DNA of 64,000 nt. Source: Hyphomonas sp. L-53-1-40 (GTDB lineage: Bacteria > Pseudomonadota > Alphaproteobacteria > Caulobacterales > Hyphomonadaceae). Numbering within the stretch: the stretch's first letter is position 1; the number at the start of each line of letters is the position of its first letter. The stretch spans positions 1 through 64,000 of the forward strand of contig NZ_AWFI01000020.1 of assembly GCF_000682775.1 (NCBI RefSeq), written 5' to 3'. The notes under the pieces were generated by a model. That model had not been told where the DNA came from and made no database searches. It saw only the letters and a list, made by a program, of their open reading frames with translations. This document shows positions 1 through 64,000 of this stretch, one piece after another. Made by a program: the position numbers and the translations under genes.

Positions 1-269
1 GCCAAAGGCCATCCGGGGGCCCATCTCCGGACGGCGCGGCAGGGAACAAAGAGGAAGGTGAAGAATGATCCCCCGAACCGCGCAGGACTCGCTTGGTGGC
101 TCTGTTCCGTGATGGGCCCCCAGACGCTGCGCGTCGGGGGGGTCTCTCTGCGACGAACCGTATCCTCGGCGCATGCCGGGGTCTCCTGCTGTCAGGACAC
201 GGAGCCAGCCGCGCGAGACTCCGGCATGCGCCGGAGAAGTGGGGAGAGGAGACTGGCCTCCCACTCCAC
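1..269. other. Gene-free stretch with several strong inverted repeats (candidate structured RNA)
   Basis: I see no convincing gene here; the short open frames lack family resemblance and good ribosome binding sites. The stretch holds inverted repeats. An 11-bp perfect pair (GGGGGCCCATC at 15-25 with 111-121) encloses a smaller pair, GGAACA at 43-48 with TGTTCC at 103-108. A hairpin CCCCC-a-GACGC/GCGTC-g-GGGGG lies at 117-140. An 18-bp stem with one G-U pair has arms 168-185 and 215-232 and a 29-nt loop. A 6-bp stem has arms 239-244 and 259-264. The 117-121 arm can pair either way. A terminator follows. It may be a small RNA or a folded leader; it matches none of SRP RNA, tmRNA or RNase P as far as I can tell. 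Confidence 0.4.
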
Positions 270-303
270 AAAAAAAGGCCGGCGCTGAGGCCGGCCTTTT
301 CGA
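270..303. terminator. Bidirectional Rho-independent terminator
   Basis: A GGCCGGC/GCCGGCC stem with a 6-nt loop is preceded by seven A and followed by four T. It can therefore stop transcription from either side. On the minus strand it lies just past the trcR stop codon and has the longer U-tract. Confidence 0.85.
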
Positions 304-324
304 GTTTGTTCTGCGAGGGCGTGC

Positions 325-1002
325 CTAGCTGAAATTCTTGAAGATGTCGTCTGCGGACACGTTGCCGCCATTGTCCTCGGCGGGCTTTTCTTCGGCTTCG
401 TAGGCGCTCGCCTCGTCCTGTGCCGGCGCAAGGCCCGGGCCTTCAAACTTCTCGGCTTTCTCGGCTTCGAGTTTGCGGCGCTTGTCAGCCGATTTTGCGA
501 TCACTTCATCAAGTTCGATCTGTGTACAGAGGCCGAGCGTCACCGGATCGACCGGACGGATGTTCGGTGAGTTCCAGTGGGATTTGTCACGCACATTGTT
601 GATGGTCGACTTGGTTGTGCCAATCAGCTTTGAAATTTGAGCGTCAGAGACTTCCGGGTGGTTGCGAATGAACCATGCCACGGCGTCGGGCTTGTCCTGA
701 CGGCGGATGACCGGTGTATAGCGGCTGCCCTTGCGCTTTGGCTGTGGGATATGAGCGATCTTGGAGGCAGCCTTCTTCAGCTTGTACCCGTCATCGCCTT
801 CGCCCTTGCGGATTTCTTCGCGCGACAGCATGCCGCCCGCAATCGGGTCAACGCCGCGCATGTTCTCGGCCACGTCGCCATCGGCGATGCCTTTGACTTC
901 CAGATAGTGGAGGCCGCAAAAATCTGCGATTTGCGTAAAGGTGAGGCTGGTATTGTCGAGCAGCCAGACGGCGGTCGCCTTGGGCATCAGAATATCTGAC
1001 AT
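325..1002 (-). CDS. trcR: TrcR/DUF1013 cell-cycle transcriptional regulator
   Basis: The 225-residue protein matches the DUF1013 family, whose Caulobacter member TrcR is a cytoplasmic DNA-associated regulator linked to cell-cycle gene expression. Visible features are the conserved start MSDILMPKATAVWL, a first helix-turn-helix-like stretch at about residues 18-40 (LTFTQIADFCGLHYLEVKGI), and a second near residues 115-145 with ISKLIGTTKSTINNVRDK. The C-terminal 45 residues are acidic and Ala-rich. I chose the internal ATG because AGGGAG lies 6 bases upstream and because the family starts there. The adjacent quinone oxidoreductase, DUF1192 and RcdA genes are a common alphaproteobacterial neighbourhood (established synteny). 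The function is transferred by family only. Confidence 0.9.
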   Translation of the reverse strand: MSDILMPKATAVWLLDNTSLTFTQIADFCGLHYLEVKGIADGDVAENMRGVDPIAGGMLSREEIRKGEGDDGYKLKKAASKIAHIPQPKRKGSRYTPVIRRQDKPDAVAWFIRNHPEVSDAQISKLIGTTKSTINNVRDKSHWNSPNIRPVDPVTLGLCTQIELDEVIAKSADKRRKLEAEKAEKFEGPGLAPAQDEASAYEAEEKPAEDNGGNVSADDIFKNFS

Positions 1003-1137
1003 GGGGAACTCCCTGAATGAAATGGCCGCCGAAAATGCAGCCGCCCGACACATCGTGCCGGGCGGTCGGGTTTCAGACGTGCCTTAAACCTTGCTGGCCT
1101 TATAATGCCATGTCTGGGAAATTGAAAGCCGTGCGCT

Positions 1138-2115
1138 TCACCAGACCAGCACAATCTTGCCGGAATGGCCGCCCTTGGCCATCAGGGCCTGAGCGGCTTC
1201 GGCTTCGGCCACCGGGAACGCCTGTTCCAGCATTGGCCGGATTTTGCCGGAGACGACATGGGGCCAGAAATCCTGCTCGACCGCATCGCGGATGCGGCGC
1301 TTCTCCTCGACCGGCCGGGCTCGCAGGGTCGTGGCGGCAAGGGTCAGGCGTTTCATCAGGACGGGCGCGAAATTCACCTCTGCCGTGAAGCCGTTCATAT
1401 AGGCGATATTGATGATCCGGCCGTCCGGGCGGGAAACCGAGATATTCTTCTGGATGTAATCCCCGCCCACCATGTCGAGCGTGACGTCAACACCGCCATC
1501 TTCCTTGACGACTTTCTCGAAATCTTCGGTTTTGTAATTGATCGCGCGATCTGCGCCGAGCTCTCTGGAGAGCGCGCATTTGTCATCTGATCCGGCGGTT
1601 GCATAGATTTTTGATGCGCCGGCGATCTTGGTCATTTGCAGCGCCATGACGCCGATCCCGCTGGTTCCGCCATGACACAGGAATGCTTCACCCTTCTGGA
1701 AGTGAACCCGGTCGAATACGTTCGCCCATACCGTCATCAGCGCTTCCGGGAAGCAGGCAGCATTTACCATGTCCATGCCGTCTGGAATGGGGAAAAGCGA
1801 GCCTTCGTCGACCGCCGCAAACTCGGCATAGCCGCCTCCGGCGAGAAGGCCTGCAACCCGGTCGCCAGTCTTGAATCGGCTGGTGCCATCTGACGTTTCC
1901 ACAACAGTGCCGGAAATTTCCAGACCCATGATGGGGGAGGCGCCGGGGGGCGGCGGATAGGCGCCGCGGCGCTGAACCAAATCTGCCCGATTGAGACCCG
2001 AAGCGGCCACTTTGACCAGCACTTCACTCGGCTTCAGGTTCGGTTTCTCAAAATCGCCGAGCTTGAGCGGCGCGCCCTCTTCAACCAGGACGGCTTTCAT
2101 CATTTCTGTTGCCAT
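1138..2115 (-). CDS. NAD(P)H:quinone oxidoreductase, zinc-independent MDR family
   Basis: The 325-residue cytosolic enzyme belongs to the QOR branch of the medium-chain dehydrogenase/reductases, which reduce quinones or enones with NADPH. A GroES-like N-terminal domain (about 1-125) contains SGLNRADLVQRRGAYPPPPG, typical of the PIG3/QOR group. The nucleotide-binding turn is HGGTSGIGV at about 148-156, and no structural zinc cysteine cluster is visible. The start is the ATG of MATEMMKAV, with AGAAGGGAAAA upstream; the longer frame has no good ribosome site. It is divergent from the DUF1192 gene and lies upstream of trcR on the same strand. The true substrate is unknown. Confidence 0.88.
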   Translation of the reverse strand: MATEMMKAVLVEEGAPLKLGDFEKPNLKPSEVLVKVAASGLNRADLVQRRGAYPPPPGASPIMGLEISGTVVETSDGTSRFKTGDRVAGLLAGGGYAEFAAVDEGSLFPIPDGMDMVNAACFPEALMTVWANVFDRVHFQKGEAFLCHGGTSGIGVMALQMTKIAGASKIYATAGSDDKCALSRELGADRAINYKTEDFEKVVKEDGGVDVTLDMVGGDYIQKNISVSRPDGRIINIAYMNGFTAEVNFAPVLMKRLTLAATTLRARPVEEKRRIRDAVEQDFWPHVVSGKIRPMLEQAFPVAEAEAAQALMAKGGHSGKIVLVW

Positions 2116-2208
2116 GTCGCTTGTGTTTTCCCTTCTGACTCCAGAGTCGCATCTAGGCAGCGTTTCTGCTTTGATAAGGGCTGTAACACGAATTGAAGGG
2201 TGACCCCC

Positions 2209-2394
2209 ATGGCCGCATCTGATGAAGAGCCAATTCTGGTCAACACACCACAGACGCTGGAGCAGATGTCGGTGCAGGAATTGCATGAACGCATAGAAGT
2301 GCTCCAGGCAGGCATCGCAGCCTGCGAGGCGGAGATCGAGAAGAAGAAGTCGCAGAAATCTGCGGCGGATGCCCTGTTCGGGGGCGGCAATTAA
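2209..2394 (+). CDS. DUF1192 family small protein
   Basis: This 61-residue acidic protein matches DUF1192, a short alphaproteobacterial family of unknown function. It has MSVQELHERIEVLQAGIAA in the middle and a predicted coiled coil (about 18-48, heptad-like LQ.LI/CEAEIEKKK). It ends in a small Phe-Gly-Gly tail. The ATG has GAAGGG 8 bases upstream; the in-frame GTG three codons earlier overlaps that site and is less likely. It sits immediately upstream of rcdA on the same strand (63-base gap), and this pairing is conserved in the class. A role together with RcdA is inference. Confidence 0.85.
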   Translation: MAASDEEPILVNTPQTLEQMSVQELHERIEVLQAGIAACEAEIEKKKSQKSAADALFGGGN

Positions 2395-2457
2395 GCGGGT
2401 GGAAAGGCTGGATTGATAAAGTCCAAATTTCCACCCCGGCGCATAGAGGTATCATTC

Positions 2458-3006
2458 ATGGCGACAGACACGTCACCAGACGATCAGCTCGACACTCAGG
2501 ACGGGTTTACCGGCGGCAAGCTGTTTGACACGGTTTTTGCGCGCGGCATGGCACTTGTTGAAGAGACGGCCTCCTATCTGGACGGTCCGGGGCGCGAGGC
2601 TGCGACGACCCTGCCTCGCGAAGCTGGGCTGACCTATTCGGCCTGGAGCATGGAACTGACGACGCGCCTTATGCAGGCGGCGAGTTGGCTGGTGATGCAG
2701 AAAGCTGTGCGCGATGGCGAAATGCGTCGCGACGAGGCCGCGGCCCGCAAGTACCGAATCCGCCGCGAGGAGCCGGCGCTGGACGCGGCGGCGCAGCAAG
2801 GTCTGGGCTTGCCTACGCGGTTCCTGGATCTGGTTGCGCGGTCGGAAGCCCTGTTCGAGCAGATTTGCAGACTGGATGACGCGCTCTATGGCCAGTCCCG
2901 CAAGCCGATGGCCGCCAATCCGGTGATCGATCAGATCAGCCAATTGCAGCGCGCTGCCGAAACTGGCGCGTTTGACCCGTTGATGGTGTGGCACCGCGCC
3001 AAATAA
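2458..3006 (+). CDS. rcdA: RcdA / DUF1465 family, regulator of CtrA degradation
   Basis: The 182-residue protein matches DUF1465. In Caulobacter the family member RcdA is an adaptor that works with CpdR and ClpXP to promote proteolysis of CtrA at the G1-S transition (established knowledge). The helical core is visible from FTGGKLFDTVFARGMALVEE through LTYSAWSMELTTRLMQAASW to QQGLGLPTRFLDLVARSEAL, followed by a flexible C-terminal tail that is often needed for substrate handover. The start ATG has AGAGGT 8 bases upstream, and the longer open frame is not needed. Its position after DUF1192 and near trcR fits a cell-cycle cluster. The partner genes cpdR and clpX are outside this window. Confidence 0.85.
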   Translation: MATDTSPDDQLDTQDGFTGGKLFDTVFARGMALVEETASYLDGPGREAATTLPREAGLTYSAWSMELTTRLMQAASWLVMQKAVRDGEMRRDEAAARKYRIRREEPALDAAAQQGLGLPTRFLDLVARSEALFEQICRLDDALYGQSRKPMAANPVIDQISQLQRAAETGAFDPLMVWHRAK

Positions 3007-3022
3007 GGCGCACCTTTTCCAA

Positions 3023-4081
3023 TCAGGCTTCTTCGACCCTGTCGGTGGCGGATCCGAGCAGCTGGCCGCCCCGGCTGAGTTCAGCGCCCTTTAGGCGGAA
3101 CCGCATCGGTCGACGATAGAGCGCCTTGAGCGGGGTCCGACGCACGAGCCGGTGAAACGCCAATGACAGGGCGATCGCGATCAGGCCAATCGCCAGGCTG
3201 GTAAGCCCGGGCTCTGGCAGGAGACCACTCCGGGCCAGCAGGGTTTGCGCGGCCGTCATGGGCAGGAAATAGGTCAGATAGATCACGAACTGCGCGCGCC
3301 CGATATATTGCATGGCGGCGCCATGCCGCGTGTTGGCCAGGCGTGTCGCCAGGGCGATCAGAGCGAACGCGCCAGCAAAGCCAAGTACAAGGCTGATGAT
3401 GGGCAATGTGGCCGTACCCTGCGCGACCAGGACCGTGTTGATGGCGGCCCAGATGATCAATGCGGCCGGTACATCCGAGAAGCCCTCGGACAAGCGGACG
3501 GCAAACCGGCGGAACAATTCTGCCCCGTGACAGCCTGCGAAGAAGAACACGAAATACTGGGCGAAAGCATCTATCACCAGCCAACCCGTCTGGATCATGC
3601 CGGCCGCATGGGCCGTCTGGAGCAGGGCGGCCACGAGCAGGATTCTCGTCGGTGCGCTACGACGTGTGAGCCATGTGGCGAGGTGAAACAGGGCCAGCAT
3701 GGGCAGGATCCAAAGCCCCGATGTGGGCTGGGCCAGACCGCTCAGCAATGCACTCGCAATGGCAAGCGGGCTTGAAGCGACGTGCGGCGTATAGAGAATG
3801 ACCGTCTGGATGATCAGCCAAACGACATAGAAGTAGATGAATCGGAGCACTTTCCGATCGAAAAACGTCGATTTCGATCCGAATAGCGTGCGGGGAAGGA
3901 ACAAGCCGGACACGATGAACAGCGTCGGCAGGATGATGGGGGCTGCCCAGGCGGCGGCAAAGTGCATCCAGCTGGGCTGGCCCGTCATTGCGACGTATCC
4001 ATATACAGACTGCGCCAGTACGAACCCGATAATGCAGAGACCCTTGGCGTAATCGACCCAATTTATGCGTGTAGCAGACAT
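3023..4081 (-). CDS. Acyltransferase 3 family membrane protein
   Basis: The 352-residue polytopic inner-membrane protein resembles the acyltransferase-3 (OpgC/YcfT-like) family, which transfers acyl groups to cell-surface glycans or other exported molecules. About ten hydrophobic segments alternate through the protein. The N-terminal motif INWVDYAKGLCIIGFVLAQS corresponds to the usual family signature, although the conserved family histidine after it is not obvious. The C-terminus is basic and cytoplasmic. It lies 56 bases downstream of the TetR gene on the same strand, so the two are probably co-transcribed and the regulator may control it. The substrate cannot be told from sequence. Confidence 0.75.
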   Translation of the reverse strand: MSATRINWVDYAKGLCIIGFVLAQSVYGYVAMTGQPSWMHFAAAWAAPIILPTLFIVSGLFLPRTLFGSKSTFFDRKVLRFIYFYVVWLIIQTVILYTPHVASSPLAIASALLSGLAQPTSGLWILPMLALFHLATWLTRRSAPTRILLVAALLQTAHAAGMIQTGWLVIDAFAQYFVFFFAGCHGAELFRRFAVRLSEGFSDVPAALIIWAAINTVLVAQGTATLPIISLVLGFAGAFALIALATRLANTRHGAAMQYIGRAQFVIYLTYFLPMTAAQTLLARSGLLPEPGLTSLAIGLIAIALSLAFHRLVRRTPLKALYRRPMRFRLKGAELSRGGQLLGSATDRVEEA

Positions 4082-4137
4082 GGAATGCCCCCGAAAACTT
4101 CAGGAGCAACTCTGCAAATTTCACGCCATGCGCGAAA

Positions 4138-4737
4138 TCAGCTGACGGCGTACACTTTAAGGAAGTTTGCGGACTGGGCACTACAAAAGCCCTCCCGCAC
4201 GGGCGCGCGCATGATCAAAATACGGTGCCAAAGGGGCCCCAGCATTTCTTCAATTGCCTCATCAAGATCGAAATCACGTCGAATCACGCGTTTTCCGGCC
4301 AATTCGGCGAGGAGCATGCGCATCGGCATACGAATGTCGCGGTTCATCCATGCGCGCCACAGTTCGCCAGCATCCTTGTCGTCAGCGGCTGCCGTCAAGG
4401 CGACTCGCAGAACGGCGTGCCCGGCTCCGGTGCGTGCGGCGGCCTCCAGCGGCACGATGAGTGTGGTGATCCGCTCTTGTGGATCGCGCCCACCATCCGG
4501 GCTGTCTGGAATCAGGGCCAGTGCGGCGTCGACACACATCGCGCCGATTGAGGGCCACCATTTGTAGATGGTCTGTTTGGATGCGCTGGCACGTTTGGCG
4601 ACGCCATCTACGCTGAAGCCGCGCCAGCCATTCTCCGCCATCTCTATGCGTGTTGCGTCCAGAATGGCGGCCTTGGACGCTTCACTGCGCGTCGGCCCCT
4701 TCCGGGAAGACTTGCTGGTCTCCGAGGGCGTGGGCAT
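4138..4737 (-). CDS. TetR/AcrR family transcriptional regulator
   Basis: This 199-residue repressor-type protein has the TetR N-terminal helix-turn-helix at about residues 15-62 (SEASKAAILDATRIEMAENG, then VDGVAKRASASKQTIYKWW). A ligand-binding C-terminal domain follows, with LWRAWMNRDIRMPM near 130. That domain resembles the group with a TetR_C_16/YxaF-like fold; the exact subclass is uncertain. The ATG has GGAG 8 bases upstream, while the frame's first codon is a TTG two codons earlier. A 17-bp near-palindrome lies 28 bases upstream of the start and may be its own operator. The acyltransferase gene follows in the same direction. Confidence 0.88.
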   Translation of the reverse strand: MPTPSETSKSSRKGPTRSEASKAAILDATRIEMAENGWRGFSVDGVAKRASASKQTIYKWWPSIGAMCVDAALALIPDSPDGGRDPQERITTLIVPLEAAARTGAGHAVLRVALTAAADDKDAGELWRAWMNRDIRMPMRMLLAELAGKRVIRRDFDLDEAIEEMLGPLWHRILIMRAPVREGFCSAQSANFLKVYAVS

Positions 4738-4764
4738 GAACAACTCCAGTTTCTTGAATGCTGC

Positions 4765-4781
4765 GCTGCACTAAGTACAGC
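4765..4781. promoter_or_regulatory. Candidate TetR operator (17-bp near-palindrome)
   Basis: The sequence GCTGCACTAAGTACAGC has the symmetric form GCTGnACTnAGTnCAGC. Only one symmetric position pair besides the centre mismatches. It lies 28 bases upstream of the TetR start codon in the divergent intergenic region shared with the carbonic anhydrase gene. Autoregulation is inferred from this position; I see no second copy in the gap. Confidence 0.45.
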
Positions 4782-4888
4782 TTTTGTCAGCCAAGCATAA
4801 GGGTGAAGTAGTAAACAAACTCCCGTTTCCGCTTGCCGCCACTGCAATATGCACTAGTCAGTCCTACAGAGAAACAGGAGTTGTTGGC

Positions 4889-5512
4889 ATGAATACGGTC
4901 GAGGATCTGCTGCAGGGGTATCGCAGCTTCCGAAAAGGAATCTATTCAAAACAGGCTGCATTGTATCGGGAGCTGGGCGAAGGCCAGAATCCCCGCATCA
5001 TGCTGATTGCTTGCGCGGATAGCCGGGCCGAGCCTTCGGACATTTTCAATGCCGCGCCGGGCCAATTGTTCGTCGTCCGTAACGTTGCCAATCTCGTGCC
5101 GCCCTATCAGCCGGATGACGGCCTGCACGGCGTGAGCGCCGCCCTCGAATATGCGGTCAACGTGTTGAAGATAGAGCATATCGTGGTGATGGGACATGGC
5201 GGATGCGGCGGTGTCGCGGCCTCTTTGGCCGGGGAAGGCACACCGGAAATCGGCGAGTTCGTGACGCCTTGGGTACGCTTGCTGGAAGCGGCCCGCGCGC
5301 GCGTTGTGGAAAGCGGATCGGTCAATCCGCAATTTGCCCTCGAATTGGAAGGTGTCGAAACGTCTCTTGGAAACCTGATGTCGTTTCCATTCGTGAAGCG
5401 GGCGGTCGAGGCGGGCGAGTTGGAACTGCATGGCGCCTGGTTTGCGATCAAGCATGGCGAACTGCACTGGCGGAACCCGAAAACCAGCCGGTTTGAGGTG
5501 ATCGAGCCCTGA
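4889..5512 (+). CDS. Beta-class carbonic anhydrase
   Basis: The 207-residue enzyme interconverts CO2 and bicarbonate in the cytoplasm. The zinc and catalytic residues of the beta class are visible: Cys42, Asp44 and Arg46 in ACADSRAEPS, and His103 and Cys106 in VVMGHGGCGGV. The family phrase GQLFVVRNVANLVPP lies between them. Length and motifs match bacterial beta-CAs without insertions. The ATG has CAGGAG 9 bases upstream; the 35-residue upstream extension is unlikely. It is divergent from the TetR gene and convergent with a LysE-type exporter gene 18 bases away. It probably supplies bicarbonate for carboxylases, but no partner carboxylase is in this window. Confidence 0.95.
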   Translation: MNTVEDLLQGYRSFRKGIYSKQAALYRELGEGQNPRIMLIACADSRAEPSDIFNAAPGQLFVVRNVANLVPPYQPDDGLHGVSAALEYAVNVLKIEHIVVMGHGGCGGVAASLAGEGTPEIGEFVTPWVRLLEAARARVVESGSVNPQFALELEGVETSLGNLMSFPFVKRAVEAGELELHGAWFAIKHGELHWRNPKTSRFEVIEP

Positions 5513-5530
5513 TTCGCCCCGGAGTGGCGG

Positions 5531-6154
5531 TCAGTTTCCACTGGTCATAAGCGCCGCGAACAGGGCCGATACCAGCATGGCGGACGCGGCCAGGCGATTG
5601 AACCATTTCGTGAAGACGGGCGACTGGAACCGGCGGTTCATGGCGTCTGCAAGCCAGGCATAGAAGGCGAGGCCGAACATTTCGGTGATGGTCACGGTCA
5701 GCATGATCAGCAAGGCTTGCTGGACGACCGGCTTGTCCGGATCGAAATAGCTTGGCAGCAACAGTCCGAAGAAGACGAGCGCATTCGGGTTGAGCAATTG
5801 CAGGCCAACGCCGCGACCAAACAAATTGGACTTCGCAGGCGCCTGATCTGCGCGGGCGCGAGGCCGGTGCGGGTCTGCGGTGGCCATAGTCCAGGCCAGC
5901 CAGGCAATGAAGCAGATGCCGGCAATCTTCAGGCCCGTCAGCACGAGCGGGGCCTGCGCCGCAAAGGTGGCGATGCCGGTTGCGGCGAGGGAAATCCAGA
6001 CAAGGTTGGCGGCGGATACGCCTGCGGCAGGGACCAGCGCGGTCGGCGCGCCATAGCGCAAGGATGCGCTCATCACCATCATGACGGCCGGGCCGGGGGT
6101 CAGGCCGCCAGCGAAGAACAGCGCCATCAGCGCGAGCCAGACTGACAGGTCCAT
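5531..6154 (-). CDS. LysE/RhtB family amino-acid exporter
   Basis: The 207-residue inner-membrane protein belongs to the LysE translocator superfamily, which exports amino acids and related solutes by proton exchange. The signature GLTPGPAVMMVMSASLRYG sits at about residues 17-35, five or six hydrophobic segments follow, and the middle carries LLNPNALVFFGLLLPS. The start codon follows directly on the stop of the sialidase-like gene (TGAATG), so translation is likely coupled. The transported solute cannot be read from sequence. A second member of the family lies near 38.3 kb. Confidence 0.88.
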   Translation of the reverse strand: MDLSVWLALMALFFAGGLTPGPAVMMVMSASLRYGAPTALVPAAGVSAANLVWISLAATGIATFAAQAPLVLTGLKIAGICFIAWLAWTMATADPHRPRARADQAPAKSNLFGRGVGLQLLNPNALVFFGLLLPSYFDPDKPVVQQALLIMLTVTITEMFGLAFYAWLADAMNRRFQSPVFTKWFNRLAASAMLVSALFAALMTSGN

Positions 6155-7297
6155 TCAGCGCGCCTCCAGCGCGGAAAGGGGAATTCGGGTCAGTTCGACG
6201 TCTTCCTTGTTTGCGGTGTAGGCAATGAAGAGGAAGTCGCCTGCGACCCAGCTTTTCGGATAATGATAGCCCGGCCGCTTGTAGAGGCCCTCGGTGCGCA
6301 GGGGCTGCAGGTCATCGGCGCCGCGCAGGAGAAAGGCGCGGTCGAACACGTGGCCATCTTCTGACAGCGACAGGACGAGGGGAATGCGCAGTTTGTCGCC
6401 TTTTGGCGCGTGAACGAGAAAGGCGGTGCCACCGGGTAAATTGCCCGCGCTTTGCTTCGTGCGTGCGTCAGGCATGGAAGTCAGCTGCGGATGGCTCCAG
6501 CTTGCTCCGCGGTCGCAGCTTTCCGATGCAAGCTGGCGAAAGCTCGACGCCTGATCGCGGAAGACCATGACAAGACAGTCGCCGCGTTGAAACAGGCTGG
6601 GTTCCAGCTCCCGGCTCATGGGCGGGTCAGAGGGAAGGTTCTCGAACGCGCCAGCCTGCCATCCCGTCAATCCGAGCGGGTTGTCGGTGTAGAAGGGGCG
6701 CGCCCGGATACCGGGTCGCACATGGAAGGCGGTGTGAAGGCGGCCGTCATACAGGTGCGGATCCTGCTCGATCACGCCATTCACCGGCATTCCGTCTGCG
6801 CCGAGCACGGGGCGGGGCTCGGACCAGGTTTCGCCGTCATGGCTGAGGCGATAGGCGGTGTAGTCCGGCCAGACATTGATGAAGGCTATGAGCGTTTCGC
6901 CATCGGTCCACCAGCCGCCGCTGGAGCGGATCTCCTCGCCATCAGACGGTGTGGTCAGGGGACGCGGCGCGCTCCATTGATCGCCATTGTCGTCGCTGAC
7001 TGAATAGGCAACCCATGTGTCCGGGGCGTCTTCATCGCGGGCCGAGCTTTGCCATTGTACGAAGACGCGGCCCTTGAAGGCGATGGGCACGGCGCCATTG
7101 CTGAACTGGTCCGTGCCGGGGCCGGGCCGAAATACGGTGATGGTCTTCGCGCCGGGCAGGGGCGAGAGGCCGAGATCGGGCGCTGAGGCGTCATACAGAT
7201 CGGCCGCCGGTGCATGCAGCGCCGACGGCCGGTCTTGCAATTGGGTGCAAGCAAAAAGCGGCAGGATCAGGCAAAGTGCGAACAGGCGTTCAAACAT
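6155..7297 (-). CDS. Sialidase-like beta-propeller lipoprotein
   Basis: The 380-residue exported protein has a short signal peptide ending in the lipobox LPLFAC, so Cys17 or so would be lipidated. At least three Asp-box-like repeats of the sialidase/BNR propeller are visible: SVSDDNGDQWSAP, LSHDGETWSEP and ESCDRGASWSHP. The typical FRIP motif appears as VPIAFKGRVFVQW, in degenerate form. The family includes exo-sialidases and other glycan-binding propellers; activity is not assured because the catalytic Tyr/Glu pair cannot be placed. Two start codons lie two codons apart; the inner ATG is spaced better from GGCGGG. It is coupled to the downstream exporter gene. Confidence 0.72.
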   Translation of the reverse strand: MFERLFALCLILPLFACTQLQDRPSALHAPAADLYDASAPDLGLSPLPGAKTITVFRPGPGTDQFSNGAVPIAFKGRVFVQWQSSARDEDAPDTWVAYSVSDDNGDQWSAPRPLTTPSDGEEIRSSGGWWTDGETLIAFINVWPDYTAYRLSHDGETWSEPRPVLGADGMPVNGVIEQDPHLYDGRLHTAFHVRPGIRARPFYTDNPLGLTGWQAGAFENLPSDPPMSRELEPSLFQRGDCLVMVFRDQASSFRQLASESCDRGASWSHPQLTSMPDARTKQSAGNLPGGTAFLVHAPKGDKLRIPLVLSLSEDGHVFDRAFLLRGADDLQPLRTEGLYKRPGYHYPKSWVAGDFLFIAYTANKEDVELTRIPLSALEAR

Positions 7298-7316
7298 TTG
7301 CATCCCGCCGCTGCGA

Positions 7317-7853
7317 TCAGGCGCCTTCTGCCTGGCCGCGCTTGACGGCGGCTTCGATCAGTTCGCGGGCTTTCTCGATGCCGTACCAGCCTTCGATCCG
7401 GGTCCACTTGCCTTTTTCGAGATCCTTGTAGTGCTCGAAGAAGTGGGCGGTCTTGTCGATCAGGGTCTGCGGCAGGTCGTGATAGGTCGCGATCTTGTCG
7501 TAGTATGACGTCAGCTTGTTGTGCGGCACGGCGAGGATCTTCTCGTCCGGGCCCTTGTCGTCGGTCATCATTAGAACGCCGACGGGACGGGCGCGCACGA
7601 CCGAGCCCGGCACCAGTGGACGATTGCCGACAACCATCACGTCGATCGGGTCGCCGTCGAGGCTGAGTGTGTGCGGCACGAAGCCGTAATTACAGGGATA
7701 GCGCATCTCGGTGTAGAGATAGCGGTCCACGAACATCGCGCCGGAATCCTTGTCGATCTCGTATTTGATCGGGTCGCCGCCAAGCGGGACCTCGATGAGC
7801 ACATTGATGTCGTCTGGCGGATTGTCGCCGGTTTTGATTTTGGAAAGGTCCAT
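7317..7853 (-). CDS. ppa: Inorganic pyrophosphatase (family I)
   Basis: The 178-residue soluble enzyme hydrolyses pyrophosphate to drive biosynthetic reactions. Family I landmarks are visible: VLIEVPLGGDPIKYE near residue 18, the signature DGDPIDVMVVG (about 65-75) with the metal-binding aspartates, and DEKILAVPH near 103. Length matches bacterial PPases. The chosen ATG begins MDLSKIKTGDN; the 46-residue upstream frame extension has no family resemblance. It stands alone on the minus strand, with the sialidase-like gene about 20 bases downstream. Confidence 0.96.
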   Translation of the reverse strand: MDLSKIKTGDNPPDDINVLIEVPLGGDPIKYEIDKDSGAMFVDRYLYTEMRYPCNYGFVPHTLSLDGDPIDVMVVGNRPLVPGSVVRARPVGVLMMTDDKGPDEKILAVPHNKLTSYYDKIATYHDLPQTLIDKTAHFFEHYKDLEKGKWTRIEGWYGIEKARELIEAAVKRGQAEGA

Positions 7854-8025
7854 AAGACGGCTCGCATCTGGCTGGAAGGTTGAAACACGGTGTGGGGTGG
7901 CGATGACGCCTGAAACAGATTGCGTCAAGAGTGGCAGTGACGCGGGAGGGTTAATGCAGCTTTTGTGCCCGAATGCTTCCCACTCGCCCAAATGGGGTTA
8001 CTCTGCCGTCTGGGAGGTACACCAA

Positions 8026-8436
8026 ATGCATTCAACTCTTATTCTTTGTAGCGCGGCGCTGGTCATTCTGACCCTGTTGCTGGGCTTTTGGGTTTCGATC
8101 ACGCGGGGGCGCACCAAGACCATCGCCTATGGCGCAGCGACAGATCCGACGGGGCCGATGATGAAAGCCGAGCGGGCGCATGGAAATGCCGCTGAATATA
8201 CTGCGCTTCTGATCGGGCTTTTTGTCATCACCGGCTTTGCCTATGCGGGGCGCGACCTTGGAATCGCCGTGACGAGCCTTGTGGTGGCGATCACCCTGTC
8301 CCGTTTTCTGCATGCGCTCGGCTGCCTGATCTGTGCAACGCTGGAAAAGCCGCATCCGCTTAAAGCCTTGGGTGCGCTCGTCACCTATGTTGGCGGACTG
8401 GCGCTGGCGATCATGGTGATTGGAAAAGTGCTGTAG
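8026..8436 (+). CDS. MAPEG family membrane protein
   Basis: The 136-residue protein has four hydrophobic segments and matches the MAPEG family (membrane-associated proteins in eicosanoid and glutathione metabolism). The family marker is visible as MKAERAHGNAAEYTALLIGL at about residues 46-65, together with RFLHALGCLI. Bacterial members are often glutathione transferase- or peroxidase-like, but the substrate is unknown. The ATG is preceded by GGGAGG at 8 bases; the longer frame reading through the divergent ppa promoter region is not used. It ends 8 bases from the convergent oxygenase gene. Confidence 0.85.
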   Translation: MHSTLILCSAALVILTLLLGFWVSITRGRTKTIAYGAATDPTGPMMKAERAHGNAAEYTALLIGLFVITGFAYAGRDLGIAVTSLVVAITLSRFLHALGCLICATLEKPHPLKALGALVTYVGGLALAIMVIGKVL

Positions 8437-8443
8437 GCGCCCG

Positions 8444-9058
8444 TCAAACGCGCTTCAGGGCGTAATTGAAACTGATCGAGAGTCGCGGTTCCTCGCCCAT
8501 ATTGGCGGGGACTTCATGGCGCAGCCAGCTTTCCCACAGGATGGCGTGGCCGACTTCGGGCTCAAGATAGACAAAGCGGCGGCGGTCTTCTGGCGCGTCA
8601 TCGCGCAATTGCGGCGCGGCCATCATGCGCGACAGGCGCGGGTCTTCCAGTTTCAGCCGAGACGCGCCGTCTGGCGTGGAGACGTAATAGGTTCCTGAAA
8701 TCACGCTGCCGGGGTGGATATGATTGGAGTGGCCAAAGCCGGGCTCCAGAATATTCACCCAGATCGCGTCGAGTTCCAGGGTGAAGCCCTCCATGTCCCA
8801 GTCGAGTTCCGTCGCAAAGTCAGCCGCGACGGCATCGAGCAAGGCTTTCAGCTCCGCAAATTCCGGGAACCGGTCCGGCAAGTCGTCGAGAGATGCGTAG
8901 GATGTGTACCCGCCATAGCCTTCGGTCTCGCACCACGCATTCCCCGCGGCGTCATCCTCGGCCAGCACCCAGCAGACATGTTCGAGCCGTGTCGCCAGAT
9001 CGCTATCGCCAACGGGCTGGGTCCGCACCAAAGTGGGGAAGAGGGTCTTTGTGGTCAT
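8444..9058 (-). CDS. 2OG-Fe(II) oxygenase-like protein (TIGR02466 family)
   Basis: The 204-residue protein resembles the TIGR02466 group of putative 2-oxoglutarate/Fe(II) dioxygenases. The beta-helix core shows an iron-binding motif around HSNHIHPGSVISGTYYV (about 120-136). A distal histidine lies in SWLRHEVPANMGEEPR and a substrate-binding arginine in RLSISFNYAL. No peptide signal is present. The start ATG begins MTTKTLFPTLVRTQPV; ten upstream in-frame residues are low complexity and lack a ribosome site. The reaction is unknown. It is a single gene, convergent with the MAPEG gene and upstream of nothing on its strand. Confidence 0.75.
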   Translation of the reverse strand: MTTKTLFPTLVRTQPVGDSDLATRLEHVCWVLAEDDAAGNAWCETEGYGGYTSYASLDDLPDRFPEFAELKALLDAVAADFATELDWDMEGFTLELDAIWVNILEPGFGHSNHIHPGSVISGTYYVSTPDGASRLKLEDPRLSRMMAAPQLRDDAPEDRRRFVYLEPEVGHAILWESWLRHEVPANMGEEPRLSISFNYALKRV

Positions 9059-9082
9059 GGGCCGCTCTTTAGGCGGAGCAAG

Positions 9083-9126
9083 GCGCAAAAGAAAGAGCCC
9101 GCCACCTTCTGCAAGGTCGCGGGCTC
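9083..9126 (-). terminator. Rho-independent terminator after the methyltransferase pseudogene
   Basis: On the minus strand the hairpin GAGCCCGC-g-ACCTT/AAGGT-g-GCGGGCTC is followed directly by TTTCTTTT. It lies about 20 bases beyond the stop codon of the broken methyltransferase gene. Confidence 0.85.
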
Positions 9127-9147
9127 ATCTTCAGAACTTGGCCGGGC

Positions 9148-10033
9148 CTATTCGGCAGGCTTGACGAATTTCAGCGTCATGCGGTCACTTTCGCCGATTT
9201 CGGCATAGGCGGCAGCGTCAAAACCGTCCGGAGTGTTGCCTTCCCGGTCCTGCGTGGCGTTGACCGGGGGCAGCGTCCAGACCCCAAACGGGTGATCCGC
9301 AGTATCGGCCGGATTGGCATTGATTTCGCTGGCTTCGACAAACTCGAACCCGGCCGCTTCGGCGAGGGATTTGACATAATCCTCATGGACGTAACCCGAA
9401 GAGGCCGTCGGGTCCTGTGTGGCCGTTGAAGGCAGGCGATGTTCGACCACGCCCAACACGCCGCCGGGCTTCAGAGCGGTATAGGCGTCCGTGAAAAATT
9501 TCTCGGTGTATCCGCCGCTCATCCAATTGTGGAGGTTGCGGAAGGTCAGCACGACGTCGGCTGTTCCCACCTCGGTCAGCGGGCCACTCTCGGACGAAAA
9601 GGCGCTGTATTCGATGGTGCCGAATTTCGGGTCGTCATAATTCGCCTGGAATTCTGCAAGGCGCTCGGCGATGCGGGCGCGACGGTCTTCATCACCAATA
9701 TTCGGGTCGAAATAGGCTGCGACCAGTGTGCCACCGCCACTGGCAAGATAGGGCGCGATGACATTTGTGTACCAGCCGCCGCACCACTTTGTCATCCGCT
9801 TCCACCCCGAAGAATTCGAGCGTTTCTTTCGGGTGACGCCAGGCGTCGCGCGCCTTTTCGGCATCCGTGCGGTGTTCGCCAGCGATCGCGGCGTCCAGCG
9901 GCGAGGCTTCGGTCGAGGCTGTCTCGACCGGCGGGGTTTCGGGGGCGGGTGTCTCTGATGCGGGTGTCTCTGGCTGGCCGCAAGCTGCCAGAACCAGTGC
10001 AGACAGGGCGATCATCGGGGTCAATTGCTTCAC
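9148..10033 (-). pseudogene. SAM-dependent methyltransferase-like lipoprotein, frameshifted
   Basis: Two frames together make one COG4798-type predicted methyltransferase with an exported N-terminus. The first part starts at a GTG (GGAG 9 bases upstream), carries the lipobox LVLAACG and a Pro/Glu/Thr-rich linker, and reaches GVEADDKVV. The second part resumes in another frame at GGWYTNVIAPYLASGGGT and runs to the natural end (MTLKFVKPAE). Intact relatives have a phrase like EIWPG between these halves, which is the SAM-binding motif I. About 14 bases are missing near 9781, shifting the frame and removing the motif. Either the gene is dead or the assembly has an error. The reading of the missing bases is inferred from the family pattern. 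Confidence 0.8.
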
Positions 10034-10175
10034 AGGGTGTCTCCTCAACAGGCCTCTTGAACCTCTCCTTACGCTACCCACATAGATCATGTCACGGTGC
10101 CGTAAATCGGGCTGTGACCAGTATCTGTCCCAACGCCGAATTCGGGTTGGTTCTTTTCAGGTGCTGAACATCCAT

Positions 10176-10226
10176 CCGGGCGCTCCCCGAACGGGTTGCC
10201 CGCAGTTGCTTGATTTAAGAGGACTG
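10176..10226 (+). promoter_or_regulatory. Probable ROSE-like RNA thermometer in the hsp20 leader
   Basis: The 5' leader of the small heat-shock gene ends in a hairpin that buries its ribosome binding site. CAG-TTGCT (10203-10210) faces AGGA-CTG (10220-10226) across a 9-nt loop. The pattern UUGCU opposite AGGA, including a G facing G, is the hallmark of ROSE elements upstream of rhizobial small heat-shock genes. A second hairpin precedes it (CGGGC at 10177-10181 with GCCCG at 10198-10202, with an inner CCC/GGG). The prediction is that heat melts the final hairpin and frees translation. I found no clear sigma-32 promoter. Confidence 0.6.
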
Positions 10227-10231
10227 AACAC

Positions 10232-10711
10232 ATGAGCAATATCGACCTTACCCCCCTTTACCGTACCGTTGTCGGCTTTGACCGGCTTGCGGGCATGATT
10301 GATCAGGCGTCTCGCCTCGACGGGTCACAAGGCTATCCCCCATACAATATCGAACGCGTTGACGAAAACGCCTTCGCCATCGAGATCGCGGTCGCGGGAT
10401 TTACCGAAGATGACCTCGAGATCGAGACGAAAGAAGGCTTGCTGACTGTGGCCGGCAAGCGCGGCGAGAATGAAGACGGCGAGGGCCGCAACTATCTGCA
10501 TCGCGGCATTGCCCAGCGCAGCTTCATCCGGCGGTATCAGCTGGCTGACCATGTCATCGTGACCGGCGCGAACCTGCAGCACGGCGTGCTGCGGATCGAC
10601 CTTATTCGCGAGCTTCCTGAAGAGAAGAAACCTCGCAAGATCGAGATTGGCGCCCCGGCAAAGTCGGAGCCGAAACTGATTGGCAAGAAATCGGCCAGCA
10701 ACGCGGCCTAA
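10232..10711 (+). CDS. Hsp20/alpha-crystallin small heat-shock protein
   Basis: The 159-residue chaperone binds unfolding proteins in the cytoplasm and holds them for refolding. It resembles the IbpA class: a short N-terminal arm (MSNIDLTPLYRTVVGFDRL), an alpha-crystallin domain at about residues 38-130 (YNIERVDENAFAIEIAVAGF through GVLRIDLIRELPE), and a C-terminal extension with KPRKIEIG, the IxI-type motif. A Lys/Ala-rich tail follows. The ATG has AGAGGA 9 bases upstream, which is sequestered in the leader hairpin. A terminator follows 26 bases after the stop, so it is a single-gene transcript. Confidence 0.93.
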   Translation: MSNIDLTPLYRTVVGFDRLAGMIDQASRLDGSQGYPPYNIERVDENAFAIEIAVAGFTEDDLEIETKEGLLTVAGKRGENEDGEGRNYLHRGIAQRSFIRRYQLADHVIVTGANLQHGVLRIDLIRELPEEKKPRKIEIGAPAKSEPKLIGKKSASNAA

Positions 10712-10737
10712 ACGCCGAGTTCTGATCAGATAAGAGA

Positions 10738-10769
10738 ACGGCGCGTCCAGAGATGGGCGCGCCGTTTTT
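10738..10769 (+). terminator. Rho-independent terminator after hsp20
   Basis: The stem ACGGCGCGTCC/GGGCGCGCCGT (one G-T pair) closes a 6-nt loop and is followed by a run of T. It stands between the hsp20 and GST genes, which converge. Confidence 0.85.
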
Positions 10770-10793
10770 CTATTTGCGAATTGTCTCTGGCGG

Positions 10794-11792
10794 CTAGCCG
10801 AAGAATTTCGAGCAACCGGCTTCCGACAGGAAGCCTTTGAGAGCGTCGTCGCTGAGCGAAGCGCCGACCGCCTTGCGGACGGAATCATAGGCGCGGGCAG
10901 CATAGGTTTGCGTGGTCTGTTCAAAGCTGCCGCCCTCAATGGATGCGGAAACGTTCTTGTCACCGCGTTCGGCGGCTTTTGAATTGGCCTTGGCCCAGGG
11001 CAGATAGGTTTTCGAGACTTCCTCGGCAAACAGCGGCGTCAGCGTGGGCGCAAGCACTTCCAGCGACGCGAAAGGCGCGCCCGGTTTGGGATCTTCCATA
11101 TTCTCGATCCAGGCAACCACAAAGGGAGCGTGCTTCTTCAGCCACTCGGCCGGGGTCTTGTCCATCATCATCTGCTGGAATTGCGCGGCAAGGGCAAAAT
11201 CGGCCGCAGACGGACGACCGCCGAAGATATAGAGTTGATCGGTCAAATGCGCGTTGAGAAGTGTTGCAAAGCGTTCGAACGAGGCTTTCAGCATGTCTGC
11301 ATTTGCGCTGTCGGCGCCAACCAGATTCAGACGGTCGGCCATGCGTTCGGCAATTTGCTTCTGGGCCTTCTTGTAGGCGCGGGGGCGCTTGCCGCCATAG
11401 AGCTGGACCAGCACACGCAGGGCAGCGTCTTCGCGGTCGGGCTTCTGGCTCCAGCGCTCAAGGAACATGATCTTGTTCAGCCATTCATCCGCATAGTCTT
11501 CGAGGATCAGCGCAAGGGTCGATGTGGCGACGTCGTCAGGAACGGCTGTAGGCTCCGGATGGTCTTCCTCAAGGGCTGAAATGATCGCCGTGGAATCCTG
11601 ATTTGCCGATCGCGAAGGGGAGACCAGCAGCGGCACGGAGGCCACGCGCGCCAATGCCTGGAATTCTTCCTCATTCTCGCGTGAGCGGGATACCCAGTCG
11701 AAATCAATATTCTTGTAGCGCAGGAACGACCGCACTTTCTGGGAATAGGGCGAGGTATCTGCGCCGAAGAGGCGATAATCGGACATGGGCAT
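10794..11792 (-). CDS. Glutathione S-transferase family protein
   Basis: The 332-residue protein has an N-terminal thioredoxin-like GST domain beginning YRLFGADTSPYSQKVRSFLR, where Ser/Tyr near residues 11-14 is in the glutathione-activating position. A long helical C-terminal half shows the GST_C helix phrase IFGGRPSAADFALAAQFQQ. At over 330 residues it is much longer than classical GSTs (about 210), with extra C-terminal helices. Such long forms are common in alphaproteobacteria but not functionally assigned. Two Met codons two positions apart could start it, and neither has a strong ribosome site. It is divergent from the GT4 gene. Confidence 0.8.
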   Translation of the reverse strand: MPMSDYRLFGADTSPYSQKVRSFLRYKNIDFDWVSRSRENEEEFQALARVASVPLLVSPSRSANQDSTAIISALEEDHPEPTAVPDDVATSTLALILEDYADEWLNKIMFLERWSQKPDREDAALRVLVQLYGGKRPRAYKKAQKQIAERMADRLNLVGADSANADMLKASFERFATLLNAHLTDQLYIFGGRPSAADFALAAQFQQMMMDKTPAEWLKKHAPFVVAWIENMEDPKPGAPFASLEVLAPTLTPLFAEEVSKTYLPWAKANSKAAERGDKNVSASIEGGSFEQTTQTYAARAYDSVRKAVGASLSDDALKGFLSEAGCSKFFG

Positions 11793-11920
11793 GCGGCTTT
11801 CATTGTGTTTGGCCCTGTCTGTAGGCATTTCAGCGCGCACTGCCAAGGAGCGTTTGCCGCAGCTGATGATAATGGGTATGCGCTCGGTCAGAACTTGTTG
11901 GACACTGAAAGGAGCGGCAG

Positions 11921-12970
11921 ATGCGGATCATGCACGTGATGGCGGGCGCCCGAGAAGGCGGCGCAGAGAACATCATGCTGGAATCCGTGCTGGCACTGGC
12001 GGAAGCCGGTCTGACCCAGCATGTGGTCACGCGGCCGGATAACCAGTTCCGCGTCCAGAAATTCCGCGAGGCCGGCATCGGCGTCGATGTCGCCGCCTTC
12101 AACAATACATGGCCGTTTCCGACACGCCGCGTGATTGGCGATGCCATCAAGGTCTTCAAACCGGATGTTATCGAGTACTGGATGGGCCGCGCCGGGCAAT
12201 ACGCCCCGAAGGAATACCGCAATCGTTCGATTGGTTGGTATGGCGGCTATTACAAACTTGCGCGTTTTGTGAACTGTGAGTGGCATGTTGGCCTGACCAT
12301 CGACCTGCTGCGTCACATCCGCGAACAGGGCGTCCCGGATGATCGCTCTGCCATCGTTCACACTTATGCCGATTTTGAAGGCACTGATCCTGCTAGCCGC
12401 GCAGCGCTGGATACGCCCGAGGATGCGCCCGTCGCCCTGGCGTTGGCCCGCCTGCATGAGAAGAAGGGCCTCGACACGCTGCTGGATGCCACGGCAAAGG
12501 TGCCTGGTCTTTATGTCTGGATCGCCGGCGACGGCCCCATCGAGGCCGAGCTGAAGGCGCAGTGTACCAAACTTGGGCTGGATGATCGGGTTCGCTTCCT
12601 AGGCTGGCGCAATGATCGCGGCGCGCTGCTCGCGGCCTGCGATGTGGTGGCCTTCCCGTCCCGCTACGAGCCGTTCGGCACGGTGACCGTCGACGCATGG
12701 GCAGCGTCCCGTCCGCTGGTTGCGGCAGATGCGGTTGGCCCGGCAGCCTATGTGAAGAATGAAGTGAACGGGCTGTTGATTCCGAAAAATGATGTCGATG
12801 CGCTCGCCACGGCGCTCAGCCGGGTGATCTCGGACAAGGCGCTCGCGGCAAAGCTGGTCGAAGGTGGCCGAGCCTCATATGAGCAGCAGTTCAACAAGGC
12901 CGCGTTCCAGCGCGATTCCGTGGCGCTGTATGAAAAGATCATCGCGCATGCCGGGCCATTCACTGGCTAG
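11921..12970 (+). CDS. Glycosyltransferase, GT4 family
   Basis: The 349-residue cytoplasmic protein has a GT-B fold. The N-terminal half begins MRIMHVMAGAREGGAENIML, with the Gly-rich acceptor-side loop. The C-terminal nucleotide-sugar half shows ALARLHEKKGLDTLLDA, then GDGPIEAEL, and the family E-x7-E region at PSRYEPFGTVTVDAWAASRP. The products of such enzymes are lipopolysaccharide, capsule or glycolipid; the acceptor is unknown. The ATG has AAAGGAG 9 bases upstream. Its stop codon overlaps the stop of the convergent deaminase gene in a shared CTAG. No surface-polysaccharide cluster is nearby, which suggests a stand-alone housekeeping role. Confidence 0.85.
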   Translation: MRIMHVMAGAREGGAENIMLESVLALAEAGLTQHVVTRPDNQFRVQKFREAGIGVDVAAFNNTWPFPTRRVIGDAIKVFKPDVIEYWMGRAGQYAPKEYRNRSIGWYGGYYKLARFVNCEWHVGLTIDLLRHIREQGVPDDRSAIVHTYADFEGTDPASRAALDTPEDAPVALALARLHEKKGLDTLLDATAKVPGLYVWIAGDGPIEAELKAQCTKLGLDDRVRFLGWRNDRGALLAACDVVAFPSRYEPFGTVTVDAWAASRPLVAADAVGPAAYVKNEVNGLLIPKNDVDALATALSRVISDKALAAKLVEGGRASYEQQFNKAAFQRDSVALYEKIIAHAGPFTG

Positions 12971-13422
12971 AGCAGGCTTGCGAAGAATTTTCGGTAAAGT
13001 CGGCGGCTCTCGCGCTGGCCAAGCCCGATCCGGACTTCAATTCCAGCGTCCCTGAGGGCGCGGATGCCCCCATTGGCGACGGGGTGGGGGTCGTCTATGG
13101 CGCAGACGACGCGGGCGATGCCAGCCTCCAGCAATTTCACGGAGCAGGATTTTCCGCCCTGGGATCGCTCGCGGCAGGGCTCCAGTGTGACATAGGCGGT
13201 ACCACCTCGCGCGGCGTCTCCGGCTTCATCCAATGCAACCTCCTCGGCATGAGGACGCCCGCCCAGGCCGGTTACCCCGGCGCCAACGACATGCCCGTCA
13301 GCATCCAGGATGACACATCCGACCGACGGGTTTATCCCGGTGAGGCCTTGGTTGAGCCGAGCCAGGCTGTGGGCCCGTCCCATCATGCGCCGGTCGCGCC
13401 GTCGGGACGGGCGAAAGCTCAT
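12967..13422 (-). CDS. Stand-alone RibD-like CMP/dCMP-type deaminase
   Basis: The 151-residue zinc enzyme resembles only the N-terminal deaminase domain of RibD, which removes an amino group from a pyrimidine in riboflavin synthesis. The core is visible: [14 protein letters not shown], the zinc motif PHAEEVAL, and the second ligand set [15 protein letters not shown]. The loop between its two cysteines differs from RibD's usual HHGRTPP. No reductase domain is attached, so it may be RibD2-like or act on another heterocycle. The start overlaps the gpmA stop as ATGA, indicating coupling. Its own stop overlaps the GT4 stop in CTAG. Confidence 0.72.
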
Positions 13423-14132
13423 GGCAGTTCAGGAAGCGGCTTGCTGCGATCAGCATCCAAATAACGAACGGAGACTGGCTTGAGCGTGTCATCCAGATCA
13501 ATGTAGAGCGGATTACCGGTTGGAATCTCGATCCCGGTAATGGACTCATCCGGCACCTGGAACAGATGTTTCACCAGGGCGCGCAGGGAGTTACCATGTG
13601 CTGCAATGACGACGTCCGTTCCGGATTTGAGCACGGGTGTGATCGCTTCTTCCCAATAGGGCAGCACACGTTCCAGTGTCAGCTTCAGACTTTCGGTGTT
13701 CGGGATATCGATGCCCTTGTAGCGGGGGTCGCCTGCCAGATCGAACTCGCTGCCAGATTCCATCGGCGGTGGGGGAATGTCGTAGGAACGGCGCCAGATA
13801 TGAACCTGATCTTCGCCATGTTTGGCGGCAGTCTCTGCCTTGTTGAGACCAGTCAGTCCACCATAGTGGCGCTCATTCAGGCGCCAATGCTTGGTCACCG
13901 GCATCCATACGCGGTCCATCTCCGTCAGGGCGATCCAGAGCGTACGGATGGCACGGGTCTGAACGCTGGTGAACGCGGCGCGGAAATCGGCGTCGCAGGT
14001 TTTCAGCATTTCACCGGACTTTTTGGCTTCGGCTTCGCCCTTCTCGGTCAGGTCGGCATCCCACCAGCCGGTGAACCGGTTTTGCAGGTTCCATTCGGAT
14101 TGGCCGTGGCGGACAAGCGCTAATCTGGGCAT
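13419..14132 (-). CDS. gpmA: 2,3-bisphosphoglycerate-dependent phosphoglycerate mutase
   Basis: The 237-residue cytosolic glycolytic enzyme interconverts 2- and 3-phosphoglycerate. The histidine phosphatase motif [18 protein letters not shown] sits at residues 6-23, with the phosphorylated histidine at about residue 9. The acid/base glutamate lies in [13 protein letters not shown] (near 87). The second histidine is in [13 protein letters not shown] (about 180). Length fits the dPGM family. Its last codons overlap the deaminase start by four bases. Upstream lies a 10-bp stem-loop and then the AGE epimerase gene on the same strand. Confidence 0.95.
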
Positions 14133-14157
14133 GAAAAATTCCTTTTTGGTCTGTTGC

Positions 14158-14183
14158 GGGCCCTTTTCAGCGTAAAAGGGTCC
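14158..14183 (-). terminator. Possible stem-loop between AGE epimerase and gpmA
   Basis: A 10-bp stem (GGGCCCTTTT against AAAAGGGTCC, with one G-T pair) with a 6-nt loop lies just past the epimerase stop on the minus strand. There is no clean U-tract, so it may be an attenuator or mRNA-stabilising hairpin rather than a terminator. Confidence 0.3.
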
Positions 14184-14187
14184 GGGT

Positions 14188-15330
14188 TCAAGCTTCCATC
14201 GCCCGGATTAGCTCTGAAAATGCGAGCGCGACATGGTAGCCGGTGGACGCTGGCATGTTGGTTGAGACGATGTGGTCATCGCCATCATACTGGTCGACCC
14301 ACCCACCCTCCGGGGTCAGGTATTCATCCATGAGGATGTCGAAGCTCTGGCAGGCCGCGGCAGCGATGGCGTCGTCATCAGTCAGATTCAGCATTGCCAG
14401 ATGCGCTTTGAGCGCTTCGGTCTGCGACCAGGTGCGTCGCCCCGCATTGTGGGGTGCGCCGTCGCGGGTGACTTCCAGAATGGCGCGCCCGTCTGGATCC
14501 AGCGTGCTGGTGGCGAAGCTGTACAAGCGACCGGCAATGGGCGGAATTGGCTGGTCGGTTGCGCGGGCGTGCTGGCTCAATAGCCAGATCCACTCGAACT
14601 GGTGACCCGGCTCGACAATGCGCGCGGCATCGCCTGCGCCTTCTGCCCAGTCCGGGGCAAAAAATTCTCCCAGCAGGCCGCCTGGGCCTGCGGTGAATTT
14701 TGCCTGAAACAGGGAGATGAGTTCGCTGGCGCGGGTGAGATGGTCCCCTTCAGGGTCGGCCCGGTGCAGGGCCATGCACGCTTCCAGCAAATGCATATGC
14801 GGATTTTGGCTGCGCTGGGATGGCGGCGGCAAGCTTTCGGCATAGCCGCCATTGATCCGGTCTTTCATCCGCCCGTCCAGCGCATCCAGCAGCGCCCTTG
14901 CCGAAGCGATCGCGCCGCTTCCGTCGTCCAGAGCTTCACTGGCCACGGCGAGCGCGTAGAGCGTGAAGGCGAGATCATACGTGTCGGGCGTATCGTCGAC
15001 ATATTCGTGGCTATCTGCGTTGAGCGTGCGACCCACAAGGCCATCTTCCCGCCGAGCCGTACCGCTGAGGGTGCGCACACCTTGGTGAACCAGATCCTGT
15101 GATATGTCCGGTTTCCAGCCGAGCAGGGCGGCCTGTGCGAAGACATAGGTTTGCCGGGCTTGCACGCGAATGCGTGTGATCTCGTCCTGGATCGGCGCGT
15201 GATCGAGAGACAGTGTTTCTCGAAACAGGCCAGACTCGCCGACTCCGCGCTCACTCCAAAGAGGGAAGCACGCTTCAAAAAGCCAGTGGCGAGCTTCCTT
15301 GGCTCGCCGCTTCAATGCCGCTTTCGACAT
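14188..15330 (-). CDS. AGE family epimerase/isomerase
   Basis: The 380-residue soluble protein resembles the N-acylglucosamine 2-epimerase family, an alpha/alpha-barrel fold that includes mannose isomerases. The barrel phrases are visible: [68 protein letters not shown] and [16 protein letters not shown]. The conserved histidines of the active site lie in the HMH and GHQFEW segments. The inner ATG ([15 protein letters not shown]) has GGGGGCGAG upstream and is preferred over the ATG eight codons earlier. The substrate is unknown but probably a free or phosphorylated sugar. It is followed by gpmA on the same strand. Confidence 0.82.
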
Positions 15331-15461
15331 GGAACTCGCCCCCGTTAATTGCATGCATGGCAGCGTCTACGGCTCGCCAAACCGCGTGGCTTCCTGCTAA
15401 CAGGAGTGCCAGTCCTTGGCTAGCGGGTGCCACCGCCGAACTGTGAAAGAGCTCATCGTTC

Positions 15462-16043
15462 ATGAAAGACCGGATCTTCTTCCCTCTGGCCCTCCTGCTG
15501 GTGGTCGGCATGGTTGTACTGGCCATCTGGCCCGCTATCGGTCGCTTGCCGGATGGCCCCATAACGGGCGATGGTACCAATTATGATCGTGTCACGGTCA
15601 GCGGGCAATTTCTGAACAAGATTCTTGCCGGCGGCGACGCCACGACCGAACTCGTGCGCAATCGGGGCGGTGACTATTTGCTCTATATCGGAGCCCAGGC
15701 CGGCTTGCTGGGGCCGGAGCCCGAGGACGGCCCGCATTTCCGCCTCGCCAGCGATCTTGAAGTACAGTTCTCGGGGCATCGCGTTCGCTGCACCGTCCGC
15801 ATGCGTCCTGCAGATCAGCGCGGCGCCATGCAGGCCAAGGTGAACTATTCCGTGGGGCGGGAAGGCGATTCCGGTTGGCAGGTTTTCGACCTCGTCTCGG
15901 ATTTTGAGGATTTCAGTTTCGAATATGTCGTTCCCGAACATGTTGGCGACCAGGGTTTTGACTATTTTGCCATACGCCCGGTGGTGCCTGAAAAGTCACG
16001 AGCCCTTCTGGTCGAAAGTGTCACCTTCGAGCGCATTGAATAA
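15462..16043 (+). CDS. Hypothetical membrane-anchored exported protein
   Basis: I do not recognise a family for this 193-residue protein. It has one N-terminal hydrophobic anchor (FFPLALLLVVGMVVLAIWPA, about 6-25). The rest is a probable extracytoplasmic beta-rich domain with alternating short strands (LASDLEVQFSGHRVRCTVRM, then FSFEYVVPEHVGDQGFDYFA). The layout recalls a carbohydrate-binding jelly roll, but this is only an impression. It stands divergent from the AGE epimerase gene and upstream of the prolyl oligopeptidase gene. Codon use resembles its neighbours. Confidence 0.7.
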   Translation: MKDRIFFPLALLLVVGMVVLAIWPAIGRLPDGPITGDGTNYDRVTVSGQFLNKILAGGDATTELVRNRGGDYLLYIGAQAGLLGPEPEDGPHFRLASDLEVQFSGHRVRCTVRMRPADQRGAMQAKVNYSVGREGDSGWQVFDLVSDFEDFSFEYVVPEHVGDQGFDYFAIRPVVPEKSRALLVESVTFERIE

Positions 16044-16169
16044 GCCGTTCGCATGACAGAGTGCCGCGCTTGGCAGGGAAAGCTGGGCCCCTAAATCTGG
16101 GGAAGCCCGACTTTTTTCTGAGACGGGCAGCCGGATGCCCGACACGACTTTTTCTACGTAAGAGATACC

Positions 16170-18341
16170 ATGCGCAAATTTTTCGCTCCGCTCAGCCTTT
16201 TGGCGCTCGTGGCCTGTGGAACACAAACACTATTGGAGACTTCCTTGGCAGACACACTTTCTCCGTCCCGTGCATCCGAGGCACCCGAAGAGGACCCCTA
16301 TCTCTGGCTGGAAGAAGTTGAAGGTGAGGCAGCGCTTGACTGGGTGCGCAATCAGAATGACCGCTCGCTGAAAGTGCTGAAGGCAGATCCTGATTATGCG
16401 GGATATGAAGCGGCCGCGATGGAGGCGCTGACCTCGGCAGAGCGTATTCCCTACGGATCAATTCGTGACGGGATGGTCTACAATTTCTGGCAGGACGAAA
16501 CGCATGTGCGCGGTCTGTGGCGTCGGACAACGCTGGAAAGCTATGCCAGTGACACGCCGAAGTGGGAAACCATTCTCGATTTCGACAAGCTTGCGGAAGA
16601 AGAAGGCAAGAACTGGGTCTACAAGGGCGCAGACTGTTTCCGGCCCAAGGGCAGCGATATTGGCTACAAATGCATGATCTCCCTGTCGAATGGCGGCAAG
16701 GACGCGATTGTCCGCCGCGAATTCGATCTTGCGACCAAGCAATTCGTTGATGACGGCTTCGTCACGCCAGAGGCCAAGCAGGGCGGTGCCTGGGCCAGCC
16801 CTGACACTTTGTTGATCGCAACCGATTGGGGCGAGGAAACACTGACCGCGTCCGGCTATCCTTTCATTGTGAAACGCTGGGACCGCGGTACGCCACTGGA
16901 CGCCGCCGAAGAGGTGATCCGCGGCGAGGTGGATGATGTCGGCGTCTGGCCAATGACGCTGGAGCTTGAGGATGGGCGCATTCTGCAGGGCGCGGCTCAG
17001 GCCGACACTTTCTTCACGACGCGCTATTGGTGGTTCCCCGATGGAGAGGGCGAGCCGGTACAGTGGCCCATCCCGCCAAAGTCCTCACCAGAAGGAATCC
17101 ATGAAGGCCGATTGCTTGTTTCGTTGAAGCAGGATTGGACTCCGGCGGGTCAGGAGACGACGTTCAAATCTGGTGATCTCGTCGCCTTCGATGTGGAGAC
17201 CTTCATGGAGACCCGCGCATTGCCGCCGGTTTCACTTGTGTTTCACCCGAGCGAAACGCAGGCCTTGAAAGGCGTGTCCACTGCAAAGGGCGCCCTGCTT
17301 CTGGGGGTAAGTGATACGGCGGTTGGCAAGGTCATGCGCGCCGCCGCGAGCGATGCCGGCTGGATGCTGGAACCCATTTCCCTTCCCGGCACGGGCCAGG
17401 CCAGCGTCGCATTTGCCAGCGATGAAGAGGATACGGTCTTCATCAACTATGAGGATTTCCTGACGCCAGATTCGCTGCTCTCCTACAGTGCCTCGACGGG
17501 GGACGTAAAAACCCTCAAGAGTCTGCCGCCGAAATTTGATGCAACAGGCCTGAGTGTCACGCAGCATTTTGCGACGTCGAAGGACGGCACGCGCGTGCCT
17601 TATTTCCTCGTAAGCAAAGCAGATCTGCCGCTCGACGGTTCCACGCCGACGCTTCTATACGGGTATGGCGGGTTCCAGGTCTCGCTGAATCCGTCCTACA
17701 GCGCTGTCACAGGTCGTCTGTGGCTGGAACAAGGGGGTGCTTATGTGTTGGCGAACATCCGCGGCGGGGGCGAGTTCGGCCCCGAATGGCATCAGGCGGG
17801 CCTGAAGCAGAATCGCCAGCGCATCTATGATGACTTCATTTCGGTCGGTGAGGATCTGATTGCACGAGGCGTTACATCACCGGAGCATCTCGGCATCATG
17901 GGTGGCTCAAATGGTGGCCTGCTCATGGGCGTCATGCTGAACCAGCGGCCAGACCTCTGGAACGCGGTCGTCGTGCAAGTGCCGCTGCTCGACATGATGC
18001 GCTACCACTTATTGCTGGCAGGTGCCTCGTGGGTAGACGAATACGGATCGCCAGAAGTGCCGGACGAACGTGCCTTTCTCGAGACGATTTCGCCCTACCA
18101 GAACTTTGATGCCACGAAGGACTATCCGGTGCCCTTCTTCGTTACCTCGACCAAGGATGACCGCGTCCATCCCGGTCACGCGCGCAAGATGGCCGCGAAG
18201 TTCGAGGCGGCGGGCCTGCCATTCTACTATTATGAGAACATTGATGGCGGGCATTCGGCAGCGGCGAACCAGAAGGAGCGCGCCAAGCGGTCTGCTCTGG
18301 AATTCACCTACCTGACCAAGCGGCTAGGCCGGACAAATTGA
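16170..18341 (+). CDS. Prolyl oligopeptidase family serine peptidase (S9A), lipoprotein
   Basis: The 723-residue exported peptidase has a signal peptide with lipobox LALVAC and then the prolyl oligopeptidase layout. A seven-bladed propeller (about 40-430) begins EEDPYLWLEEVEGEAALDWV, and an alpha/beta-hydrolase domain follows. Catalytic residues are Ser580 in GGSNGGLLMG, Asp663 or Asp664 in TKDDRVHPGH and His695 in DGGHSAA. The family cleaves peptides shorter than about 30 residues after proline or similar residues. Lipidation places it in the periplasm or outer membrane, consistent with peptide scavenging. A weak terminator follows. Confidence 0.92.
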   Translation: MRKFFAPLSLLALVACGTQTLLETSLADTLSPSRASEAPEEDPYLWLEEVEGEAALDWVRNQNDRSLKVLKADPDYAGYEAAAMEALTSAERIPYGSIRDGMVYNFWQDETHVRGLWRRTTLESYASDTPKWETILDFDKLAEEEGKNWVYKGADCFRPKGSDIGYKCMISLSNGGKDAIVRREFDLATKQFVDDGFVTPEAKQGGAWASPDTLLIATDWGEETLTASGYPFIVKRWDRGTPLDAAEEVIRGEVDDVGVWPMTLELEDGRILQGAAQADTFFTTRYWWFPDGEGEPVQWPIPPKSSPEGIHEGRLLVSLKQDWTPAGQETTFKSGDLVAFDVETFMETRALPPVSLVFHPSETQALKGVSTAKGALLLGVSDTAVGKVMRAAASDAGWMLEPISLPGTGQASVAFASDEEDTVFINYEDFLTPDSLLSYSASTGDVKTLKSLPPKFDATGLSVTQHFATSKDGTRVPYFLVSKADLPLDGSTPTLLYGYGGFQVSLNPSYSAVTGRLWLEQGGAYVLANIRGGGEFGPEWHQAGLKQNRQRIYDDFISVGEDLIARGVTSPEHLGIMGGSNGGLLMGVMLNQRPDLWNAVVVQVPLLDMMRYHLLLAGASWVDEYGSPEVPDERAFLETISPYQNFDATKDYPVPFFVTSTKDDRVHPGHARKMAAKFEAAGLPFYYYENIDGGHSAAANQKERAKRSALEFTYLTKRLGRTN

Positions 18342-18348
18342 CAAGAAG

Positions 18349-18367
18349 GTTCCAAATAGGAACTTTT
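18349..18367 (+). terminator. Weak Rho-independent terminator
   Basis: A short GTTCC-aaata-GGAAC hairpin followed by TTTT lies 8 bases past the peptidase stop codon. Only five base pairs support it. Confidence 0.4.
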
Positions 18368-18447
18368 AACGGGTCTGAAAATAGAACTGGAACTCCTGAC
18401 TTCGGTTTTTCTTGCCTCGATCAGTCTCCGGCCTAATGATCTAAATC

Positions 18448-19038
18448 ATGAACCTTGCGGAGCCGCCCCCGGAAAATGACGTTGTTCGTCTGGATACGCT
18501 CACGGCGGACCATAAAGAGGTCGTGCTGGCGACTCCGGTGGCTGAATCCATGTGGCAGTGGATGCCCGTAATGCCCACTGGCACCAGCCTCGAAGCGTAT
18601 ATGGACCATAGTCTGGACATGAAAGGGACGGACGCCTTCCATCCTTTCTATGTGGTCGATAAGGCGACAGGTGAGTTCGCGGGTCTTGCCGCATTCGAGC
18701 GGGTGTCGCGCACGCATCGCCGGCTCGAAATCGGCTTTGTCTGGCATCCAGAGAAGTATCGCGGCACAGCCATTGTGCCCGCAACCCAACTGGCGCTTCT
18801 GACTCGCGCCCATGAGGCGCGTTTCCGGCGAATTTCGTATTTCGTACCGGAACAGAATGAGCGCGCCATTCGTGCCTTCAGCAAAATGGGCGCCCAGCGC
18901 GAGGGCTTGATCCGGAACTATATGCGTACGGCCGGGGGCACATGGGCCAATATGGTTGTCCTCAGCCTGGTCGGGGACGAGATCAAGGCGGCGATTGCCG
19001 TGTTGCGAGACCGGGTGCGCGCGCTTCAGCTCGCTTGA
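18448..19038 (+). CDS. GNAT family N-acetyltransferase (RimJ/RimL type)
   Basis: The 196-residue cytosolic protein carries the GNAT fold in the RimJ/RimL variant, which often acetylates protein N-termini or small amines with acetyl-CoA. Visible parts are RLDTLTADHKEVVLATPV at the start, the acceptor-side strand AGLAAFERVSRTHRRLEIGF, and the acetyl-CoA phrase HPEKYRGTAIVPATQLALL (about 98-116), here less Gly-rich than usual. ERAIRAFSKMGAQREG comes near the end. The substrate is unknown. It is separated by 191 bases from ffh and is not evidently part of its operon. Confidence 0.85.
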   Translation: MNLAEPPPENDVVRLDTLTADHKEVVLATPVAESMWQWMPVMPTGTSLEAYMDHSLDMKGTDAFHPFYVVDKATGEFAGLAAFERVSRTHRRLEIGFVWHPEKYRGTAIVPATQLALLTRAHEARFRRISYFVPEQNERAIRAFSKMGAQREGLIRNYMRTAGGTWANMVVLSLVGDEIKAAIAVLRDRVRALQLA

Positions 19039-19229
19039 CGCCGCGGCTCCCGCATGCTTTAGGCGCGCCAACATCTGCGCAAATTTGAAAAGCGCGCTTT
19101 GACTGATCCATGAGGTCAGCGAGGCCCCCCGCCCGGCGAAGTGTCGCTCAGCGGGGCTCTTCTGCTTTGTGCAATGGGTTTGATCGCCTATGTCAGACAC
19201 ATCTGGCAAACGGCAAAGGAGCGACAAAG

Positions 19230-20702
19230 ATGTTCGACACGCTGAGCGAACGCCTTGGAGGAATTTTCGACGGCCTGACCGGTCGCGGTGCACTGTCCGA
19301 AAAGGACGTGAACGCGGCCCTGCGCGAGATTCGGGTCGCCTTGCTTGAGGCGGACGTCGCCCTGCCTGTCGTGAAGGAATTCATCGACAGCGTGCGCGCC
19401 CGCGCAGTGGGTGAGGAAGTCATTCGTTCGGTCAAACCCGGTCAGCAAGTCATCAAGATTGTCTATGACGGTCTTGTGGAAATGCTTGGCGGTGAAGAGG
19501 CCGATACCAGCCTGCGCATCGACAGCCCGCCGGCCATTATCATGATGGCCGGTCTGCAAGGCTCAGGTAAAACGACGACGACCGGAAAACTTGCCAAGCG
19601 TTTGTCGGAGAAAGACCGCAAGCGCGTCCTGCTGGCCTCGCTCGATACGCGTCGTCCGGCCGCGATGGAACAGCTCGCCATCCTTGCCGATCAGTGCAAC
19701 GAAAATGTCAGCGCCCTGCCGATCATTCAGGGCCAGTTGCCGGCTGATATTGCCCGTCGCGCCCTGAACGCCGCGAAGATCAGCGGCTATGACGTCCTCA
19801 TCCTCGATACGGCCGGTCGCACGACGATCGACGAGCAGATGATGAATGAAGTGGCGGAGATCGCGCAGATCGCGAACCCGTCTGAAACGCTGCTCGTGGC
19901 TGATGCCCTGACGGGCCAGGACGCCGTCGAAACCGCCAGCCGCTTCCACGCTCGCCTGCCGCTGACCGGCCTTGTCCTGACACGGATGGATGGCGATGGC
20001 CGCGGCGGCGCGGCGCTTTCCATGCGCGCCGTTACGAGTCTGCCGATCAAGTTCATGGGCGTCGGCGAAAAGCTCGACGGCCTTGATGCCTTCGATGCCA
20101 AGCGGGTGGCTGGCCGGATTCTCGGACAGGGCGACATTGTCTCGCTGGTCGAAAAGGCCGCCGAGCAGATGGACGCCGAAAAGGCCGAGCGCATGGCGGA
20201 GAAACTCCGCAAGGGCGAATTCGACCTTGAAGACATGGCCGACCAGTTCCGTCAGATGCAGCGCATGGGCGGTCTTGGCGGCCTGATGGGCATGTTGCCC
20301 GGCGCGCGCAAGGCAAAGGCCGCGATGGATTCGGCCAATCTCGACGACAATGTGCTGAAGCGCCAGGAAGCGATCATCCTGTCGATGACGCGCAAGGAAC
20401 GCCGCAAACCGGCCATCCTGAATGCGTCTCGCCGCAAGCGGATTGCCGCTGGCGCTGGCGTGACCGTGCAAGAGGTCAACAAGGTGCTGAAGATGCACCA
20501 GCAGATGGCCGGCATGATGAAGAAGATGCGCCAGAAGGGCGGCATGAAGAACATGATGAACATGGCCCAGGCCGCAGGCATCTCGCCGGGCGACCTTGCC
20601 AAGATGGGCGGCGGCGCAGGCGGCCTGCCCGGTCTTGGTGGCGGCGGACTGCCACCGGGCATGGGCGGCCTTCCCGGCCTCGGCGGAGGGAAAAAGAAAT
20701 GA
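19230..20702 (+). CDS. ffh: Signal recognition particle protein Ffh
   Basis: The 490-residue GTPase binds 4.5S RNA and the signal sequences of nascent membrane proteins, and delivers them to FtsY, which is encoded 27 kb away in this window. The N domain starts MFDTLSERLGGIFDGLTGRG. The G domain has the P-loop GLQGSGKT at 108-115, then DTAGRTTIDEQ and TRMDGDGRGGAALSM. The Met-rich M domain (from about 325) ends in an unusually Gly/Met/Pro-rich tail. The ATG has AAAGGAG 9 bases upstream; the upstream 40 codons are not part of the protein. The chorismate mutase start overlaps the stop as ATGA. Confidence 0.97.
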   Translation: MFDTLSERLGGIFDGLTGRGALSEKDVNAALREIRVALLEADVALPVVKEFIDSVRARAVGEEVIRSVKPGQQVIKIVYDGLVEMLGGEEADTSLRIDSPPAIIMMAGLQGSGKTTTTGKLAKRLSEKDRKRVLLASLDTRRPAAMEQLAILADQCNENVSALPIIQGQLPADIARRALNAAKISGYDVLILDTAGRTTIDEQMMNEVAEIAQIANPSETLLVADALTGQDAVETASRFHARLPLTGLVLTRMDGDGRGGAALSMRAVTSLPIKFMGVGEKLDGLDAFDAKRVAGRILGQGDIVSLVEKAAEQMDAEKAERMAEKLRKGEFDLEDMADQFRQMQRMGGLGGLMGMLPGARKAKAAMDSANLDDNVLKRQEAIILSMTRKERRKPAILNASRRKRIAAGAGVTVQEVNKVLKMHQQMAGMMKKMRQKGGMKNMMNMAQAAGISPGDLAKMGGGAGGLPGLGGGGLPPGMGGLPGLGGGKKK

Positions 20703-21016
20703 CCAATGAGCAAAGCGATGCCTTCGCCCTGCTGCAACTGACCAAGTTGCGATCCAGCATCGACAATCTGGATGCGATCATCATCCACACCCTGGCTGAG
20801 CGCTTCAAGGCGACGCAGGAAGTCGGCAAGCTGAAAGCGGTGCATAATATGCCGCCTGCGGACAAGGACCGCGAGGCCAGACAGATCGAACGCCTGCGCC
20901 AGCTGGCACAGGAAAGCGGGCTCGATCCCGCCTTCGCCGAGAAACTACTGAATTTCATCGTGGCGGAAGTCATCCGCCATCATGAGCACATTCGCGGTCT
21001 TGAGACCGACGACTGA
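20699..21016 (+). CDS. Chorismate mutase, AroQ class
   Basis: The 105-residue all-helical protein resembles the AroQ chorismate mutases, which convert chorismate to prephenate for tyrosine and phenylalanine synthesis. It shows [20 protein letters not shown] followed by a catalytic arginine-lysine set in [20 protein letters not shown]. The end helix [20 protein letters not shown] fits the dimer partner contribution. It has no attached dehydratase or dehydrogenase. The four-base overlap with ffh suggests the two are translated together; this pairing occurs in other alphaproteobacteria. rpsP follows 40 bases on. Confidence 0.92.
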
Positions 21017-21056
21017 GTTACCACCCCGAGACGCCAGACTTACAGGAGATACACAT

Positions 21057-21494
21057 ATGGCCCTCAAGATTCGACTCGCCCGTGGCGGGTCCAAGAAACG
21101 CCCTTTCTATTCCGTGGTCATCGCGGATGCCCGCGCACCACGCGACGGTCGTTTCGTCGAGAAAATCGGTTCCTACGATCCACGCCTCCCGAAAGATTCG
21201 GAATTCCGCGTCCAGATCGACGCCGAGAAAGCGTCCGAATGGCTCCGCAAGGGTGCCCAGCCGACCGAACGCGTGGCACGCTTCCTGTCCAAGATCGAAC
21301 TGGACGGCAAGCCGCTCGTAGAATGGGCGCATGGCAACAACCCGAACAAGGGCGAGCCAGGCAAGAAAGCTCAGGAACGCGCTGAAGAGAAAGCCGAAAA
21401 GGCAAAAGCGGCGGCTGAAGCTGCTGCGGCTCCAGCTGAAGAAGAAGCTCCGGCCGCTGAAGAAGCGCCCGCTGAGGAAGCTACTTCGGAATAA
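21057..21494 (+). CDS. rpsP: 30S ribosomal protein S16 with a long acidic/Ala C-terminal tail
   Basis: The 145-residue protein starts with the standard S16 core [20 protein letters not shown] and continues to about residue 80 with [18 protein letters not shown], binding 16S rRNA in the small subunit. Typical S16 is about 80 residues. The rest is a basic Lys/Glu segment followed by Ala/Glu repeats (about 105-145). Such tails occur in alphaproteobacterial S16, but their role is unknown. The ATG has ACAGGAG 10 bases upstream. A UUCG-capped terminator follows, so rpsP probably ends the ffh transcript. Confidence 0.97.
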
Positions 21495-21519
21495 GACTGG
21501 CTTGCCAGTCTCGGGATAT

Positions 21520-21550
21520 GGCCGGTGCCCTTCGGGGTGCCGGCCTTTTT
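21520..21550 (+). terminator. Rho-independent terminator after rpsP
   Basis: The stem GGCCGG-TG-CCC/GGG-TG-CCGGCC, with a pair of G-T wobbles and a TTCG loop, is followed by TTTTT. It separates the ffh-rpsP transcript from the crystallin gene. Confidence 0.85.
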
Positions 21551-21651
21551 CGTGAACGCAAGGCCTGAGGCTGAATGCCGGGCAACAGGGAACCAAATCG
21601 CCGTTCAGGTCGCTTTCTCTAGAAAGAGCGCGACACGAGAGGAGATCCCAG

Positions 21652-22317
21652 ATGTCCAAGGCCGAACTTTTCAGAATTCTGCCCATTGCAGCGCTTGGAA
21701 TTGCGGCGCTCGCCCTTCCTGCCAGCGCAGACCGGGGTCGCTACTACGATACGTCATATCGTGGCGGCGGGAATGGCGCGGTGCTTCACGCCGATTCCGG
21801 GTTTTCCGGCGAAGGCCTTCGCATTCAGGGCGCCGAGCCGGACCTCGCCCGCCTGCACTTCAATGACCGGGCCTCGTCTATTACCATTCGCGCTGGTGCA
21901 TGGGAGCTGTGTACGGACGCGAATTTCAGAGGCCGGTGCGAAATCGTCGATGCGAGCACAGGTCGATTGAACGCATATCGCCTCAATGACAATGTTTCCT
22001 CCCTTCGTCCCGTCGCCTATCGCGACCGGCCGGGGAAAGGCCGTCGCGGAGGAGGGTATGGTGACCTTGTTCTGTTCCAGGATTCTGCCCAGCGCGGGCA
22101 GGCCATCGAAATCAGCCACGATGTGCCGGATCTCGGTCAGTATCGTTTCAATGACCGCGCAAGCTCCTTCCTCGTGACGGGCGGCAGTTGGCTGGTCTGC
22201 GAGCATGCGAACTATCGGGGGCGGTGCGAAGTATTGCAGGGCGGCGCGGGCGATCTGAAGCCAATCCGCATGAATGACAATATTTCCTCCATCCGAGCCT
22301 ATGACGGCTGGCGCTGA
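21652..22317 (+). CDS. Secreted two-domain beta/gamma-crystallin protein
   Basis: The 221-residue exported protein has a signal peptide (cleavage likely after ALPASA, about residue 26) and then two beta/gamma-crystallin domains. Each domain shows paired Greek-key motifs with the calcium-site pattern N/D-N/D-x-x-S-S. They are NDRASS (71-76), NDNVSS (112-117), NDRASS (167-172) and NDNISS (208-213). Cys pairs in WELCTDANFRGRC and WLVCEHANYRGRC repeat in each domain. Bacterial members bind calcium and are often surface or stress proteins (family knowledge). It lies between rpsP and rimM, which are normally adjacent. A related, longer gene follows rimM. Confidence 0.85.
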   Translation: MSKAELFRILPIAALGIAALALPASADRGRYYDTSYRGGGNGAVLHADSGFSGEGLRIQGAEPDLARLHFNDRASSITIRAGAWELCTDANFRGRCEIVDASTGRLNAYRLNDNVSSLRPVAYRDRPGKGRRGGGYGDLVLFQDSAQRGQAIEISHDVPDLGQYRFNDRASSFLVTGGSWLVCEHANYRGRCEVLQGGAGDLKPIRMNDNISSIRAYDGWR

Positions 22318-22367
22318 TACGGCGCTTGCCCGCTTGCGCTTCGCCAATCGGCCGCTAGAGAAGCGGC

Positions 22368-22919
22368 ATGAACGGCAAATCGAATACTGAGAAACTTATT
22401 GTTGTGGGCGTCATCAAGGGCGCCCACGGCGTACGCGGTGATGTGCGAGTGAAAAGCTTCACTGCCGACCCGGATGATGTGTTCACCTATGGTGCGCTGA
22501 CTGATGAAGCCGGGAGGCCCGTGCTGACGCCGCAATCGGCCCGGCCCGGCAAGGACCATTTCATCGTTCGCCCCAAGGAACAGAAGCAAAAAGAAGAATG
22601 GGACGCGATGCGTGGCACGCTATTGCATGTCCCGCGCGCGAAACTTCCGGAAACAGATGACGACGAGTTCTACATCGAGGACCTTGTCGGTCTTCAGGTG
22701 TTCGCGGGCGGGAATGAGCCTGCGGGCACCGTGAAAGCCGTGCAGAATTTCGGCGCAGATGATTTGCTCGAAATCCGTTTGGCGGACCGGGGCGATACGG
22801 TTCTCGTGCCCTTCACGCTGGCCGATGTGCCGACCGTGGACCTTGCCACATCCCGCATCATCATTCCGGATCTCGCCGAATGGACGGCGCCCGGGGATGA
22901 GGCTGAACCCACTGATTGA
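22368..22919 (+). CDS. rimM: Ribosome maturation factor RimM
   Basis: The 183-residue protein helps mature the 30S head by binding S19. The N-terminal RimM domain shows IVVGVIKGAHGVRGDVRVKSF at about 11-31, ending with the region around DEFYIEDLVGLQVF. The C-terminal PRC-barrel shows GTVKAVQNFGADDLLEI and VLVPFTLADVPTVDLATSRI. The chosen ATG is the start of the open frame; the ribosome site is weak (gAGAAGcggc). In most relatives rimM lies between rpsP and trmD; here two crystallin genes and an insert separate these genes. Confidence 0.95.
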   Translation: MNGKSNTEKLIVVGVIKGAHGVRGDVRVKSFTADPDDVFTYGALTDEAGRPVLTPQSARPGKDHFIVRPKEQKQKEEWDAMRGTLLHVPRAKLPETDDDEFYIEDLVGLQVFAGGNEPAGTVKAVQNFGADDLLEIRLADRGDTVLVPFTLADVPTVDLATSRIIIPDLAEWTAPGDEAEPTD

Positions 22920-22985
22920 CCCATGTTGCCGCTTGTTCAGACGCCACCTGTCATAAAGGGTAGGTTAAGAATGAGGTAACTGCCC

Positions 22986-24620
22986 ATGTTTGCCAGATTA
23001 ATCCGCTTCGGCGCTGCTCTTGCCCTTCCGCTAACTGTAGTGGGCGCTGCAGCCGCGCAGTATGAAGGCAATGAACAACCGGCGGGCCTGATGTTGTTCA
23101 GCGGCGAGGATTTTCGCGGGGAAGTGCGGGAAGTCTTCGATTCCGTCTATTCCCTGAACGACTATTATTTCAATGATCGCGCGCAATCCGTTGCGGTCCT
23201 GTCCGGCGCCTGGGAGCTGTGCGAGCATAGCGATTTCACCGGCCGCTGTGTCTTCATCCGTGGCGATGTCCAGGACCTCGACTGGTACGGCCTTGATCGA
23301 GAGCTAACGTCGGTGCGCCCGATTTACGAGTATACCGAAGCCGAGCACGGGTTGATGTTTACCCGCGATCAGTCGGGCTATATCCGCTACGCTGACAATG
23401 CCCGTTACGGGTACGACAATTACTCACACGGCTATAGCTCCAGCACGAGTGTCAGCGTCTACCATTATGGCTATTCGCCGAGCTATCGATCCCACGGTTA
23501 TTACAGTCCGCGTCTCGGCCACGGCCCCTATGGCTTCGGCTGGACGCGTCATGGCGCGAATCCGCACTATGGGCGTCATTACCGCAAGCAACAGCGCCCG
23601 CTGAAAGGGCATTATGGCGCGCGCAATGGCGCGGTGACGCTCTACACGGATTCCTATGAACGCGGTGCCTCGCTTGGCCTCAACAAGGGCGTTTCCGACC
23701 TCAGTCGCTATCGCTTCAATGACAATATATCGTCGCTGCAAATCCGTTCCGGGAAATGGGAAGTTTGCGAGCATGCGAACTATAAAGGGCGCTGTCAGAT
23801 CGTCGATGCCTCGACGGACCGGCTGAATGGTATTCGTCTGAACGACAACATCTCGTCCATTCGGCCGGTGGGTGACAGCCCGCGCGGCGGCCGGGGAGAT
23901 GGTCAACGCGGAGATCGCGGTGGCCGAAATGATGGGGGTCACGCAGACCGCGGTCGCCGGGATGATGGCCGGAATGGCAATCGTGGCGGCGGACGAAATG
24001 GAAATGTGCAGACAGTTGCGCCGACAGCGGCAAACCCGCTTGCCGGCGGGCCGAAGGCGCGGGACGTGACTCAGCAACGTCGCCCACACGCTCTGCCAGG
24101 TCGCCCGCAACGCGCCAATATTGGCTCTGAAGACCGTCCGCGTCCTAATGTGCGGACCATTCAGCCCAACCGTTCGACCACCCAGAGACCGCAGACGCGC
24201 CAGGTGCAACCGGCGGCAACACAGCGCAACCGCGTGCAAACCGAGCGCAGGCCCACAGCCACACCGCGGCCCAGGCAAAAAGTGGACATGAATACTTCGC
24301 GGCCCAAGGCCCTGAGGAACACTCAAACGCAACGCCGTGAGGCTCAGCAGCGCCCTCAAACCCAGACGCGCCAGCAAAAGACGGTCCGTCCCCAACAGCA
24401 GACCAGACAGCAGGTGAGGCAACCGGCGCGCCCGCAAGTCCGTCCTGCCCCACAAGCGCGCAAACAGGCACAGCCGCAACGGCAAGCTCGGCCACAGGCT
24501 CAGCGCCAGCCGGCTCGGGCAAAGCCCCAACAACGGGCCACGCCTCGTCCGCAACAGCAACGGTCAAACAATATGCCGAAAGCCTTGCGCAATCGGGGTG
24601 GTGAAGTTCACAAGGACTAG
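22986..24620 (+). CDS. Large secreted beta/gamma-crystallin protein with a Gln/Arg/Pro-rich tail
   Basis: The 544-residue exported protein has a signal peptide and two separated crystallin-type domains. The first (about 35-115) has weaker calcium motifs, NDRAQS and DRELTS. The second (about 215-300) has NDNISS twice and the cysteine pair WEVCEHANYKGRC. Between them is a Tyr/His/Ser-rich stretch; after them comes a Gly/Arg/Asp-rich linker and about 200 residues rich in Gln, Arg, Pro and Thr with no recognisable fold. The tail is strongly basic and may bind an acidic surface or nucleic acid (inference). It is a likely paralogue of the 221-residue protein upstream of rimM. Confidence 0.78.
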   Translation: MFARLIRFGAALALPLTVVGAAAAQYEGNEQPAGLMLFSGEDFRGEVREVFDSVYSLNDYYFNDRAQSVAVLSGAWELCEHSDFTGRCVFIRGDVQDLDWYGLDRELTSVRPIYEYTEAEHGLMFTRDQSGYIRYADNARYGYDNYSHGYSSSTSVSVYHYGYSPSYRSHGYYSPRLGHGPYGFGWTRHGANPHYGRHYRKQQRPLKGHYGARNGAVTLYTDSYERGASLGLNKGVSDLSRYRFNDNISSLQIRSGKWEVCEHANYKGRCQIVDASTDRLNGIRLNDNISSIRPVGDSPRGGRGDGQRGDRGGRNDGGHADRGRRDDGRNGNRGGGRNGNVQTVAPTAANPLAGGPKARDVTQQRRPHALPGRPQRANIGSEDRPRPNVRTIQPNRSTTQRPQTRQVQPAATQRNRVQTERRPTATPRPRQKVDMNTSRPKALRNTQTQRREAQQRPQTQTRQQKTVRPQQQTRQQVRQPARPQVRPAPQARKQAQPQRQARPQAQRQPARAKPQQRATPRPQQQRSNNMPKALRNRGGEVHKD

Positions 24621-24632
24621 CGGTGCTGCGGC

Positions 24633-25424
24633 TCAGTTCGCGCGCGGATCATGCCATTCGCGCGCGATGCCGTAGCCACCCCGGCGGATCAGCCAGAACA
24701 TGCCGATCAGGTCGAAGATGCCCGCGCCAAGCCTACCGAGGAATCCGTATTTCGACTCTCCAGCCAGACGCTTGCGATCATTCACGCGCTCCTCGCGCAC
24801 ATCCCAGCCTGCGCGCTTGATCAGGGCGGGCAAGAAGCGGTGCATCGAGGCAAAGAAGGGCAGATCGCGAAAAGCTTCGGTCCGGATCAGTTTCCATCCG
24901 CATCCGGTATCCGTTGCATCGTCCTGAAGCACGAAGCGGCGTACCCCATTGGCGACGCGGGACTGCACCCATTTGAATCCGGAATCATTCCGGCTGTTGC
25001 GCTTGCCTGCAATGATGCCGAGGCTGGGGGATGCGCCCGGCAAAATGATCTCTTTCCAGAGACGGGCCGTATCAGCGGGATCGTTCTGCCCGTCCCCATC
25101 AAGCAATTGTACCCACTGGCCGCGCACGGATTTGAGCCCCGTGAATAGCGCGGCGGATTTTCCCTTGCGCGCGACATGGTTGAACACGACCACGGTCTCG
25201 GGATGTTTCGCCTTTGCTTCGGCGAGTTCCTGCTCTGTCGCATCGGACGAGCAATCATTGACGCAGACAATCTCAAAACTGATGCCGGCCAGCTGCTCAT
25301 GGACCTCGTCGATCACGGGGTGCACATTTCCTGCTTCGTTGAAGAACGGGATCAGGACGGAGAGGGCTGGGCTTTGGGGCATAGGTTTGGAGTAGAGGTT
25401 GGCGCGGGGGCGGTCCAGTGTCAT
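24633..25424 (-). CDS. Glycosyltransferase family 2, dolichol-phosphate-mannosyltransferase-like
   Basis: The 263-residue enzyme has a GT-A fold. It starts SVLIPFFNEAGNVHPVIDEV, with the acidic metal-binding motif LLDGDGQNDP at about 105 and the acceptor-side TGCGWKLIRTEAFRDLP. The C-terminal residues LIGMFWLIRRGG look like a short membrane-association segment. The closest group transfers a sugar to polyprenyl phosphate. The start at the first ATG overlaps the stop of the upstream 59-residue gene as ATGA, so they are coupled; an inner ATG is 14 codons later. It converges on the crystallin gene with a gap of 12 bases. Confidence 0.82.
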   Translation of the reverse strand: MTLDRPRANLYSKPMPQSPALSVLIPFFNEAGNVHPVIDEVHEQLAGISFEIVCVNDCSSDATEQELAEAKAKHPETVVVFNHVARKGKSAALFTGLKSVRGQWVQLLDGDGQNDPADTARLWKEIILPGASPSLGIIAGKRNSRNDSGFKWVQSRVANGVRRFVLQDDATDTGCGWKLIRTEAFRDLPFFASMHRFLPALIKRAGWDVREERVNDRKRLAGESKYGFLGRLGAGIFDLIGMFWLIRRGGYGIAREWHDPRAN

Positions 25425-25600
25425 TTACCTGCTGAAGCTGCGCGCTGGCGCAGCGCGGTTTCGGCCTGGATATCGCCGGCCATGGCGCGGTCCTTCAATT
25501 CGGCGGCGCTCATGGATTTGTAGACCTCCGGCAGTTCTCGCTTCGGGGCCGTGTGTGGCTTACGGCCGATAAAGGCTGCGACTGTCGCGATGATACCCAT
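25421..25600 (-). CDS. Small protein of unknown function, coupled to the GT2 gene
   Basis: I do not recognise a family for this 59-residue protein. It starts at MGIIATVAAFIGRK, with GGGAG 9 bases upstream. A short hydrophobic N-terminus is followed by a basic, charged region and a helical segment MSAAELKDRAMAGDIQAETA. The upstream part of the frame lacks a suitable start. It overlaps the glycosyltransferase start by four bases, indicating linked expression. It could be a small membrane-anchored partner of that enzyme. Confidence 0.6.
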   Translation of the reverse strand: MGIIATVAAFIGRKPHTAPKRELPEVYKSMSAAELKDRAMAGDIQAETALRQRAASAGK

Positions 25601-25696
25601 GTCACAATTCTCCCGGCTGCCTCGTCTAAAGGGCCTTATGCCAATTGTCATCGCTTCGCGATAGATGGACAAGGCGAGCTAGCAGGGGAGTGCAGC

Positions 25697-26032
25697 ATGG
25701 ATATCTATCATATCTGGTTTGATCTGAAGCCTGGAACAGATGAGCGGGCCTTTGCCAAAGCATTGCCTGCCTTTCTGGATCACATGAAATCCGATGGCCG
25801 CATCGAGTCCTGGCGCATGATGCGCTGCAAGCTGGGCCTGCGGCCGGACGATGTGCGCGAGTTCCACATCATGATCGAGACGCGCGACCTCGCCCAGCTC
25901 GACACCGCTTTTCGCGCTGCGGCCGCGCGGTCCGGTGAGACCGATACGCTGCACTTCAGCGCGAATGCCATGGTCACCAACATCAAGTTCGGCCTGTTCC
26001 GCGACTGGCCGGACTGGGATGGGGCCGCCTAG
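25697..26032 (+). CDS. DUF6614-like protein (about 110 residues)
   Basis: The 111-residue soluble protein has an alpha/beta, ferredoxin-like pattern with MDIYHIWFDLKPGTDERAFA at the start and EFHIMIETRDLAQLDTAFRA in the middle. It resembles the small DUF6614 group of alphaproteobacteria; I cannot assign a function. The ATG is preceded by GGGGAG at 7 bases. Its stop codon overlaps that of the convergent Rieske oxygenase in a shared CTAG. The tail-to-tail arrangement gives no functional hint. Confidence 0.65.
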   Translation: MDIYHIWFDLKPGTDERAFAKALPAFLDHMKSDGRIESWRMMRCKLGLRPDDVREFHIMIETRDLAQLDTAFRAAAARSGETDTLHFSANAMVTNIKFGLFRDWPDWDGAA

Positions 26033-27159
26033 GGCGCTTCCATCTTGTCGAGCCACCATTGATTGTACTGCCAGATGGCCTTCTCAAGTGGAGAGAGGCG
26101 GCCTTGCCGTGTCATCGGCGCGTTGAGGCCCTGCCAGACAAGATCATTCGCGCCGATATCCTCGTGATGGATCGCCGAGACCATCAGGGCCATGCCTTCC
26201 GCAATCTCGTCAAAGCCTTCCATCTCGCTGAAAGCGGCTGGAACGCAAATATGGATCTTCAGGTGCAGCTTGCCAGCACCTTGCGGAAAGACCTGGTACC
26301 AGGTGACGACACTGCCCTGAATGCCCAGCAGGAAGTGCGGAAAGATGGCGGTCGCGAACAGGTCGCGCGCCTGCCAGTCTTCAAGACCTTCGAGTGGCGG
26401 CAGGCCGGGCGGCAGTTCCTCATGGGCCGCCGGCATGTGCAGGATGGACCACGGGCCATCATTGTCCGGCACGTGGGAGTCGCGGGCATGATAGGCGGGC
26501 TCAAACGTCTCGGAATGCGTGGCGATGTGGTGGTAAGCTTCCATGAAATTCTCCACCAGCACTTTCCAGTTCCAGTCGCTGTCGAATTCCAGCGTGTGAA
26601 CGACCTTCACGTCGGCGAGGCGGAATTTCTCGAAATACTTGCGGAACGTCTCGACCGGCGGGGCGAAGGGCGCTGCGTCGGGGTCGAAATTGGCGAGGAC
26701 AAAGCCCTCCCAGATTTCCATGCGGAGCTGGGGCAGCCGGCAATTGGATTCAGCAAACTGTTCTGCACCATCCATCAGGGGCGCCCGGACAAGCTGGCCC
26801 GACGTGTCATAGCTCCAGGCGTGGTAGGGGCATGTGAATAGCTTGCGATTGCCGTTTCCGTCTGCCAGCAGGGCTGCGCGGTGCAGGCATGTGCGCGACA
26901 TGACACGGACTTCGCCATCATGTCCGTGAACCACCATGACCGGTTGGCCGAACAGGTCCAGCGAAACGAAATCGCCCGGCGTGGCTATCTGGTCGATGCG
27001 TGCCAGCGGCAGCCAGCTCTTGCGCAGGATCTGGTCGGTTTCGCGCGCGTACAGATCCTCGTCGAGATAGGCGGCTGGGGGCAGGGTATAGGCTTGTTCC
27101 AGAGGCTTGCGGACACGGCCAATTTCTTCGGGTGTGAGACCCGGCAGTGCTTTTGTCAT
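26029..27159 (-). CDS. Rieske non-heme iron oxygenase, large subunit
   Basis: The 376-residue protein resembles the alpha subunit of aromatic-ring-hydroxylating or choline-type monooxygenases. The Rieske [2Fe-2S] ligands are Cys91 and His93 in RTCLHRAAL and Cys110 and His113 in FTCPYHAWSYD. The catalytic iron site lies in NFMEAYHHIATH, with its two histidines. No small subunit or reductase gene is near, so the redox partner must be elsewhere. The ATG has GGGAGG 9 bases upstream. A TGAC-type near-palindrome lies just upstream of the start. The substrate is unknown. Confidence 0.88.
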   Translation of the reverse strand: MTKALPGLTPEEIGRVRKPLEQAYTLPPAAYLDEDLYARETDQILRKSWLPLARIDQIATPGDFVSLDLFGQPVMVVHGHDGEVRVMSRTCLHRAALLADGNGNRKLFTCPYHAWSYDTSGQLVRAPLMDGAEQFAESNCRLPQLRMEIWEGFVLANFDPDAAPFAPPVETFRKYFEKFRLADVKVVHTLEFDSDWNWKVLVENFMEAYHHIATHSETFEPAYHARDSHVPDNDGPWSILHMPAAHEELPPGLPPLEGLEDWQARDLFATAIFPHFLLGIQGSVVTWYQVFPQGAGKLHLKIHICVPAAFSEMEGFDEIAEGMALMVSAIHHEDIGANDLVWQGLNAPMTRQGRLSPLEKAIWQYNQWWLDKMEAP

Positions 27160-27180
27160 TTTATTCCTCCCAGAAAAAAA

Positions 27181-27194
27181 TGACACATGCGTCA
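27181..27194. promoter_or_regulatory. Candidate operator upstream of the Rieske oxygenase
   Basis: The sequence TGACACATGCGTCA fits TGACnCATGnGTCA symmetry (12 of 14 positions). It lies 22 bases upstream of the oxygenase start. The size and symmetry suit a TetR- or GntR-type dimer, but no regulator gene is adjacent. Confidence 0.35.
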
Positions 27195-27315
27195 ACTTTT
27201 GTCGACCGCTGTCGTTTGGCGTTCTTCTCTTGGGGGGCAGGAAGACGGCCAGCCATTTGGGTAACGGCCTGGCGAGACGTGACGGAGCGCACGCGGTAGG
27301 CTAAAGGCTCGGCGC

Positions 27316-28041
27316 ATGTTCAAGGCAAGTTTCATCACCCTGTTTCCCGAAGCGTTTCCCGGCCCACTCGGCGTCTCCATCCTGGAGCGCGCGCGTCGCG
27401 AAGGCATCTGGGACTATGAAACCGTCCAGCTGCGCGATTTCGGCCTCGGAAAGCATCAGAATGTCGACGCCCCGCCGGCGGGGGGCGGCGCAGGCATGGT
27501 GTTGCGACCGGATGTGACGGCTGCGGCGCTGGACAGTATCGACACAGACGGCAAGCCGCTGATCTATCTGTCGCCGCGCGGAGAGCCGTTTTCACAGAAA
27601 CTGGCGCGGGACCTGGCAGGCGGCCCGGGCATGGTGATGATGTGTGGCCGGTTCGAGGGGCTGGACGAGCGGGTGATCCGCGCGCGCGGCCTGCGCGAGG
27701 TTTCCATCGGGGATTTTGTGCTGGCTGGGGGTGAGGTCGCAGCCATGGCGATGACCGAGGCGGTTGTGCGTTTGTTGCCCGGAGTTGCGGGGAACCAGGC
27801 CTCCCTTGAAGAGGAATCTTTCGAGACCGGATTGCTGGAACACGACCAGTATACGCTGCCCCGGGAGTGGGAAGGCCACCCGACTCCGGAGGTTCTGCTG
27901 TCGGGGGATCATAAACGCATACAAGAATGGCGGTTTAACAGCGCAAAGTCGTTGACAATTGACCGCCGCCCCGATTTATACGCCGCTTACTCAGATACCA
28001 ACGAATTACAACCGCCGGAGACAGGCGATGAACATGATTGA
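27316..28041 (+). CDS. trmD: tRNA (guanine-N1)-methyltransferase TrmD
   Basis: The 241-residue enzyme methylates G37 of tRNAs with SAM and so prevents frameshifting. It uses the SPOUT trefoil knot. Visible are the start [20 protein letters not shown], the phrase [11 protein letters not shown], the knot regions [20 protein letters not shown] and [13 protein letters not shown], and [20 protein letters not shown]. Length is normal. The ribosome site is weak. The rplS start lies within its final 14 bases. In most relatives it follows rimM directly; here a block of about 4.4 kb lies between. Confidence 0.97.
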
Positions 28042-28570
28042 ACAGCTCGAAGCGGAAGAGTTTTCCCGCGTTGTCGGCGACAAGAACATCCCGGATTTTT
28101 CACCGGGTGACACGCTGGCCGTGAACGTCCGCATCACGGAAGGCGACCGTGAGCGCGTCCAGCGCTTTGAAGGCGTCTGTATTGCCCGCGCAGGCGGTGG
28201 CATCAATGAGAGCTTCACGGTTCGCAAGATTTCCTTTGGTGAAGGCGTCGAGCGCGTTTTCCCGCTGGCTTCCCCGATGATCGAGAGCATCGAAGTGAAG
28301 CGCAAGGGTCGCGTGCGCCGTGCGAAACTCTACTATCTGCGCGATCGTCGCGGTAAGTCTGCCCGTATCGCTGAGCGTACCACCGGCCACGGCATCGAAA
28401 CGGTCGAAATTGCCGTGTCGAAAACCGAGCGCCGCCGCCAGAAAGATGCAGAGAAAGCCGCCCGCAAGGAAGCTGCTGCCAAGGCTCGCGAAGAGGCTGC
28501 CAAGGCGAAAGCCGCTGAAGAGGCTGCAGCTGCTGCTGCCTCCGCTGACGAAGGCGCTGCTGAAGAATAG
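28028..28570 (+). CDS. rplS: 50S ribosomal protein L19 with an Ala/Lys-rich C-terminal tail
   Basis: The 180-residue protein contains the L19 core up to about residue 115 ([51 protein letters not shown]), which bridges the subunits near 23S rRNA. Typical L19 is about 115-120 residues. The tail adds about 60 residues of Lys/Ala/Glu coiled-coil-like sequence ending in Ala/Asp/Glu. The ATG overlaps the end of trmD by 14 bases, with GGAG upstream, so translation is coupled. A terminator follows. The tail parallels that of S16 in the same locus. Confidence 0.97.
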
Positions 28571-28600
28571 ACGTCCCGACACTTTAGTCAGGAATTGAAG

Positions 28601-28630
28601 AAACGCCCCGCCTCTTGGTTGGGGCGTTTT
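28601..28630 (+). terminator. Rho-independent terminator after rplS
   Basis: The stem AACGCCCC/GGGGCGTT has an 11-nt loop and is followed by TT after its own T pair. It ends the trmD-rplS transcript and lies just before the SecD-like lipoprotein gene. Confidence 0.8.
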
Positions 28631-28669
28631 CACTTTTGGGGCTGGTATTTCTGTGGCACGTTCGGACGC

Positions 28670-29104
28670 ATGAAACGCCTCTGTCTCACACTCTTCGCCG
28701 TTTCATTGCTTGCTGCCTGCGAACCCGCCGACGACACGCTGCGCCTCACAATGCCGGCTTGCCGCCCGCCTGACATAGCGCAGGGTATTCTCTTCATCGG
28801 TGATACCCGCTTTGCACCCTATCAGGTTCAGGCTTCGGCCGTGACGGATTCGGCGGGTCGACCGGCGCTTTCCATCCGTATGGACGAGTCCGGCGCATCC
28901 AAGCTGGAAGCCCTCACGGTGGCCAATATGGGTGAAGTCCTCCCCTTGCGGGTGGACGAGGAAACCATCATGTCTCCCAGAGTGCTGGAACGGATCACAG
29001 GCGGTGAAATACTCGTTTCCGGCGATTTCGAGATGGACGAGCTGAAGGCGCTGGCCGTGCGCCTGTCTCCGCCCTGTGATCAAGAGTCGCCAATCGCCAA
29101 TTGA
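28670..29104 (+). CDS. Small lipoprotein with a SecD P1 head-like domain
   Basis: The 144-residue protein has a signal peptide with lipobox SLLAAC (Cys17), so it is anchored on the outer side of the membrane. The second half resembles the P1 head domain of SecD: RMDESGASKLEALTVANMGE, then LPLRVDEETIMSPRVLERI, then GGEILVSGDFEMDELKALAV. In SecD this folds into a mobile domain gripping the translocating protein. Here it stands alone, without SecD's membrane part. The function is unknown. The start codon is the ATG of MKRLCLTLF with only a weak ribosome site. leuC follows at 60 bases. Confidence 0.72.
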   Translation: MKRLCLTLFAVSLLAACEPADDTLRLTMPACRPPDIAQGILFIGDTRFAPYQVQASAVTDSAGRPALSIRMDESGASKLEALTVANMGEVLPLRVDEETIMSPRVLERITGGEILVSGDFEMDELKALAVRLSPPCDQESPIAN

Positions 29105-29164
29105 CCCCTTTCCAGCCGGGCGCGCGCCGCTATGGTGCGCCGCGATATGACAGGAAGAGGCCCC

Positions 29165-30559
29165 ATGGCTGGCAAGACACTTTACGACAAGATCTGGGAC
29201 GCACATGTGGTGCACACCGATGAGGGCGGTGAAAGCCTGCTTTATATCGATCTCCACCTGATTCACGAAGTGACGACGCCCCAGGCTTTTGCCGGACTGA
29301 AAGCGGCCGGACGCGGCGTGCGCCGCCGGGACCTGACCCTGGCCGTCGCTGACCACAACACGCCGACCGAGAACCAGGCCGCCGGCCTTGCTGGCGTGAC
29401 AGACCCCGATGCGCGCAACCAGCTGGAAACGCTGACCCGCAATGTGGCCGAGCACGATATCGAGTACTTCCCGATGGGCGACATCCGCAATGGCATCGTC
29501 CATGTCGTGGGGCCGGAGCAGGGGCGCACCCAGCCCGGCATGACGATTGTCTGCGGTGATAGCCACACGTCCACGCATGGCGCGTTCGGCGCGCTGGCGC
29601 ATGGTATCGGCACATCGGAAGTTGAGCATGTGCTCGCCACGCAGACCTTGCGTGCGCAGAAATCCAAGAATATGGCAATCGAAGTATCTGGCAGCTTGAA
29701 AGAAGGCGTGACCGCCAAGGATCTCGCCCTTCACATAATTTCCGTCATCGGTACGGCCGGTGGCACGGGATACGTCATGGAGTATCGCGGTGACGCAGTT
29801 CGGAGCCTCTCCATGGAAGGGCGCATGACGCTGTGCAATCTCGCCATTGAGGGCGGTGCCCGTGCGGGTCTGGTGGCTCCAGACGAGACGACGTTCGAAT
29901 ACATCAAGGGCCGCCCGGCCGCGCCCAAGGGTGGCGCATGGGATGTCGCGAAATCTTTTTGGACGACGCTCTATTCCGATGAGGATGCCGTATTTGATGA
30001 AGTCGTCCACATCAAGGGCGAAGCGGTCGAGCCGACATTGACCTGGGGTACGAGCCCGGAACAGGCGATTCCGTTGTCGGGTATTATTCCGAAGCCGGAA
30101 GATTTCAGTGATCCAATCAAGGCAGGTGCGTGTGAGCGCGCACTGGCCTATATGGGCCTTGAAGGTGGTACACCGATTAAGGGCACACCGGTGCAGCGCG
30201 TCTTCATCGGCTCGTGCACGAACAGCCGGATCGAAGATCTTCGCGCCGCCGCTGAAGTCGCCAAGGGCCACACGGTCGCTGAAGGCGTTCGCGCCATGGT
30301 CGTGCCAGGCTCCGGCCTTGTGCGTGCGCAAGCGGAATCAGAAGGGCTAGACCAAGTGTTTCTGGAGGCCGGGTTTGAATGGCGCGAGCCGGGCTGTTCC
30401 ATGTGTCTCGGCATGAATCCCGACACGCTGGCGCCGGGCGAGCGGTGCGCGTCCACCTCCAACCGGAACTTCGAAGGCCGTCAGGGCCGCGACGGCCGCA
30501 CCCATCTGATGAGCCCTACCCTCGCAGCGCGCGCTGCGATCCAGGGCGTGATCGGCTAA
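29165..30559 (+). CDS. leuC: 3-isopropylmalate dehydratase large subunit
   Basis: The 464-residue [4Fe-4S] protein isomerises 2- and 3-isopropylmalate with LeuD in leucine biosynthesis. The cluster ligands are Cys351 ([11 protein letters not shown]), Cys411 and Cys414 (GCSMCLGMN). These lie within four residues of the E. coli positions. Other landmarks are [24 protein letters not shown] and [11 protein letters not shown]. The chosen ATG ([10 protein letters not shown]) has AGAGG 5 bases upstream; the longer frame start is less likely. leuD lies 1.9 kb downstream with cysK and a VOC gene between, rather than adjacent as in many genomes. Confidence 0.97.
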
Positions 30560-30638
30560 ATCGATCCTTCAGTTGCGTCTGGAGCAGGGAGGGCAGATAG
30601 TCCGGCCAACCTTGCCCTGCAACAAATGGAGTGGACCC

Positions 30639-31595
30639 ATGAGCAATACTGTCAGCCTGCCCGGAAACGTTTCGCTGGATGGCCCGCGCGGTCGTACCTA
30701 CGCGTCTATCCTCGAAACGGTCGGATCGACGCCGCTGGTTGCTGCGCCGAAGTTCGCCGAGGCCGAAGGCATCAAGGCGAACCTGCTGTTCAAATGCGAA
30801 TTCTTCAATCCACTCGCCAGCGTGAAAGACCGGATCGGCCTGAACATGGTGTTGCAGCTGGAAGCCGATGGCAAGCTGAAGCCCGGCGGCGTTTTGGTTG
30901 AGCCGACCTCAGGCAATACCGGCATCGGCCTGGCCTTTGCGGCGGCCATGCCGGAATCCATGTCGATCGAGCGTCGCAAGATGCTGGCTTATCTGGGCGC
31001 AGAACTGGTCCTGACGCCAAAAGAGAAGGGCATGGGCGGTGCTATCGCGAAGGCGAAGGAAATCCTGGAGGCGACGCCCGGCGCGGTGATGCCAAGCCAG
31101 TTCGACAATCCCGCCAATCCGGCCATCCATGAGCTGACCACAGCAGAAGAAATCTGGGCGGACACAGACGGTGCGGTCGACGCTGTCCTGTCTGGCATAG
31201 GCACTGGTGGGACCTTTACGGGTACAGGCCGCGTATTGAAGGCCCGCAAGCCGGGCCTGAAAATGATGGCGATCGAACCGGAGGGCAGCCCGGTCCTCTC
31301 CGGGGGTGAGCCCGGTCCGCACATGATCCAGGGCATCGGCGCAGGCTTTATCCCCGGCAACGCGGACACGGGCCTGATTGATGAAGTCGTGAAAGTGTCG
31401 AATGAGGAATCTTTTGCCACGGCCCGCAAACTCGCGCGGCTCGAAGGCATACCCGGCGGTATCTCCTCCGGCGCGGCAGCGGCTGCGGCGGCCAAGGTTG
31501 GCGCGCGTGACGACATGGCCGACAAGACCCTCGTCGTCATCCTGCCGAGCTTCGCCGAACGGTATGTATCGACAGCCCTGTTTGAGGGTCTCTAA
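30639..31595 (+). CDS. cysK: Cysteine synthase A, with an internal in-frame deletion
   Basis: The 318-residue PLP enzyme would join O-acetylserine and sulfide to make cysteine. The PLP lysine Lys63 (SVKDRIG), the substrate loop TSGNTGIG and the phosphate loop GTGGTFTGTGR are all present. However, after residue 103 the phrase that reads as GLAF-VAAAKGYKLILT-MPE in relatives is reduced to GLAF-AAA-MPE, so eight or nine residues are lost in frame (near base 30947). This removes a core beta strand of the N-terminal domain. Folding may be impaired. It may be a real lesion, redundant with another copy, or an assembly error. The ATG follows a weak ribosome site. Confidence 0.85.
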   Translation: MSNTVSLPGNVSLDGPRGRTYASILETVGSTPLVAAPKFAEAEGIKANLLFKCEFFNPLASVKDRIGLNMVLQLEADGKLKPGGVLVEPTSGNTGIGLAFAAAMPESMSIERRKMLAYLGAELVLTPKEKGMGGAIAKAKEILEATPGAVMPSQFDNPANPAIHELTTAEEIWADTDGAVDAVLSGIGTGGTFTGTGRVLKARKPGLKMMAIEPEGSPVLSGGEPGPHMIQGIGAGFIPGNADTGLIDEVVKVSNEESFATARKLARLEGIPGGISSGAAAAAAAKVGARDDMADKTLVVILPSFAERYVSTALFEGL

Positions 31596-31601
31596 ATCAG
31601 T

Positions 31602-32444
31602 ATGATTACGGGTCTCGACCATTTCGTTCTGGTCTGTCCGGAGATCAACTCCGCGACGGCCGTCTATGAGCAACTGCTCGGGCGGCCGGCAGATTGGCAC
31701 GCCTCAGCCGACGGCGCCGCAACAGCAATTTTCCAATTGGAGAATACCAGTCTTGAACTGATGGCCCCGGACGGGAAGGGAGCGGTGGCCGACCGTTTGC
31801 GGGAAATCATCTCCGACGAAGGCCCCGGCCTGAAAAGCCTTGCCTTTGGAACGGGAGATATTTCCGCCGCGCATCACAAGCTGACCCGTCGTGGCCTGAT
31901 GCCGGGCGAGATCAGTGATGGAAGCAGCACAAACGCAATCAACGGCGAAACCCGGAAATGGACGCGCTTCCGGTGCGCGGACGTGCAAACTGCTGGCGTG
32001 AAGACTTTCATCATCTCGCCGGAACAAGCCTTGCCCGTGGCGGACGCGCCGTCTGGCTGTGTCACATCGCTGGATCATATTGTCATCAACACACGTAACC
32101 CTGATCGGGCATTGGGGCTTTATGGGGCACGGCTGGGGTTGGATCTGGCGCTCGACCGGACGCGGGAAGAGTGGATGACGCGCTTTTTGTTCTTCCGCAC
32201 GGGCGGGCTGACCTTTGAGGTCATCAACCGCCTCGGGGAGGACCATGACCCTGGCGCGCCGGACAGTATCTGGGGCCTGACATGGACCGTCGATGATCTT
32301 TCGGCGGCACATGCACGCCTCACGGAGGCTGGTTTCAATGTTTCCGAGCAACGGACAGGTCGCAAACCGGGGTCTACCGTTTTCACTATAAGGGACGGCA
32401 CATTGGGCGTGCCGACCCTGTTCATCGCGCATTCTTCAAGGTAG
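31602..32444 (+). CDS. VOC (glyoxalase/bleomycin-resistance fold) two-module protein
   Basis: The 280-residue soluble protein resembles the VOC superfamily with two beta-alpha-beta-beta-beta modules. The first begins GLDHFVLVCPEINSATAVYE and includes NTSLELMAPDG. The second begins CVTSLDHIVINTRNPDRALG and includes RFLFFRTGGLTFEVINR. Metal-binding residues could be the histidines in LDH pairs with Glu residues, as in dioxygenases or glyoxalase-like hydrolases. The reaction is unknown. It starts 7 bases after the cysK stop and ends 10 bases before leuD, so all are likely in one transcript. Confidence 0.8.
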   Translation: MITGLDHFVLVCPEINSATAVYEQLLGRPADWHASADGAATAIFQLENTSLELMAPDGKGAVADRLREIISDEGPGLKSLAFGTGDISAAHHKLTRRGLMPGEISDGSSTNAINGETRKWTRFRCADVQTAGVKTFIISPEQALPVADAPSGCVTSLDHIVINTRNPDRALGLYGARLGLDLALDRTREEWMTRFLFFRTGGLTFEVINRLGEDHDPGAPDSIWGLTWTVDDLSAAHARLTEAGFNVSEQRTGRKPGSTVFTIRDGTLGVPTLFIAHSSR

Positions 32445-32454
32445 AACACGCCTC

Positions 32455-33084
32455 ATGAAAGCCTTTACCCAACTCACCGGAACCGCTGCGCCGCTGCTCG
32501 AAAAGGGCAAGCCGATGTCGAATGTCGACACCGACATGATCATTCCCAAGCAATTCCTGAAGACGACCGAACGCACCGGTCTGTCGACAGGACTGTTTCA
32601 TGATCTGAAAACGCTCTCGGATGGCTCTCCCAGACCCGATTTCGTGTTGAATCGGCCTGAATACGCGACGGCGAGTATCCTGATTGCAGGCGAAAACTTC
32701 GGCTGTGGCTCGTCGCGTGAGCATGCGCCCTGGGCTCTGTTGGATCAGGGTATTACTTGTGTGATCGCGCCGAGCTTCGCCGATATCTTCCACAACAACT
32801 GCTACAAGAATGGCATCTTGCCAGTTCGCCTGCCAGTCGACGTCTGCCAGAAGCTGGCCGATCAGGCGGGGGGGGCGAACCATGTCTTCACTGTGGATCT
32901 TGAGGCCCAGATCGTCACCGGACCAGATGGCGAAGTGTATGCATTTGAGGTGGACGCGGGCCGTAAGGCAAACCTCATGGAAGGCCTAGACGAGATTGGC
33001 AGTTCAATGACTGCCGCAAGCGAGATCGACACGTTCGAAGCGCGTCGACGCGTCTCCATGCCATGGCTCGAGAAGGCCAGCTGA
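32455..33084 (+). CDS. leuD: 3-isopropylmalate dehydratase small subunit
   Basis: The 209-residue partner of LeuC forms the aconitase-like heterodimer. Family markers are NVDTDMIIPKQFLKTTERTGL, the swivel motif ILIAGENFGCGSSREHAPWAL, and SFADIFHNNCYKNGILPVRLP. Length is normal. It follows the VOC gene closely. Two small lipoprotein genes and 143 bases of non-coding sequence lie between it and leuB. Confidence 0.97.
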   Translation: MKAFTQLTGTAAPLLEKGKPMSNVDTDMIIPKQFLKTTERTGLSTGLFHDLKTLSDGSPRPDFVLNRPEYATASILIAGENFGCGSSREHAPWALLDQGITCVIAPSFADIFHNNCYKNGILPVRLPVDVCQKLADQAGGANHVFTVDLEAQIVTGPDGEVYAFEVDAGRKANLMEGLDEIGSSMTAASEIDTFEARRRVSMPWLEKAS

Positions 33085-33107
33085 CCCGGAAAGCGAAGAG
33101 GATGGTT

Positions 33108-33284
33108 ATGAAGAAATTGAGCCTGACAATTCTGGGCGGATTGGTGCTGGCGTCTGTCGCGGCCTGTCATACGGATCCATTCGGCACGCAGCCTGAAGTC
33201 AATGTCACCCTGCCAGAGGCTCAGTCCTCGCCGTCCGACGAAGCGGGCGCCTCAACCGAAGAAAAGCGTGACCCCGAGACCTGA
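33108..33284 (+). CDS. Tiny lipoprotein
   Basis: The 58-residue product has a lipobox-type signal, LASVAAC, after MKKLSLTILGGLVLA. A mature part of about 37 residues is rich in Pro, Ser, Glu and Asp. I do not recognise a family; it may be a small spacer lipoprotein. The start has GAAGAGG about 7 bases upstream of the second of two in-frame Met codons. It follows leuD at 23 bases. Confidence 0.55.
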   Translation: MKKLSLTILGGLVLASVAACHTDPFGTQPEVNVTLPEAQSSPSDEAGASTEEKRDPET

Positions 33285-33400
33285 GAGTCGCACGAGCGGG
33301 TTTCGTTCTAGTTTGGTGGAGACGTAGAAGGCGTTGCGCCCGCTGGTTACAACCGTTAGTGGTGGACGCGGTTCTGAATTGCACACTTTGGGAGATAAAG

Positions 33401-33673
33401 ATGAAATTTGCGGGTTCTGTGCTTGCAGCTGGATTGATGGTTTCTCTCGCGGGCTGCGCGAGTTCAACCGGGTCTGAGGAAATGACATTGGCGGAAGGCG
33501 CCGAAAGAGAGTGCCGCTCCATCAAGGAGTTCGGCTCGATGCTACCAAAACGGGTTTGCAACAACAAGGCAACCTGGGCCGACATAGATGAGCGGAACGA
33601 AGAACAGGCCAAGGAATTCAAGGACAAGATTGATAGCCGCTACACACCCATACCACGCGAACCCGGCATGTAG
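33401..33673 (+). CDS. Small lipoprotein (90 residues)
   Basis: The 90-residue protein has a signal peptide with lipobox SLAGC and a charged mature region with [20 protein letters not shown] and two more cysteines, the second in [10 protein letters not shown], which may form a disulfide. It resembles small lipoproteins found in many proteobacteria; the function is unknown. The ATG has GGGAG about 8 bases upstream. It is an isolated small gene between the leuD-associated lipoprotein and leuB. Confidence 0.7.
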
Positions 33674-33703
33674 GCCCTTCCACTCTCGGGTGGCTCAACT
33701 TTC

Positions 33704-33717
33704 CCAGGTCGACCTGG
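33704..33717. promoter_or_regulatory. 14-bp perfect palindrome upstream of leuB
   Basis: CCAGGTCGACCTGG is a perfect inverted repeat with no spacer, about 100 bases upstream of the leuB start. It could be an operator. A looser pair (TTGTGG facing CCACAA) lies nearer the gene and may form a leader hairpin. I cannot name the regulator. Confidence 0.3.
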
Positions 33718-33816
33718 CCCGGCCGCCGACCACACGCGACAGTATTGCTCGGTTGTGTTGTGGTGGCTACTAGGTGCCACAAAACAAACTTGTCTGAACA
33801 TGAGTGGAGCGCGGAA

Positions 33817-34869
33817 GTGAGACAGACCTTACTGTTATTGCCAGGAGACGGGATTGGCCCAGAAGTTGTGGCCGAAGTTCGGCGCTTGGTGGACGTTCTG
33901 GTTCCAGATCTCCTGTTGGAAGAGGGGCTTGTTGGCGGAGCATCCTTTGATGCCCACGGGACGCCGTTGAACGAGGATACGCTGGAGCAGGCCCGTCGAT
34001 CGGATGCGGTTCTGCTCGGCGCGGTTGGTGGGCCGAAATGGGCGGGTACGGCGCGCGACAAGCGCCCGGAAGCTGGCCTGCTGGCTTTGCGCAAAGGCCT
34101 CGATGTTTTTGCGAACTTGCGGCCCGCTTTCTGTTTCCCGGCATTGGTCAGCGCCTCCAGCCTGAAGCCTGAAGTGGTCGAAGGCCTGGACATCATGATC
34201 GTCCGAGAGCTGACAGGGGGTGTCTATTTCGGCACGCCGCGCGGCATTGATGAGAAAGGCGGACTGCGCCGGGGGTATGACACGTCGATCTACACGCACC
34301 CGGAAGTCGAACGTGTTACGCGTGTTGCTTTCGAAATCGCGCGTGGCAGGGATGGCCGTGTCTGTTCGGTGGAAAAATCGAACGTCATGGAGACCGGCCT
34401 GTTCTGGCGTCAGGAAGTCACATTGGCGCATGCCGAGTTCGGCGCTGGCGTCGAACTCAGCCACATGTATGCGGACGCTTGTGCAATGGAGCTCGTCCGA
34501 GCGCCGAAACAGTTCGATGTGATTCTTGCCGGTAATCTGTTCGGGGATATTCTCTCTGACGAAGCCGCCATGCTGACCGGGTCCATCGGAATGCTGCCCT
34601 CAGCGTCCCTTGGGGCGGATGGTACGCCGGGCCTCTATGAGCCGGTGCACGGTTCGGCGCCGGACATTGCGGGACAGGGTATCGCAAATCCGTGTGCAGC
34701 CATTCTGTCGCTCGAAATGGCCCTCCGCTGGTCTCTGGGGCGTGAAAAAATCGCCGACAGGCTGTTCGCAGCAGTGGGCAAGGCTTTGGAAGATGGCGCC
34801 CGTACGCGAGATCTTGGGGGAGAGCTCAAGACTCACCAGATGACGGATGCAATTATCGCAGCGCTCTAG
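33817..34869 (+). CDS. leuB: 3-isopropylmalate dehydrogenase
   Basis: The 350-residue NAD-dependent enzyme oxidatively decarboxylates 3-isopropylmalate in leucine synthesis. Landmarks are [13 protein letters not shown] at the start, [12 protein letters not shown], the substrate region [12 protein letters not shown], and the metal-binding aspartates around YADACAMEL and [15 protein letters not shown]. No ATG fits; the GTG preceding RQTLLLLPG has GGAG 7 bases upstream and gives the family's N-terminus. Its stop overlaps that of the convergent gene in a shared CTAG. Confidence 0.95.
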
Positions 34870-35663
34870 GCCGTGCGCGTCTTCCGTGTCCCGACCGCTG
34901 GTGGCGGCTGCGGAGGGCCCGCAAAGCACTGCGCTTGTGCCATCCAGGATTGAGCAGTCTTTCCGGATACGGAAAGACTTGTGTCCGCCACGTTGCGTAC
35001 CTGCGTTACGACTTGGCAGAATTCTTCTGCGCGGCCTGCAATACGCTCATCATCTTGTTCTTCGCCATACGTCCAGATTTCGCCGGACGGCGCGGTAAGG
35101 GACAGGAAGGGCATTGGCCCTGGAGCCGGGAGTTTCCGGTTGGCAAAAGTCCACCCATAGGTGTTCACGCCCAGCACCACGATATTGCGGATACGGTCGC
35201 TATTCTCACGGACGACGCCTAGCTGGTCATAGACTTCCTGACCATGCGCCCAGGTTTCCATAAGTCGCGCCGTGATCGAAGACCGCGCGCTCATGCTTGG
35301 GCCCACCCATTGCAGGCGCTGCGATGGATCGGTTAGAGCGAAGACATCTGCAGTGCGGTCTGCCATGGCCAGCCAGTCCTCCCGCAAGGCGCGGCCTGAC
35401 AGGCCCTCGAAATACGCATCTTCATGATCTGTAAGTACGCCTTCGCGCAGCGCGTCTGTCAGGCCGGATACAAGGGCTCGAAATGCAGCCTCGTCTTTTA
35501 CCGACAGGAGGGCTGCAGTGTTCCAGAAATGCAGGTGGCGGAGAACCATGTCGATGGTCCAGCCCTTGAATGCGGTTCCCTGCAGATAGTCCGTATCGGA
35601 CAGGGGTGCGATCAACTCGGACAGGGCCAGCGATTCATCCAGGAAGTCTGCGGCTTGTTGCAT
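34866..35663 (-). CDS. TIGR03084 family (DinB/MDMPI-like) protein
   Basis: The 265-residue soluble protein resembles the TIGR03084 family, related to mycothiol-dependent maleylpyruvate isomerases and DinB proteins. A four-helix bundle with metal-binding histidines is seen in [17 protein letters not shown] and [16 protein letters not shown]. The later half contains the phrase [13 protein letters not shown]. The reaction is unknown. The start is the first ATG; the protein matches the family from its first residue. It is followed by no gene on its strand, since leuB converges on it. Confidence 0.8.
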
Positions 35664-35668
35664 GAAGA

Positions 35669-36040
35669 TCAGCTGTAATCCGCTATGCGGCAGAGCAGGT
35701 TGCCGCGAAACTCGAAAAAGCTCGCGCCGCGTACTTTTACCGTCTCGCCGGACTTGATGCCATTGGGCAGGTCTACGGCGGCCTTGCCTTCAAATTCGAT
35801 CTCGGCCGCAGCTTTGCCGCCTCCACTCACAATGTTGACCAGCCGCTGGCGGCGATACGAGAAGGCATTGCCGGACAATTCCGCGACCTGCCGCATCATG
35901 TCCCGGCCATCTAGACGCATGGACTGCCCCGTATTGGAGATGTTTTCGAACACCACGTCTTCCGTCACGCAATCGAGCATTCCGTCGATATCACGGGCAT
36001 TGTAACAGGCAAGGTAGCGGTTGATTACGTCATCAAGCAC
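35669..36040 (-). CDS. SnoaL-like / NTF2-fold protein
   Basis: The 123-residue protein resembles the nuclear transport factor 2-like superfamily: a cone-shaped fold with INRYLACYNARDIDGMLDCV followed by the curved sheet phrases GKAAAEIEFEGKA and GASFFEFRGNLLCRIADY. These include small-molecule isomerases and binding proteins. I chose a GTG start with GGGAG 8 bases upstream, because it gives the normal N-terminus; an ATG start 30 codons earlier would add a basic extension. It lies 5 bases upstream of the TIGR03084 gene on the same strand. Confidence 0.7.
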   Translation of the reverse strand: MLDDVINRYLACYNARDIDGMLDCVTEDVVFENISNTGQSMRLDGRDMMRQVAELSGNAFSYRRQRLVNIVSGGGKAAAEIEFEGKAAVDLPNGIKSGETVKVRGASFFEFRGNLLCRIADYS

Positions 36041-36162
36041 GAGGGCGGCTCCCAGTTCCGGGTTCAATCCGGTCTGCCTCAGCAGCGAGACGTTGGCAAC
36101 AGGCTTTAAATGGCGTCGAAGATGCGTCATAAGCCCGGTTCAATATCAGGAGTAGAAATATC

Positions 36163-37206
36163 ATGGCCACTCGGATCGCAGTCGTCGGCGCAACAGGTAA
36201 TGTCGGACGCGAACTGCTGAACATTCTGGAAGAACGCATGTTCCCAGCCGACGAAGTCTTTGCCGTTGCTTCCCGCCGGTCGCTCGGCAAGGAAGTGTCC
36301 TATGGCGACCGCACGCTGAAATGCCACGATATTGAACAATTCGACTTCACACAGGTTGACCTCGTCCTGATGTCAGCCGGTGGCTCCACTGCCAAGGAAT
36401 GGGCACCGAAAATTGCCAAAGCGGGCGCGATCACGATCGACAACTCGTCCGCATGGCGGATGGATCCGGATGTGCCGCTCGTCGTGCCAGAGTGTAACGG
36501 CGAAGCCGTGATGGGTTACGAAAAGAAGATGATCATCGCAAATCCGAACTGCTCGACTGCGCAGCTCGTTGTGGCGCTGAAGCCGCTGCATGATGCCGTC
36601 GGCATCACCCGCGTTGTCTGCTCGACTTACCAGTCCGTATCCGGCGCCGGCAAGGAGGCGATGGACGAGCTCTGGAACCAGACACGCGGCGTGTTCGTCA
36701 ATGACGAGCCGACCCCGGAAGTCTTCCAGAAGGAAATTGCCTTCAACGTCATCCCTCAGATCGACGTCTTCATGGAAGATGGCTTCACCAAGGAAGAGTG
36801 GAAGATGCGCGTCGAGACCAAGAAGATCCTCGACGAGTCCATCGAACTGGTTGCGACCTGTGTGCGTGTGCCGGTCTTTGTCGGCCATTCCGAAGCCGTA
36901 AACGTCGAATTGGCCGGCCCCTTGAGCGCCAAGAAAGCCAAGGAAATCCTGCGCGAGAGCCCGGGCATCATGCTGGTCGACGATCCGGAAGAAGAGCTCT
37001 ACATCACGCCGAAGGAATGCGTCGGCGAATGGGCAACCTATATCTCCCGCGTCCGCAAGGACCCGACGGTCGAAAATGGCATCGCCTTCTGGTGTGTCTC
37101 CGACAATCTGCGCAAAGGCGCCGCCCTCAACGCAATCCAGATTGCCGAAGAACTCCTCAATCGCGGCGTCCTGAAGCCAGAAAAAAAGCCCGTTTCGACA
37201 AACTGA
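36163..37206 (+). CDS. asd: Aspartate-semialdehyde dehydrogenase
   Basis: The 347-residue NADPH enzyme reduces aspartyl phosphate for lysine, methionine and threonine synthesis. The nucleotide loop is AVVGATGNVGREL at about residues 6-18. The catalytic cysteine is Cys130 in NPNCSTAQL. Further markers are VSTYQSVSGAGKEAMDEL-like (here CSTYQSVSG), the GHSEAVNVE phrase and NLRKGAALNAIQIAE. The ATG has AGGAGT about 13 bases upstream. It stands alone after the NTF2-fold gene, divergent from it. RarD follows on the same strand. Confidence 0.96.
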   Translation: MATRIAVVGATGNVGRELLNILEERMFPADEVFAVASRRSLGKEVSYGDRTLKCHDIEQFDFTQVDLVLMSAGGSTAKEWAPKIAKAGAITIDNSSAWRMDPDVPLVVPECNGEAVMGYEKKMIIANPNCSTAQLVVALKPLHDAVGITRVVCSTYQSVSGAGKEAMDELWNQTRGVFVNDEPTPEVFQKEIAFNVIPQIDVFMEDGFTKEEWKMRVETKKILDESIELVATCVRVPVFVGHSEAVNVELAGPLSAKKAKEILRESPGIMLVDDPEEELYITPKECVGEWATYISRVRKDPTVENGIAFWCVSDNLRKGAALNAIQIAEELLNRGVLKPEKKPVSTN

Positions 37207-37266
37207 AATGCTTCGCAGCAATAATTGGGTGGCGTTGCCTCATGGCTCAGTGCTACGCGCTGGGCC

Positions 37267-38175
37267 ATGAACACTGAAACTCGCCTCGGATTCTTTGCTG
37301 GCCTGGGGGCCTTTTTTATCTGGGGGAGCCTGCCGCTCTACATCCGGCTGATGCAGCACATCAGTGCGGCGGATCTGCTGGCACATCGCGTGGTCTGGTC
37401 GATACCGACTGCGCTGATCTTCATTGCGATTGCCGCGAACTGGCGGGATGTCCGGAACGCTCTGAAATGGGACAAGTTGAAGTGGCTCGCCCTGTCGGGC
37501 GCTCTGATAGGGGCGAATTGGGGCTGCTATATCTGGGCAATCAATGCGGACAGGACGATGGAAGCCTCGCTGGGCTATTACATCAATCCGCTGGTAAACG
37601 TCCTGTTCGGGATGATCTTCTTTTCGGAGCGCTTGCGCGCTGCGCAGTGGCTGGCGGTCGGCATCGCCACGATTGGCGTTGGCATCATGACCTTCGCCTA
37701 CGGACAGGTGCCGTGGGTCGCCTTGTTCCTGTGCATGACTTTCGCCTCGTATTCCTTAATCCGGAAGCAGGTAGCGGTCGACAGCCGTGCGGGTTTCCTA
37801 ATGGAGGTCCTGCTGCTGGCACCTCTGGCGCTGGCATGGCTGGTCTGGATATCCCAACAAGCAGGTTCGCGCGTGTTCGGGGGTGGTGGATGGGATGTGG
37901 CGCTGCTTGTGGCAGCCGGGCCGATCACCTCCATTCCTTTAATCTTGTTTGCCTTGTCAGCACGTCGCCTGAAGCTCTCGACCATTGGCATGATGCAATA
38001 TATCGGGCCGACCCTGCAGTTCCTGATCGCGGTTCTGGTGTTCCGCGAACCGTTCGGCTGGACCCATGCGACCGCGTTCGGCTTCATCTGGACTGCGCTG
38101 GCCATCTTCACAGCCGACAGTGTGATGGGCGAAGCCAAGGCGCGACGTCTCGCGCGATCGGCAAGAGTGGTCTGA
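37267..38175 (+). CDS. rarD: RarD-type EamA transporter
   Basis: The 302-residue inner-membrane protein has ten hydrophobic segments of the drug/metabolite transporter superfamily, RarD subgroup. Markers are GAFFIWGSLPLYIRLM at the start, ANWGCYIWAINADRTMEASLGYY near 85, and GMMQYIGPTLQFLIAVLVFREPF near 260. RarD is linked to chloramphenicol resistance in some hosts, but the normal substrate is unclear. The ATG MNTETRLGF is supported by family alignment. A minus-strand terminator lies just past its stop. Confidence 0.88.
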   Translation: MNTETRLGFFAGLGAFFIWGSLPLYIRLMQHISAADLLAHRVVWSIPTALIFIAIAANWRDVRNALKWDKLKWLALSGALIGANWGCYIWAINADRTMEASLGYYINPLVNVLFGMIFFSERLRAAQWLAVGIATIGVGIMTFAYGQVPWVALFLCMTFASYSLIRKQVAVDSRAGFLMEVLLLAPLALAWLVWISQQAGSRVFGGGGWDVALLVAAGPITSIPLILFALSARRLKLSTIGMMQYIGPTLQFLIAVLVFREPFGWTHATAFGFIWTALAIFTADSVMGEAKARRLARSARVV

Positions 38176-38176
38176 T

Positions 38177-38212
38177 AAAAAAATGCTCCGGCGTGGTAAA
38201 CGACCGGAGCAT
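38177..38212 (-). terminator. Rho-independent terminator for the LysE-family gene
   Basis: On the minus strand a perfect stem ATGCTCCGG/CCGGAGCAT with a 12-nt loop is followed by seven T. It lies about 60 bases past the stop codon of the LysE-type gene, and just after rarD on the other strand. Confidence 0.9.
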
Positions 38213-38271
38213 AAGGATGTTTTGCATGATCGGAGTTGCCTCCGATTTCACCTTCGCAAGGCGTGTGCCAG

Positions 38272-38895
38272 TCAGGGGACTGAGCGTCCGGTCGAAACGG
38301 CGATCCACACAGCGATTCCAAGCAGCATGATGGCAAAGGTGCCGCGCAGGAGGGGAGCGGTCCGATAAGCTTCCAATTTTTGGCCAAAACGGGACCCGGC
38401 CAGTACAATACTCGTATGGATTGTCGTCGCGACCACCAAATGGATGATGCCCAGTGCAACAATCTGCAACCAGATTGGTCCCGCAGTGTCACTCGCGAAC
38501 TGCCCAACGACAACGAGATAGAACACAAGCGCTTTGGGGTTCAACAAATTCGCAACCAGACCCCGCCAGAAGCCCGCCGCCTTGTTTCGATTGAGTGGTG
38601 AGACCGATCCGGTATCCCGCCAAGCCTCAACGGCGAGGTAGACCATGAATGCGACGCCTGCCCACCGGAGCGTGTCGTAAAGCATCGGCATTCCTGCGAG
38701 CAGAGCCGACAGGCCCGTGGCCGCAGCCACCAATTGGGCCGCCAGCCCCAATGTTATGCCTGCGACAGCGCGCATTCCCGCTGTGCGGCCCTGCTGCGCC
38801 GACAGCGCGGCGAGCCATCCCATATTGGGGCCGGGCGTCAATTCCACTGCCGCCATGGCAATCAGGAACGCGGCCCAGTCAATATGGCTCAGCAT
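38272..38895 (-). CDS. LysE family translocator
   Basis: The 207-residue inner-membrane protein belongs to the LysE/RhtB exporters. The N-terminal signature is AVELTPGPNMGWLAALSAQQ at about 17-35; the middle carries LLNPKALVFYLVVVGQF, near identical in layout to the paralogue at 5.5 kb. Six hydrophobic segments are seen. The substrate is unknown. It starts 3 bases from the stop of the serine hydrolase gene upstream and probably shares its transcript. Confidence 0.85.
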   Translation of the reverse strand: MLSHIDWAAFLIAMAAVELTPGPNMGWLAALSAQQGRTAGMRAVAGITLGLAAQLVAAATGLSALLAGMPMLYDTLRWAGVAFMVYLAVEAWRDTGSVSPLNRNKAAGFWRGLVANLLNPKALVFYLVVVGQFASDTAGPIWLQIVALGIIHLVVATTIHTSIVLAGSRFGQKLEAYRTAPLLRGTFAIMLLGIAVWIAVSTGRSVP

Positions 38896-38898
38896 GGA

Positions 38899-40017
38899 TC
38901 AGAGGCAGTCATAGACCGCTTCAACCAGTCGTACGGCACGCGGGTCACCCACGAGAATATTGGATTGCTTGTTCATGACATAGGCGCAAGTCAAACCATT
39001 GCGCTGATCGGCGATTGCCATAGAGCCCCCCCAGCCACAATGGCCGAGCGTGGTCGGTTCGGGTCCGAACATGCCGTGGGTGTTGAGCATGATGCCAGCG
39101 CCGAAGCTGGTGATCATGGGCAGAACAAGATCCGGTCCATGCGTTCGCGCCGTGCTGAGTGCTTCGAAAGTGACGTCGCTCATGACACCATCGCCATCGG
39201 TCGTGTAAGTCTCATAGAGTTGCGCGACCGCCAGCGCTGTTCCGTGGCCGTTTGCCGATGGGATTTCGATCTCGCGCCAAATGGCTCCACCGCGATTTGG
39301 GGCTGCCCATTTGCTGACAAATGCTGCGCGTCGCGGCGGGGTAATCTCTCCAAGTTCAGCCAGTTCGCGCGGGCGCTGGATGTCGGCACAGCGATCATGT
39401 TCACTGGCGGGTGTGCCGATCATGAAGTCGACTTTGGGGAACAGGGAATTCAGCGTGGTACCGAGCGACTCGCCGCTGATACGCCGGGCAATCTCACCGA
39501 CGAGATAACCCCAGCTCAGGGGATGGTAGCCATGCGCGCTGCCGGGCGGCCACATCGGAGCCAATTCTGCCAAGGCAGCGGCGCAGGCAGGCGGGTCGAG
39601 CCAGAGCTCAGGGTCAATCTCTTCTGGAAAGCCGGGCAGGCCGGCTTGGTGACTCGCAACTTCGGCAATTGTGACCGCGTCTTTTCCATTGGCTGCAAAT
39701 TCGGGCCATACATCGGCCACGGGCGTCTCAAAGCCGCCCGGCAGGCGCTCCACCAGATGGGCCAGGACGATGGCTGCGATACCTTTGGTGGTCGAATAGA
39801 CCGGGACGAGGGTGGTGTCTGACCATGGGTGTTCCTTCTTCCGGTCAGCCCAGCCGCCGACCAGGTTCACGACGACCTTGCCGTCCTTGATGACGGCGAA
39901 TCCGGCGCCGAGCTCCTCGCCATTCTCGAAGTTTTTTTCGAAGACGCGGCGAACAGATTCGAATCCGCTGTCGGCATGTCCGGCCATTGGCCAGCTGTCA
40001 GATGTTGTATCAGTCAT
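38899..40017 (-). CDS. Beta-lactamase-related serine hydrolase (class C-like)
   Basis: The 372-residue soluble protein resembles class C beta-lactamase/EstB-type esterases. The nucleophile motif S-x-x-K is STTK in VPVYSTTKGIAAIVLAHLVE (near residue 88). A Tyr motif lies in YHPLSWGYLVGEI, and the third motif is HCGWGGSM near the end. No signal peptide is seen from the chosen ATG (MTDTTSDSW), so it is probably a cytosolic esterase or peptidase. Ribosome site support is weak; a start further upstream is possible. It precedes the LysE gene by 3 bases. Confidence 0.8.
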   Translation of the reverse strand: MTDTTSDSWPMAGHADSGFESVRRVFEKNFENGEELGAGFAVIKDGKVVVNLVGGWADRKKEHPWSDTTLVPVYSTTKGIAAIVLAHLVERLPGGFETPVADVWPEFAANGKDAVTIAEVASHQAGLPGFPEEIDPELWLDPPACAAALAELAPMWPPGSAHGYHPLSWGYLVGEIARRISGESLGTTLNSLFPKVDFMIGTPASEHDRCADIQRPRELAELGEITPPRRAAFVSKWAAPNRGGAIWREIEIPSANGHGTALAVAQLYETYTTDGDGVMSDVTFEALSTARTHGPDLVLPMITSFGAGIMLNTHGMFGPEPTTLGHCGWGGSMAIADQRNGLTCAYVMNKQSNILVGDPRAVRLVEAVYDCL

Positions 40018-40055
40018 CGGTGTTGGCTCGCATAAACCGAACTGGCCGACAAGCG

Positions 40056-40571
40056 TTACGGCTGAACCAAGGCCCGCACATCGGCGGCAACACGGCTGGT
40101 GAGGTCGCTGTCGACGGAGGCTGTAAAATCCTCGAGCGCCTGCTGCCATTCGAAGATCTGCCTGAGGCCGAACTGATCCTCTCCCCTAAAGGAGACGTGG
40201 AATCTCACGCATATCCCACTCGGAGAAGGACCCTTTTTCGCGTAGGCGGTTCCGGGGTTGAAGCCCTCATTCATCTGATTGGCAAGTTCCAGCGTTTCCA
40301 GTCGCGAATAACCAGGCAGGTCCCGGCAGGCCGTAAAGCGGGCCGTCTGGCAGGTGCCGTCGATCTGGGAGCACTCCCGAAGCACGGCCTCGAACCCCTG
40401 TTTGTCCATCGCTGCGGACATTGTGGGGTGCGTGTCGATATACCCGATTTTGACGGACTGGAATTCGCGTATGAGGAATTGGTTGCGAAACTCGATCAGC
40501 GTAATGGGTTTCGCAAAGGCAGGCTCGCAAAACAGGAAGATTTGAGCCAGTAAGAGCAGGCGAAACATCAT
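40056..40571 (-). CDS. Hypothetical secreted protein
   Basis: The 171-residue protein has a cleavable signal peptide (MMFRLLLLAQIFLFCEPAFA) and a mature part with four cysteines, in VLRECSQIDGTC, TACRDLPG and GICVRF, likely forming disulfides. I recognise no family. The start uses the first of two consecutive Met codons. It lies 38 bases upstream of the serine hydrolase gene on the same strand and is divergent from the lyase gene. Confidence 0.62.
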   Translation of the reverse strand: MMFRLLLLAQIFLFCEPAFAKPITLIEFRNQFLIREFQSVKIGYIDTHPTMSAAMDKQGFEAVLRECSQIDGTCQTARFTACRDLPGYSRLETLELANQMNEGFNPGTAYAKKGPSPSGICVRFHVSFRGEDQFGLRQIFEWQQALEDFTASVDSDLTSRVAADVRALVQP

Positions 40572-40656
40572 TGATCCATCTCGGTGCAGTGCGGGACGAG
40601 TATTCGGCTCGCAATCACGCATCAAATGGACAGTTCAGGTCAAGGAGTTGTCACAT

Positions 40657-41538
40657 ATGTCCCACGTCCACCGTCCCCGCCGATCCTGCCTCTACATGCC
40701 CGGCGCCAATGAGCGCGCCTTGGAAAAGGCGAAAACGCTACCCGCGGACACGGTCATCATGGACCTGGAAGATGCCGTGGCGCCGGAAGCCAAGGAGACC
40801 GCGCGTGATACGATCCGCGCGGCCGTGACCGCAGGGGGTTATGGCCACCGTGAAATCGTGGTCCGGATGAACGGGCTGGATACCGAATGGGGCCAAGCCG
40901 ACCTCAAGATGGCGGTTGAAGCGGGCGCACATGCGCTGCTTGCACCCAAAGTGATTGATGGCAGCGACATTGATCGTCTCGACGACGCGATGAGCCGCGC
41001 CGGCGCCCCGGCCGAGATGGGGCTTTGGGTGATGATCGAGATGCCCAAGGCGATCCTGAACATCCAGGACATTGCCGAAGCCGTTGGCCGCACCCGTATG
41101 ACGACGTTCGTGATGGGAACGAACGATCTCGCCAAGGAATACCGCGCGCGGATGACGCCGGACCGGCTGGCTTTCCAGACGGCTCTGGGCATTAGCATGG
41201 CTGCGGCCCGCGCCTACAACATCGTCGCGATTGATGGCGTCTACAATGACATCAAGAACGAGCAGGGCCTGATCGACGAGTGTGAACAGGGGCGTGACCT
41301 CGGCTTCGACGGCAAGACGCTGATCCATCCCTCACAGCTCGACACGGCCAACCGCGTCTTCGCGCCGAGCCCGCATGATGTGGAACATGCACAGGCCGTG
41401 ATCGAAGCGTTCGCAGACCCTCAGAATGCCGGCAAGGGCGTGTTGAAGGTAAACGGCAAGATGACCGAATTGCTCCATCTCGACGAAGCCCGCCGGACGG
41501 TCGCCATGGATGAAGCCATCCGGGCTTTTGAGAGCTGA
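40657..41538 (+). CDS. CoA-ester lyase (CitE / malyl-CoA-lyase family)
   Basis: The 293-residue soluble TIM-barrel enzyme cleaves or forms a beta-hydroxyacyl-CoA ester. Markers are RRSCLYMPGANERALEKA, DTVIMDLEDAVAPEAKETAR with the metal-binding Glu/Asp, IVVRMNGLDTEWGQADLKMA, VMIEMPKAILNIQDIAEAVG, and HPSQLDTANRVFAP. Candidates are malyl-CoA/beta-methylmalyl-CoA lyase or malyl-CoA thioesterase (Mcl2 type); sequence alone does not decide. The mesaconyl-CoA hydratase gene nearby supports a role in the ethylmalonyl-CoA cycle or related acid metabolism. The ATG has AAGGAG 10 bases upstream. Confidence 0.85.
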   Translation: MSHVHRPRRSCLYMPGANERALEKAKTLPADTVIMDLEDAVAPEAKETARDTIRAAVTAGGYGHREIVVRMNGLDTEWGQADLKMAVEAGAHALLAPKVIDGSDIDRLDDAMSRAGAPAEMGLWVMIEMPKAILNIQDIAEAVGRTRMTTFVMGTNDLAKEYRARMTPDRLAFQTALGISMAAARAYNIVAIDGVYNDIKNEQGLIDECEQGRDLGFDGKTLIHPSQLDTANRVFAPSPHDVEHAQAVIEAFADPQNAGKGVLKVNGKMTELLHLDEARRTVAMDEAIRAFES

Positions 41539-41591
41539 TCCTCAATGCTCTCGGGCATTCATATGGTAAACCAACACATTCAGGAATACGC

Positions 41592-41939
41592 ATGACCTAC
41601 ACTCTCCTTCACCATTCCGGCTGCAGCACGTCGCGCAAGGGGCTCGCCTTGTTGCAGGAGAACGGCGTCGAGCCGGAGGTCCGGAAATACATGAATGCTT
41701 CCGAGCAACTCAGCCTGGATGAGCTGAAGGACATCGCCAAAAAGATGGGTGCCAGTTCGCCGCGCGAGTTCTTGCGTGACAAGAATGCTGCCGAATTCGG
41801 CATCGATGCGACTTCGACAGATGACGAGATCTTCCAGGCGATGGCCGCCAATCCAAAGATCATCCAGCGCCCCATCGGCATTGTCGGCAAGCAGGCCGTG
41901 CTGGGCCGTCCGATCGAGAAACTGCTCGAGCTGAAATAG
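41592..41939 (+). CDS. arsC: ArsC/Spx-type arsenate reductase-like protein
   Basis: The 115-residue protein has the glutaredoxin-like fold of the ArsC/YffB family, with the active cysteine in HSGCSTSRKGLALLQ (Cys11) and RPIGIVGKQAVLGRP near the end. It would reduce arsenate with glutathione and glutaredoxin. The conserved arginines of ArsC appear in FLRDKN and QRPIG. Other members are of unknown role, and no ars operon genes are nearby. It is probably cotranscribed with the lyase (53-base gap). The 26-bp palindrome follows. Confidence 0.82.
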   Translation: MTYTLLHHSGCSTSRKGLALLQENGVEPEVRKYMNASEQLSLDELKDIAKKMGASSPREFLRDKNAAEFGIDATSTDDEIFQAMAANPKIIQRPIGIVGKQAVLGRPIEKLLELK

Positions 41940-41962
41940 TATTACACGGCTGATATTGCGGG

Positions 41963-41988
41963 GAGATCGATGAAATTTCATCGATCTC
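41963..41988. other. 26-bp perfect palindrome
   Basis: GAGATCGATGAAA is followed at once by its exact reverse complement, with no spacer. It lies between arsC and the small membrane gene, about 24 bases after the arsC stop. No T-run follows, so it does not look like a terminator; it contains two GATC and two ATCGAT sites. It could be a protein-binding site or the trace of a hairpin element. Confidence 0.75.
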
Positions 41989-42028
41989 TCACGCGAAGAT
42001 TCAATATCTGCATGGCAAGGTTGTGGAC

Positions 42029-42286
42029 ATGATCGTGTTCATGACTCTTGCGGCGGTGTTGATCGCCTTTTCTGCATTTTGCACTCTTGGGGTGCCGTAC
42101 ATGTTGGCGGGACCACGCATGCTCGATGAGTTCTCCGAGAACCGTGAGCAGCAAATGATGGCTGGCCTGTTGGGGGCCGCGATCATCGCACTTTTCCTGC
42201 TGCCCTTCGTCTCACCCGCCTTGATTTCCTCGCCCAGTGACGGTCAGGTGCTGGCTGATCTGTATATGGGGCAAATCCAGGCCTGA
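42029..42286 (+). CDS. Small two-segment membrane protein
   Basis: The 85-residue protein has two hydrophobic segments, the first from the start (MIVFMTLAAVLIAFSAFCTL) and the second at about residues 46-66 (GLLGAAIIALFLLPFVSPAL). The hydrophilic middle DEFSENREQQ lies between. I do not recognise a family. The ATG has AAGG 9 bases upstream; a GTG two codons earlier is possible. It sits just upstream of the mesaconyl-CoA hydratase gene (40-base gap). Confidence 0.6.
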   Translation: MIVFMTLAAVLIAFSAFCTLGVPYMLAGPRMLDEFSENREQQMMAGLLGAAIIALFLLPFVSPALISSPSDGQVLADLYMGQIQA

Positions 42287-42326
42287 CGCCGGGAAGTCTT
42301 GCCCCTTTTTTTCATCTGAGGGGCGC

Positions 42327-43379
42327 ATGACCAGCACATCGAAATCCAATCCCGGCCATTTCTTCGAAGATTTTTTCGTGGGCATGCCCCTCGCGCATGC
42401 GACGCCGCAGACGCTGACTGAAGGCGACATCGCCCTCTATCGCGCGCTGACCGGCGGCCGGTTTGTCCAGTATTCCTCATCTGAATTCGCCAAAGCCGCC
42501 GGCTATCCCGGCCTCACGATTGATCCGCTACACGCTTTCCATGTCGTGTTCGGCAAGTCCGTGCCGGATGTTTCGTTGAATGCGGTGGCAAACCTTGGCT
42601 ATGCCGATGGTCGCTTCTCTCAACCCGTCCTGCCAGGCGATACGCTGAACACGGTTTCGGAAGTGATCGGCGTCAAAGAAAACTCCAATGGCAAGACCGG
42701 CGTCGTCTGGGTGCGCACGCGCGGCACCAATCAGCGCGGCGAAGAAGTCATGTCCTTTGTGCGCTGGGTCATGGTCAACAAGCGGGATGCCAACTCACCC
42801 GCGCCAGACGTGGTGATCCCCGACCTGCCGAAGAGTGTGCCCGGGGCCGAATTGTCCGGATTTGCTTCCATGGAGGCTTGGGACACATCCCTCGCCGGCA
42901 GCGAATACATGTTCGAAGACTATGCGGTTGGCGAGAAGATCAATCATGTCGACGGCATGACCGTGGAAGAGGCGGAGCACCAGATTGCGACACGCCTCTA
43001 CCAGAACACCGCCAAGGTTCATTTCGATGCGCATGGCCAGAAATCCAGCCGGTTCGGCAAGCGCCTGATCTATGGCGGTGTGGTAATTTCCATCGCCCGG
43101 TCGCTGTCGTTCAACGGCCTCGCCAATGCGGGGCATGTGCTGGCGATCAATGCCGGCAGCCATGTCAGTCCGCTATTTGCCGGTGACACGATCTATGCGT
43201 GGAGCGAAGTGCTTGAGAAAGCTGAGCTGTCCGACAAGGTTGGCGCATTGCGCTTGCGCCTCGTGGCAGTGAAGGACCAGGACCCGGGCGTGTTCGCCTA
43301 TAAGGGCGAGGACGGGAAGTATGCCGATGGTGTTCTGCTCGACTTCGACTATTGGGCCGCCATTCCATGCAAGCGGTAA
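42327..43379 (+). CDS. mch: Mesaconyl-CoA hydratase (MaoC family, two hotdog domains)
   Basis: The 350-residue enzyme hydrates mesaconyl-CoA to beta-methylmalyl-CoA in the ethylmalonyl-CoA pathway. Two MaoC-type hotdog domains are visible. The first carries TEGDIALYRALTGGRF and FHVVFGKSVPDVSLNAVANLG; the second carries YAVGEKINHVDGMTVEEAEH, ATRLYQNTAKVHFDAH and IYGGVVISIARSLSFNGLAN. Length and these phrases agree well with Rhodobacter-type Mch from memory of the family. The ATG has GAGGGG a few bases upstream. The CoA-ester lyase gene nearby would cleave its product to glyoxylate and propionyl-CoA. Confidence 0.87.
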   Translation: MTSTSKSNPGHFFEDFFVGMPLAHATPQTLTEGDIALYRALTGGRFVQYSSSEFAKAAGYPGLTIDPLHAFHVVFGKSVPDVSLNAVANLGYADGRFSQPVLPGDTLNTVSEVIGVKENSNGKTGVVWVRTRGTNQRGEEVMSFVRWVMVNKRDANSPAPDVVIPDLPKSVPGAELSGFASMEAWDTSLAGSEYMFEDYAVGEKINHVDGMTVEEAEHQIATRLYQNTAKVHFDAHGQKSSRFGKRLIYGGVVISIARSLSFNGLANAGHVLAINAGSHVSPLFAGDTIYAWSEVLEKAELSDKVGALRLRLVAVKDQDPGVFAYKGEDGKYADGVLLDFDYWAAIPCKR

Positions 43380-43419
43380 GGCGCTTCTGTTTCGGCGCGC
43401 GCTCCCTATGTGATGCGGC

Positions 43420-43836
43420 ATGAGCGGGTATGGGCCTTTCGATGATTTCACGCTGTTCGCCATCGCAATTGCGGTGGTGCTGTCGGCAATTGTCAGCCTG
43501 ATCGGCACGTCCGCTCGCAAGCGGAATGTCGCGCTTGGCGAGGCGACCGTGGCCGATCTTGCGGAGATGACCGGTATCCGGGATCCCAAGAAGCTACAGG
43601 AAGCCTTTGGCCCGCCCGACATGGGCCGCGTCTGGCGCACGGTCACACTCTTTGATGTGCGGCGCTTCCGGCAACCTCAGGGATGGCTGATGTCGAGCGA
43701 TATTGTCGACTATGCGTGTCTGGGCATTGTGGCGCTCGCCATCTTCGTGTCGCATCCCTTTGTCGGGGCGGGGCTGGTGGCAGCGCTGGTCATCCAGGTC
43801 GCTGGATGGATTGTGTCCTTCGGGCTGCCCAAATAG
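43420..43836 (+). CDS. Hypothetical membrane protein
   Basis: The 138-residue protein has one N-terminal hydrophobic segment (FTLFAIAIAVVLSAIVSLI) and two more from about residue 95 (ACLGIVALAIFVSHPF, then VAALVIQVAGWIVSFGLP). The middle carries a cytoplasmic polar stretch with EMTGIRDPKKLQEAFGPPDM. I recognise no family. It lies 40 bases after mch and about 64 bases before dapF on the same strand. Confidence 0.65.
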   Translation: MSGYGPFDDFTLFAIAIAVVLSAIVSLIGTSARKRNVALGEATVADLAEMTGIRDPKKLQEAFGPPDMGRVWRTVTLFDVRRFRQPQGWLMSSDIVDYACLGIVALAIFVSHPFVGAGLVAALVIQVAGWIVSFGLPK

Positions 43837-43900
43837 ACGCGCGAAATATCTGACGAAGTTCCGCTTTTCGGGACGGGGGAAACCCTTTAAGGGCAGGCGA

Positions 43901-44710
43901 ATGAAAGTCTGGAAGATGAATGGTGCTGGCAACGCGTTTGCCATATTCGACGCCCGCTCGACTGCGTTCGTGCCGAGCACCGTCCAGGTGCGCCAGATTG
44001 CCGAAGACCTAAAAGCCGATCAGATCATTGCGCTGGAGCGTGATGTCGCGCGCGACGTATTCATGCGCATCTGGAACGCCGATGGCAGCGAAGTCTTTGC
44101 CTGTGGCAACGCCTCCCGTTGTGTAGGCAAACTGTTACTGGCTGAAACCGGCAAGGATCGGGTGTCCATCCAGACCGAAGCGGATGTTCTGAAAGCATTT
44201 GCCGCAGAGGATGGCCAGATAACCGTCGACATGGGTTCGCCCCTGATGGGGTGGGAAGACATTCCGCTTTCCGAGAAAATGGACGTTCGCGGCGTTGATG
44301 TGAAAGTCGGACCGATCGACAATCCCTGGCTCTCCCGTCCGGCAGTGGTCTCGATGGGCAATCCGCACGCCGTGTTTTTCGTGAAGAATATCGACGATTA
44401 CGACATTCCGGCCATCGGGCCGCTTGTTGAATGGCATCCGACCTTTCCTGAGGGGGTGAATGTCGGGTTCGCGCAGGTCATTGACCGGCAGAACATTCGC
44501 CTTCGCGTCTGGGAGCGGGGGGCCGGCCTGACCAAGGCGTGTGGCACCGGCGCGTGCGCGGCATTGGTTTGCGCGGCACGGGCAAAGCTCACCGACCGCC
44601 GCGCCAACCTCATTCTCGATGGTGGCACGCTCATCATCGACTGGCAGGAATCCGATGACCGGGTCTACATGACCGGGCCCGTGGAGCTGGAATTCGAGAC
44701 CGAGATCTGA
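43901..44710 (+). CDS. dapF: Diaminopimelate epimerase
   Basis: The 269-residue enzyme converts LL- to meso-diaminopimelate for lysine and peptidoglycan. The catalytic pair is Cys68 in FACGNASRCVG and Cys214 in KACGTGACAAL. Further markers are WKMNGAGNAFAIFD at the start and VSMGNPHAVFFV near 153. The start ATG has GGGCAGG upstream. Normally mtaB and ftsY follow at once; here a broken GNAT gene on the other strand lies between. Confidence 0.96.
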   Translation: MKVWKMNGAGNAFAIFDARSTAFVPSTVQVRQIAEDLKADQIIALERDVARDVFMRIWNADGSEVFACGNASRCVGKLLLAETGKDRVSIQTEADVLKAFAAEDGQITVDMGSPLMGWEDIPLSEKMDVRGVDVKVGPIDNPWLSRPAVVSMGNPHAVFFVKNIDDYDIPAIGPLVEWHPTFPEGVNVGFAQVIDRQNIRLRVWERGAGLTKACGTGACAALVCAARAKLTDRRANLILDGGTLIIDWQESDDRVYMTGPVELEFETEI

Positions 44711-44715
44711 GGTCA

Positions 44716-45155
44716 TCAAGTCTGACGCCAGACCATCCGCACATCAGGCATTTTCTCTTCGTTCCGGCGACCATCTGTGAATTCGACTTCCTGGAACCGG
44801 AACCGCGCATAAAACCTGCGTGCGGTAGTATTGCCTTGGAACGTCCAGAGTTGCAGGCTGCTGGAAGCGGCTTGGACCCGGCGAGCAATTCCGAACCGAT
44901 ACCGTCTCTCCACGCATCCGGAGCCACATAAAGATGGTTTAGCCAACCATGCGTGTATGCAGCGAACCCGGCTAATTGGTCCATATTATCAGCAACGATG
45001 ACGGTTTGATCTGGCAATACCTGATTGCGGAAGAATTCGAGTTCTTCATCCGGGAAATGGATAACAGGCAACCAGGGCATGGCAGCTTCACGTGAGGCCC
45101 TGTGAAGCCTTGCGATTGCCCGCGCATCTGAAACGGACGCTACCCTGAACAGCAA
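44716..45155 (-). pseudogene. GNAT acetyltransferase gene with a one-base frameshift
   Basis: The N-terminal half (MLFRVASVSDARAIARLHRA, then LNHLYVAPDAWRDGIGSELL) and the C-terminal half (WTFQGNTTARRFYARFRFQE, then EEKMPDVRMVW) lie in different frames. The junction is at about 44880, where the sequence reads GCCGGG instead of an expected GCCCGGG. One lost C in that run would restore LLARVQAASSS and a complete GNAT of about 145 residues. It is either a real pseudogene or a base-calling error at a homopolymer. It is antisense to the flanking dapF and mtaB genes. Confidence 0.82.
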
Positions 45156-45278
45156 TGAAGGTTCTCCTCACAATCCAACAAAATTGTAGTCCACTTTTTG
45201 CGCTTGCTCGACCCTCTAACTGGTGGAACACCTTGATTCCCGTTCTGTTAGGCGCGATGTCCGCTGCAACACATCGCG

Positions 45279-46556
45279 ATGACTGAGACCAAATCCCCTT
45301 CCAGCCCGCAGCTGATCACGCTCGGATGCCGCCTGAACACCTATGAATCCGAGGTGATGCGCGGGCATGCGACCGATGCTGGCCTGAATGATGCCGTGAT
45401 CATCAATACATGTGCGGTCACGTCCGAGGCCGTCCGCAGCGCGCGCCAGACCATTCGGCGGGCAGCAAAGGACAATCCGGATGCACCGATCCTCGTGACG
45501 GGGTGTGCGGCGCAGATCGATCCGGACATGTTCGCAAAGATGCCGGAAGTCACGCGCGTCATCGGCAATCATGAAAAGATGCAGGCGGAAACCTGGCGGC
45601 CAGCCGAATTGCTGGGCGGACACGAAAAGGTCCGCGTGAATGACATCATGTCAGTGCGGGAAACCGCTGCACACCTGATTGATGGCATGGAAGGTCGCGC
45701 CCGCGCTTATGTCCAGGTCCAAAATGGATGTGACCATCGCTGCACGTTCTGCATTATTCCTTATGGCCGTGGGAATTCCCGGTCTGTCCCGGCAGGGGAG
45801 GTGGTCAATCAGGTTCGACGCCTCGTCGAGACCGGCCATTATGAAGTTGTGCTGACTGGCGTGGATTTGACCAGTTGGGGTGCTGATTTGCCCGGCGCGC
45901 CGGAACTCGGCAATCTTATCCAACGCATCTTGAAACTGGTGCCGGAGCTGAAGCAGTTACGCATTTCCTCCATCGACGCCATCGAGATAGATGATGCCTT
46001 GATGGAGACCATGGCGGAACCTCGACTTGCGCCTTTCATGCATCTGTCCCTTCAGCACGGAGACGATTTGATCCTGAAGCGAATGAAACGGCGGCATCTG
46101 CGCGCCGATGCTATCGCGCTGACAGACCGTCTCCGCGCTGTCCGACCTGACATTGCTTTTGGCGCGGACATCATTGCCGGTTTCCCGACTGAGACCGAAG
46201 CCCATTTTGAGAATTCGGCCCGGCTTGTGGAAGAGTGCGGCTTGTCTTTCCTGCACGTCTTTCCATATTCGCCCCGTCCCGGCACCCCGGCTGCGCGCAT
46301 GCCGCAACTCGACAAGGCAATGGTGAAAGACCGCGCCGCGCGTCTGAGAGACGTCGGGGCGACCGCGTTGGAGCAGCATCTCAGAAAATATGACGGCCAG
46401 ACCGTTGAGGCGCTGGTCGAGCGCGGGAACTCTGCACGTCTGCCGGACTTCACCCCTGTGCAGTTCGAGAGTGATCCGGGCGAAGCTGGACGCCCGGTAC
46501 GCGCACGTATAGTCCGGCAGGATGGAAAACAGCTGATCGGAGCGCTGACCGCATGA
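45279..46556 (+). CDS. mtaB: tRNA t6A37 methylthiotransferase MtaB
   Basis: The 425-residue radical-SAM enzyme converts t6A37 to ms2t6A37 in tRNA. The N-terminal auxiliary cluster cysteines are Cys17, Cys45 and Cys76 (LGCRLNTYES, INTCAVT, VTGCAAQ). The radical-SAM cluster is Cys151, Cys155 and Cys158 in NGCDHRCTFCIIPYGRG. A TRAM-like end follows. The start has no strong ribosome site. ftsY overlaps its stop by four bases. Together with dapF and ftsY this is a common alphaproteobacterial order. Confidence 0.93.
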   Translation: MTETKSPSSPQLITLGCRLNTYESEVMRGHATDAGLNDAVIINTCAVTSEAVRSARQTIRRAAKDNPDAPILVTGCAAQIDPDMFAKMPEVTRVIGNHEKMQAETWRPAELLGGHEKVRVNDIMSVRETAAHLIDGMEGRARAYVQVQNGCDHRCTFCIIPYGRGNSRSVPAGEVVNQVRRLVETGHYEVVLTGVDLTSWGADLPGAPELGNLIQRILKLVPELKQLRISSIDAIEIDDALMETMAEPRLAPFMHLSLQHGDDLILKRMKRRHLRADAIALTDRLRAVRPDIAFGADIIAGFPTETEAHFENSARLVEECGLSFLHVFPYSPRPGTPAARMPQLDKAMVKDRAARLRDVGATALEQHLRKYDGQTVEALVERGNSARLPDFTPVQFESDPGEAGRPVRARIVRQDGKQLIGALTA

Positions 46557-47941
46557 TCCTTTGGTTCGGAAAAAAGAAAAAAGAAGAAGAGCTGAAAGCG
46601 GCCGGCGCGGCGATGGAGTCGCCCGAGCTTTCTGCCGAAGAAATTGCTGCGCAAGAGGCAGAGGCCGCGCGCAAGGTTGCCGAACAGGAAGAGATCGAAC
46701 GCAAGGTCGCTGAAGCCAACAAGGCGTGGGAAGAACGTCAGGCGCGGGAAGCTGAGGAAGCGGCCGCAGAAGCAAAGCGGCTGGATGAGGAAGTCCGTAG
46801 AGCTGATGAGGATCGTGCCGCCGCTCAGGCGCGTGCCGATGATGCGGAGGCCGCGCGTCTTGCGGAAGAAGCCGAACGTGTCCGCAAGGCCAAGGAAGAA
46901 CGCGAAGCTGCCCAAGCCAAGGCCGCCGCTGAACTCAAACTGCTCGAAGATCGGCGCGAAGCCGAACGTATGCGCGCTGAGCGCGAAGCTGCTGCGCGGG
47001 CGGCCATGGAAGCGGAAGCCAACGATCCGGGGTTCGTGGCCAAGCTCGGATCTGGCCTGTCCCGGTCTTCGGCGCGATTGACCTCTGGCCTCGCGGTCTT
47101 CGGCCGGCGGAAACTTGATGATGAGACGCTTGAAGAACTCGAAGACCTTCTGATCACATCGGACCTGGGCGCAAAGGTTGCCATGCGCGTGACGGGTAAT
47201 CTTGCCAAGGAGCGCTTTGACAAGGAAATCAGTGAAGACGAAATACGTCATGCGCTCGCGAATGAAATCACGGATGTTCTCAAGCCGCGCGAAAAGATCG
47301 TGGACTTCTCAGACGGTCCGCGTCCGCGCATTGTCCTGTTCGTCGGGGTCAACGGCTCCGGTAAAACGACCACAATCGGCAAGATCGCATCCAAGCTGAC
47401 CGAACAGGGGGCAAAGGCGCTACTCGTTGCAGGCGACACGTTCCGGGCAGCGGCGATCGAGCAATTGACCGTCTGGGGCGACCGGGCCGGAATTCCGGTC
47501 ATGTCCAAACCGACCGGCGCGGATGCGGCCGGACTTGTATACGAGGCGATGGAAAAGGCGAAGGCTGACGATCTTGACCTTGTGCTGGTCGACACCGCCG
47601 GGCGCCTGCAAAACAAGGCCGAGCTCATGGCCGAGCTGGAAAAAGTTGTCCGTGTTGTGCGCAAGCTCGACCCGAGCGCGCCCCATGATGTCATTCTCGT
47701 GCTGGATGCGACGGTGGGCCAGAATGCATTGTCACAGGTCGAGGCGTTCAAGAATACGGCGGGTGTGACCGGTCTTGTCATGACAAAGCTGGACGGAACA
47801 GCCAAGGGAGGTGTGCTCGTGGCCATTGCCGAAGCCTACGATTTGCCAATTCACTTCATCGGTATTGGTGAGAAGGCAGAGGACCTTCGTCCGTTCAGTG
47901 CGGAGGCCTTCTCAAAGGCATTGGTGGGTGTTCAGGACTGA
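46553..47941 (+). CDS. ftsY: Signal recognition particle receptor FtsY
   Basis: The 462-residue GTPase receives Ffh-ribosome complexes at the membrane. A long acidic, Ala/Glu/Arg-rich, coiled-coil-like A domain occupies about residues 1-165; it is the membrane-binding region. The NG domain follows, with the P-loop GVNGSGKTTTIGK, DTFRAAAIEQL, VDTAGRLQNKAELM and MTKLDGTAKGG. The ATGA overlap with mtaB couples translation. Its 3' end overlaps the convergent XRE gene by ten bases. Ffh, its partner, is at about 20 kb. Confidence 0.97.
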   Translation: MILWFGKKKKEEELKAAGAAMESPELSAEEIAAQEAEAARKVAEQEEIERKVAEANKAWEERQAREAEEAAAEAKRLDEEVRRADEDRAAAQARADDAEAARLAEEAERVRKAKEEREAAQAKAAAELKLLEDRREAERMRAEREAAARAAMEAEANDPGFVAKLGSGLSRSSARLTSGLAVFGRRKLDDETLEELEDLLITSDLGAKVAMRVTGNLAKERFDKEISEDEIRHALANEITDVLKPREKIVDFSDGPRPRIVLFVGVNGSGKTTTIGKIASKLTEQGAKALLVAGDTFRAAAIEQLTVWGDRAGIPVMSKPTGADAAGLVYEAMEKAKADDLDLVLVDTAGRLQNKAELMAELEKVVRVVRKLDPSAPHDVILVLDATVGQNALSQVEAFKNTAGVTGLVMTKLDGTAKGGVLVAIAEAYDLPIHFIGIGEKAEDLRPFSAEAFSKALVGVQD

Positions 47942-48159
47942 TCACCGGGTTCGCGCGGACATGGCTCCGGCTCATCATCGAAGATGTCCTCGATGCGGCG
48001 TTCGAAAAGACGGGCGATTGCAAAGGCCAGGGGTAGGGATGGATCGTACTTGCCTGTTTCGATGGCGTTGACGGATTGTCTGGATACATCCAGCCGGTCT
48101 GCCAGCACCGCCTGACTCCACCCCTTCTCGGCTCTGAGTGCGCGAATACTATTTTTCAT
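47932..48159 (-). CDS. Small XRE-family transcriptional regulator
   Basis: The 75-residue protein is essentially one Cro/CI-type helix-turn-helix: IRALRAEKGWSQAVLADRLD, then VSRQSVNAIETGKYDPSLPL. The phrase FERRIEDIFDDEPEP near the end is typical of the YozG group. It is probably co-transcribed from the membrane-protein gene that precedes it by 6 bases; this pairing with a small multi-helix membrane protein is recurrent in bacteria. It overlaps ftsY tail-to-tail. Confidence 0.85.
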   Translation of the reverse strand: MKNSIRALRAEKGWSQAVLADRLDVSRQSVNAIETGKYDPSLPLAFAIARLFERRIEDIFDDEPEPCPREPGDQS

Positions 48160-48165
48160 CGCAGC

Positions 48166-48573
48166 TCAGACTGTCCGACCGATACAATGTTTCAGGCTTG
48201 CCAAGCCGAATGCAAAAAAGAACAAGGCGCCGAACCAGAAGACATCAATCGCTCCCACCACGTTGAAGATCTGCAAAAAGCCGATCAGGAATGCGATGCT
48301 GGCAGTCACCATGCCACCATCTCTCAGCGCCAGCAGCTGGTTCATTCGGGTATACTCGTCTGTTTCATCAGTCTGACGGCGAATAGCATACAAAGTTCCG
48401 ACCACGGGCAAGGTCGCGGCCAGGGCGCCTGCCACATTCAACCAGGCGGGTGCTACCTCATCATCAATGAACAGTTTCGCGCCGATTATCACCGCCACAT
48501 AGACAGCCATAAGCGGCCAAAAGAGATATTTGTATCGCCTGTTTGCTGCGCGGAAACCACGTGTGCTGGACAT
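48166..48573 (-). CDS. Small multi-pass membrane protein paired with the XRE gene
   Basis: The 135-residue protein has four hydrophobic segments (KYLFWPLMAVYVAVIIGAKL, WLNVAGALAATLPVVGTLYA, GGMVTASIAFLIGFLQIFNV and GAIDVFWFGALFFFAFGLAS). A soluble loop with QTDETDEYTRMNQLLALRD lies between. This loop resembles the small membrane proteins found beside XRE regulators (DUF2178-like layout); the family call is tentative. The ATG has GGAG 8 bases upstream. The adjacent regulator starts 6 bases on. Confidence 0.7.
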   Translation of the reverse strand: MSSTRGFRAANRRYKYLFWPLMAVYVAVIIGAKLFIDDEVAPAWLNVAGALAATLPVVGTLYAIRRQTDETDEYTRMNQLLALRDGGMVTASIAFLIGFLQIFNVVGAIDVFWFGALFFFAFGLASLKHCIGRTV

Positions 48574-48655
48574 TGTCAGAGCTCCTGTGTGTGTCAAGTT
48601 ACCATGACAATATGACAAGCGAGCTTTACAGTGTCAAGTAGCCTTTACAACAGCG

Positions 48656-50392
48656 CTATTCTGCTGCAATGGCCGATATCGCCGTTTGCTGTGGACCCCG
48701 TACCAGACGACCGGGCCGCGCGCCGGTTGGGTCGCCATCCCGATGGGTGATCCGGCCCTTCAGGATCGTGGCCGTATAGCCAGACGCCCTTTGCATCAGG
48801 CGACGCCCGCCAGCGGGCAAATCGTGGATCACCTCTGGCAGGTGCAGCGTCAACTTCGCCAGATCAATCACATTCAGGTCCGCCCGGTAGCCAGGCGCGA
48901 TCAGGCCGCGATCATGCAAGCCGATCCATTCGGCTGTTGAACGAGCCTGGCGCCGTACGATATGCTCAATGGGAATACGCGGTCCGCGCGTACGGTCGCG
49001 GACCCAATGGGTCAGCATTGTCGTTGTGAATGACCCATCGCAGATCATGCCAACATGCGCTCCGCCGTCAGACAGACCCGGCAGTGTGGCCGGGCTGAGC
49101 ATCATGTCATATGAGGGGTCGAGCGAGCCTGTCGCGTAGTTCAGAAATGGCAGGTAGAGCATGCCGCGCCCATCGCGTTCCAACATGAGGTCGAGCGCGG
49201 CCTCTTCGGGTGATACACTTCTCCGGGCAGCGATAGCCTCCAGCGTATGGTCCTGGGTCGGCTCGTAATTGACGGGTGCATTGAGCTGGAAAATCTTGCC
49301 GAAGCTGCGCAACATCACCTTCAAGAAGGGATTGTTCGTGTCGGGCGCGTCTGCGAGCAGGTGCTTTCGGAAATCTGTTGTACGCAGCAAATCGATCCGT
49401 TCCTCGAACGGCAGATGTGCGATTTCACGATAGACAGGGTAGGCGCTGAAGGGATTCAGCGTCAGCTCGAACCCCAGCAAGACGCCGACCGGTCGCGGCG
49501 CAACCTGAGCCCGCATTGGAAGACCGTCCTCGACGGCCTGTTCAATAGCCGTCAGCAATTGTCGCCAGCCATTCGGGGCGACATCGGCCTGGGCCAGAGA
49601 CACCGACAAGGGCCGACCAGTTGCTTCAACAATCCGGCGAAGCATGGCTGCCTCTTTTTCCGGATCATCAAAATCCGACACGAATTGCAGCACGCCGCGC
49701 CCGGCGTCTGCCACGCCTTGCGCGATGCCTGTGAGTTCGGCTTCGCTTGCCGTGAGGGTGGGCGTAGGCTGACCGTCGCTGGTACGGTGGTTCAGTGTGC
49801 GGGAGGTCGAAAAACCGATCGCGCCTGCGCGGATAGCCTCGGTTGCCAAAGCCCGCATCTGGCGGATGTCGTCCTCAGTGGCCGGCTCCCGATTGGCGCC
49901 GCGTTCGCCCATCACATAGACCCGCAGGGCCGCATGAGGCAGCTGCGCACAGATGTCAGCGTCGAATTGTCCATTCGACAGGCTGTCGAGATAGTCGGGA
50001 AAGCTCTCCCAGTTCCAAGGCAGGCCTTCGGCCAAGACGGGGAAGGGGATGTCCTCAACGCCTTCCATCAGACGAATGAGTCGATCATGATCTTCTGGCT
50101 TGCACGGGGCGAATCCGACGCCGCAATTTCCCATCACCACTGTCGTGACTCCATGCAGGGAGGATGGGCTGATTGATCCGGTCCAGGTTGCCTGACCATC
50201 ATAATGTGTGTGGACATCGACAAAGCCGGGCGTCACGATTTTTCCGCGCGCGTCGATTTCCTCGATGCCGCGGCCAGTTACTTTGCCAACTTCCGTAATC
50301 ATTCCATTTGAAACGGCTACGTCACCGTCGAAGCTCTCGCCGCCCGTTCCGTCGATTATGGTCCCCCCGCGCAACACCAGTTCGTGCGTCAT
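48656..50392 (-). CDS. N-acyl-D-amino-acid deacylase-like amidohydrolase
   Basis: The 578-residue metal-dependent hydrolase has the amidohydrolase fold of D-aminoacylases. The metal motif HTHYDGQATW is near residue 60. Other markers are GNCGVGFAPCKPEDHDRLI, GAIGFSTSRTLNHR, and the later acid in GLSDGGAHVGMICDG (about 447). The substrate may be an N-acyl-D-amino acid, a hydantoin or a similar amide. The first ATG is used. It is divergent from the EamA gene. Confidence 0.85.
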   Translation of the reverse strand: MTHELVLRGGTIIDGTGGESFDGDVAVSNGMITEVGKVTGRGIEEIDARGKIVTPGFVDVHTHYDGQATWTGSISPSSLHGVTTVVMGNCGVGFAPCKPEDHDRLIRLMEGVEDIPFPVLAEGLPWNWESFPDYLDSLSNGQFDADICAQLPHAALRVYVMGERGANREPATEDDIRQMRALATEAIRAGAIGFSTSRTLNHRTSDGQPTPTLTASEAELTGIAQGVADAGRGVLQFVSDFDDPEKEAAMLRRIVEATGRPLSVSLAQADVAPNGWRQLLTAIEQAVEDGLPMRAQVAPRPVGVLLGFELTLNPFSAYPVYREIAHLPFEERIDLLRTTDFRKHLLADAPDTNNPFLKVMLRSFGKIFQLNAPVNYEPTQDHTLEAIAARRSVSPEEAALDLMLERDGRGMLYLPFLNYATGSLDPSYDMMLSPATLPGLSDGGAHVGMICDGSFTTTMLTHWVRDRTRGPRIPIEHIVRRQARSTAEWIGLHDRGLIAPGYRADLNVIDLAKLTLHLPEVIHDLPAGGRRLMQRASGYTATILKGRITHRDGDPTGARPGRLVRGPQQTAISAIAAE

Positions 50393-50496
50393 GATACATT
50401 CCCTCTCGCGTTTCTTGTTTGGCGCGAGTCAGGCCTTCAACGAGCCAAGAGTCAAATCCTTCCCACGCGTCAGCAAGTCGTGCATAGGTCGCCGCA

Positions 50497-51357
50497 ATGT
50501 CGATGACGCTTCTGCCTGTGGTTCTGTGCCTTTTGTCTGCAGTAACGGTTGCCGCCACCAACATGTTCGTGAAGCGGGGCGGCGACGTCCTGACAGCGCG
50601 CATGGCGGTCGCGATCGTCATGGGGCTAAGCGTCCTGCCCTTTGCGCCCTTTGTTCCCACCCCGCCGAGAGAGACCTGGCCGCTCATTTGCGTTTCGGTC
50701 GTGGTTCACTGGATTTACCAGTTCTGTCTCGTACGAGCGCTACACAGGGGCGACTTGTCTCTGGTCTTCCCCGTGATGCGAGGCCTGGCGCCGCTCGCGA
50801 CCGCCTGCTTTGCTGTCTTTGCGTTGCACGAGCATCTGACGGCACTCCAGATGGCCGGGCTGGCCGTGGCCAGCTTTGCCATCATTCTGTTCGCCTTGCC
50901 GACGGGAACGACAGCCTCAACGCGGCGGCTTGATCGGCACGCCCTGATCTGGGCCGTGCTCACTGCGCTGGGCGTTGGTCTTTATGCTGTGGCGGACACG
51001 CGCGCCGCTCGCGCTATGCCTAATCCGATGACTTTTGTGGTTTGGCTATTCCTGCTGGACTGGATCGGCGTAACCGTCGTCGCTTGCATGCAGCGCAGGG
51101 GACGTATACGCGCTGCCATTGCGAAACAATGGAAGGGAGGGCTCGCAGGTGGGATTTTGGGCACGTTCTCATATGCGCTCGCCATCTATGCCTACACACT
51201 GACAGATGCCGCCATTGTAACCGCCTTGCGGGAAACATCTGTCGTGTTCGCTGCGGCCCTTGGGGCTATATTTCTGAAGGAGGGATTCGGGTACAGACGA
51301 ATATGTGCCGCAGCTTTGCTGGCCGCCGGGCTCCTCTCCATGCAAGTCGGGGCATAG
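50497..51357 (+). CDS. EamA family transporter
   Basis: The 286-residue inner-membrane protein has about ten hydrophobic segments of the drug/metabolite transporter superfamily, as two EamA repeats. The first spans SMTLLPVVLCLLSAVTVAAT to LPFAPF; the second spans RHALIWAVLTALGVGLYAVA to GLLSMQVGA. The inner repeat ending shows ALRETSVVFAAALGAIFLKE. The substrate is unknown. It is divergent from the amidohydrolase gene; both could belong to one uptake or export theme (inference). ispZ follows at 71 bases. Confidence 0.85.
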   Translation: MSMTLLPVVLCLLSAVTVAATNMFVKRGGDVLTARMAVAIVMGLSVLPFAPFVPTPPRETWPLICVSVVVHWIYQFCLVRALHRGDLSLVFPVMRGLAPLATACFAVFALHEHLTALQMAGLAVASFAIILFALPTGTTASTRRLDRHALIWAVLTALGVGLYAVADTRAARAMPNPMTFVVWLFLLDWIGVTVVACMQRRGRIRAAIAKQWKGGLAGGILGTFSYALAIYAYTLTDAAIVTALRETSVVFAAALGAIFLKEGFGYRRICAAALLAAGLLSMQVGA

Positions 51358-51428
51358 CCTGTTTCAGATCGCTGCATCTGCGTTCGTGATTTATTAGGTC
51401 GACTATTGTCTGAGGGGGGCTACAGCTT

Positions 51429-52109
51429 GTGACCAATCCAGCAGCAGCCGAGACGCGTAGAGAAGTGATGACAGAGAAACAGAACACGGAAGGCTCAGTT
51501 GAGCTAAGCGATGCGACGGCCAAAGCTGGCAGCATCTGGACCGAACTCGGCCCGACGCTGGCGTTTATCGGTATCTACAACGTCATGTTGAGATTCCCGG
51601 AAGGCGAAGGGCTGTTCACCAAGGATACCGCCCTTTATTGGGCGACCGGCGTTCTCATCGTCTTCACCGCTTTTGTGATTGTCCAGAAATTGATCCGCGG
51701 CGAAAGAATTCCGCCATTCCTGATTGTATCATCCGCCTTGATTGGGGCGTTTGGTACAGCAGGAATCCTGCTTCAGTCGAAGCTGTTCCTGTTTATCAAG
51801 CCGACGATCATCAATCTGCTTTATGCAGGCGTGATCTTTGGCGGACTCGCTGTGGGACGGAATATCTGGAAAATGTTGTTTCACACCGTATTTGATCTGC
51901 CAGATCACGCCTGGAAAACCCTGGCCATTCGCTGGGGGCTCTATTTTGTTGCTATGGCAGCGTGGAACGAATTTCTCTGGCGTAACTTTTCCGAGGCGAC
52001 GTGGGCGAACTGGAAGCTCGGCAACATCGTGATCGGTGTGGTATTTGCGCTGGCGAATACGCCGTATACGCTGAAGCATATGCGAAAGCCCGAGGACGCA
52101 GATACCTAG
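51429..52109 (+). CDS. ispZ: Septation protein IspZ/YciB
   Basis: The 226-residue inner-membrane protein belongs to the YciB/IspZ family, needed for normal septation and envelope integrity in several bacteria. Markers are LGPTLAFIGIYNVMLRFP, ALYWATGVLIVFTAFVIVQ and LTLHTVFDLPDHAWKTLAIRWGLYF-type phrase near 150, here HTVFDLPDHAWKTLA, followed by AWNEFLWRNFSEATWANWK. The GTG has GGGGGG 9 bases upstream; an ATG 13 codons later would be another start. Its stop overlaps the convergent Nudix stop in a CTAG. Confidence 0.87.
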   Translation: MTNPAAAETRREVMTEKQNTEGSVELSDATAKAGSIWTELGPTLAFIGIYNVMLRFPEGEGLFTKDTALYWATGVLIVFTAFVIVQKLIRGERIPPFLIVSSALIGAFGTAGILLQSKLFLFIKPTIINLLYAGVIFGGLAVGRNIWKMLFHTVFDLPDHAWKTLAIRWGLYFVAMAAWNEFLWRNFSEATWANWKLGNIVIGVVFALANTPYTLKHMRKPEDADT

Positions 52110-52657
52110 CGGGTCAATTGCTCGGTGCCGGGCGGATTTGAGAACGGCACGAATGCCGCGCGGTTTCGAACGCTGGAAAAATGGGTCAAGGCCCAGACGA
52201 CGGTCGGAAAGGCAAGATTCGCCCACGGCAGGTCTTTCCAGTCAAACAGGGCGACTTCCTCACTCTCGGGCCCAGGCGAAATCTCCGACACCAACTCTGC
52301 TCTGAACATGACATGGACTTGCGCAATGCGGGGAACGGAGTAGACGGCAAGAACTTGACCCAGGCTGATATCGGCATTTGCCTCTTCCCGAGCCTCTCGT
52401 TTAGCGGCGTCTTCAACGGTCTCCCCAACCTCCATGAACCCGGCTGGAAGCGTCCAGAATCCCTTACGCGGATCAATCGCGCGCCTGCAAAGCAGGATTT
52501 TGTCACCTTTTGTCGCAACTGAAGCTGCAATAATTTTCGGATTTATGTAGTCTACGAACTGGCAATGTGAGCAAACACGGCGTATTCGGTCGTCGCCAGC
52601 AGGTATTTTCAGTTTGAAATCTTGAGAAAAGAAACCATTTGATAATTCCTCCGTCAT
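52106..52657 (-). CDS. Nudix hydrolase with an N-terminal zinc ribbon
   Basis: The 183-residue enzyme hydrolyses a nucleoside diphosphate linked to another moiety. The N-terminus has a short zinc-ribbon-like CSHCQF motif near residue 29. The Nudix box is GFMEVGETVEDAAKREAREEAN at about residues 72-93 (G-x5-E-x7-REx2EEx). The phrase FDWKDLPWANLAFPTVVWAL follows. The substrate is unknown; NADH-pyrophosphatase-like layouts often have such a ribbon. It is a single gene convergent with ispZ. Confidence 0.85.
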   Translation of the reverse strand: MTEELSNGFFSQDFKLKIPAGDDRIRRVCSHCQFVDYINPKIIAASVATKGDKILLCRRAIDPRKGFWTLPAGFMEVGETVEDAAKREAREEANADISLGQVLAVYSVPRIAQVHVMFRAELVSEISPGPESEEVALFDWKDLPWANLAFPTVVWALTHFSSVRNRAAFVPFSNPPGTEQLTR

Positions 52658-52784
52658 CGAACCTTAAGCCTCTTGCTTGTATTGGGGTGAATGTTGATCC
52701 GCACACGGGTCGTATACTTAACAGACCAATAACCGGATTATCCATCGCGCCCAACGCCTAAATAAACACAGAAAGACTACCATC

Positions 52785-53516
52785 ATGACCTACAATCTTA
52801 AAACCTCGCCGAGCCATCTGCTCCATCGTGCCCAGCAAATTGCCGCCAATGAATCGGCTTCTGCGCTTGCCGCAGCAGGTATCACCCTGCGCCAGTTCTC
52901 TGTCCTTGCCGCTCTCTCAGGCAATGATGGCGTCAGCCAGTCCGACCTCGTCAACGCAACCGGCATCGACCGTTCGACGCTGGCCGACATGGTCGCTCGT
53001 ATGGAAAAGGCTGGCCTCATCAAGCGCGTCGCTTCCAAAACGGACAAGCGCGCCAAGGTCGTTTCGCTGATGGCGAAAGGCAAGAAAGCTTACGAGAAAG
53101 CTCTTCCAGCTGTTGAGAAGGCTGATGCGGCCATCTTCGAAGCCCTGCCGAAAACCAAGCAAGCCACGCTGGTATCCGGTCTGAAGGATATGGTTGCCGA
53201 GGCTGACAAGGCTGAAGCTGCTGTTGCGCCAAAGCCTGCTGCTCCCGCGCCGTCCGCAAAAGCTGCTCCGAAGCCGGCAGTGAAGAAAGCACCAGCTAAG
53301 AAGCCTGCTGCAAAGAAGGCTCCGGCTAAAAAGCCCGCCGCCAAGAAAGCTCCAGCTGCAAAAGCCGCTCCAAAGCCTGCGGTGAAAAAAGCGCCAGCCA
53401 AGAAAGCTGCGCCTAAAGCGAAAGCGAAAGCAGCACCGAAAGCGAAGCCAGCCACGACAACCAAGGCCGTCAAAAAGGCCCCGGTGAAGAAAGCTCGCAA
53501 AGCGACGAAAAAGTAA
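52785..53516 (+). CDS. MarR-type winged-helix protein with a histone H1-like tail
   Basis: The 243-residue protein joins two parts. Residues 1-145 form a MarR-type winged helix. DNA reading is suggested by LRQFSVLAALSGNDGVSQSD, then VNATGIDRSTLADMVARMEK, and the wing KRVASKTDKRAKVVSLMAKG. From about 150 to the end the chain is Lys, Ala and Pro only, with repeated units KKAPAKKPAAKKAPA and a duplicated AAPKPAVKKAPAKK, as in eukaryotic H1 tails and AlgP-like bacterial proteins. It should be a nucleoid-associated or architectural regulator (inference). It is a single gene between two convergent pairs. Confidence 0.85.
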   Translation: MTYNLKTSPSHLLHRAQQIAANESASALAAAGITLRQFSVLAALSGNDGVSQSDLVNATGIDRSTLADMVARMEKAGLIKRVASKTDKRAKVVSLMAKGKKAYEKALPAVEKADAAIFEALPKTKQATLVSGLKDMVAEADKAEAAVAPKPAAPAPSAKAAPKPAVKKAPAKKPAAKKAPAKKPAAKKAPAAKAAPKPAVKKAPAKKAAPKAKAKAAPKAKPATTTKAVKKAPVKKARKATKK

Positions 53517-53532
53517 GGTTCCGGAAACGGAT

Positions 53533-54057
53533 CTAATTCGGCGGGGCGCTTTTCAGCGCCTCGCCTATTTTTTTGACCGAATCTCCGTCCAGCGGACCCT
53601 GGACATGGTCAATGACCTCACCGTCAGCTGAGATAACGAAGGTTTCCGGCACACCGGTCAGGCCGAAATCGAGTCCTCCCTGACCGTCCGGATCAAGTGC
53701 AATCCGCGTGTAGGGATTGCCAAGCCGGTCCAGGAAGGCGAGGCCGTCGTCCAGTTTGTCCTTGTAGAGCACGCCGAATACTTGGTCTGGATATGCTGCG
53801 GACAGTTCGGAAATGTATTTGTGCTCGGCTTCACAGGGCGCGCACCAACTCGCGAACAGGTTTACGGCAATAGCGCCGCCGGTCGGCGAGGGGGCGAAGC
53901 TGAGGGGTTCCGAATCGAGGGTTGGGAATGTCGTGTCGGGCGCGCTGCGCAAATTGCGCTTGAAGTCGCCTTTTTCGGGATTAATCAATTGTCCGGCCGC
54001 AATCACACCGAAAGCGACGAGCGCCCCGACCGGAACAATTGCGAGCCAGCGCTTCAT
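53533..54057 (-). CDS. ccmG: Cytochrome c biogenesis thioredoxin CcmG/DsbE
   Basis: The 174-residue membrane-anchored thioredoxin reduces the apocytochrome c disulfide before heme attachment. The N-terminal anchor is AIVPVGALVAFGVIAAGQL and the redox motif is WCAPC in NLFASWCAPCEAEHKYI (about 74-78). GVPETFVISADGEVIDHV gives the cis-proline region. The start codon lies within the stop of ccmD. It is the last gene of the ccmABCDG run. Confidence 0.95.
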   Translation of the reverse strand: MKRWLAIVPVGALVAFGVIAAGQLINPEKGDFKRNLRSAPDTTFPTLDSEPLSFAPSPTGGAIAVNLFASWCAPCEAEHKYISELSAAYPDQVFGVLYKDKLDDGLAFLDRLGNPYTRIALDPDGQGGLDFGLTGVPETFVISADGEVIDHVQGPLDGDSVKKIGEALKSAPPN

Positions 54058-54218
54058 CCGCGTTTGTGATCCCGAACGCGCGCTTCGATACGGATCAATT
54101 CAGTCTTGGCCGCGCGGGCCTTCAGCCAGACACTCGCCATCGCGCCGCCGATGAGGACGAGCCCAACGGAATAGCTCGCCCAGATGAATGCGGCATTGGA
54201 ATCAAAATCTGGCAGCAT
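54054..54218 (-). CDS. ccmD: Heme exporter protein CcmD
   Basis: A 54-residue single-pass membrane protein is encoded between ccmC and ccmG, too short for most gene tracks. It starts MLPDFDSNAAFIWASYSVGL, has one membrane segment, and ends with a basic helix RIEARVRDHKRG. In other bacteria CcmD helps release holo-CcmE from CcmABC. The ATG has AGGAGA 9 bases upstream; its stop TGA overlaps the ccmG ATG. The position in the operon supports the call. Confidence 0.9.
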   Translation of the reverse strand: MLPDFDSNAAFIWASYSVGLVLIGGAMASVWLKARAAKTELIRIEARVRDHKRG

Positions 54219-54222
54219 GGGA

Positions 54223-54954
54223 TCAGTCTCCTGTCATCAGGCGAGCCCGAGACTGGGCAGCGCGTCTGGTCCATATTTCGGCCCGCATCAGCGTCATGAC
54301 AAGGGCGGCAAACAGTAGCGAATGGCCAACTGAGCTGATCAGCAGCGGCCAGAGATAGACGGCGGCCATTTTCGGGCCTTCCGTCGTGATGACGCTGGCG
54401 TCCTGATGAAGAGATGTGAAGAGGTCCACAGAAAACTTGATCAGTGGCACGTTCAGTGCGCCCACCATGGCAAGGATCGCGCCAGCGCGCGCGGCCTTTT
54501 GGCGCGTATCCATGGCAGCGCGCAGGGCGATGTAGCCGAGGAAAAGGAAAAACATGAAAAGGACAGACATCATCCGGGCGTCGTCCCATTGCCACCATGT
54601 GCCCCAAGTCGGCTTTCCCCAGATCGCGCCCGTGGCAAGGCAAAGTGCTGTCCATGTCGCGCCGAGCGGGGCGATCGCCTTGGCGGCAATGTCGGCAACC
54701 TCGTGGCGCCAGATAAACCAGACGAAACTCATTACGGCCATGCCCAGATAGCTGGCCATTGCAAGCCATGCGGCCGGGACATGAATGAACATGACCCGCA
54801 TGATGTCGCCGCCTTGATAGTCATCCTTCGGGACCATCCAGAGGCCTTGCCAGAGCCCCCATGCAATCAACAGTGCTGCGGCCGCATAGAACAGGGGCGC
54901 GAGCCAGCTGGACAGCATCAGGAAACGGTGCGGATTAGCGAACCAGGAAAACAT
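54223..54954 (-). CDS. ccmC: Heme exporter protein CcmC
   Basis: The 243-residue six-segment inner-membrane protein loads heme onto CcmE. The heme-handling tryptophan-rich motif is WGKPTWGTWWQWDDARMMS at about residues 117-135, and the flanking histidines are in FIHVPAAW and SVGHSLLFA. Length matches the family. It follows ccmB after 21 bases and precedes ccmD by 4 bases. The order ccmA-B-C-D-G on one strand is the classic operon. Confidence 0.96.
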   Translation of the reverse strand: MFSWFANPHRFLMLSSWLAPLFYAAAALLIAWGLWQGLWMVPKDDYQGGDIMRVMFIHVPAAWLAMASYLGMAVMSFVWFIWRHEVADIAAKAIAPLGATWTALCLATGAIWGKPTWGTWWQWDDARMMSVLFMFFLFLGYIALRAAMDTRQKAARAGAILAMVGALNVPLIKFSVDLFTSLHQDASVITTEGPKMAAVYLWPLLISSVGHSLLFAALVMTLMRAEIWTRRAAQSRARLMTGD

Positions 54955-54975
54955 CGCGTTTGGAATACCCTTCCC

Positions 54976-55641
54976 TCAGTCTGCCGCCAAGCGCAGGGCT
55001 GCACCCATGGCGAATGGTGCGACAGCCAGCGCAAACAGCGTAGAGGCGGCGAGAAATAATGGGGCGGCGGCGCTGCTTGGGCCGTCTCCCATGGCGAGGG
55101 CGCCAAATATGGCGGTTGGAACATAGAGGGGCAGGGCGATGAGGCTGATCAGCAGTCCGCCTCGGCGTACGGTCGCGGCGAGCGCGGCGCTCACGCCGCC
55201 CCAGAAATAGAAGGCCAACCCACCAAACGCATAGTACAGCATGTTCTCAAGCAATGCGCCGCCAATCTGGGCCTGGAACATCAGGAGCAGGAAGGGGGAC
55301 AGCAGAGCGAGGGGCAGGCCGGCGGTCAGCCAGTGCGCAAGTGTCTTTGCTGCGGCAATGGACGCGGCGGGTGCACCGGTCTGCAGCCAGAGATCCAGCG
55401 ACCCGTCTTCGGCGTCCGCCTGAAAGATGCGTTCGAGCGTCACGAGGCTGGAAAGCGCCAGCGAGACCCACAGAATACCGGGGCCAATGGTGCGCAGGGT
55501 TTCCGGATCGGTTCCGACACCCAGTGGCACGAGAACTGCGGCGCCTGCGAAGAAGCCCACCGGCAGCAGCGCGCCCGCGCCGCCCGCCCAGGCTTCGCCC
55601 AGCGCTTGCCGGAAGGCGGAGAGGATGGGTGCGGGGGTCAA
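54976..55641 (-). CDS. ccmB: Heme exporter protein CcmB
   Basis: The 221-residue inner-membrane subunit of the CcmAB ATPase complex has six hydrophobic segments, and in this protein IFQADAEDGSLDLWLQTGAP near residue 73 is the cytoplasmic coupling loop of the family. The start overlaps the ccmA stop by four bases. It works with CcmA to release heme-loaded CcmE. Confidence 0.95.
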   Translation of the reverse strand: MTPAPILSAFRQALGEAWAGGAGALLPVGFFAGAAVLVPLGVGTDPETLRTIGPGILWVSLALSSLVTLERIFQADAEDGSLDLWLQTGAPAASIAAAKTLAHWLTAGLPLALLSPFLLLMFQAQIGGALLENMLYYAFGGLAFYFWGGVSAALAATVRRGGLLISLIALPLYVPTAIFGALAMGDGPSSAAAPLFLAASTLFALAVAPFAMGAALRLAAD

Positions 55642-56216
55642 ATATCCACCTGCATATCAATTTCAAACTCAGCGTCGCCGTGAATGGCTGCAATAATCCC
55701 GCCACCCTGTTCGCGATGGGCGGCGATCATGTCGAGCAAAAGTGTCTTTCCGTGACCATCGAGTGCGGTTAGCGGCTCGTCCAGCAGCCAGACCGGGCGG
55801 TTTTCCAGATGCAGACGCGCAAGGGCAGTCCGCTGGCGCTGTCCGGCAGACAGATGCTTGGCGGGCACATCTGACGGACGCGAAAGCTCCATTTTGTCCA
55901 GGAGAGGCTCGATGGCTGTTGTGGATTGTCCCCATGCGCGTGCCCAGAGGGTCAAATGCCCCCGCGGCGTTTCATGCGGTTTCAGCCCGTCGCGGTGGGC
56001 AATCCAATGGTGTGGCGCGGCGCGAACGACGGACCCTGTCTCGGGCTGCGTCAAACCCGCCAGGATTCGCAGCAGGGTCGTCTTTCCAGCGCCATTTTGC
56101 CCGCGCAGGAGAATTGCTTCACCGGGCCCGAGAGTCAGCGACACGCCCCGGAACAGGAGGCGTTCGCCGCGGATCATGCCGATATCGGCTGCGGAAAGGA
56201 GGGCGCTGGCGCTCAT
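55638..56216 (-). CDS. ccmA: Heme exporter ATP-binding protein CcmA
   Basis: The 192-residue ATPase has the Walker A motif GQNGAGKTT at about 39-47, the signature LSAGQRQRTALARL and the Walker B VWLLDEPLTALDGHG. Length is typical of CcmA, shorter than most ABC proteins. It starts the ccmABCDG operon and is divergent from acnA across 118 bases. Its stop overlaps ccmB. Confidence 0.95.
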   Translation of the reverse strand: MSASALLSAADIGMIRGERLLFRGVSLTLGPGEAILLRGQNGAGKTTLLRILAGLTQPETGSVVRAAPHHWIAHRDGLKPHETPRGHLTLWARAWGQSTTAIEPLLDKMELSRPSDVPAKHLSAGQRQRTALARLHLENRPVWLLDEPLTALDGHGKTLLLDMIAAHREQGGGIIAAIHGDAEFEIDMQVDI

Positions 56217-56243
56217 ATGTCCCGTTTAGACCCTTTGTCCCAA

Positions 56244-56270
56244 TTGCCTCAATGCACTAGGGCCTATATG
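56244..56270 (+). promoter_or_regulatory. Possible sigma-70 promoter of acnA
   Basis: TTGCCT and TATATG lie 15 bases apart, 65 bases before the acnA start. The spacing is a little short and the -35 box imperfect, so this is tentative. Confidence 0.25.
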
Positions 56271-56334
56271 AGACAGACCAGCGCGGCGGCTCATCGCCGC
56301 AGATCGATAATTTCAGACGCGAGGTTCCCTCCCC

Positions 56335-59022
<2,688 letters not shown>

Positions 59023-59046
59023 GCGGTTCGCGATTTCTGATCAGAG

Positions 59047-59077
59047 AGCCCCTGCAGCGTGCTGTGGGGGCTTTTTT
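59047..59077 (+). terminator. Rho-independent terminator after acnA
   Basis: The stem AGCCCC with an inner CAG/CTG pair closes to GGGGGCT and is followed by six T. It ends the acnA transcript before the DUF1223 gene. Confidence 0.88.
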
Positions 59078-59139
59078 GCAGCCCTCACATCCCTGTGACT
59101 GTCACGGGAGCGGAGTTGGCTCTATAAACTGGGACTGAA

Positions 59140-59790
59140 ATGATACGAATTGTGCTTTCCCTCCTGCTTGCCATGGAACTCATGGTGGCACCCGCCTTTG
59201 CCGAAGGTCCGGTATTGGTGGAGCTGTTTGCGTCCCAGAATTGCCGCGCCTGCCCAAAAGCCCACAAAACGTTGAAGGCGGTGAATGCCGAGCGCGATGA
59301 CCTGCTCGTGCTGACCTGGTCCGTCGACTATTGGGACTATCTTGGCGACAAGGACCCGATGGCGATGACGGAGTCCAAGGATCGACAGCGGGGCTATACT
59401 GATCGCTTCCGATTGCGCGGCCCTTATACGCCGCAAACGGTGTATAATGGACAGGAGCAATGTGCAGGCAACAAGCGCCACTATGTCGAGCGTGCGCTTG
59501 CAAAGATCCAAGACAAGCCGGATTTCGATGTCCAGCTTGTACGTACCGGCGACAAGATTCGTCTGTCAGGGCATGTGCCGGATCTGGCTGATATCTGGCT
59601 TGTGGATTACCTGTCCGGTGAGGCCAACACGACAGATATGCTCCATCCGGTAACGCGGGTATCAGCACTTGGGCCGTGGTTGGGAAATCCAGTCGAACTC
59701 AACGTTCCGCATTGCGAATCTGGTTGTGCGATCATTGTCCAGGAAGCTGGTTTCGGCCCTGTTCTCGAAACAATGGTGATCGCGCCCTGA
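59140..59790 (+). CDS. DUF1223 secreted thioredoxin-like protein
   Basis: The 216-residue protein has a signal peptide (IRIVLSLLLAMELMVAPAFA) and then the DUF1223 family fold. The first strand VLVELFASQNCRACPKAHKT carries a CxxC motif (CRAC) typical of thioredoxin-like proteins. WSVDYWDYLGDKDPMAMTES and TPQTVYNGQEQCAG follow. It is probably a periplasmic redox or metal-handling protein; the reaction is unknown. Its stop abuts the stop of the convergent DUF4340 gene. Confidence 0.8.
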   Translation: MIRIVLSLLLAMELMVAPAFAEGPVLVELFASQNCRACPKAHKTLKAVNAERDDLLVLTWSVDYWDYLGDKDPMAMTESKDRQRGYTDRFRLRGPYTPQTVYNGQEQCAGNKRHYVERALAKIQDKPDFDVQLVRTGDKIRLSGHVPDLADIWLVDYLSGEANTTDMLHPVTRVSALGPWLGNPVELNVPHCESGCAIIVQEAGFGPVLETMVIAP

Positions 59791-60843
59791 TCAGGGCTGG
59801 GCAGGTTGCCCAGTTTCGATAGCCATGACCGGGGCTCTCACAATCGAGGACACGCGCGGCGTGAATTCGTTCCAGTCATACTCTGCCAGCTGATAGGCCC
59901 AGCCTTCGGCCTTGTCATTGATCGTGCTGCCGCGATGGGCGCCTTCGCCTGCCTCAATGGCCCGCAGGGTCACGAAATATCCATCAGGCTCTCTGAAAGC
60001 GCGCAGCTCGACTTCCAGTCCGTCATGGGTTTCGGTGATATGGCGCGCGACGGTGCGCGTCTGCAGTTCGCTGGCTGGCTTCACCCCAATGGGTGCGAAC
60101 CGCGTCAGGGCGAGGGCGGGTGTAGAGGCCGCGAGACGGCTGACCAATCTGAAATCCTGAAAAGGCGGACCAGGGACAAAGCTGCGATCGCTCGATCCGA
60201 CCGAGCGCTGCAAATACAGACTCTCGCCCATGGAATCGAAGAGCCTTACGGCCGAGATGGCGTCTGAATTGATGTCCAGAATATCGAAATCGAGCCAAGC
60301 GTCATGACTATAAAGCGGCGGCAGGTCACCGTTGACCTGAAAGGCCTGTTCCTCGCTTGGCAGGCGACCATAGACGCGGCTGTCCTTACGCCCCGTAATC
60401 AGAGCGGCCGTGATCTTGCCATCCTCATCCAGAATTTCGACCAACGCACCCGTGCCGCCGTCTCGCGGGTCACCAAGACCGATGCGATTCAGCTTGTCGG
60501 GGTCGCGGGTGCGGCCTTCGCCCCAGCTCAGGCCTTCAAGGCCCGTTGCAAGTTCTGCCAGCCGGTCAGGGCGGATTGGATAACCGTCCGGGCCTCCCAT
60601 TTTCCAGCCATCCTGCGTGTTGGCCAGCGTGTAGGCTTCATCAGACAAGGTCACACGAATTTCACTGGCATCGGCGCGAATGGCGGCAAAATCGGGGATC
60701 ACCCGCTGGCCGTCGCGTTCAGACGATCGCACAGATGGGCCGTGAAAGCTATAGGCAGTGAATGTCACTGCGGTCAGGCCAATCGCAATGCCTCCCATAA
60801 TCTGGAGGCGACGAATACGCTGTTTCGATCTCACATCGCTCAT
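59791..60843 (-). CDS. DUF4340 domain protein of a Gld-like ABC operon
   Basis: The 350-residue protein has one N-terminal membrane segment (GGIAIGLTAVTFTAYSFHG) and an extracytoplasmic DUF4340-like body. The body has repeated beta elements (EIRVTLSDEAYTLANTQDGW, GLGDPRDGGTGALVEILDED and SAVRLFDSMGESLYLQRSVG). The domain is often encoded next to GldG-type proteins, as here: it overlaps the upstream gene by four bases. The role is unknown. Confidence 0.82.
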   Translation of the reverse strand: MSDVRSKQRIRRLQIMGGIAIGLTAVTFTAYSFHGPSVRSSERDGQRVIPDFAAIRADASEIRVTLSDEAYTLANTQDGWKMGGPDGYPIRPDRLAELATGLEGLSWGEGRTRDPDKLNRIGLGDPRDGGTGALVEILDEDGKITAALITGRKDSRVYGRLPSEEQAFQVNGDLPPLYSHDAWLDFDILDINSDAISAVRLFDSMGESLYLQRSVGSSDRSFVPGPPFQDFRLVSRLAASTPALALTRFAPIGVKPASELQTRTVARHITETHDGLEVELRAFREPDGYFVTLRAIEAGEGAHRGSTINDKAEGWAYQLAEYDWNEFTPRVSSIVRAPVMAIETGQPAQP

Positions 60844-62732
60844 GCTGTCGCCTTCCGCTTCTGGCGATACCAGACGAATAGTCCGATCAAACAGACCAGA
60901 AATGGGCCGCCCCAGATATTGATGGCTTTGAGCGTGCCTTCGAGACGGTCGATGTCGCGCCGGTAGTTGCGCTCGATTTCCCGCAATTGGGCGCGCAACT
61001 CGACGATCTTCTGGCGGAGGTCCAAAAGTTCCGTGCGTTCGGCTTCCGTCAGATCGGTTTCCAGGTCGCCGGAGAAAAATCCATCTGTCGCACCGATGGC
61101 CTGCAACTCTTCCAATCGCGCCTGCGCCGTCTGGAGATTATCCTGCAGAGCTGATTGCTGACGGAAATAGATCGCCTCGGCATTTTCCCGCATACGGTCT
61201 ATTCGCTCCATGCGGCGCAGGCTGGGCGCACGCGACCGGAGGCGTGAGAGTTCTCCACTCCCAGCCAGTGCGTCCAACGCATTCAGGACCAGCGCGCCAT
61301 TGTCGGCAACTACGATCTGTTCGTTGGGAATTATGTAGAAGTCATCTGCAATGAAATCGACATCAGCGACGAGGACGATTTGTGCATCGGTTTCACTTTG
61401 CGAAATGTGGGGCAGGGCCGCGGCGGCTTCAGCGCGAGCGATCTCTGCCAGCATTGGATCGGACGGTTCATCGAAAGCCGGCGCACCTTGCGGGAAGGCC
61501 GTGCTCAGCCTGCCGGACAGTCTTGCGGCTAGGACGAGCGGGGCTGGCTCAGTTTGATACTGACGCAGCACCTGCTGGGGCGCCATGTCGGTGATGGCGT
61601 CCGATGCATCAATGAAGGAAGGGCTTGGCCCTGTGGAGAGCAAGGGCGTCATCTCAAGCGTCGCGGCCAAGTCTTCAGTAGAGAAAGCTCCCGGTGCGCC
61701 GAAATTGACTGCTCGGCTGAGGTCTGCGGTAATCAGGTCATCCTGATTCATGTCTCCGGCTGGTATGCCGAGAAACAGCGGATGCGCCAGTTCCTCTATG
61801 CGTCCGCCACCGGTATCGACCGGAACGGGCAGGGCGCTGGCGGCGTCAGCGACTGCGGCGGTCGACAGTTCCACACCCCAGGCATTTCCCCAAGCCATGA
61901 GGGAGGAGGACGTGGCCGCGTCACTCATGTTGAACGGACCCGTGCTTGCGACCGTCTTGGCGGCGGGGTCCACGAGAAACACGGCGCGACCTGTTCGCAG
62001 GATAAACTGATCGATCAGCCATTCCTGGCGCGGGGAGAGGAGTGGCGGCTGAGCGATGAGCAAGACATCCAGGTCTTCCGGCAATGACTGAAAGGTCTCC
62101 GCGATTGGTTCGACATCGAACGATTTGTGTATGTCGCGCAGGAGCGTGTACCCGCCTTCTCCTCCGGGTGCGGTCATGCCGGGCAGGGAAGACAGGATCC
62201 CGACTCTGGGCGGGTCTGGATCGTCCAGCCTCGCAACCATACGGGTCAGGTCATATTCAAGTGTCACCTCCCGTTCCGGTGCGAGGAAGGGAATGACCCG
62301 CTGGTCGTCAATTGAGTTGCGACCGATGATGCCGAAATAGAGCGGATCACTGCCGTTTGTATCGATCGCAGTGATGCCCGCGGCGAGCGCCTGGTCTTCG
62401 GCTGGGGAGAAGGGAAGAGGGTCAATCTCTGTCACGCGGACTTTACCACCTGACTGACTCTCATAGACTTGCAGCAATTCGCGTACACGCGCGGCATAGG
62501 CGCGGATGGCCGGGAAATCCTGCCCGGCGCTACGTGTGTAGACAAAAGTCAGATCGACTGGTTCTGCCACGGTCTTCAATGTCGACTTTGTCGCGTCCGA
62601 GAGTGTGTAGAGATTGTTCTCGGTAAAATCGATGCGCGCGCCAGTGAAGACCTTCTGTACAAGAAGGTTTGCCGCAACGAAAATGATTGCCGTGAGCGCT
62701 GTTGCGATGATGAGGTAGTGTTTCGCCTTCAT
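60840..62732 (-). CDS. GldG-like ABC transporter accessory protein
   Basis: The 630-residue membrane protein has a membrane segment at each end and a large extracytoplasmic part that matches the GldG/ABC-type accessory group. Landmarks are DFTENNLYTLSDATKSTLKT near 36, VTEIDPLPFSPAEDQALA near 100, VIPFLAPEREVTLEYDLTRM near 143, and VLNALDALAGSGELSRLRSR near 490. A coiled coil precedes the last membrane segment. In Bacteroidetes such proteins help gliding; in this class the role is unknown. It is followed by the DUF4340 gene. Confidence 0.85.
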   Translation of the reverse strand: MKAKHYLIIATALTAIIFVAANLLVQKVFTGARIDFTENNLYTLSDATKSTLKTVAEPVDLTFVYTRSAGQDFPAIRAYAARVRELLQVYESQSGGKVRVTEIDPLPFSPAEDQALAAGITAIDTNGSDPLYFGIIGRNSIDDQRVIPFLAPEREVTLEYDLTRMVARLDDPDPPRVGILSSLPGMTAPGGEGGYTLLRDIHKSFDVEPIAETFQSLPEDLDVLLIAQPPLLSPRQEWLIDQFILRTGRAVFLVDPAAKTVASTGPFNMSDAATSSSLMAWGNAWGVELSTAAVADAASALPVPVDTGGGRIEELAHPLFLGIPAGDMNQDDLITADLSRAVNFGAPGAFSTEDLAATLEMTPLLSTGPSPSFIDASDAITDMAPQQVLRQYQTEPAPLVLAARLSGRLSTAFPQGAPAFDEPSDPMLAEIARAEAAAALPHISQSETDAQIVLVADVDFIADDFYIIPNEQIVVADNGALVLNALDALAGSGELSRLRSRAPSLRRMERIDRMRENAEAIYFRQQSALQDNLQTAQARLEELQAIGATDGFFSGDLETDLTEAERTELLDLRQKIVELRAQLREIERNYRRDIDRLEGTLKAINIWGGPFLVCLIGLFVWYRQKRKATA

Positions 62733-62733
62733 G

Positions 62734-63489
62734 TCAGCCGAGCCTCTGACGAGATGCCCACAGGCCGTTGAGGATGGTCCACAGCGTCATGAAGCCGACG
62801 AAGAATAGCACAGCGCGCAATTCCAGCACGCCGCGCTGTGCAGCCTCAAAATGCGACAGGAATGAGAACTGGGCCACCAGGTCGGCAAGGCCCGCGCCGA
62901 ACAGGCTCTTCACACCGGACAAGACGAGGGGCCATCCAGCGGCTGTGAACACGAAGGCCACGACAACACTCATAACAAAGGCGGTGACCTGACTGCGGGT
63001 GAGGGCGGAGATAGCGGCCCCAATGGAGAGGTAGGAGCCAGCCATCAGAAGGCTGACAAAATAGGTCAGCGCGATGGCAGCATTGTCCGGATTGCCGAGA
63101 TAATTGACGGTGATCCACATCGGTAGCGTCAGGACCAGCCCGACAGCCGCGACGGTCCATGCGGCGCAGAGCTTTCCCAGCACCAGGCCCGGCATGCCGA
63201 GGGGCAGGGAAAGCAGCAGCTCGTCGGTTCCGGCACTGGTTTCATCTGCCCAGAGGCGCATGGCGAGCGCTGGCAGGAAGATCATGTAGATCCAGGGATG
63301 CCAGACGAAGAAGGGGGACAGGTCTGCAGTGCCTGTATCAAAGAAGCGGGCGGCCTCCCATGTGAACATGCCGATCGAAAGCAGGAAAACCGCGAGAAAA
63401 ACATAGGCCATTGGCGTTGCGAAGTATGCGCCAAGCTCACGCCGGAAGGTCGGCAGGAAACTGTCGAATTGTTGACGGAACCGGTTCAT
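62734..63489 (-). CDS. ABC transporter permease (GldF-like)
   Basis: The 251-residue inner-membrane protein has six hydrophobic segments of the ABC-2 type. Markers are FRRELGAYFATPMAYVFLAV near residue 15, ETSAGTDELLLSLPLGMPGLVLGKL in the middle and a last segment AVLFFVGFMTLWTILNGLWA. The substrate is unknown. It overlaps the upstream ATPase gene by four bases and precedes the accessory gene by one base. Confidence 0.88.
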   Translation of the reverse strand: MNRFRQQFDSFLPTFRRELGAYFATPMAYVFLAVFLLSIGMFTWEAARFFDTGTADLSPFFVWHPWIYMIFLPALAMRLWADETSAGTDELLLSLPLGMPGLVLGKLCAAWTVAAVGLVLTLPMWITVNYLGNPDNAAIALTYFVSLLMAGSYLSIGAAISALTRSQVTAFVMSVVVAFVFTAAGWPLVLSGVKSLFGAGLADLVAQFSFLSHFEAAQRGVLELRAVLFFVGFMTLWTILNGLWASRQRLG

Positions 63490-64000
63490 GCGGATTCGGC
63501 CTCTGCCTGGTCGGTTAGCCGCGTAAAGGCGCTTTCAAGCGTGCCATCTGCAGATTGCTTCAACAGGCCTTCGGGCGTCTCATCGGCAACAATACGGCCG
63601 CGATCCACAACAATGGCGCGTGTGCACATGGCCGGAACTTCGGTCAGCGTGTGCGTGGAGATGACAATTGCCTTGCGCGGCGCCATACGCGCGATCAGGG
63701 CGCGCACAGCTCGCTTCTGGTTTGGGTCGAGGCCATCGGTGGGCTCGTCCAGAAGCAAGACAGGTGGATCATGCAGGATGGCGCCGGCCAGGCCGACACG
63801 GCGGCGATAGCCCTTGGAGAGCGATCCGATCCTTTGTCCGCAAACGGTGGAAATGCGAGAGTCCGCAATGGCGCGTTCGATTGCCGATTTACGTTCGGAC
63901 CGGGGGAGGGACCGAGCAGCCGCCATGAAGGCGAGGAATTCCGGTGGGGTCATGTCGTCATACAGCGGCGCGCCTTCGGGCAGGTAGCCCAAAGCGGCCT
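63486..64000 (-). CDS. ABC transporter ATP-binding protein (GldA-like), cut by the window edge
   Basis: The C-terminal 170 or so residues of an ABC ATPase run off the end of the window. The start and Walker A motif lie beyond it. Visible are the Q-loop-adjacent phrase LGYLPEGAPLYDDMTPPEFL, the signature SLSKGYRRRVGLAGAILHDP, the Walker B LLLDEPTDGLDPNQK and the switch histidine in VISTHTLTEVPAMCTRA. It pairs with the GldF-like permease. The product extends past the final base. Confidence 0.9.
   Translation of the reverse strand, partial: AALGYLPEGAPLYDDMTPPEFLAFMAAARSLPRSERKSAIERAIADSRISTVCGQRIGSLSKGYRRRVGLAGAILHDPPVLLLDEPTDGLDPNQKRAVRALIARMAPRKAIVISTHTLTEVPAMCTRAIVVDRGRIVADETPEGLLKQSADGTLESAFTRLTDQAEAESA

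Follow-up and report, generated by a model that had tools for sequence, protein, structure and literature searches.

A probable ROSE-type RNA thermometer upstream of the small heat-shock protein gene of Hyphomonas

The small heat-shock gene and its leader

The DNA analysed here, called the window throughout, is a stretch of 64,000 nt from Hyphomonas sp. L-53-1-40, and all coordinates refer to it. Its plus strand carries a gene for a small heat-shock protein (sHSP) of the HSP20 family. The gene product matches Pfam PF00011 with an E-value of 1.1e-18. Among the NCBIfam models IbpA scored best, with 152.8 bits, which lies below the 212-bit equivalog cut-off. A whole-genome search returned a single match, such that the 3.31-Mb genome has no other HSP20 gene; the homologous protein of Hyphomonas atlantica is 97% identical. 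Downstream of the gene a likely terminator was found by eye and was not reported by the automated scan. Given this terminator the gene is probably monocistronic.

The first-pass annotation had placed a ROSE-like RNA thermometer at 10176-10232. The element exceeds this stretch: a promoter-like sequence is followed by some 140 nt of leader, which comprise three stable hairpins and a weak one. The features of the locus are:

10056-10083, plus strand: sigma-32 (RpoH)-like promoter, CTTGAA (10056-10061), 15 nt, CCCACAT (10077-10083), by pattern match
10091-10118, plus strand: hairpin I, stable, with a bulged-G module (unpaired G10099, then CC..GG), by folding and covariation
10119-10166, plus strand: hairpin II, stable, interrupted by an internal loop and holding the second bulged-G module, with G10135 unpaired and the inner stem at 10130-10150, by folding and covariation
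10177-10202, plus strand: hairpin III, stable, adjoining hairpin IV without spacer, sequence variable among relatives, by folding
10203-10226, plus strand: hairpin IV, putative thermosensor, UUGCU (10206-10210) against AGGA, closed by CAG/CUG, by sequence, conservation and covariation (-3.9 kcal/mol, z -1.71)
10220-10223, plus strand: Shine-Dalgarno AGGA, predicted to be sequestered in hairpin IV, by sequence, 8 nt before the AUG
10232-10711, plus strand: small heat-shock protein gene (HSP20/IbpA-like), 159 aa, by Pfam, NCBIfam and genome search
10737-10770, plus strand: likely terminator, a GC-rich inverted repeat followed by T's, 3' of the HSP20 gene

The sequence CTTGAA-15-CCCACAT resembles a heat-shock sigma-factor promoter. 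Judged from it, transcription is expected to start at about position 10090, and the leader would then be the 5' UTR of the heat-shock gene with its AUG at 10232. A loose form of the promoter pattern, defined only after the leaders had been inspected, occurs in 51 of 53 leaders compared to 12 of 563 upstream regions of control ORFs. No sigma-70-type site was found between 9950 and 10850.

Folded alone, hairpins I and II were more stable than any of 200 shuffled sequences, with -14.2 kcal/mol (z -4.39) and -19.6 kcal/mol (z -5.01), respectively. Hairpin III, the second hairpin that the annotation had seen in front of the last one, is indeed present and abuts hairpin IV; at -13.6 kcal/mol its z-score is -1.70, and 11 of 200 shuffles were as good. 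Local folding of 52 leaders gave, in 46 of them, a hairpin of at least 5 pairs whose end lies no more than 3 nt from hairpin IV (median z -1.95). With four hairpins, each folded alone, and the Shine-Dalgarno sequence in the 3' one, the leader agrees with the ROSE-like thermometers described in PMC3669281, PMC11342760 and PMC10474464, which have two to four hairpins and occupy the 5' UTR of a heat-shock gene, mostly one for a small heat-shock protein. For the whole window leader the best fold keeping all four hairpins is about 0.4 kcal/mol worse than the minimum-energy fold, in which neither hairpin I nor hairpin IV is formed at 30 °C.

Hairpin IV and its conservation

Direct reading of the leader bears out the last hairpin as it had been described, with CAG-UUGCU facing AGGA-CUG over the ribosome binding site. 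Its 5' side runs C10203-A-G-U-U-G-C-U10210, followed by a loop of nine bases (10211-10219) and the 3' side A10220-G-G-A10223-C-U-G10226. The pairs, in shortened numbering, are C203-G226, A204-U225, G205-C224, U206-A223, U207.G222, C209-G221 and U210-A220. G208 is either unpaired or opposed by a G, such that the U(U/C)GCU sequence (10206-10210) pairs imperfectly with the Shine-Dalgarno sequence (10220-10223), as in the proposed ROSE signature.

This arrangement is strongly conserved. Among 80 relative loci, chosen on protein similarity alone, every one carries U(U/C)GCU opposite a Shine-Dalgarno sequence of AGG type before the start codon (AGGA in 78, AGGG and AGGT in one each). A stricter test demanded the core with AGGA, at least three strictly registered outer pairs and a distance of at most 50 nt from the start. 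It was passed by 68 of the 80 leaders, by dinucleotide shuffles at a frequency of 0.0005 (0.05%) each, and by none of 701 control leaders of other long ORFs from the same loci and the window. With looser Shine-Dalgarno letters the core was also found in 36 of 39 non-alphaproteobacterial leaders and in all 31 further alphaproteobacterial leaders, two of whose genomes (G037 and G057) belong to the earlier set as well. These 39 and 31 leaders belong to the strongest IbpA matches out of 157 genomes with a match.

The core pattern by itself was dropped as evidence, as it is as common in the genome as a reversed control: TYGCT-N3-14-AGGA occurs 267 + 245 times in the whole genome compared to 286 + 217 times for the reversed pattern. 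The significance of the core therefore rests on position, covariation and conservation. Taken alone hairpin IV is also not unusually stable, being only marginally above shuffles (z -1.71, 15 of 200 as good). Both observations would suit the view that the leader holds no RNA element and that merely a promoter and the surroundings of the Shine-Dalgarno sequence are conserved. In hairpins I, II and IV, however, paired positions show compensatory changes, which contradict this view, and we regard it as extremely improbable.

Covariation of the leader structure

Within the Hyphomonas-Henriciella-Hirschia group hairpin IV is nearly invariant. The exception is a Hirschia leader (L052), which has CUG/CAG instead of CAG/CUG, i.e. 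one pair changed on both sides. Across the wider alphaproteobacteria the outer stem of the hairpin changes repeatedly and mostly stays paired, with variants that include CAG/CUG, CUG/CAG, AUA/UAU, ACA/UGU, GAG/CUC and others. To quantify this the register was set blind to pairing, which left 104 of 112 leaders usable. In these, 86.9% of the cells were paired compared to 52.2% after shuffling (maximum of 1000 shuffles: 58.7%) and to 9.6-30.8% in slid registers. When only the 51 distinct combinations were counted, 77.1% of cells were paired compared to 46.5% in shuffles (maximum 56.9%). The shuffle controls, here and below, ignore the relatedness of the sequences, while the slid-register controls do not.

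For the whole structure 95.7% of the cells were paired in 52 leaders, compared to 31-50% in slid versions. Changes on both sides were seen at 21 pairs, 20 of which belong to the 25 pairs of hairpins I and II: 8 of 11 pairs in hairpin I and 12 of 14 in hairpin II, the latter counted as helices 2-4. Hairpin III was left out of this count because its alignment was too poor. Cells changed on both sides numbered 154 compared to 53.4 in shuffles, and none of 500 shuffles reached any of the five measures.

Comparison with the Rfam ROSE models

The Rfam search that the annotation had proposed as a check returned no ROSE match, and the models turned out to be too narrow to decide. No family, RF00435, RF01832 and RF02523 included, gave a match at or above gathering in the 64,000-nt window or in the loci of 20 relatives. 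ROSE (RF00435, gathering 45 bits) did not even reach E<=10 at the locus; in the genome it has one match, on another contig, with E 9.27. ROSE_2 (RF01832, gathering 65 bits) has no match in the genome at E<=10. ROSE_3 (RF02523, gathering 43 bits) has no full match, and the sole trace of a ROSE model in the leader is a 19-nt piece of it in hairpin II (model positions 5-23, 15.2 bits). As positive controls, ROSE_2 scored the E. coli element with 100.4 bits and ROSE_3 scored another leader (L263) with 77 bits.

In a scan of 190 alphaproteobacterial genomes RF00435 did not reach its cut-off once, under stricter filters at which weak matches are lost. At E<=0.01 it had matches in eight genomes. Six of the eight precede proteins that read as HSP20-like, and the four of these six that were put to Pfam were all HSP20. 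RF02523 gave nine matches at E<=0.05 in the 190 genomes, none above the cut-off and one of them (L194) before an HSP20 gene. A ROSE_3 match of 32.8 bits, likewise below the cut-off, lies just 5' of a gene that reads as a ClpB-like chaperone (L191, G123:C9:2091-2160). It has the bulged-G hairpin and is without the U(U/C)GCU core.

A model built from the 52 leaders (R1) found the present leader in its own genome with an E-value of 1.7e-28, the only other match having E 0.99. R1 was also run on 70 sources minus the two that provided training leaders (68). Up to E 1 it returned 23 matches: 18 overlap a leader or end at one (start codons checked for five), and one falls in the window at a distance from the leader. 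With a limit of E<=0.05, chosen afterwards, 16 of 17 matches were at leaders, counting one leader twice since it is present as both L156 and L082. Three of the 16 (L155, L156 and L157) overlap sub-threshold RF00435 matches. R1 is a weak detector and missed most other leaders. Class-wide matches of R1 in other genomes with E between 2.6e-4 and 0.0094 were dropped as evidence, because the five beyond Hyphomonas had no HSP20 gene behind them by reading.

The ROSE-type reading is well supported: motif, position, covariation and anatomy agree, and leaders of this type overlap sub-threshold RF00435 matches. The part of the earlier claim that did not stand is a match to the curated models. By description and profile overlap the element is ROSE-like, and it falls outside the Rfam families in their curated form. 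The curated ROSE models miss this family of marine alphaproteobacteria, which suggests that they under-report the class.

Relation to known ROSE systems

The annotation had seen the interest of the leader in its lying outside rhizobia, which does not hold. PMC3669281 describes ROSE elements for Caulobacter crescentus, Salmonella, E. coli and Pseudomonas, and the candidates in alpha- and gammaproteobacteria number over 40. In addition, a Gluconobacter ROSE was assigned by Rfam (PMC5756330) and ROSE-like thermometers occur at ABC transporter genes in several classes (PMC11342760). The class outside rhizobia is thus already established, and the Hyphomonas leader is an ordinary and mostly expected case of it. 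Our literature search, which covered few subscription journals, found no published ROSE thermometer for Hyphomonas or Hyphomonadaceae. The leader extends a textbook class of RNA thermometers, with covariation evidence, to a marine alphaproteobacterial family.

With RF00435, whose type member is ROSE1 of Bradyrhizobium hspA, the leader shares the small heat-shock gene, several hairpins, U(U/C)GCU against AGGA in the 3' hairpin and, in the structure line, a 5' hairpin of the form stem-bulge-CC-loop-GG-stem. In contrast to the 94-position model it is longer, has two bulged-G hairpins and an outer stem of CAG/CUG. ROSE_3 likewise has a 5' hairpin with a bulged G before CC..GG, but only two hairpins over 69 positions. 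The E. coli ibpA element (ROSE_2) resembles the leader in having UCGCU against AGGA before an sHSP gene as well as a bulged-G hairpin, which lies mostly upstream of the part modelled by Rfam; RF01832 nevertheless finds nothing in the Hyphomonas genome, as given above. The short ROSE-like elements of Pseudomonas ibpA combine a stable 5' with a weak 3' hairpin under sigma-32 control, but have two hairpins in 61-62 nt rather than four in about 140 nt. When tested, their 5' hairpin stayed closed while the 3' hairpin melted (PMC3669281 for both statements).

Thermometer mechanism and folding energies

We consider it very probable that the leader, of about 140 nt, acts as a ROSE-type RNA thermometer with a predicted transcription start, melting and effect on translation as follows. 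The transcript would be made from the heat-shock sigma-factor promoter, and the stable hairpins I-III would frame the weak hairpin IV. UUGCU would pair imperfectly with the Shine-Dalgarno AGGA around the unpaired or G-G-opposed G, such that at normal temperature the ribosome site would be covered. Warming would open hairpin IV while hairpins I-III remain folded, and the chaperone would be translated.

Energy calculations predict only a weak opening by heat for the Hyphomonas leader. The 106-nt piece 10140-10245 was not unusually stable (z -0.08). In a longer context the unpaired probability of AGGA increased gradually from 0.43 to 0.67 between 20 and 50 °C. For the window leader in a 148-nt context the outer stem of hairpin IV had a probability of 0.82 at 25 °C compared to 0.81 at 42 °C, such that no change is predicted. 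Among the 52 leaders this probability exceeded 0.5 at 25 °C in 42 and was lower at 42 °C in 40. For 117 thermometer leaders AGGA went from 0.29 to 0.42 unpaired, compared to 0.43 to 0.52 in those leaders of control ORFs that have AGGA. When the E. coli ibpA thermometer was treated likewise, it did not open (0.36 to 0.31). The calculation is therefore of little power either way, and the temperature curves were dropped as evidence.

A structure that lowers translation at all temperatures, with heat induction coming solely from the sigma-32-type promoter, would fit the weak opening in the energy folding and the promoter-like sequence in 51 of 53 leaders. Such a constitutive damper need not conserve the imperfect pairing of U(U/C)GCU around an unpaired G, yet the core is kept in 36 of 39 non-alphaproteobacterial and 31 of 31 alphaproteobacterial leaders. 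In tested members of the class, moreover, heat induction is reduced or lost when that G is deleted, either by itself or together with a change next to it (PMC3669281, PMC11342760). We therefore consider a damper very unlikely compared to a thermometer.

Bulged-G module and possible control by the chaperone

The 5' hairpins share a module in which a stem with free letters is followed by one unpaired G, CC, a loop, GG and the stem again. Its definition (stem of at least 5, G, CC, loop, GG) drew on prior inspection of the folds and of the ROSE_3 alignment, such that the first counts, 51/53 for Hyphomonas-group leaders, 25/28 for distant named and 22/31 for same-order leaders, are partly circular. 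Other letters at the bulge were found in 0-2 leaders each per set, and 3-4% of shuffles had the module. Leaders fetched later serve as a held-out test: the module was present in 30 of 31 alphaproteobacterial and 20 of 39 non-alphaproteobacterial leaders, and no other bulge letter occurred in any. Among 570 control ORF leaders the module occurred in 24 with G at the bulge, compared to 8, 9 and 4 with A, C and U, respectively. By this definition it is absent from 19 of the 39 non-alphaproteobacterial leaders, L222-L228 among them. In the Hyphomonas group it occurs in tandem, once each in hairpins I and II, in 51 of 52 leaders, the exception being L052; this repetition is the less expected feature of the leader. 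The E. coli ibpA leader carries it as well. The module is part of the known class, as both ROSE_3 and, judged from the structure line, RF00435 have it for their 5' hairpin.

In a second mode of control, which might be the main role of the leader, the sHSP would bind its own leader and block translation until aggregates titrate it off. Hairpin IV would then respond to protein rather than to heat, or alternatively both inputs would act on one leader. E. coli IbpA represses its own translation via the 5' UTR, for which R93 and an aromatic residue at Y34 are needed; it binds its own leader and seems to bind structured RNA. IbpA of Vibrio harveyi is self-repressing too, and the authors suggest conservation in alphaproteobacteria (all according to PMC10474464). 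By alignment the Hyphomonas protein has both Y34 and R93. These are kept in 80 of 80 relatives, in which positions 97 and 98 hold only R or K. The two residues may, however, be kept for other reasons, and in gammaproteobacteria the feedback coexists with the thermometer and does not replace it. Feedback is thus an addition to the thermometer more than its rival, and for Hyphomonas we regard it as possible though rather less likely than not to apply.

The bulged-G hairpin might be a site for IbpA, and as such it is a concrete candidate RNA site for chaperone control of its own synthesis. More specifically, the module could be the docking site for the R93/Y34 face of the sHSP, which would make the ROSE leader a two-input device. 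In the Hyphomonas group, hairpins I and II would be two tandem sites in addition to hairpin IV, which would melt on heating. If true, this would assign a function to the ROSE 5' hairpins, whose role has been described as not fully understood, and would locate the RNA element through which IbpA represses itself. According to PMC3669281, however, ROSE1 responds more weakly to heat once its 5' hairpins are lost, and disruption of hairpin I opens the Pseudomonas thermometer. These effects fit a plain folding role and, together with the absence of the module from 19 of the 39 non-alphaproteobacterial leaders, argue against docking, which we consider unlikely.

Neighbouring gene and related loci

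The divergent neighbour on the minus strand (9148-10090) reads as a lipoprotein-like methyltransferase-type gene and is broken across two frames in the window; either a genuine frameshift or an error in sequencing could be the cause. Intact versions are found at five related loci (L003, L004, L005, L007 and L016). Four other loci titled Sulfopaludibacter or Acidobacteria (L023, L030, L032 and L034) carry sHSP genes 79-83% identical to the Hyphomonas gene with a similar leader; probably these are metagenome bins that were mislabelled.
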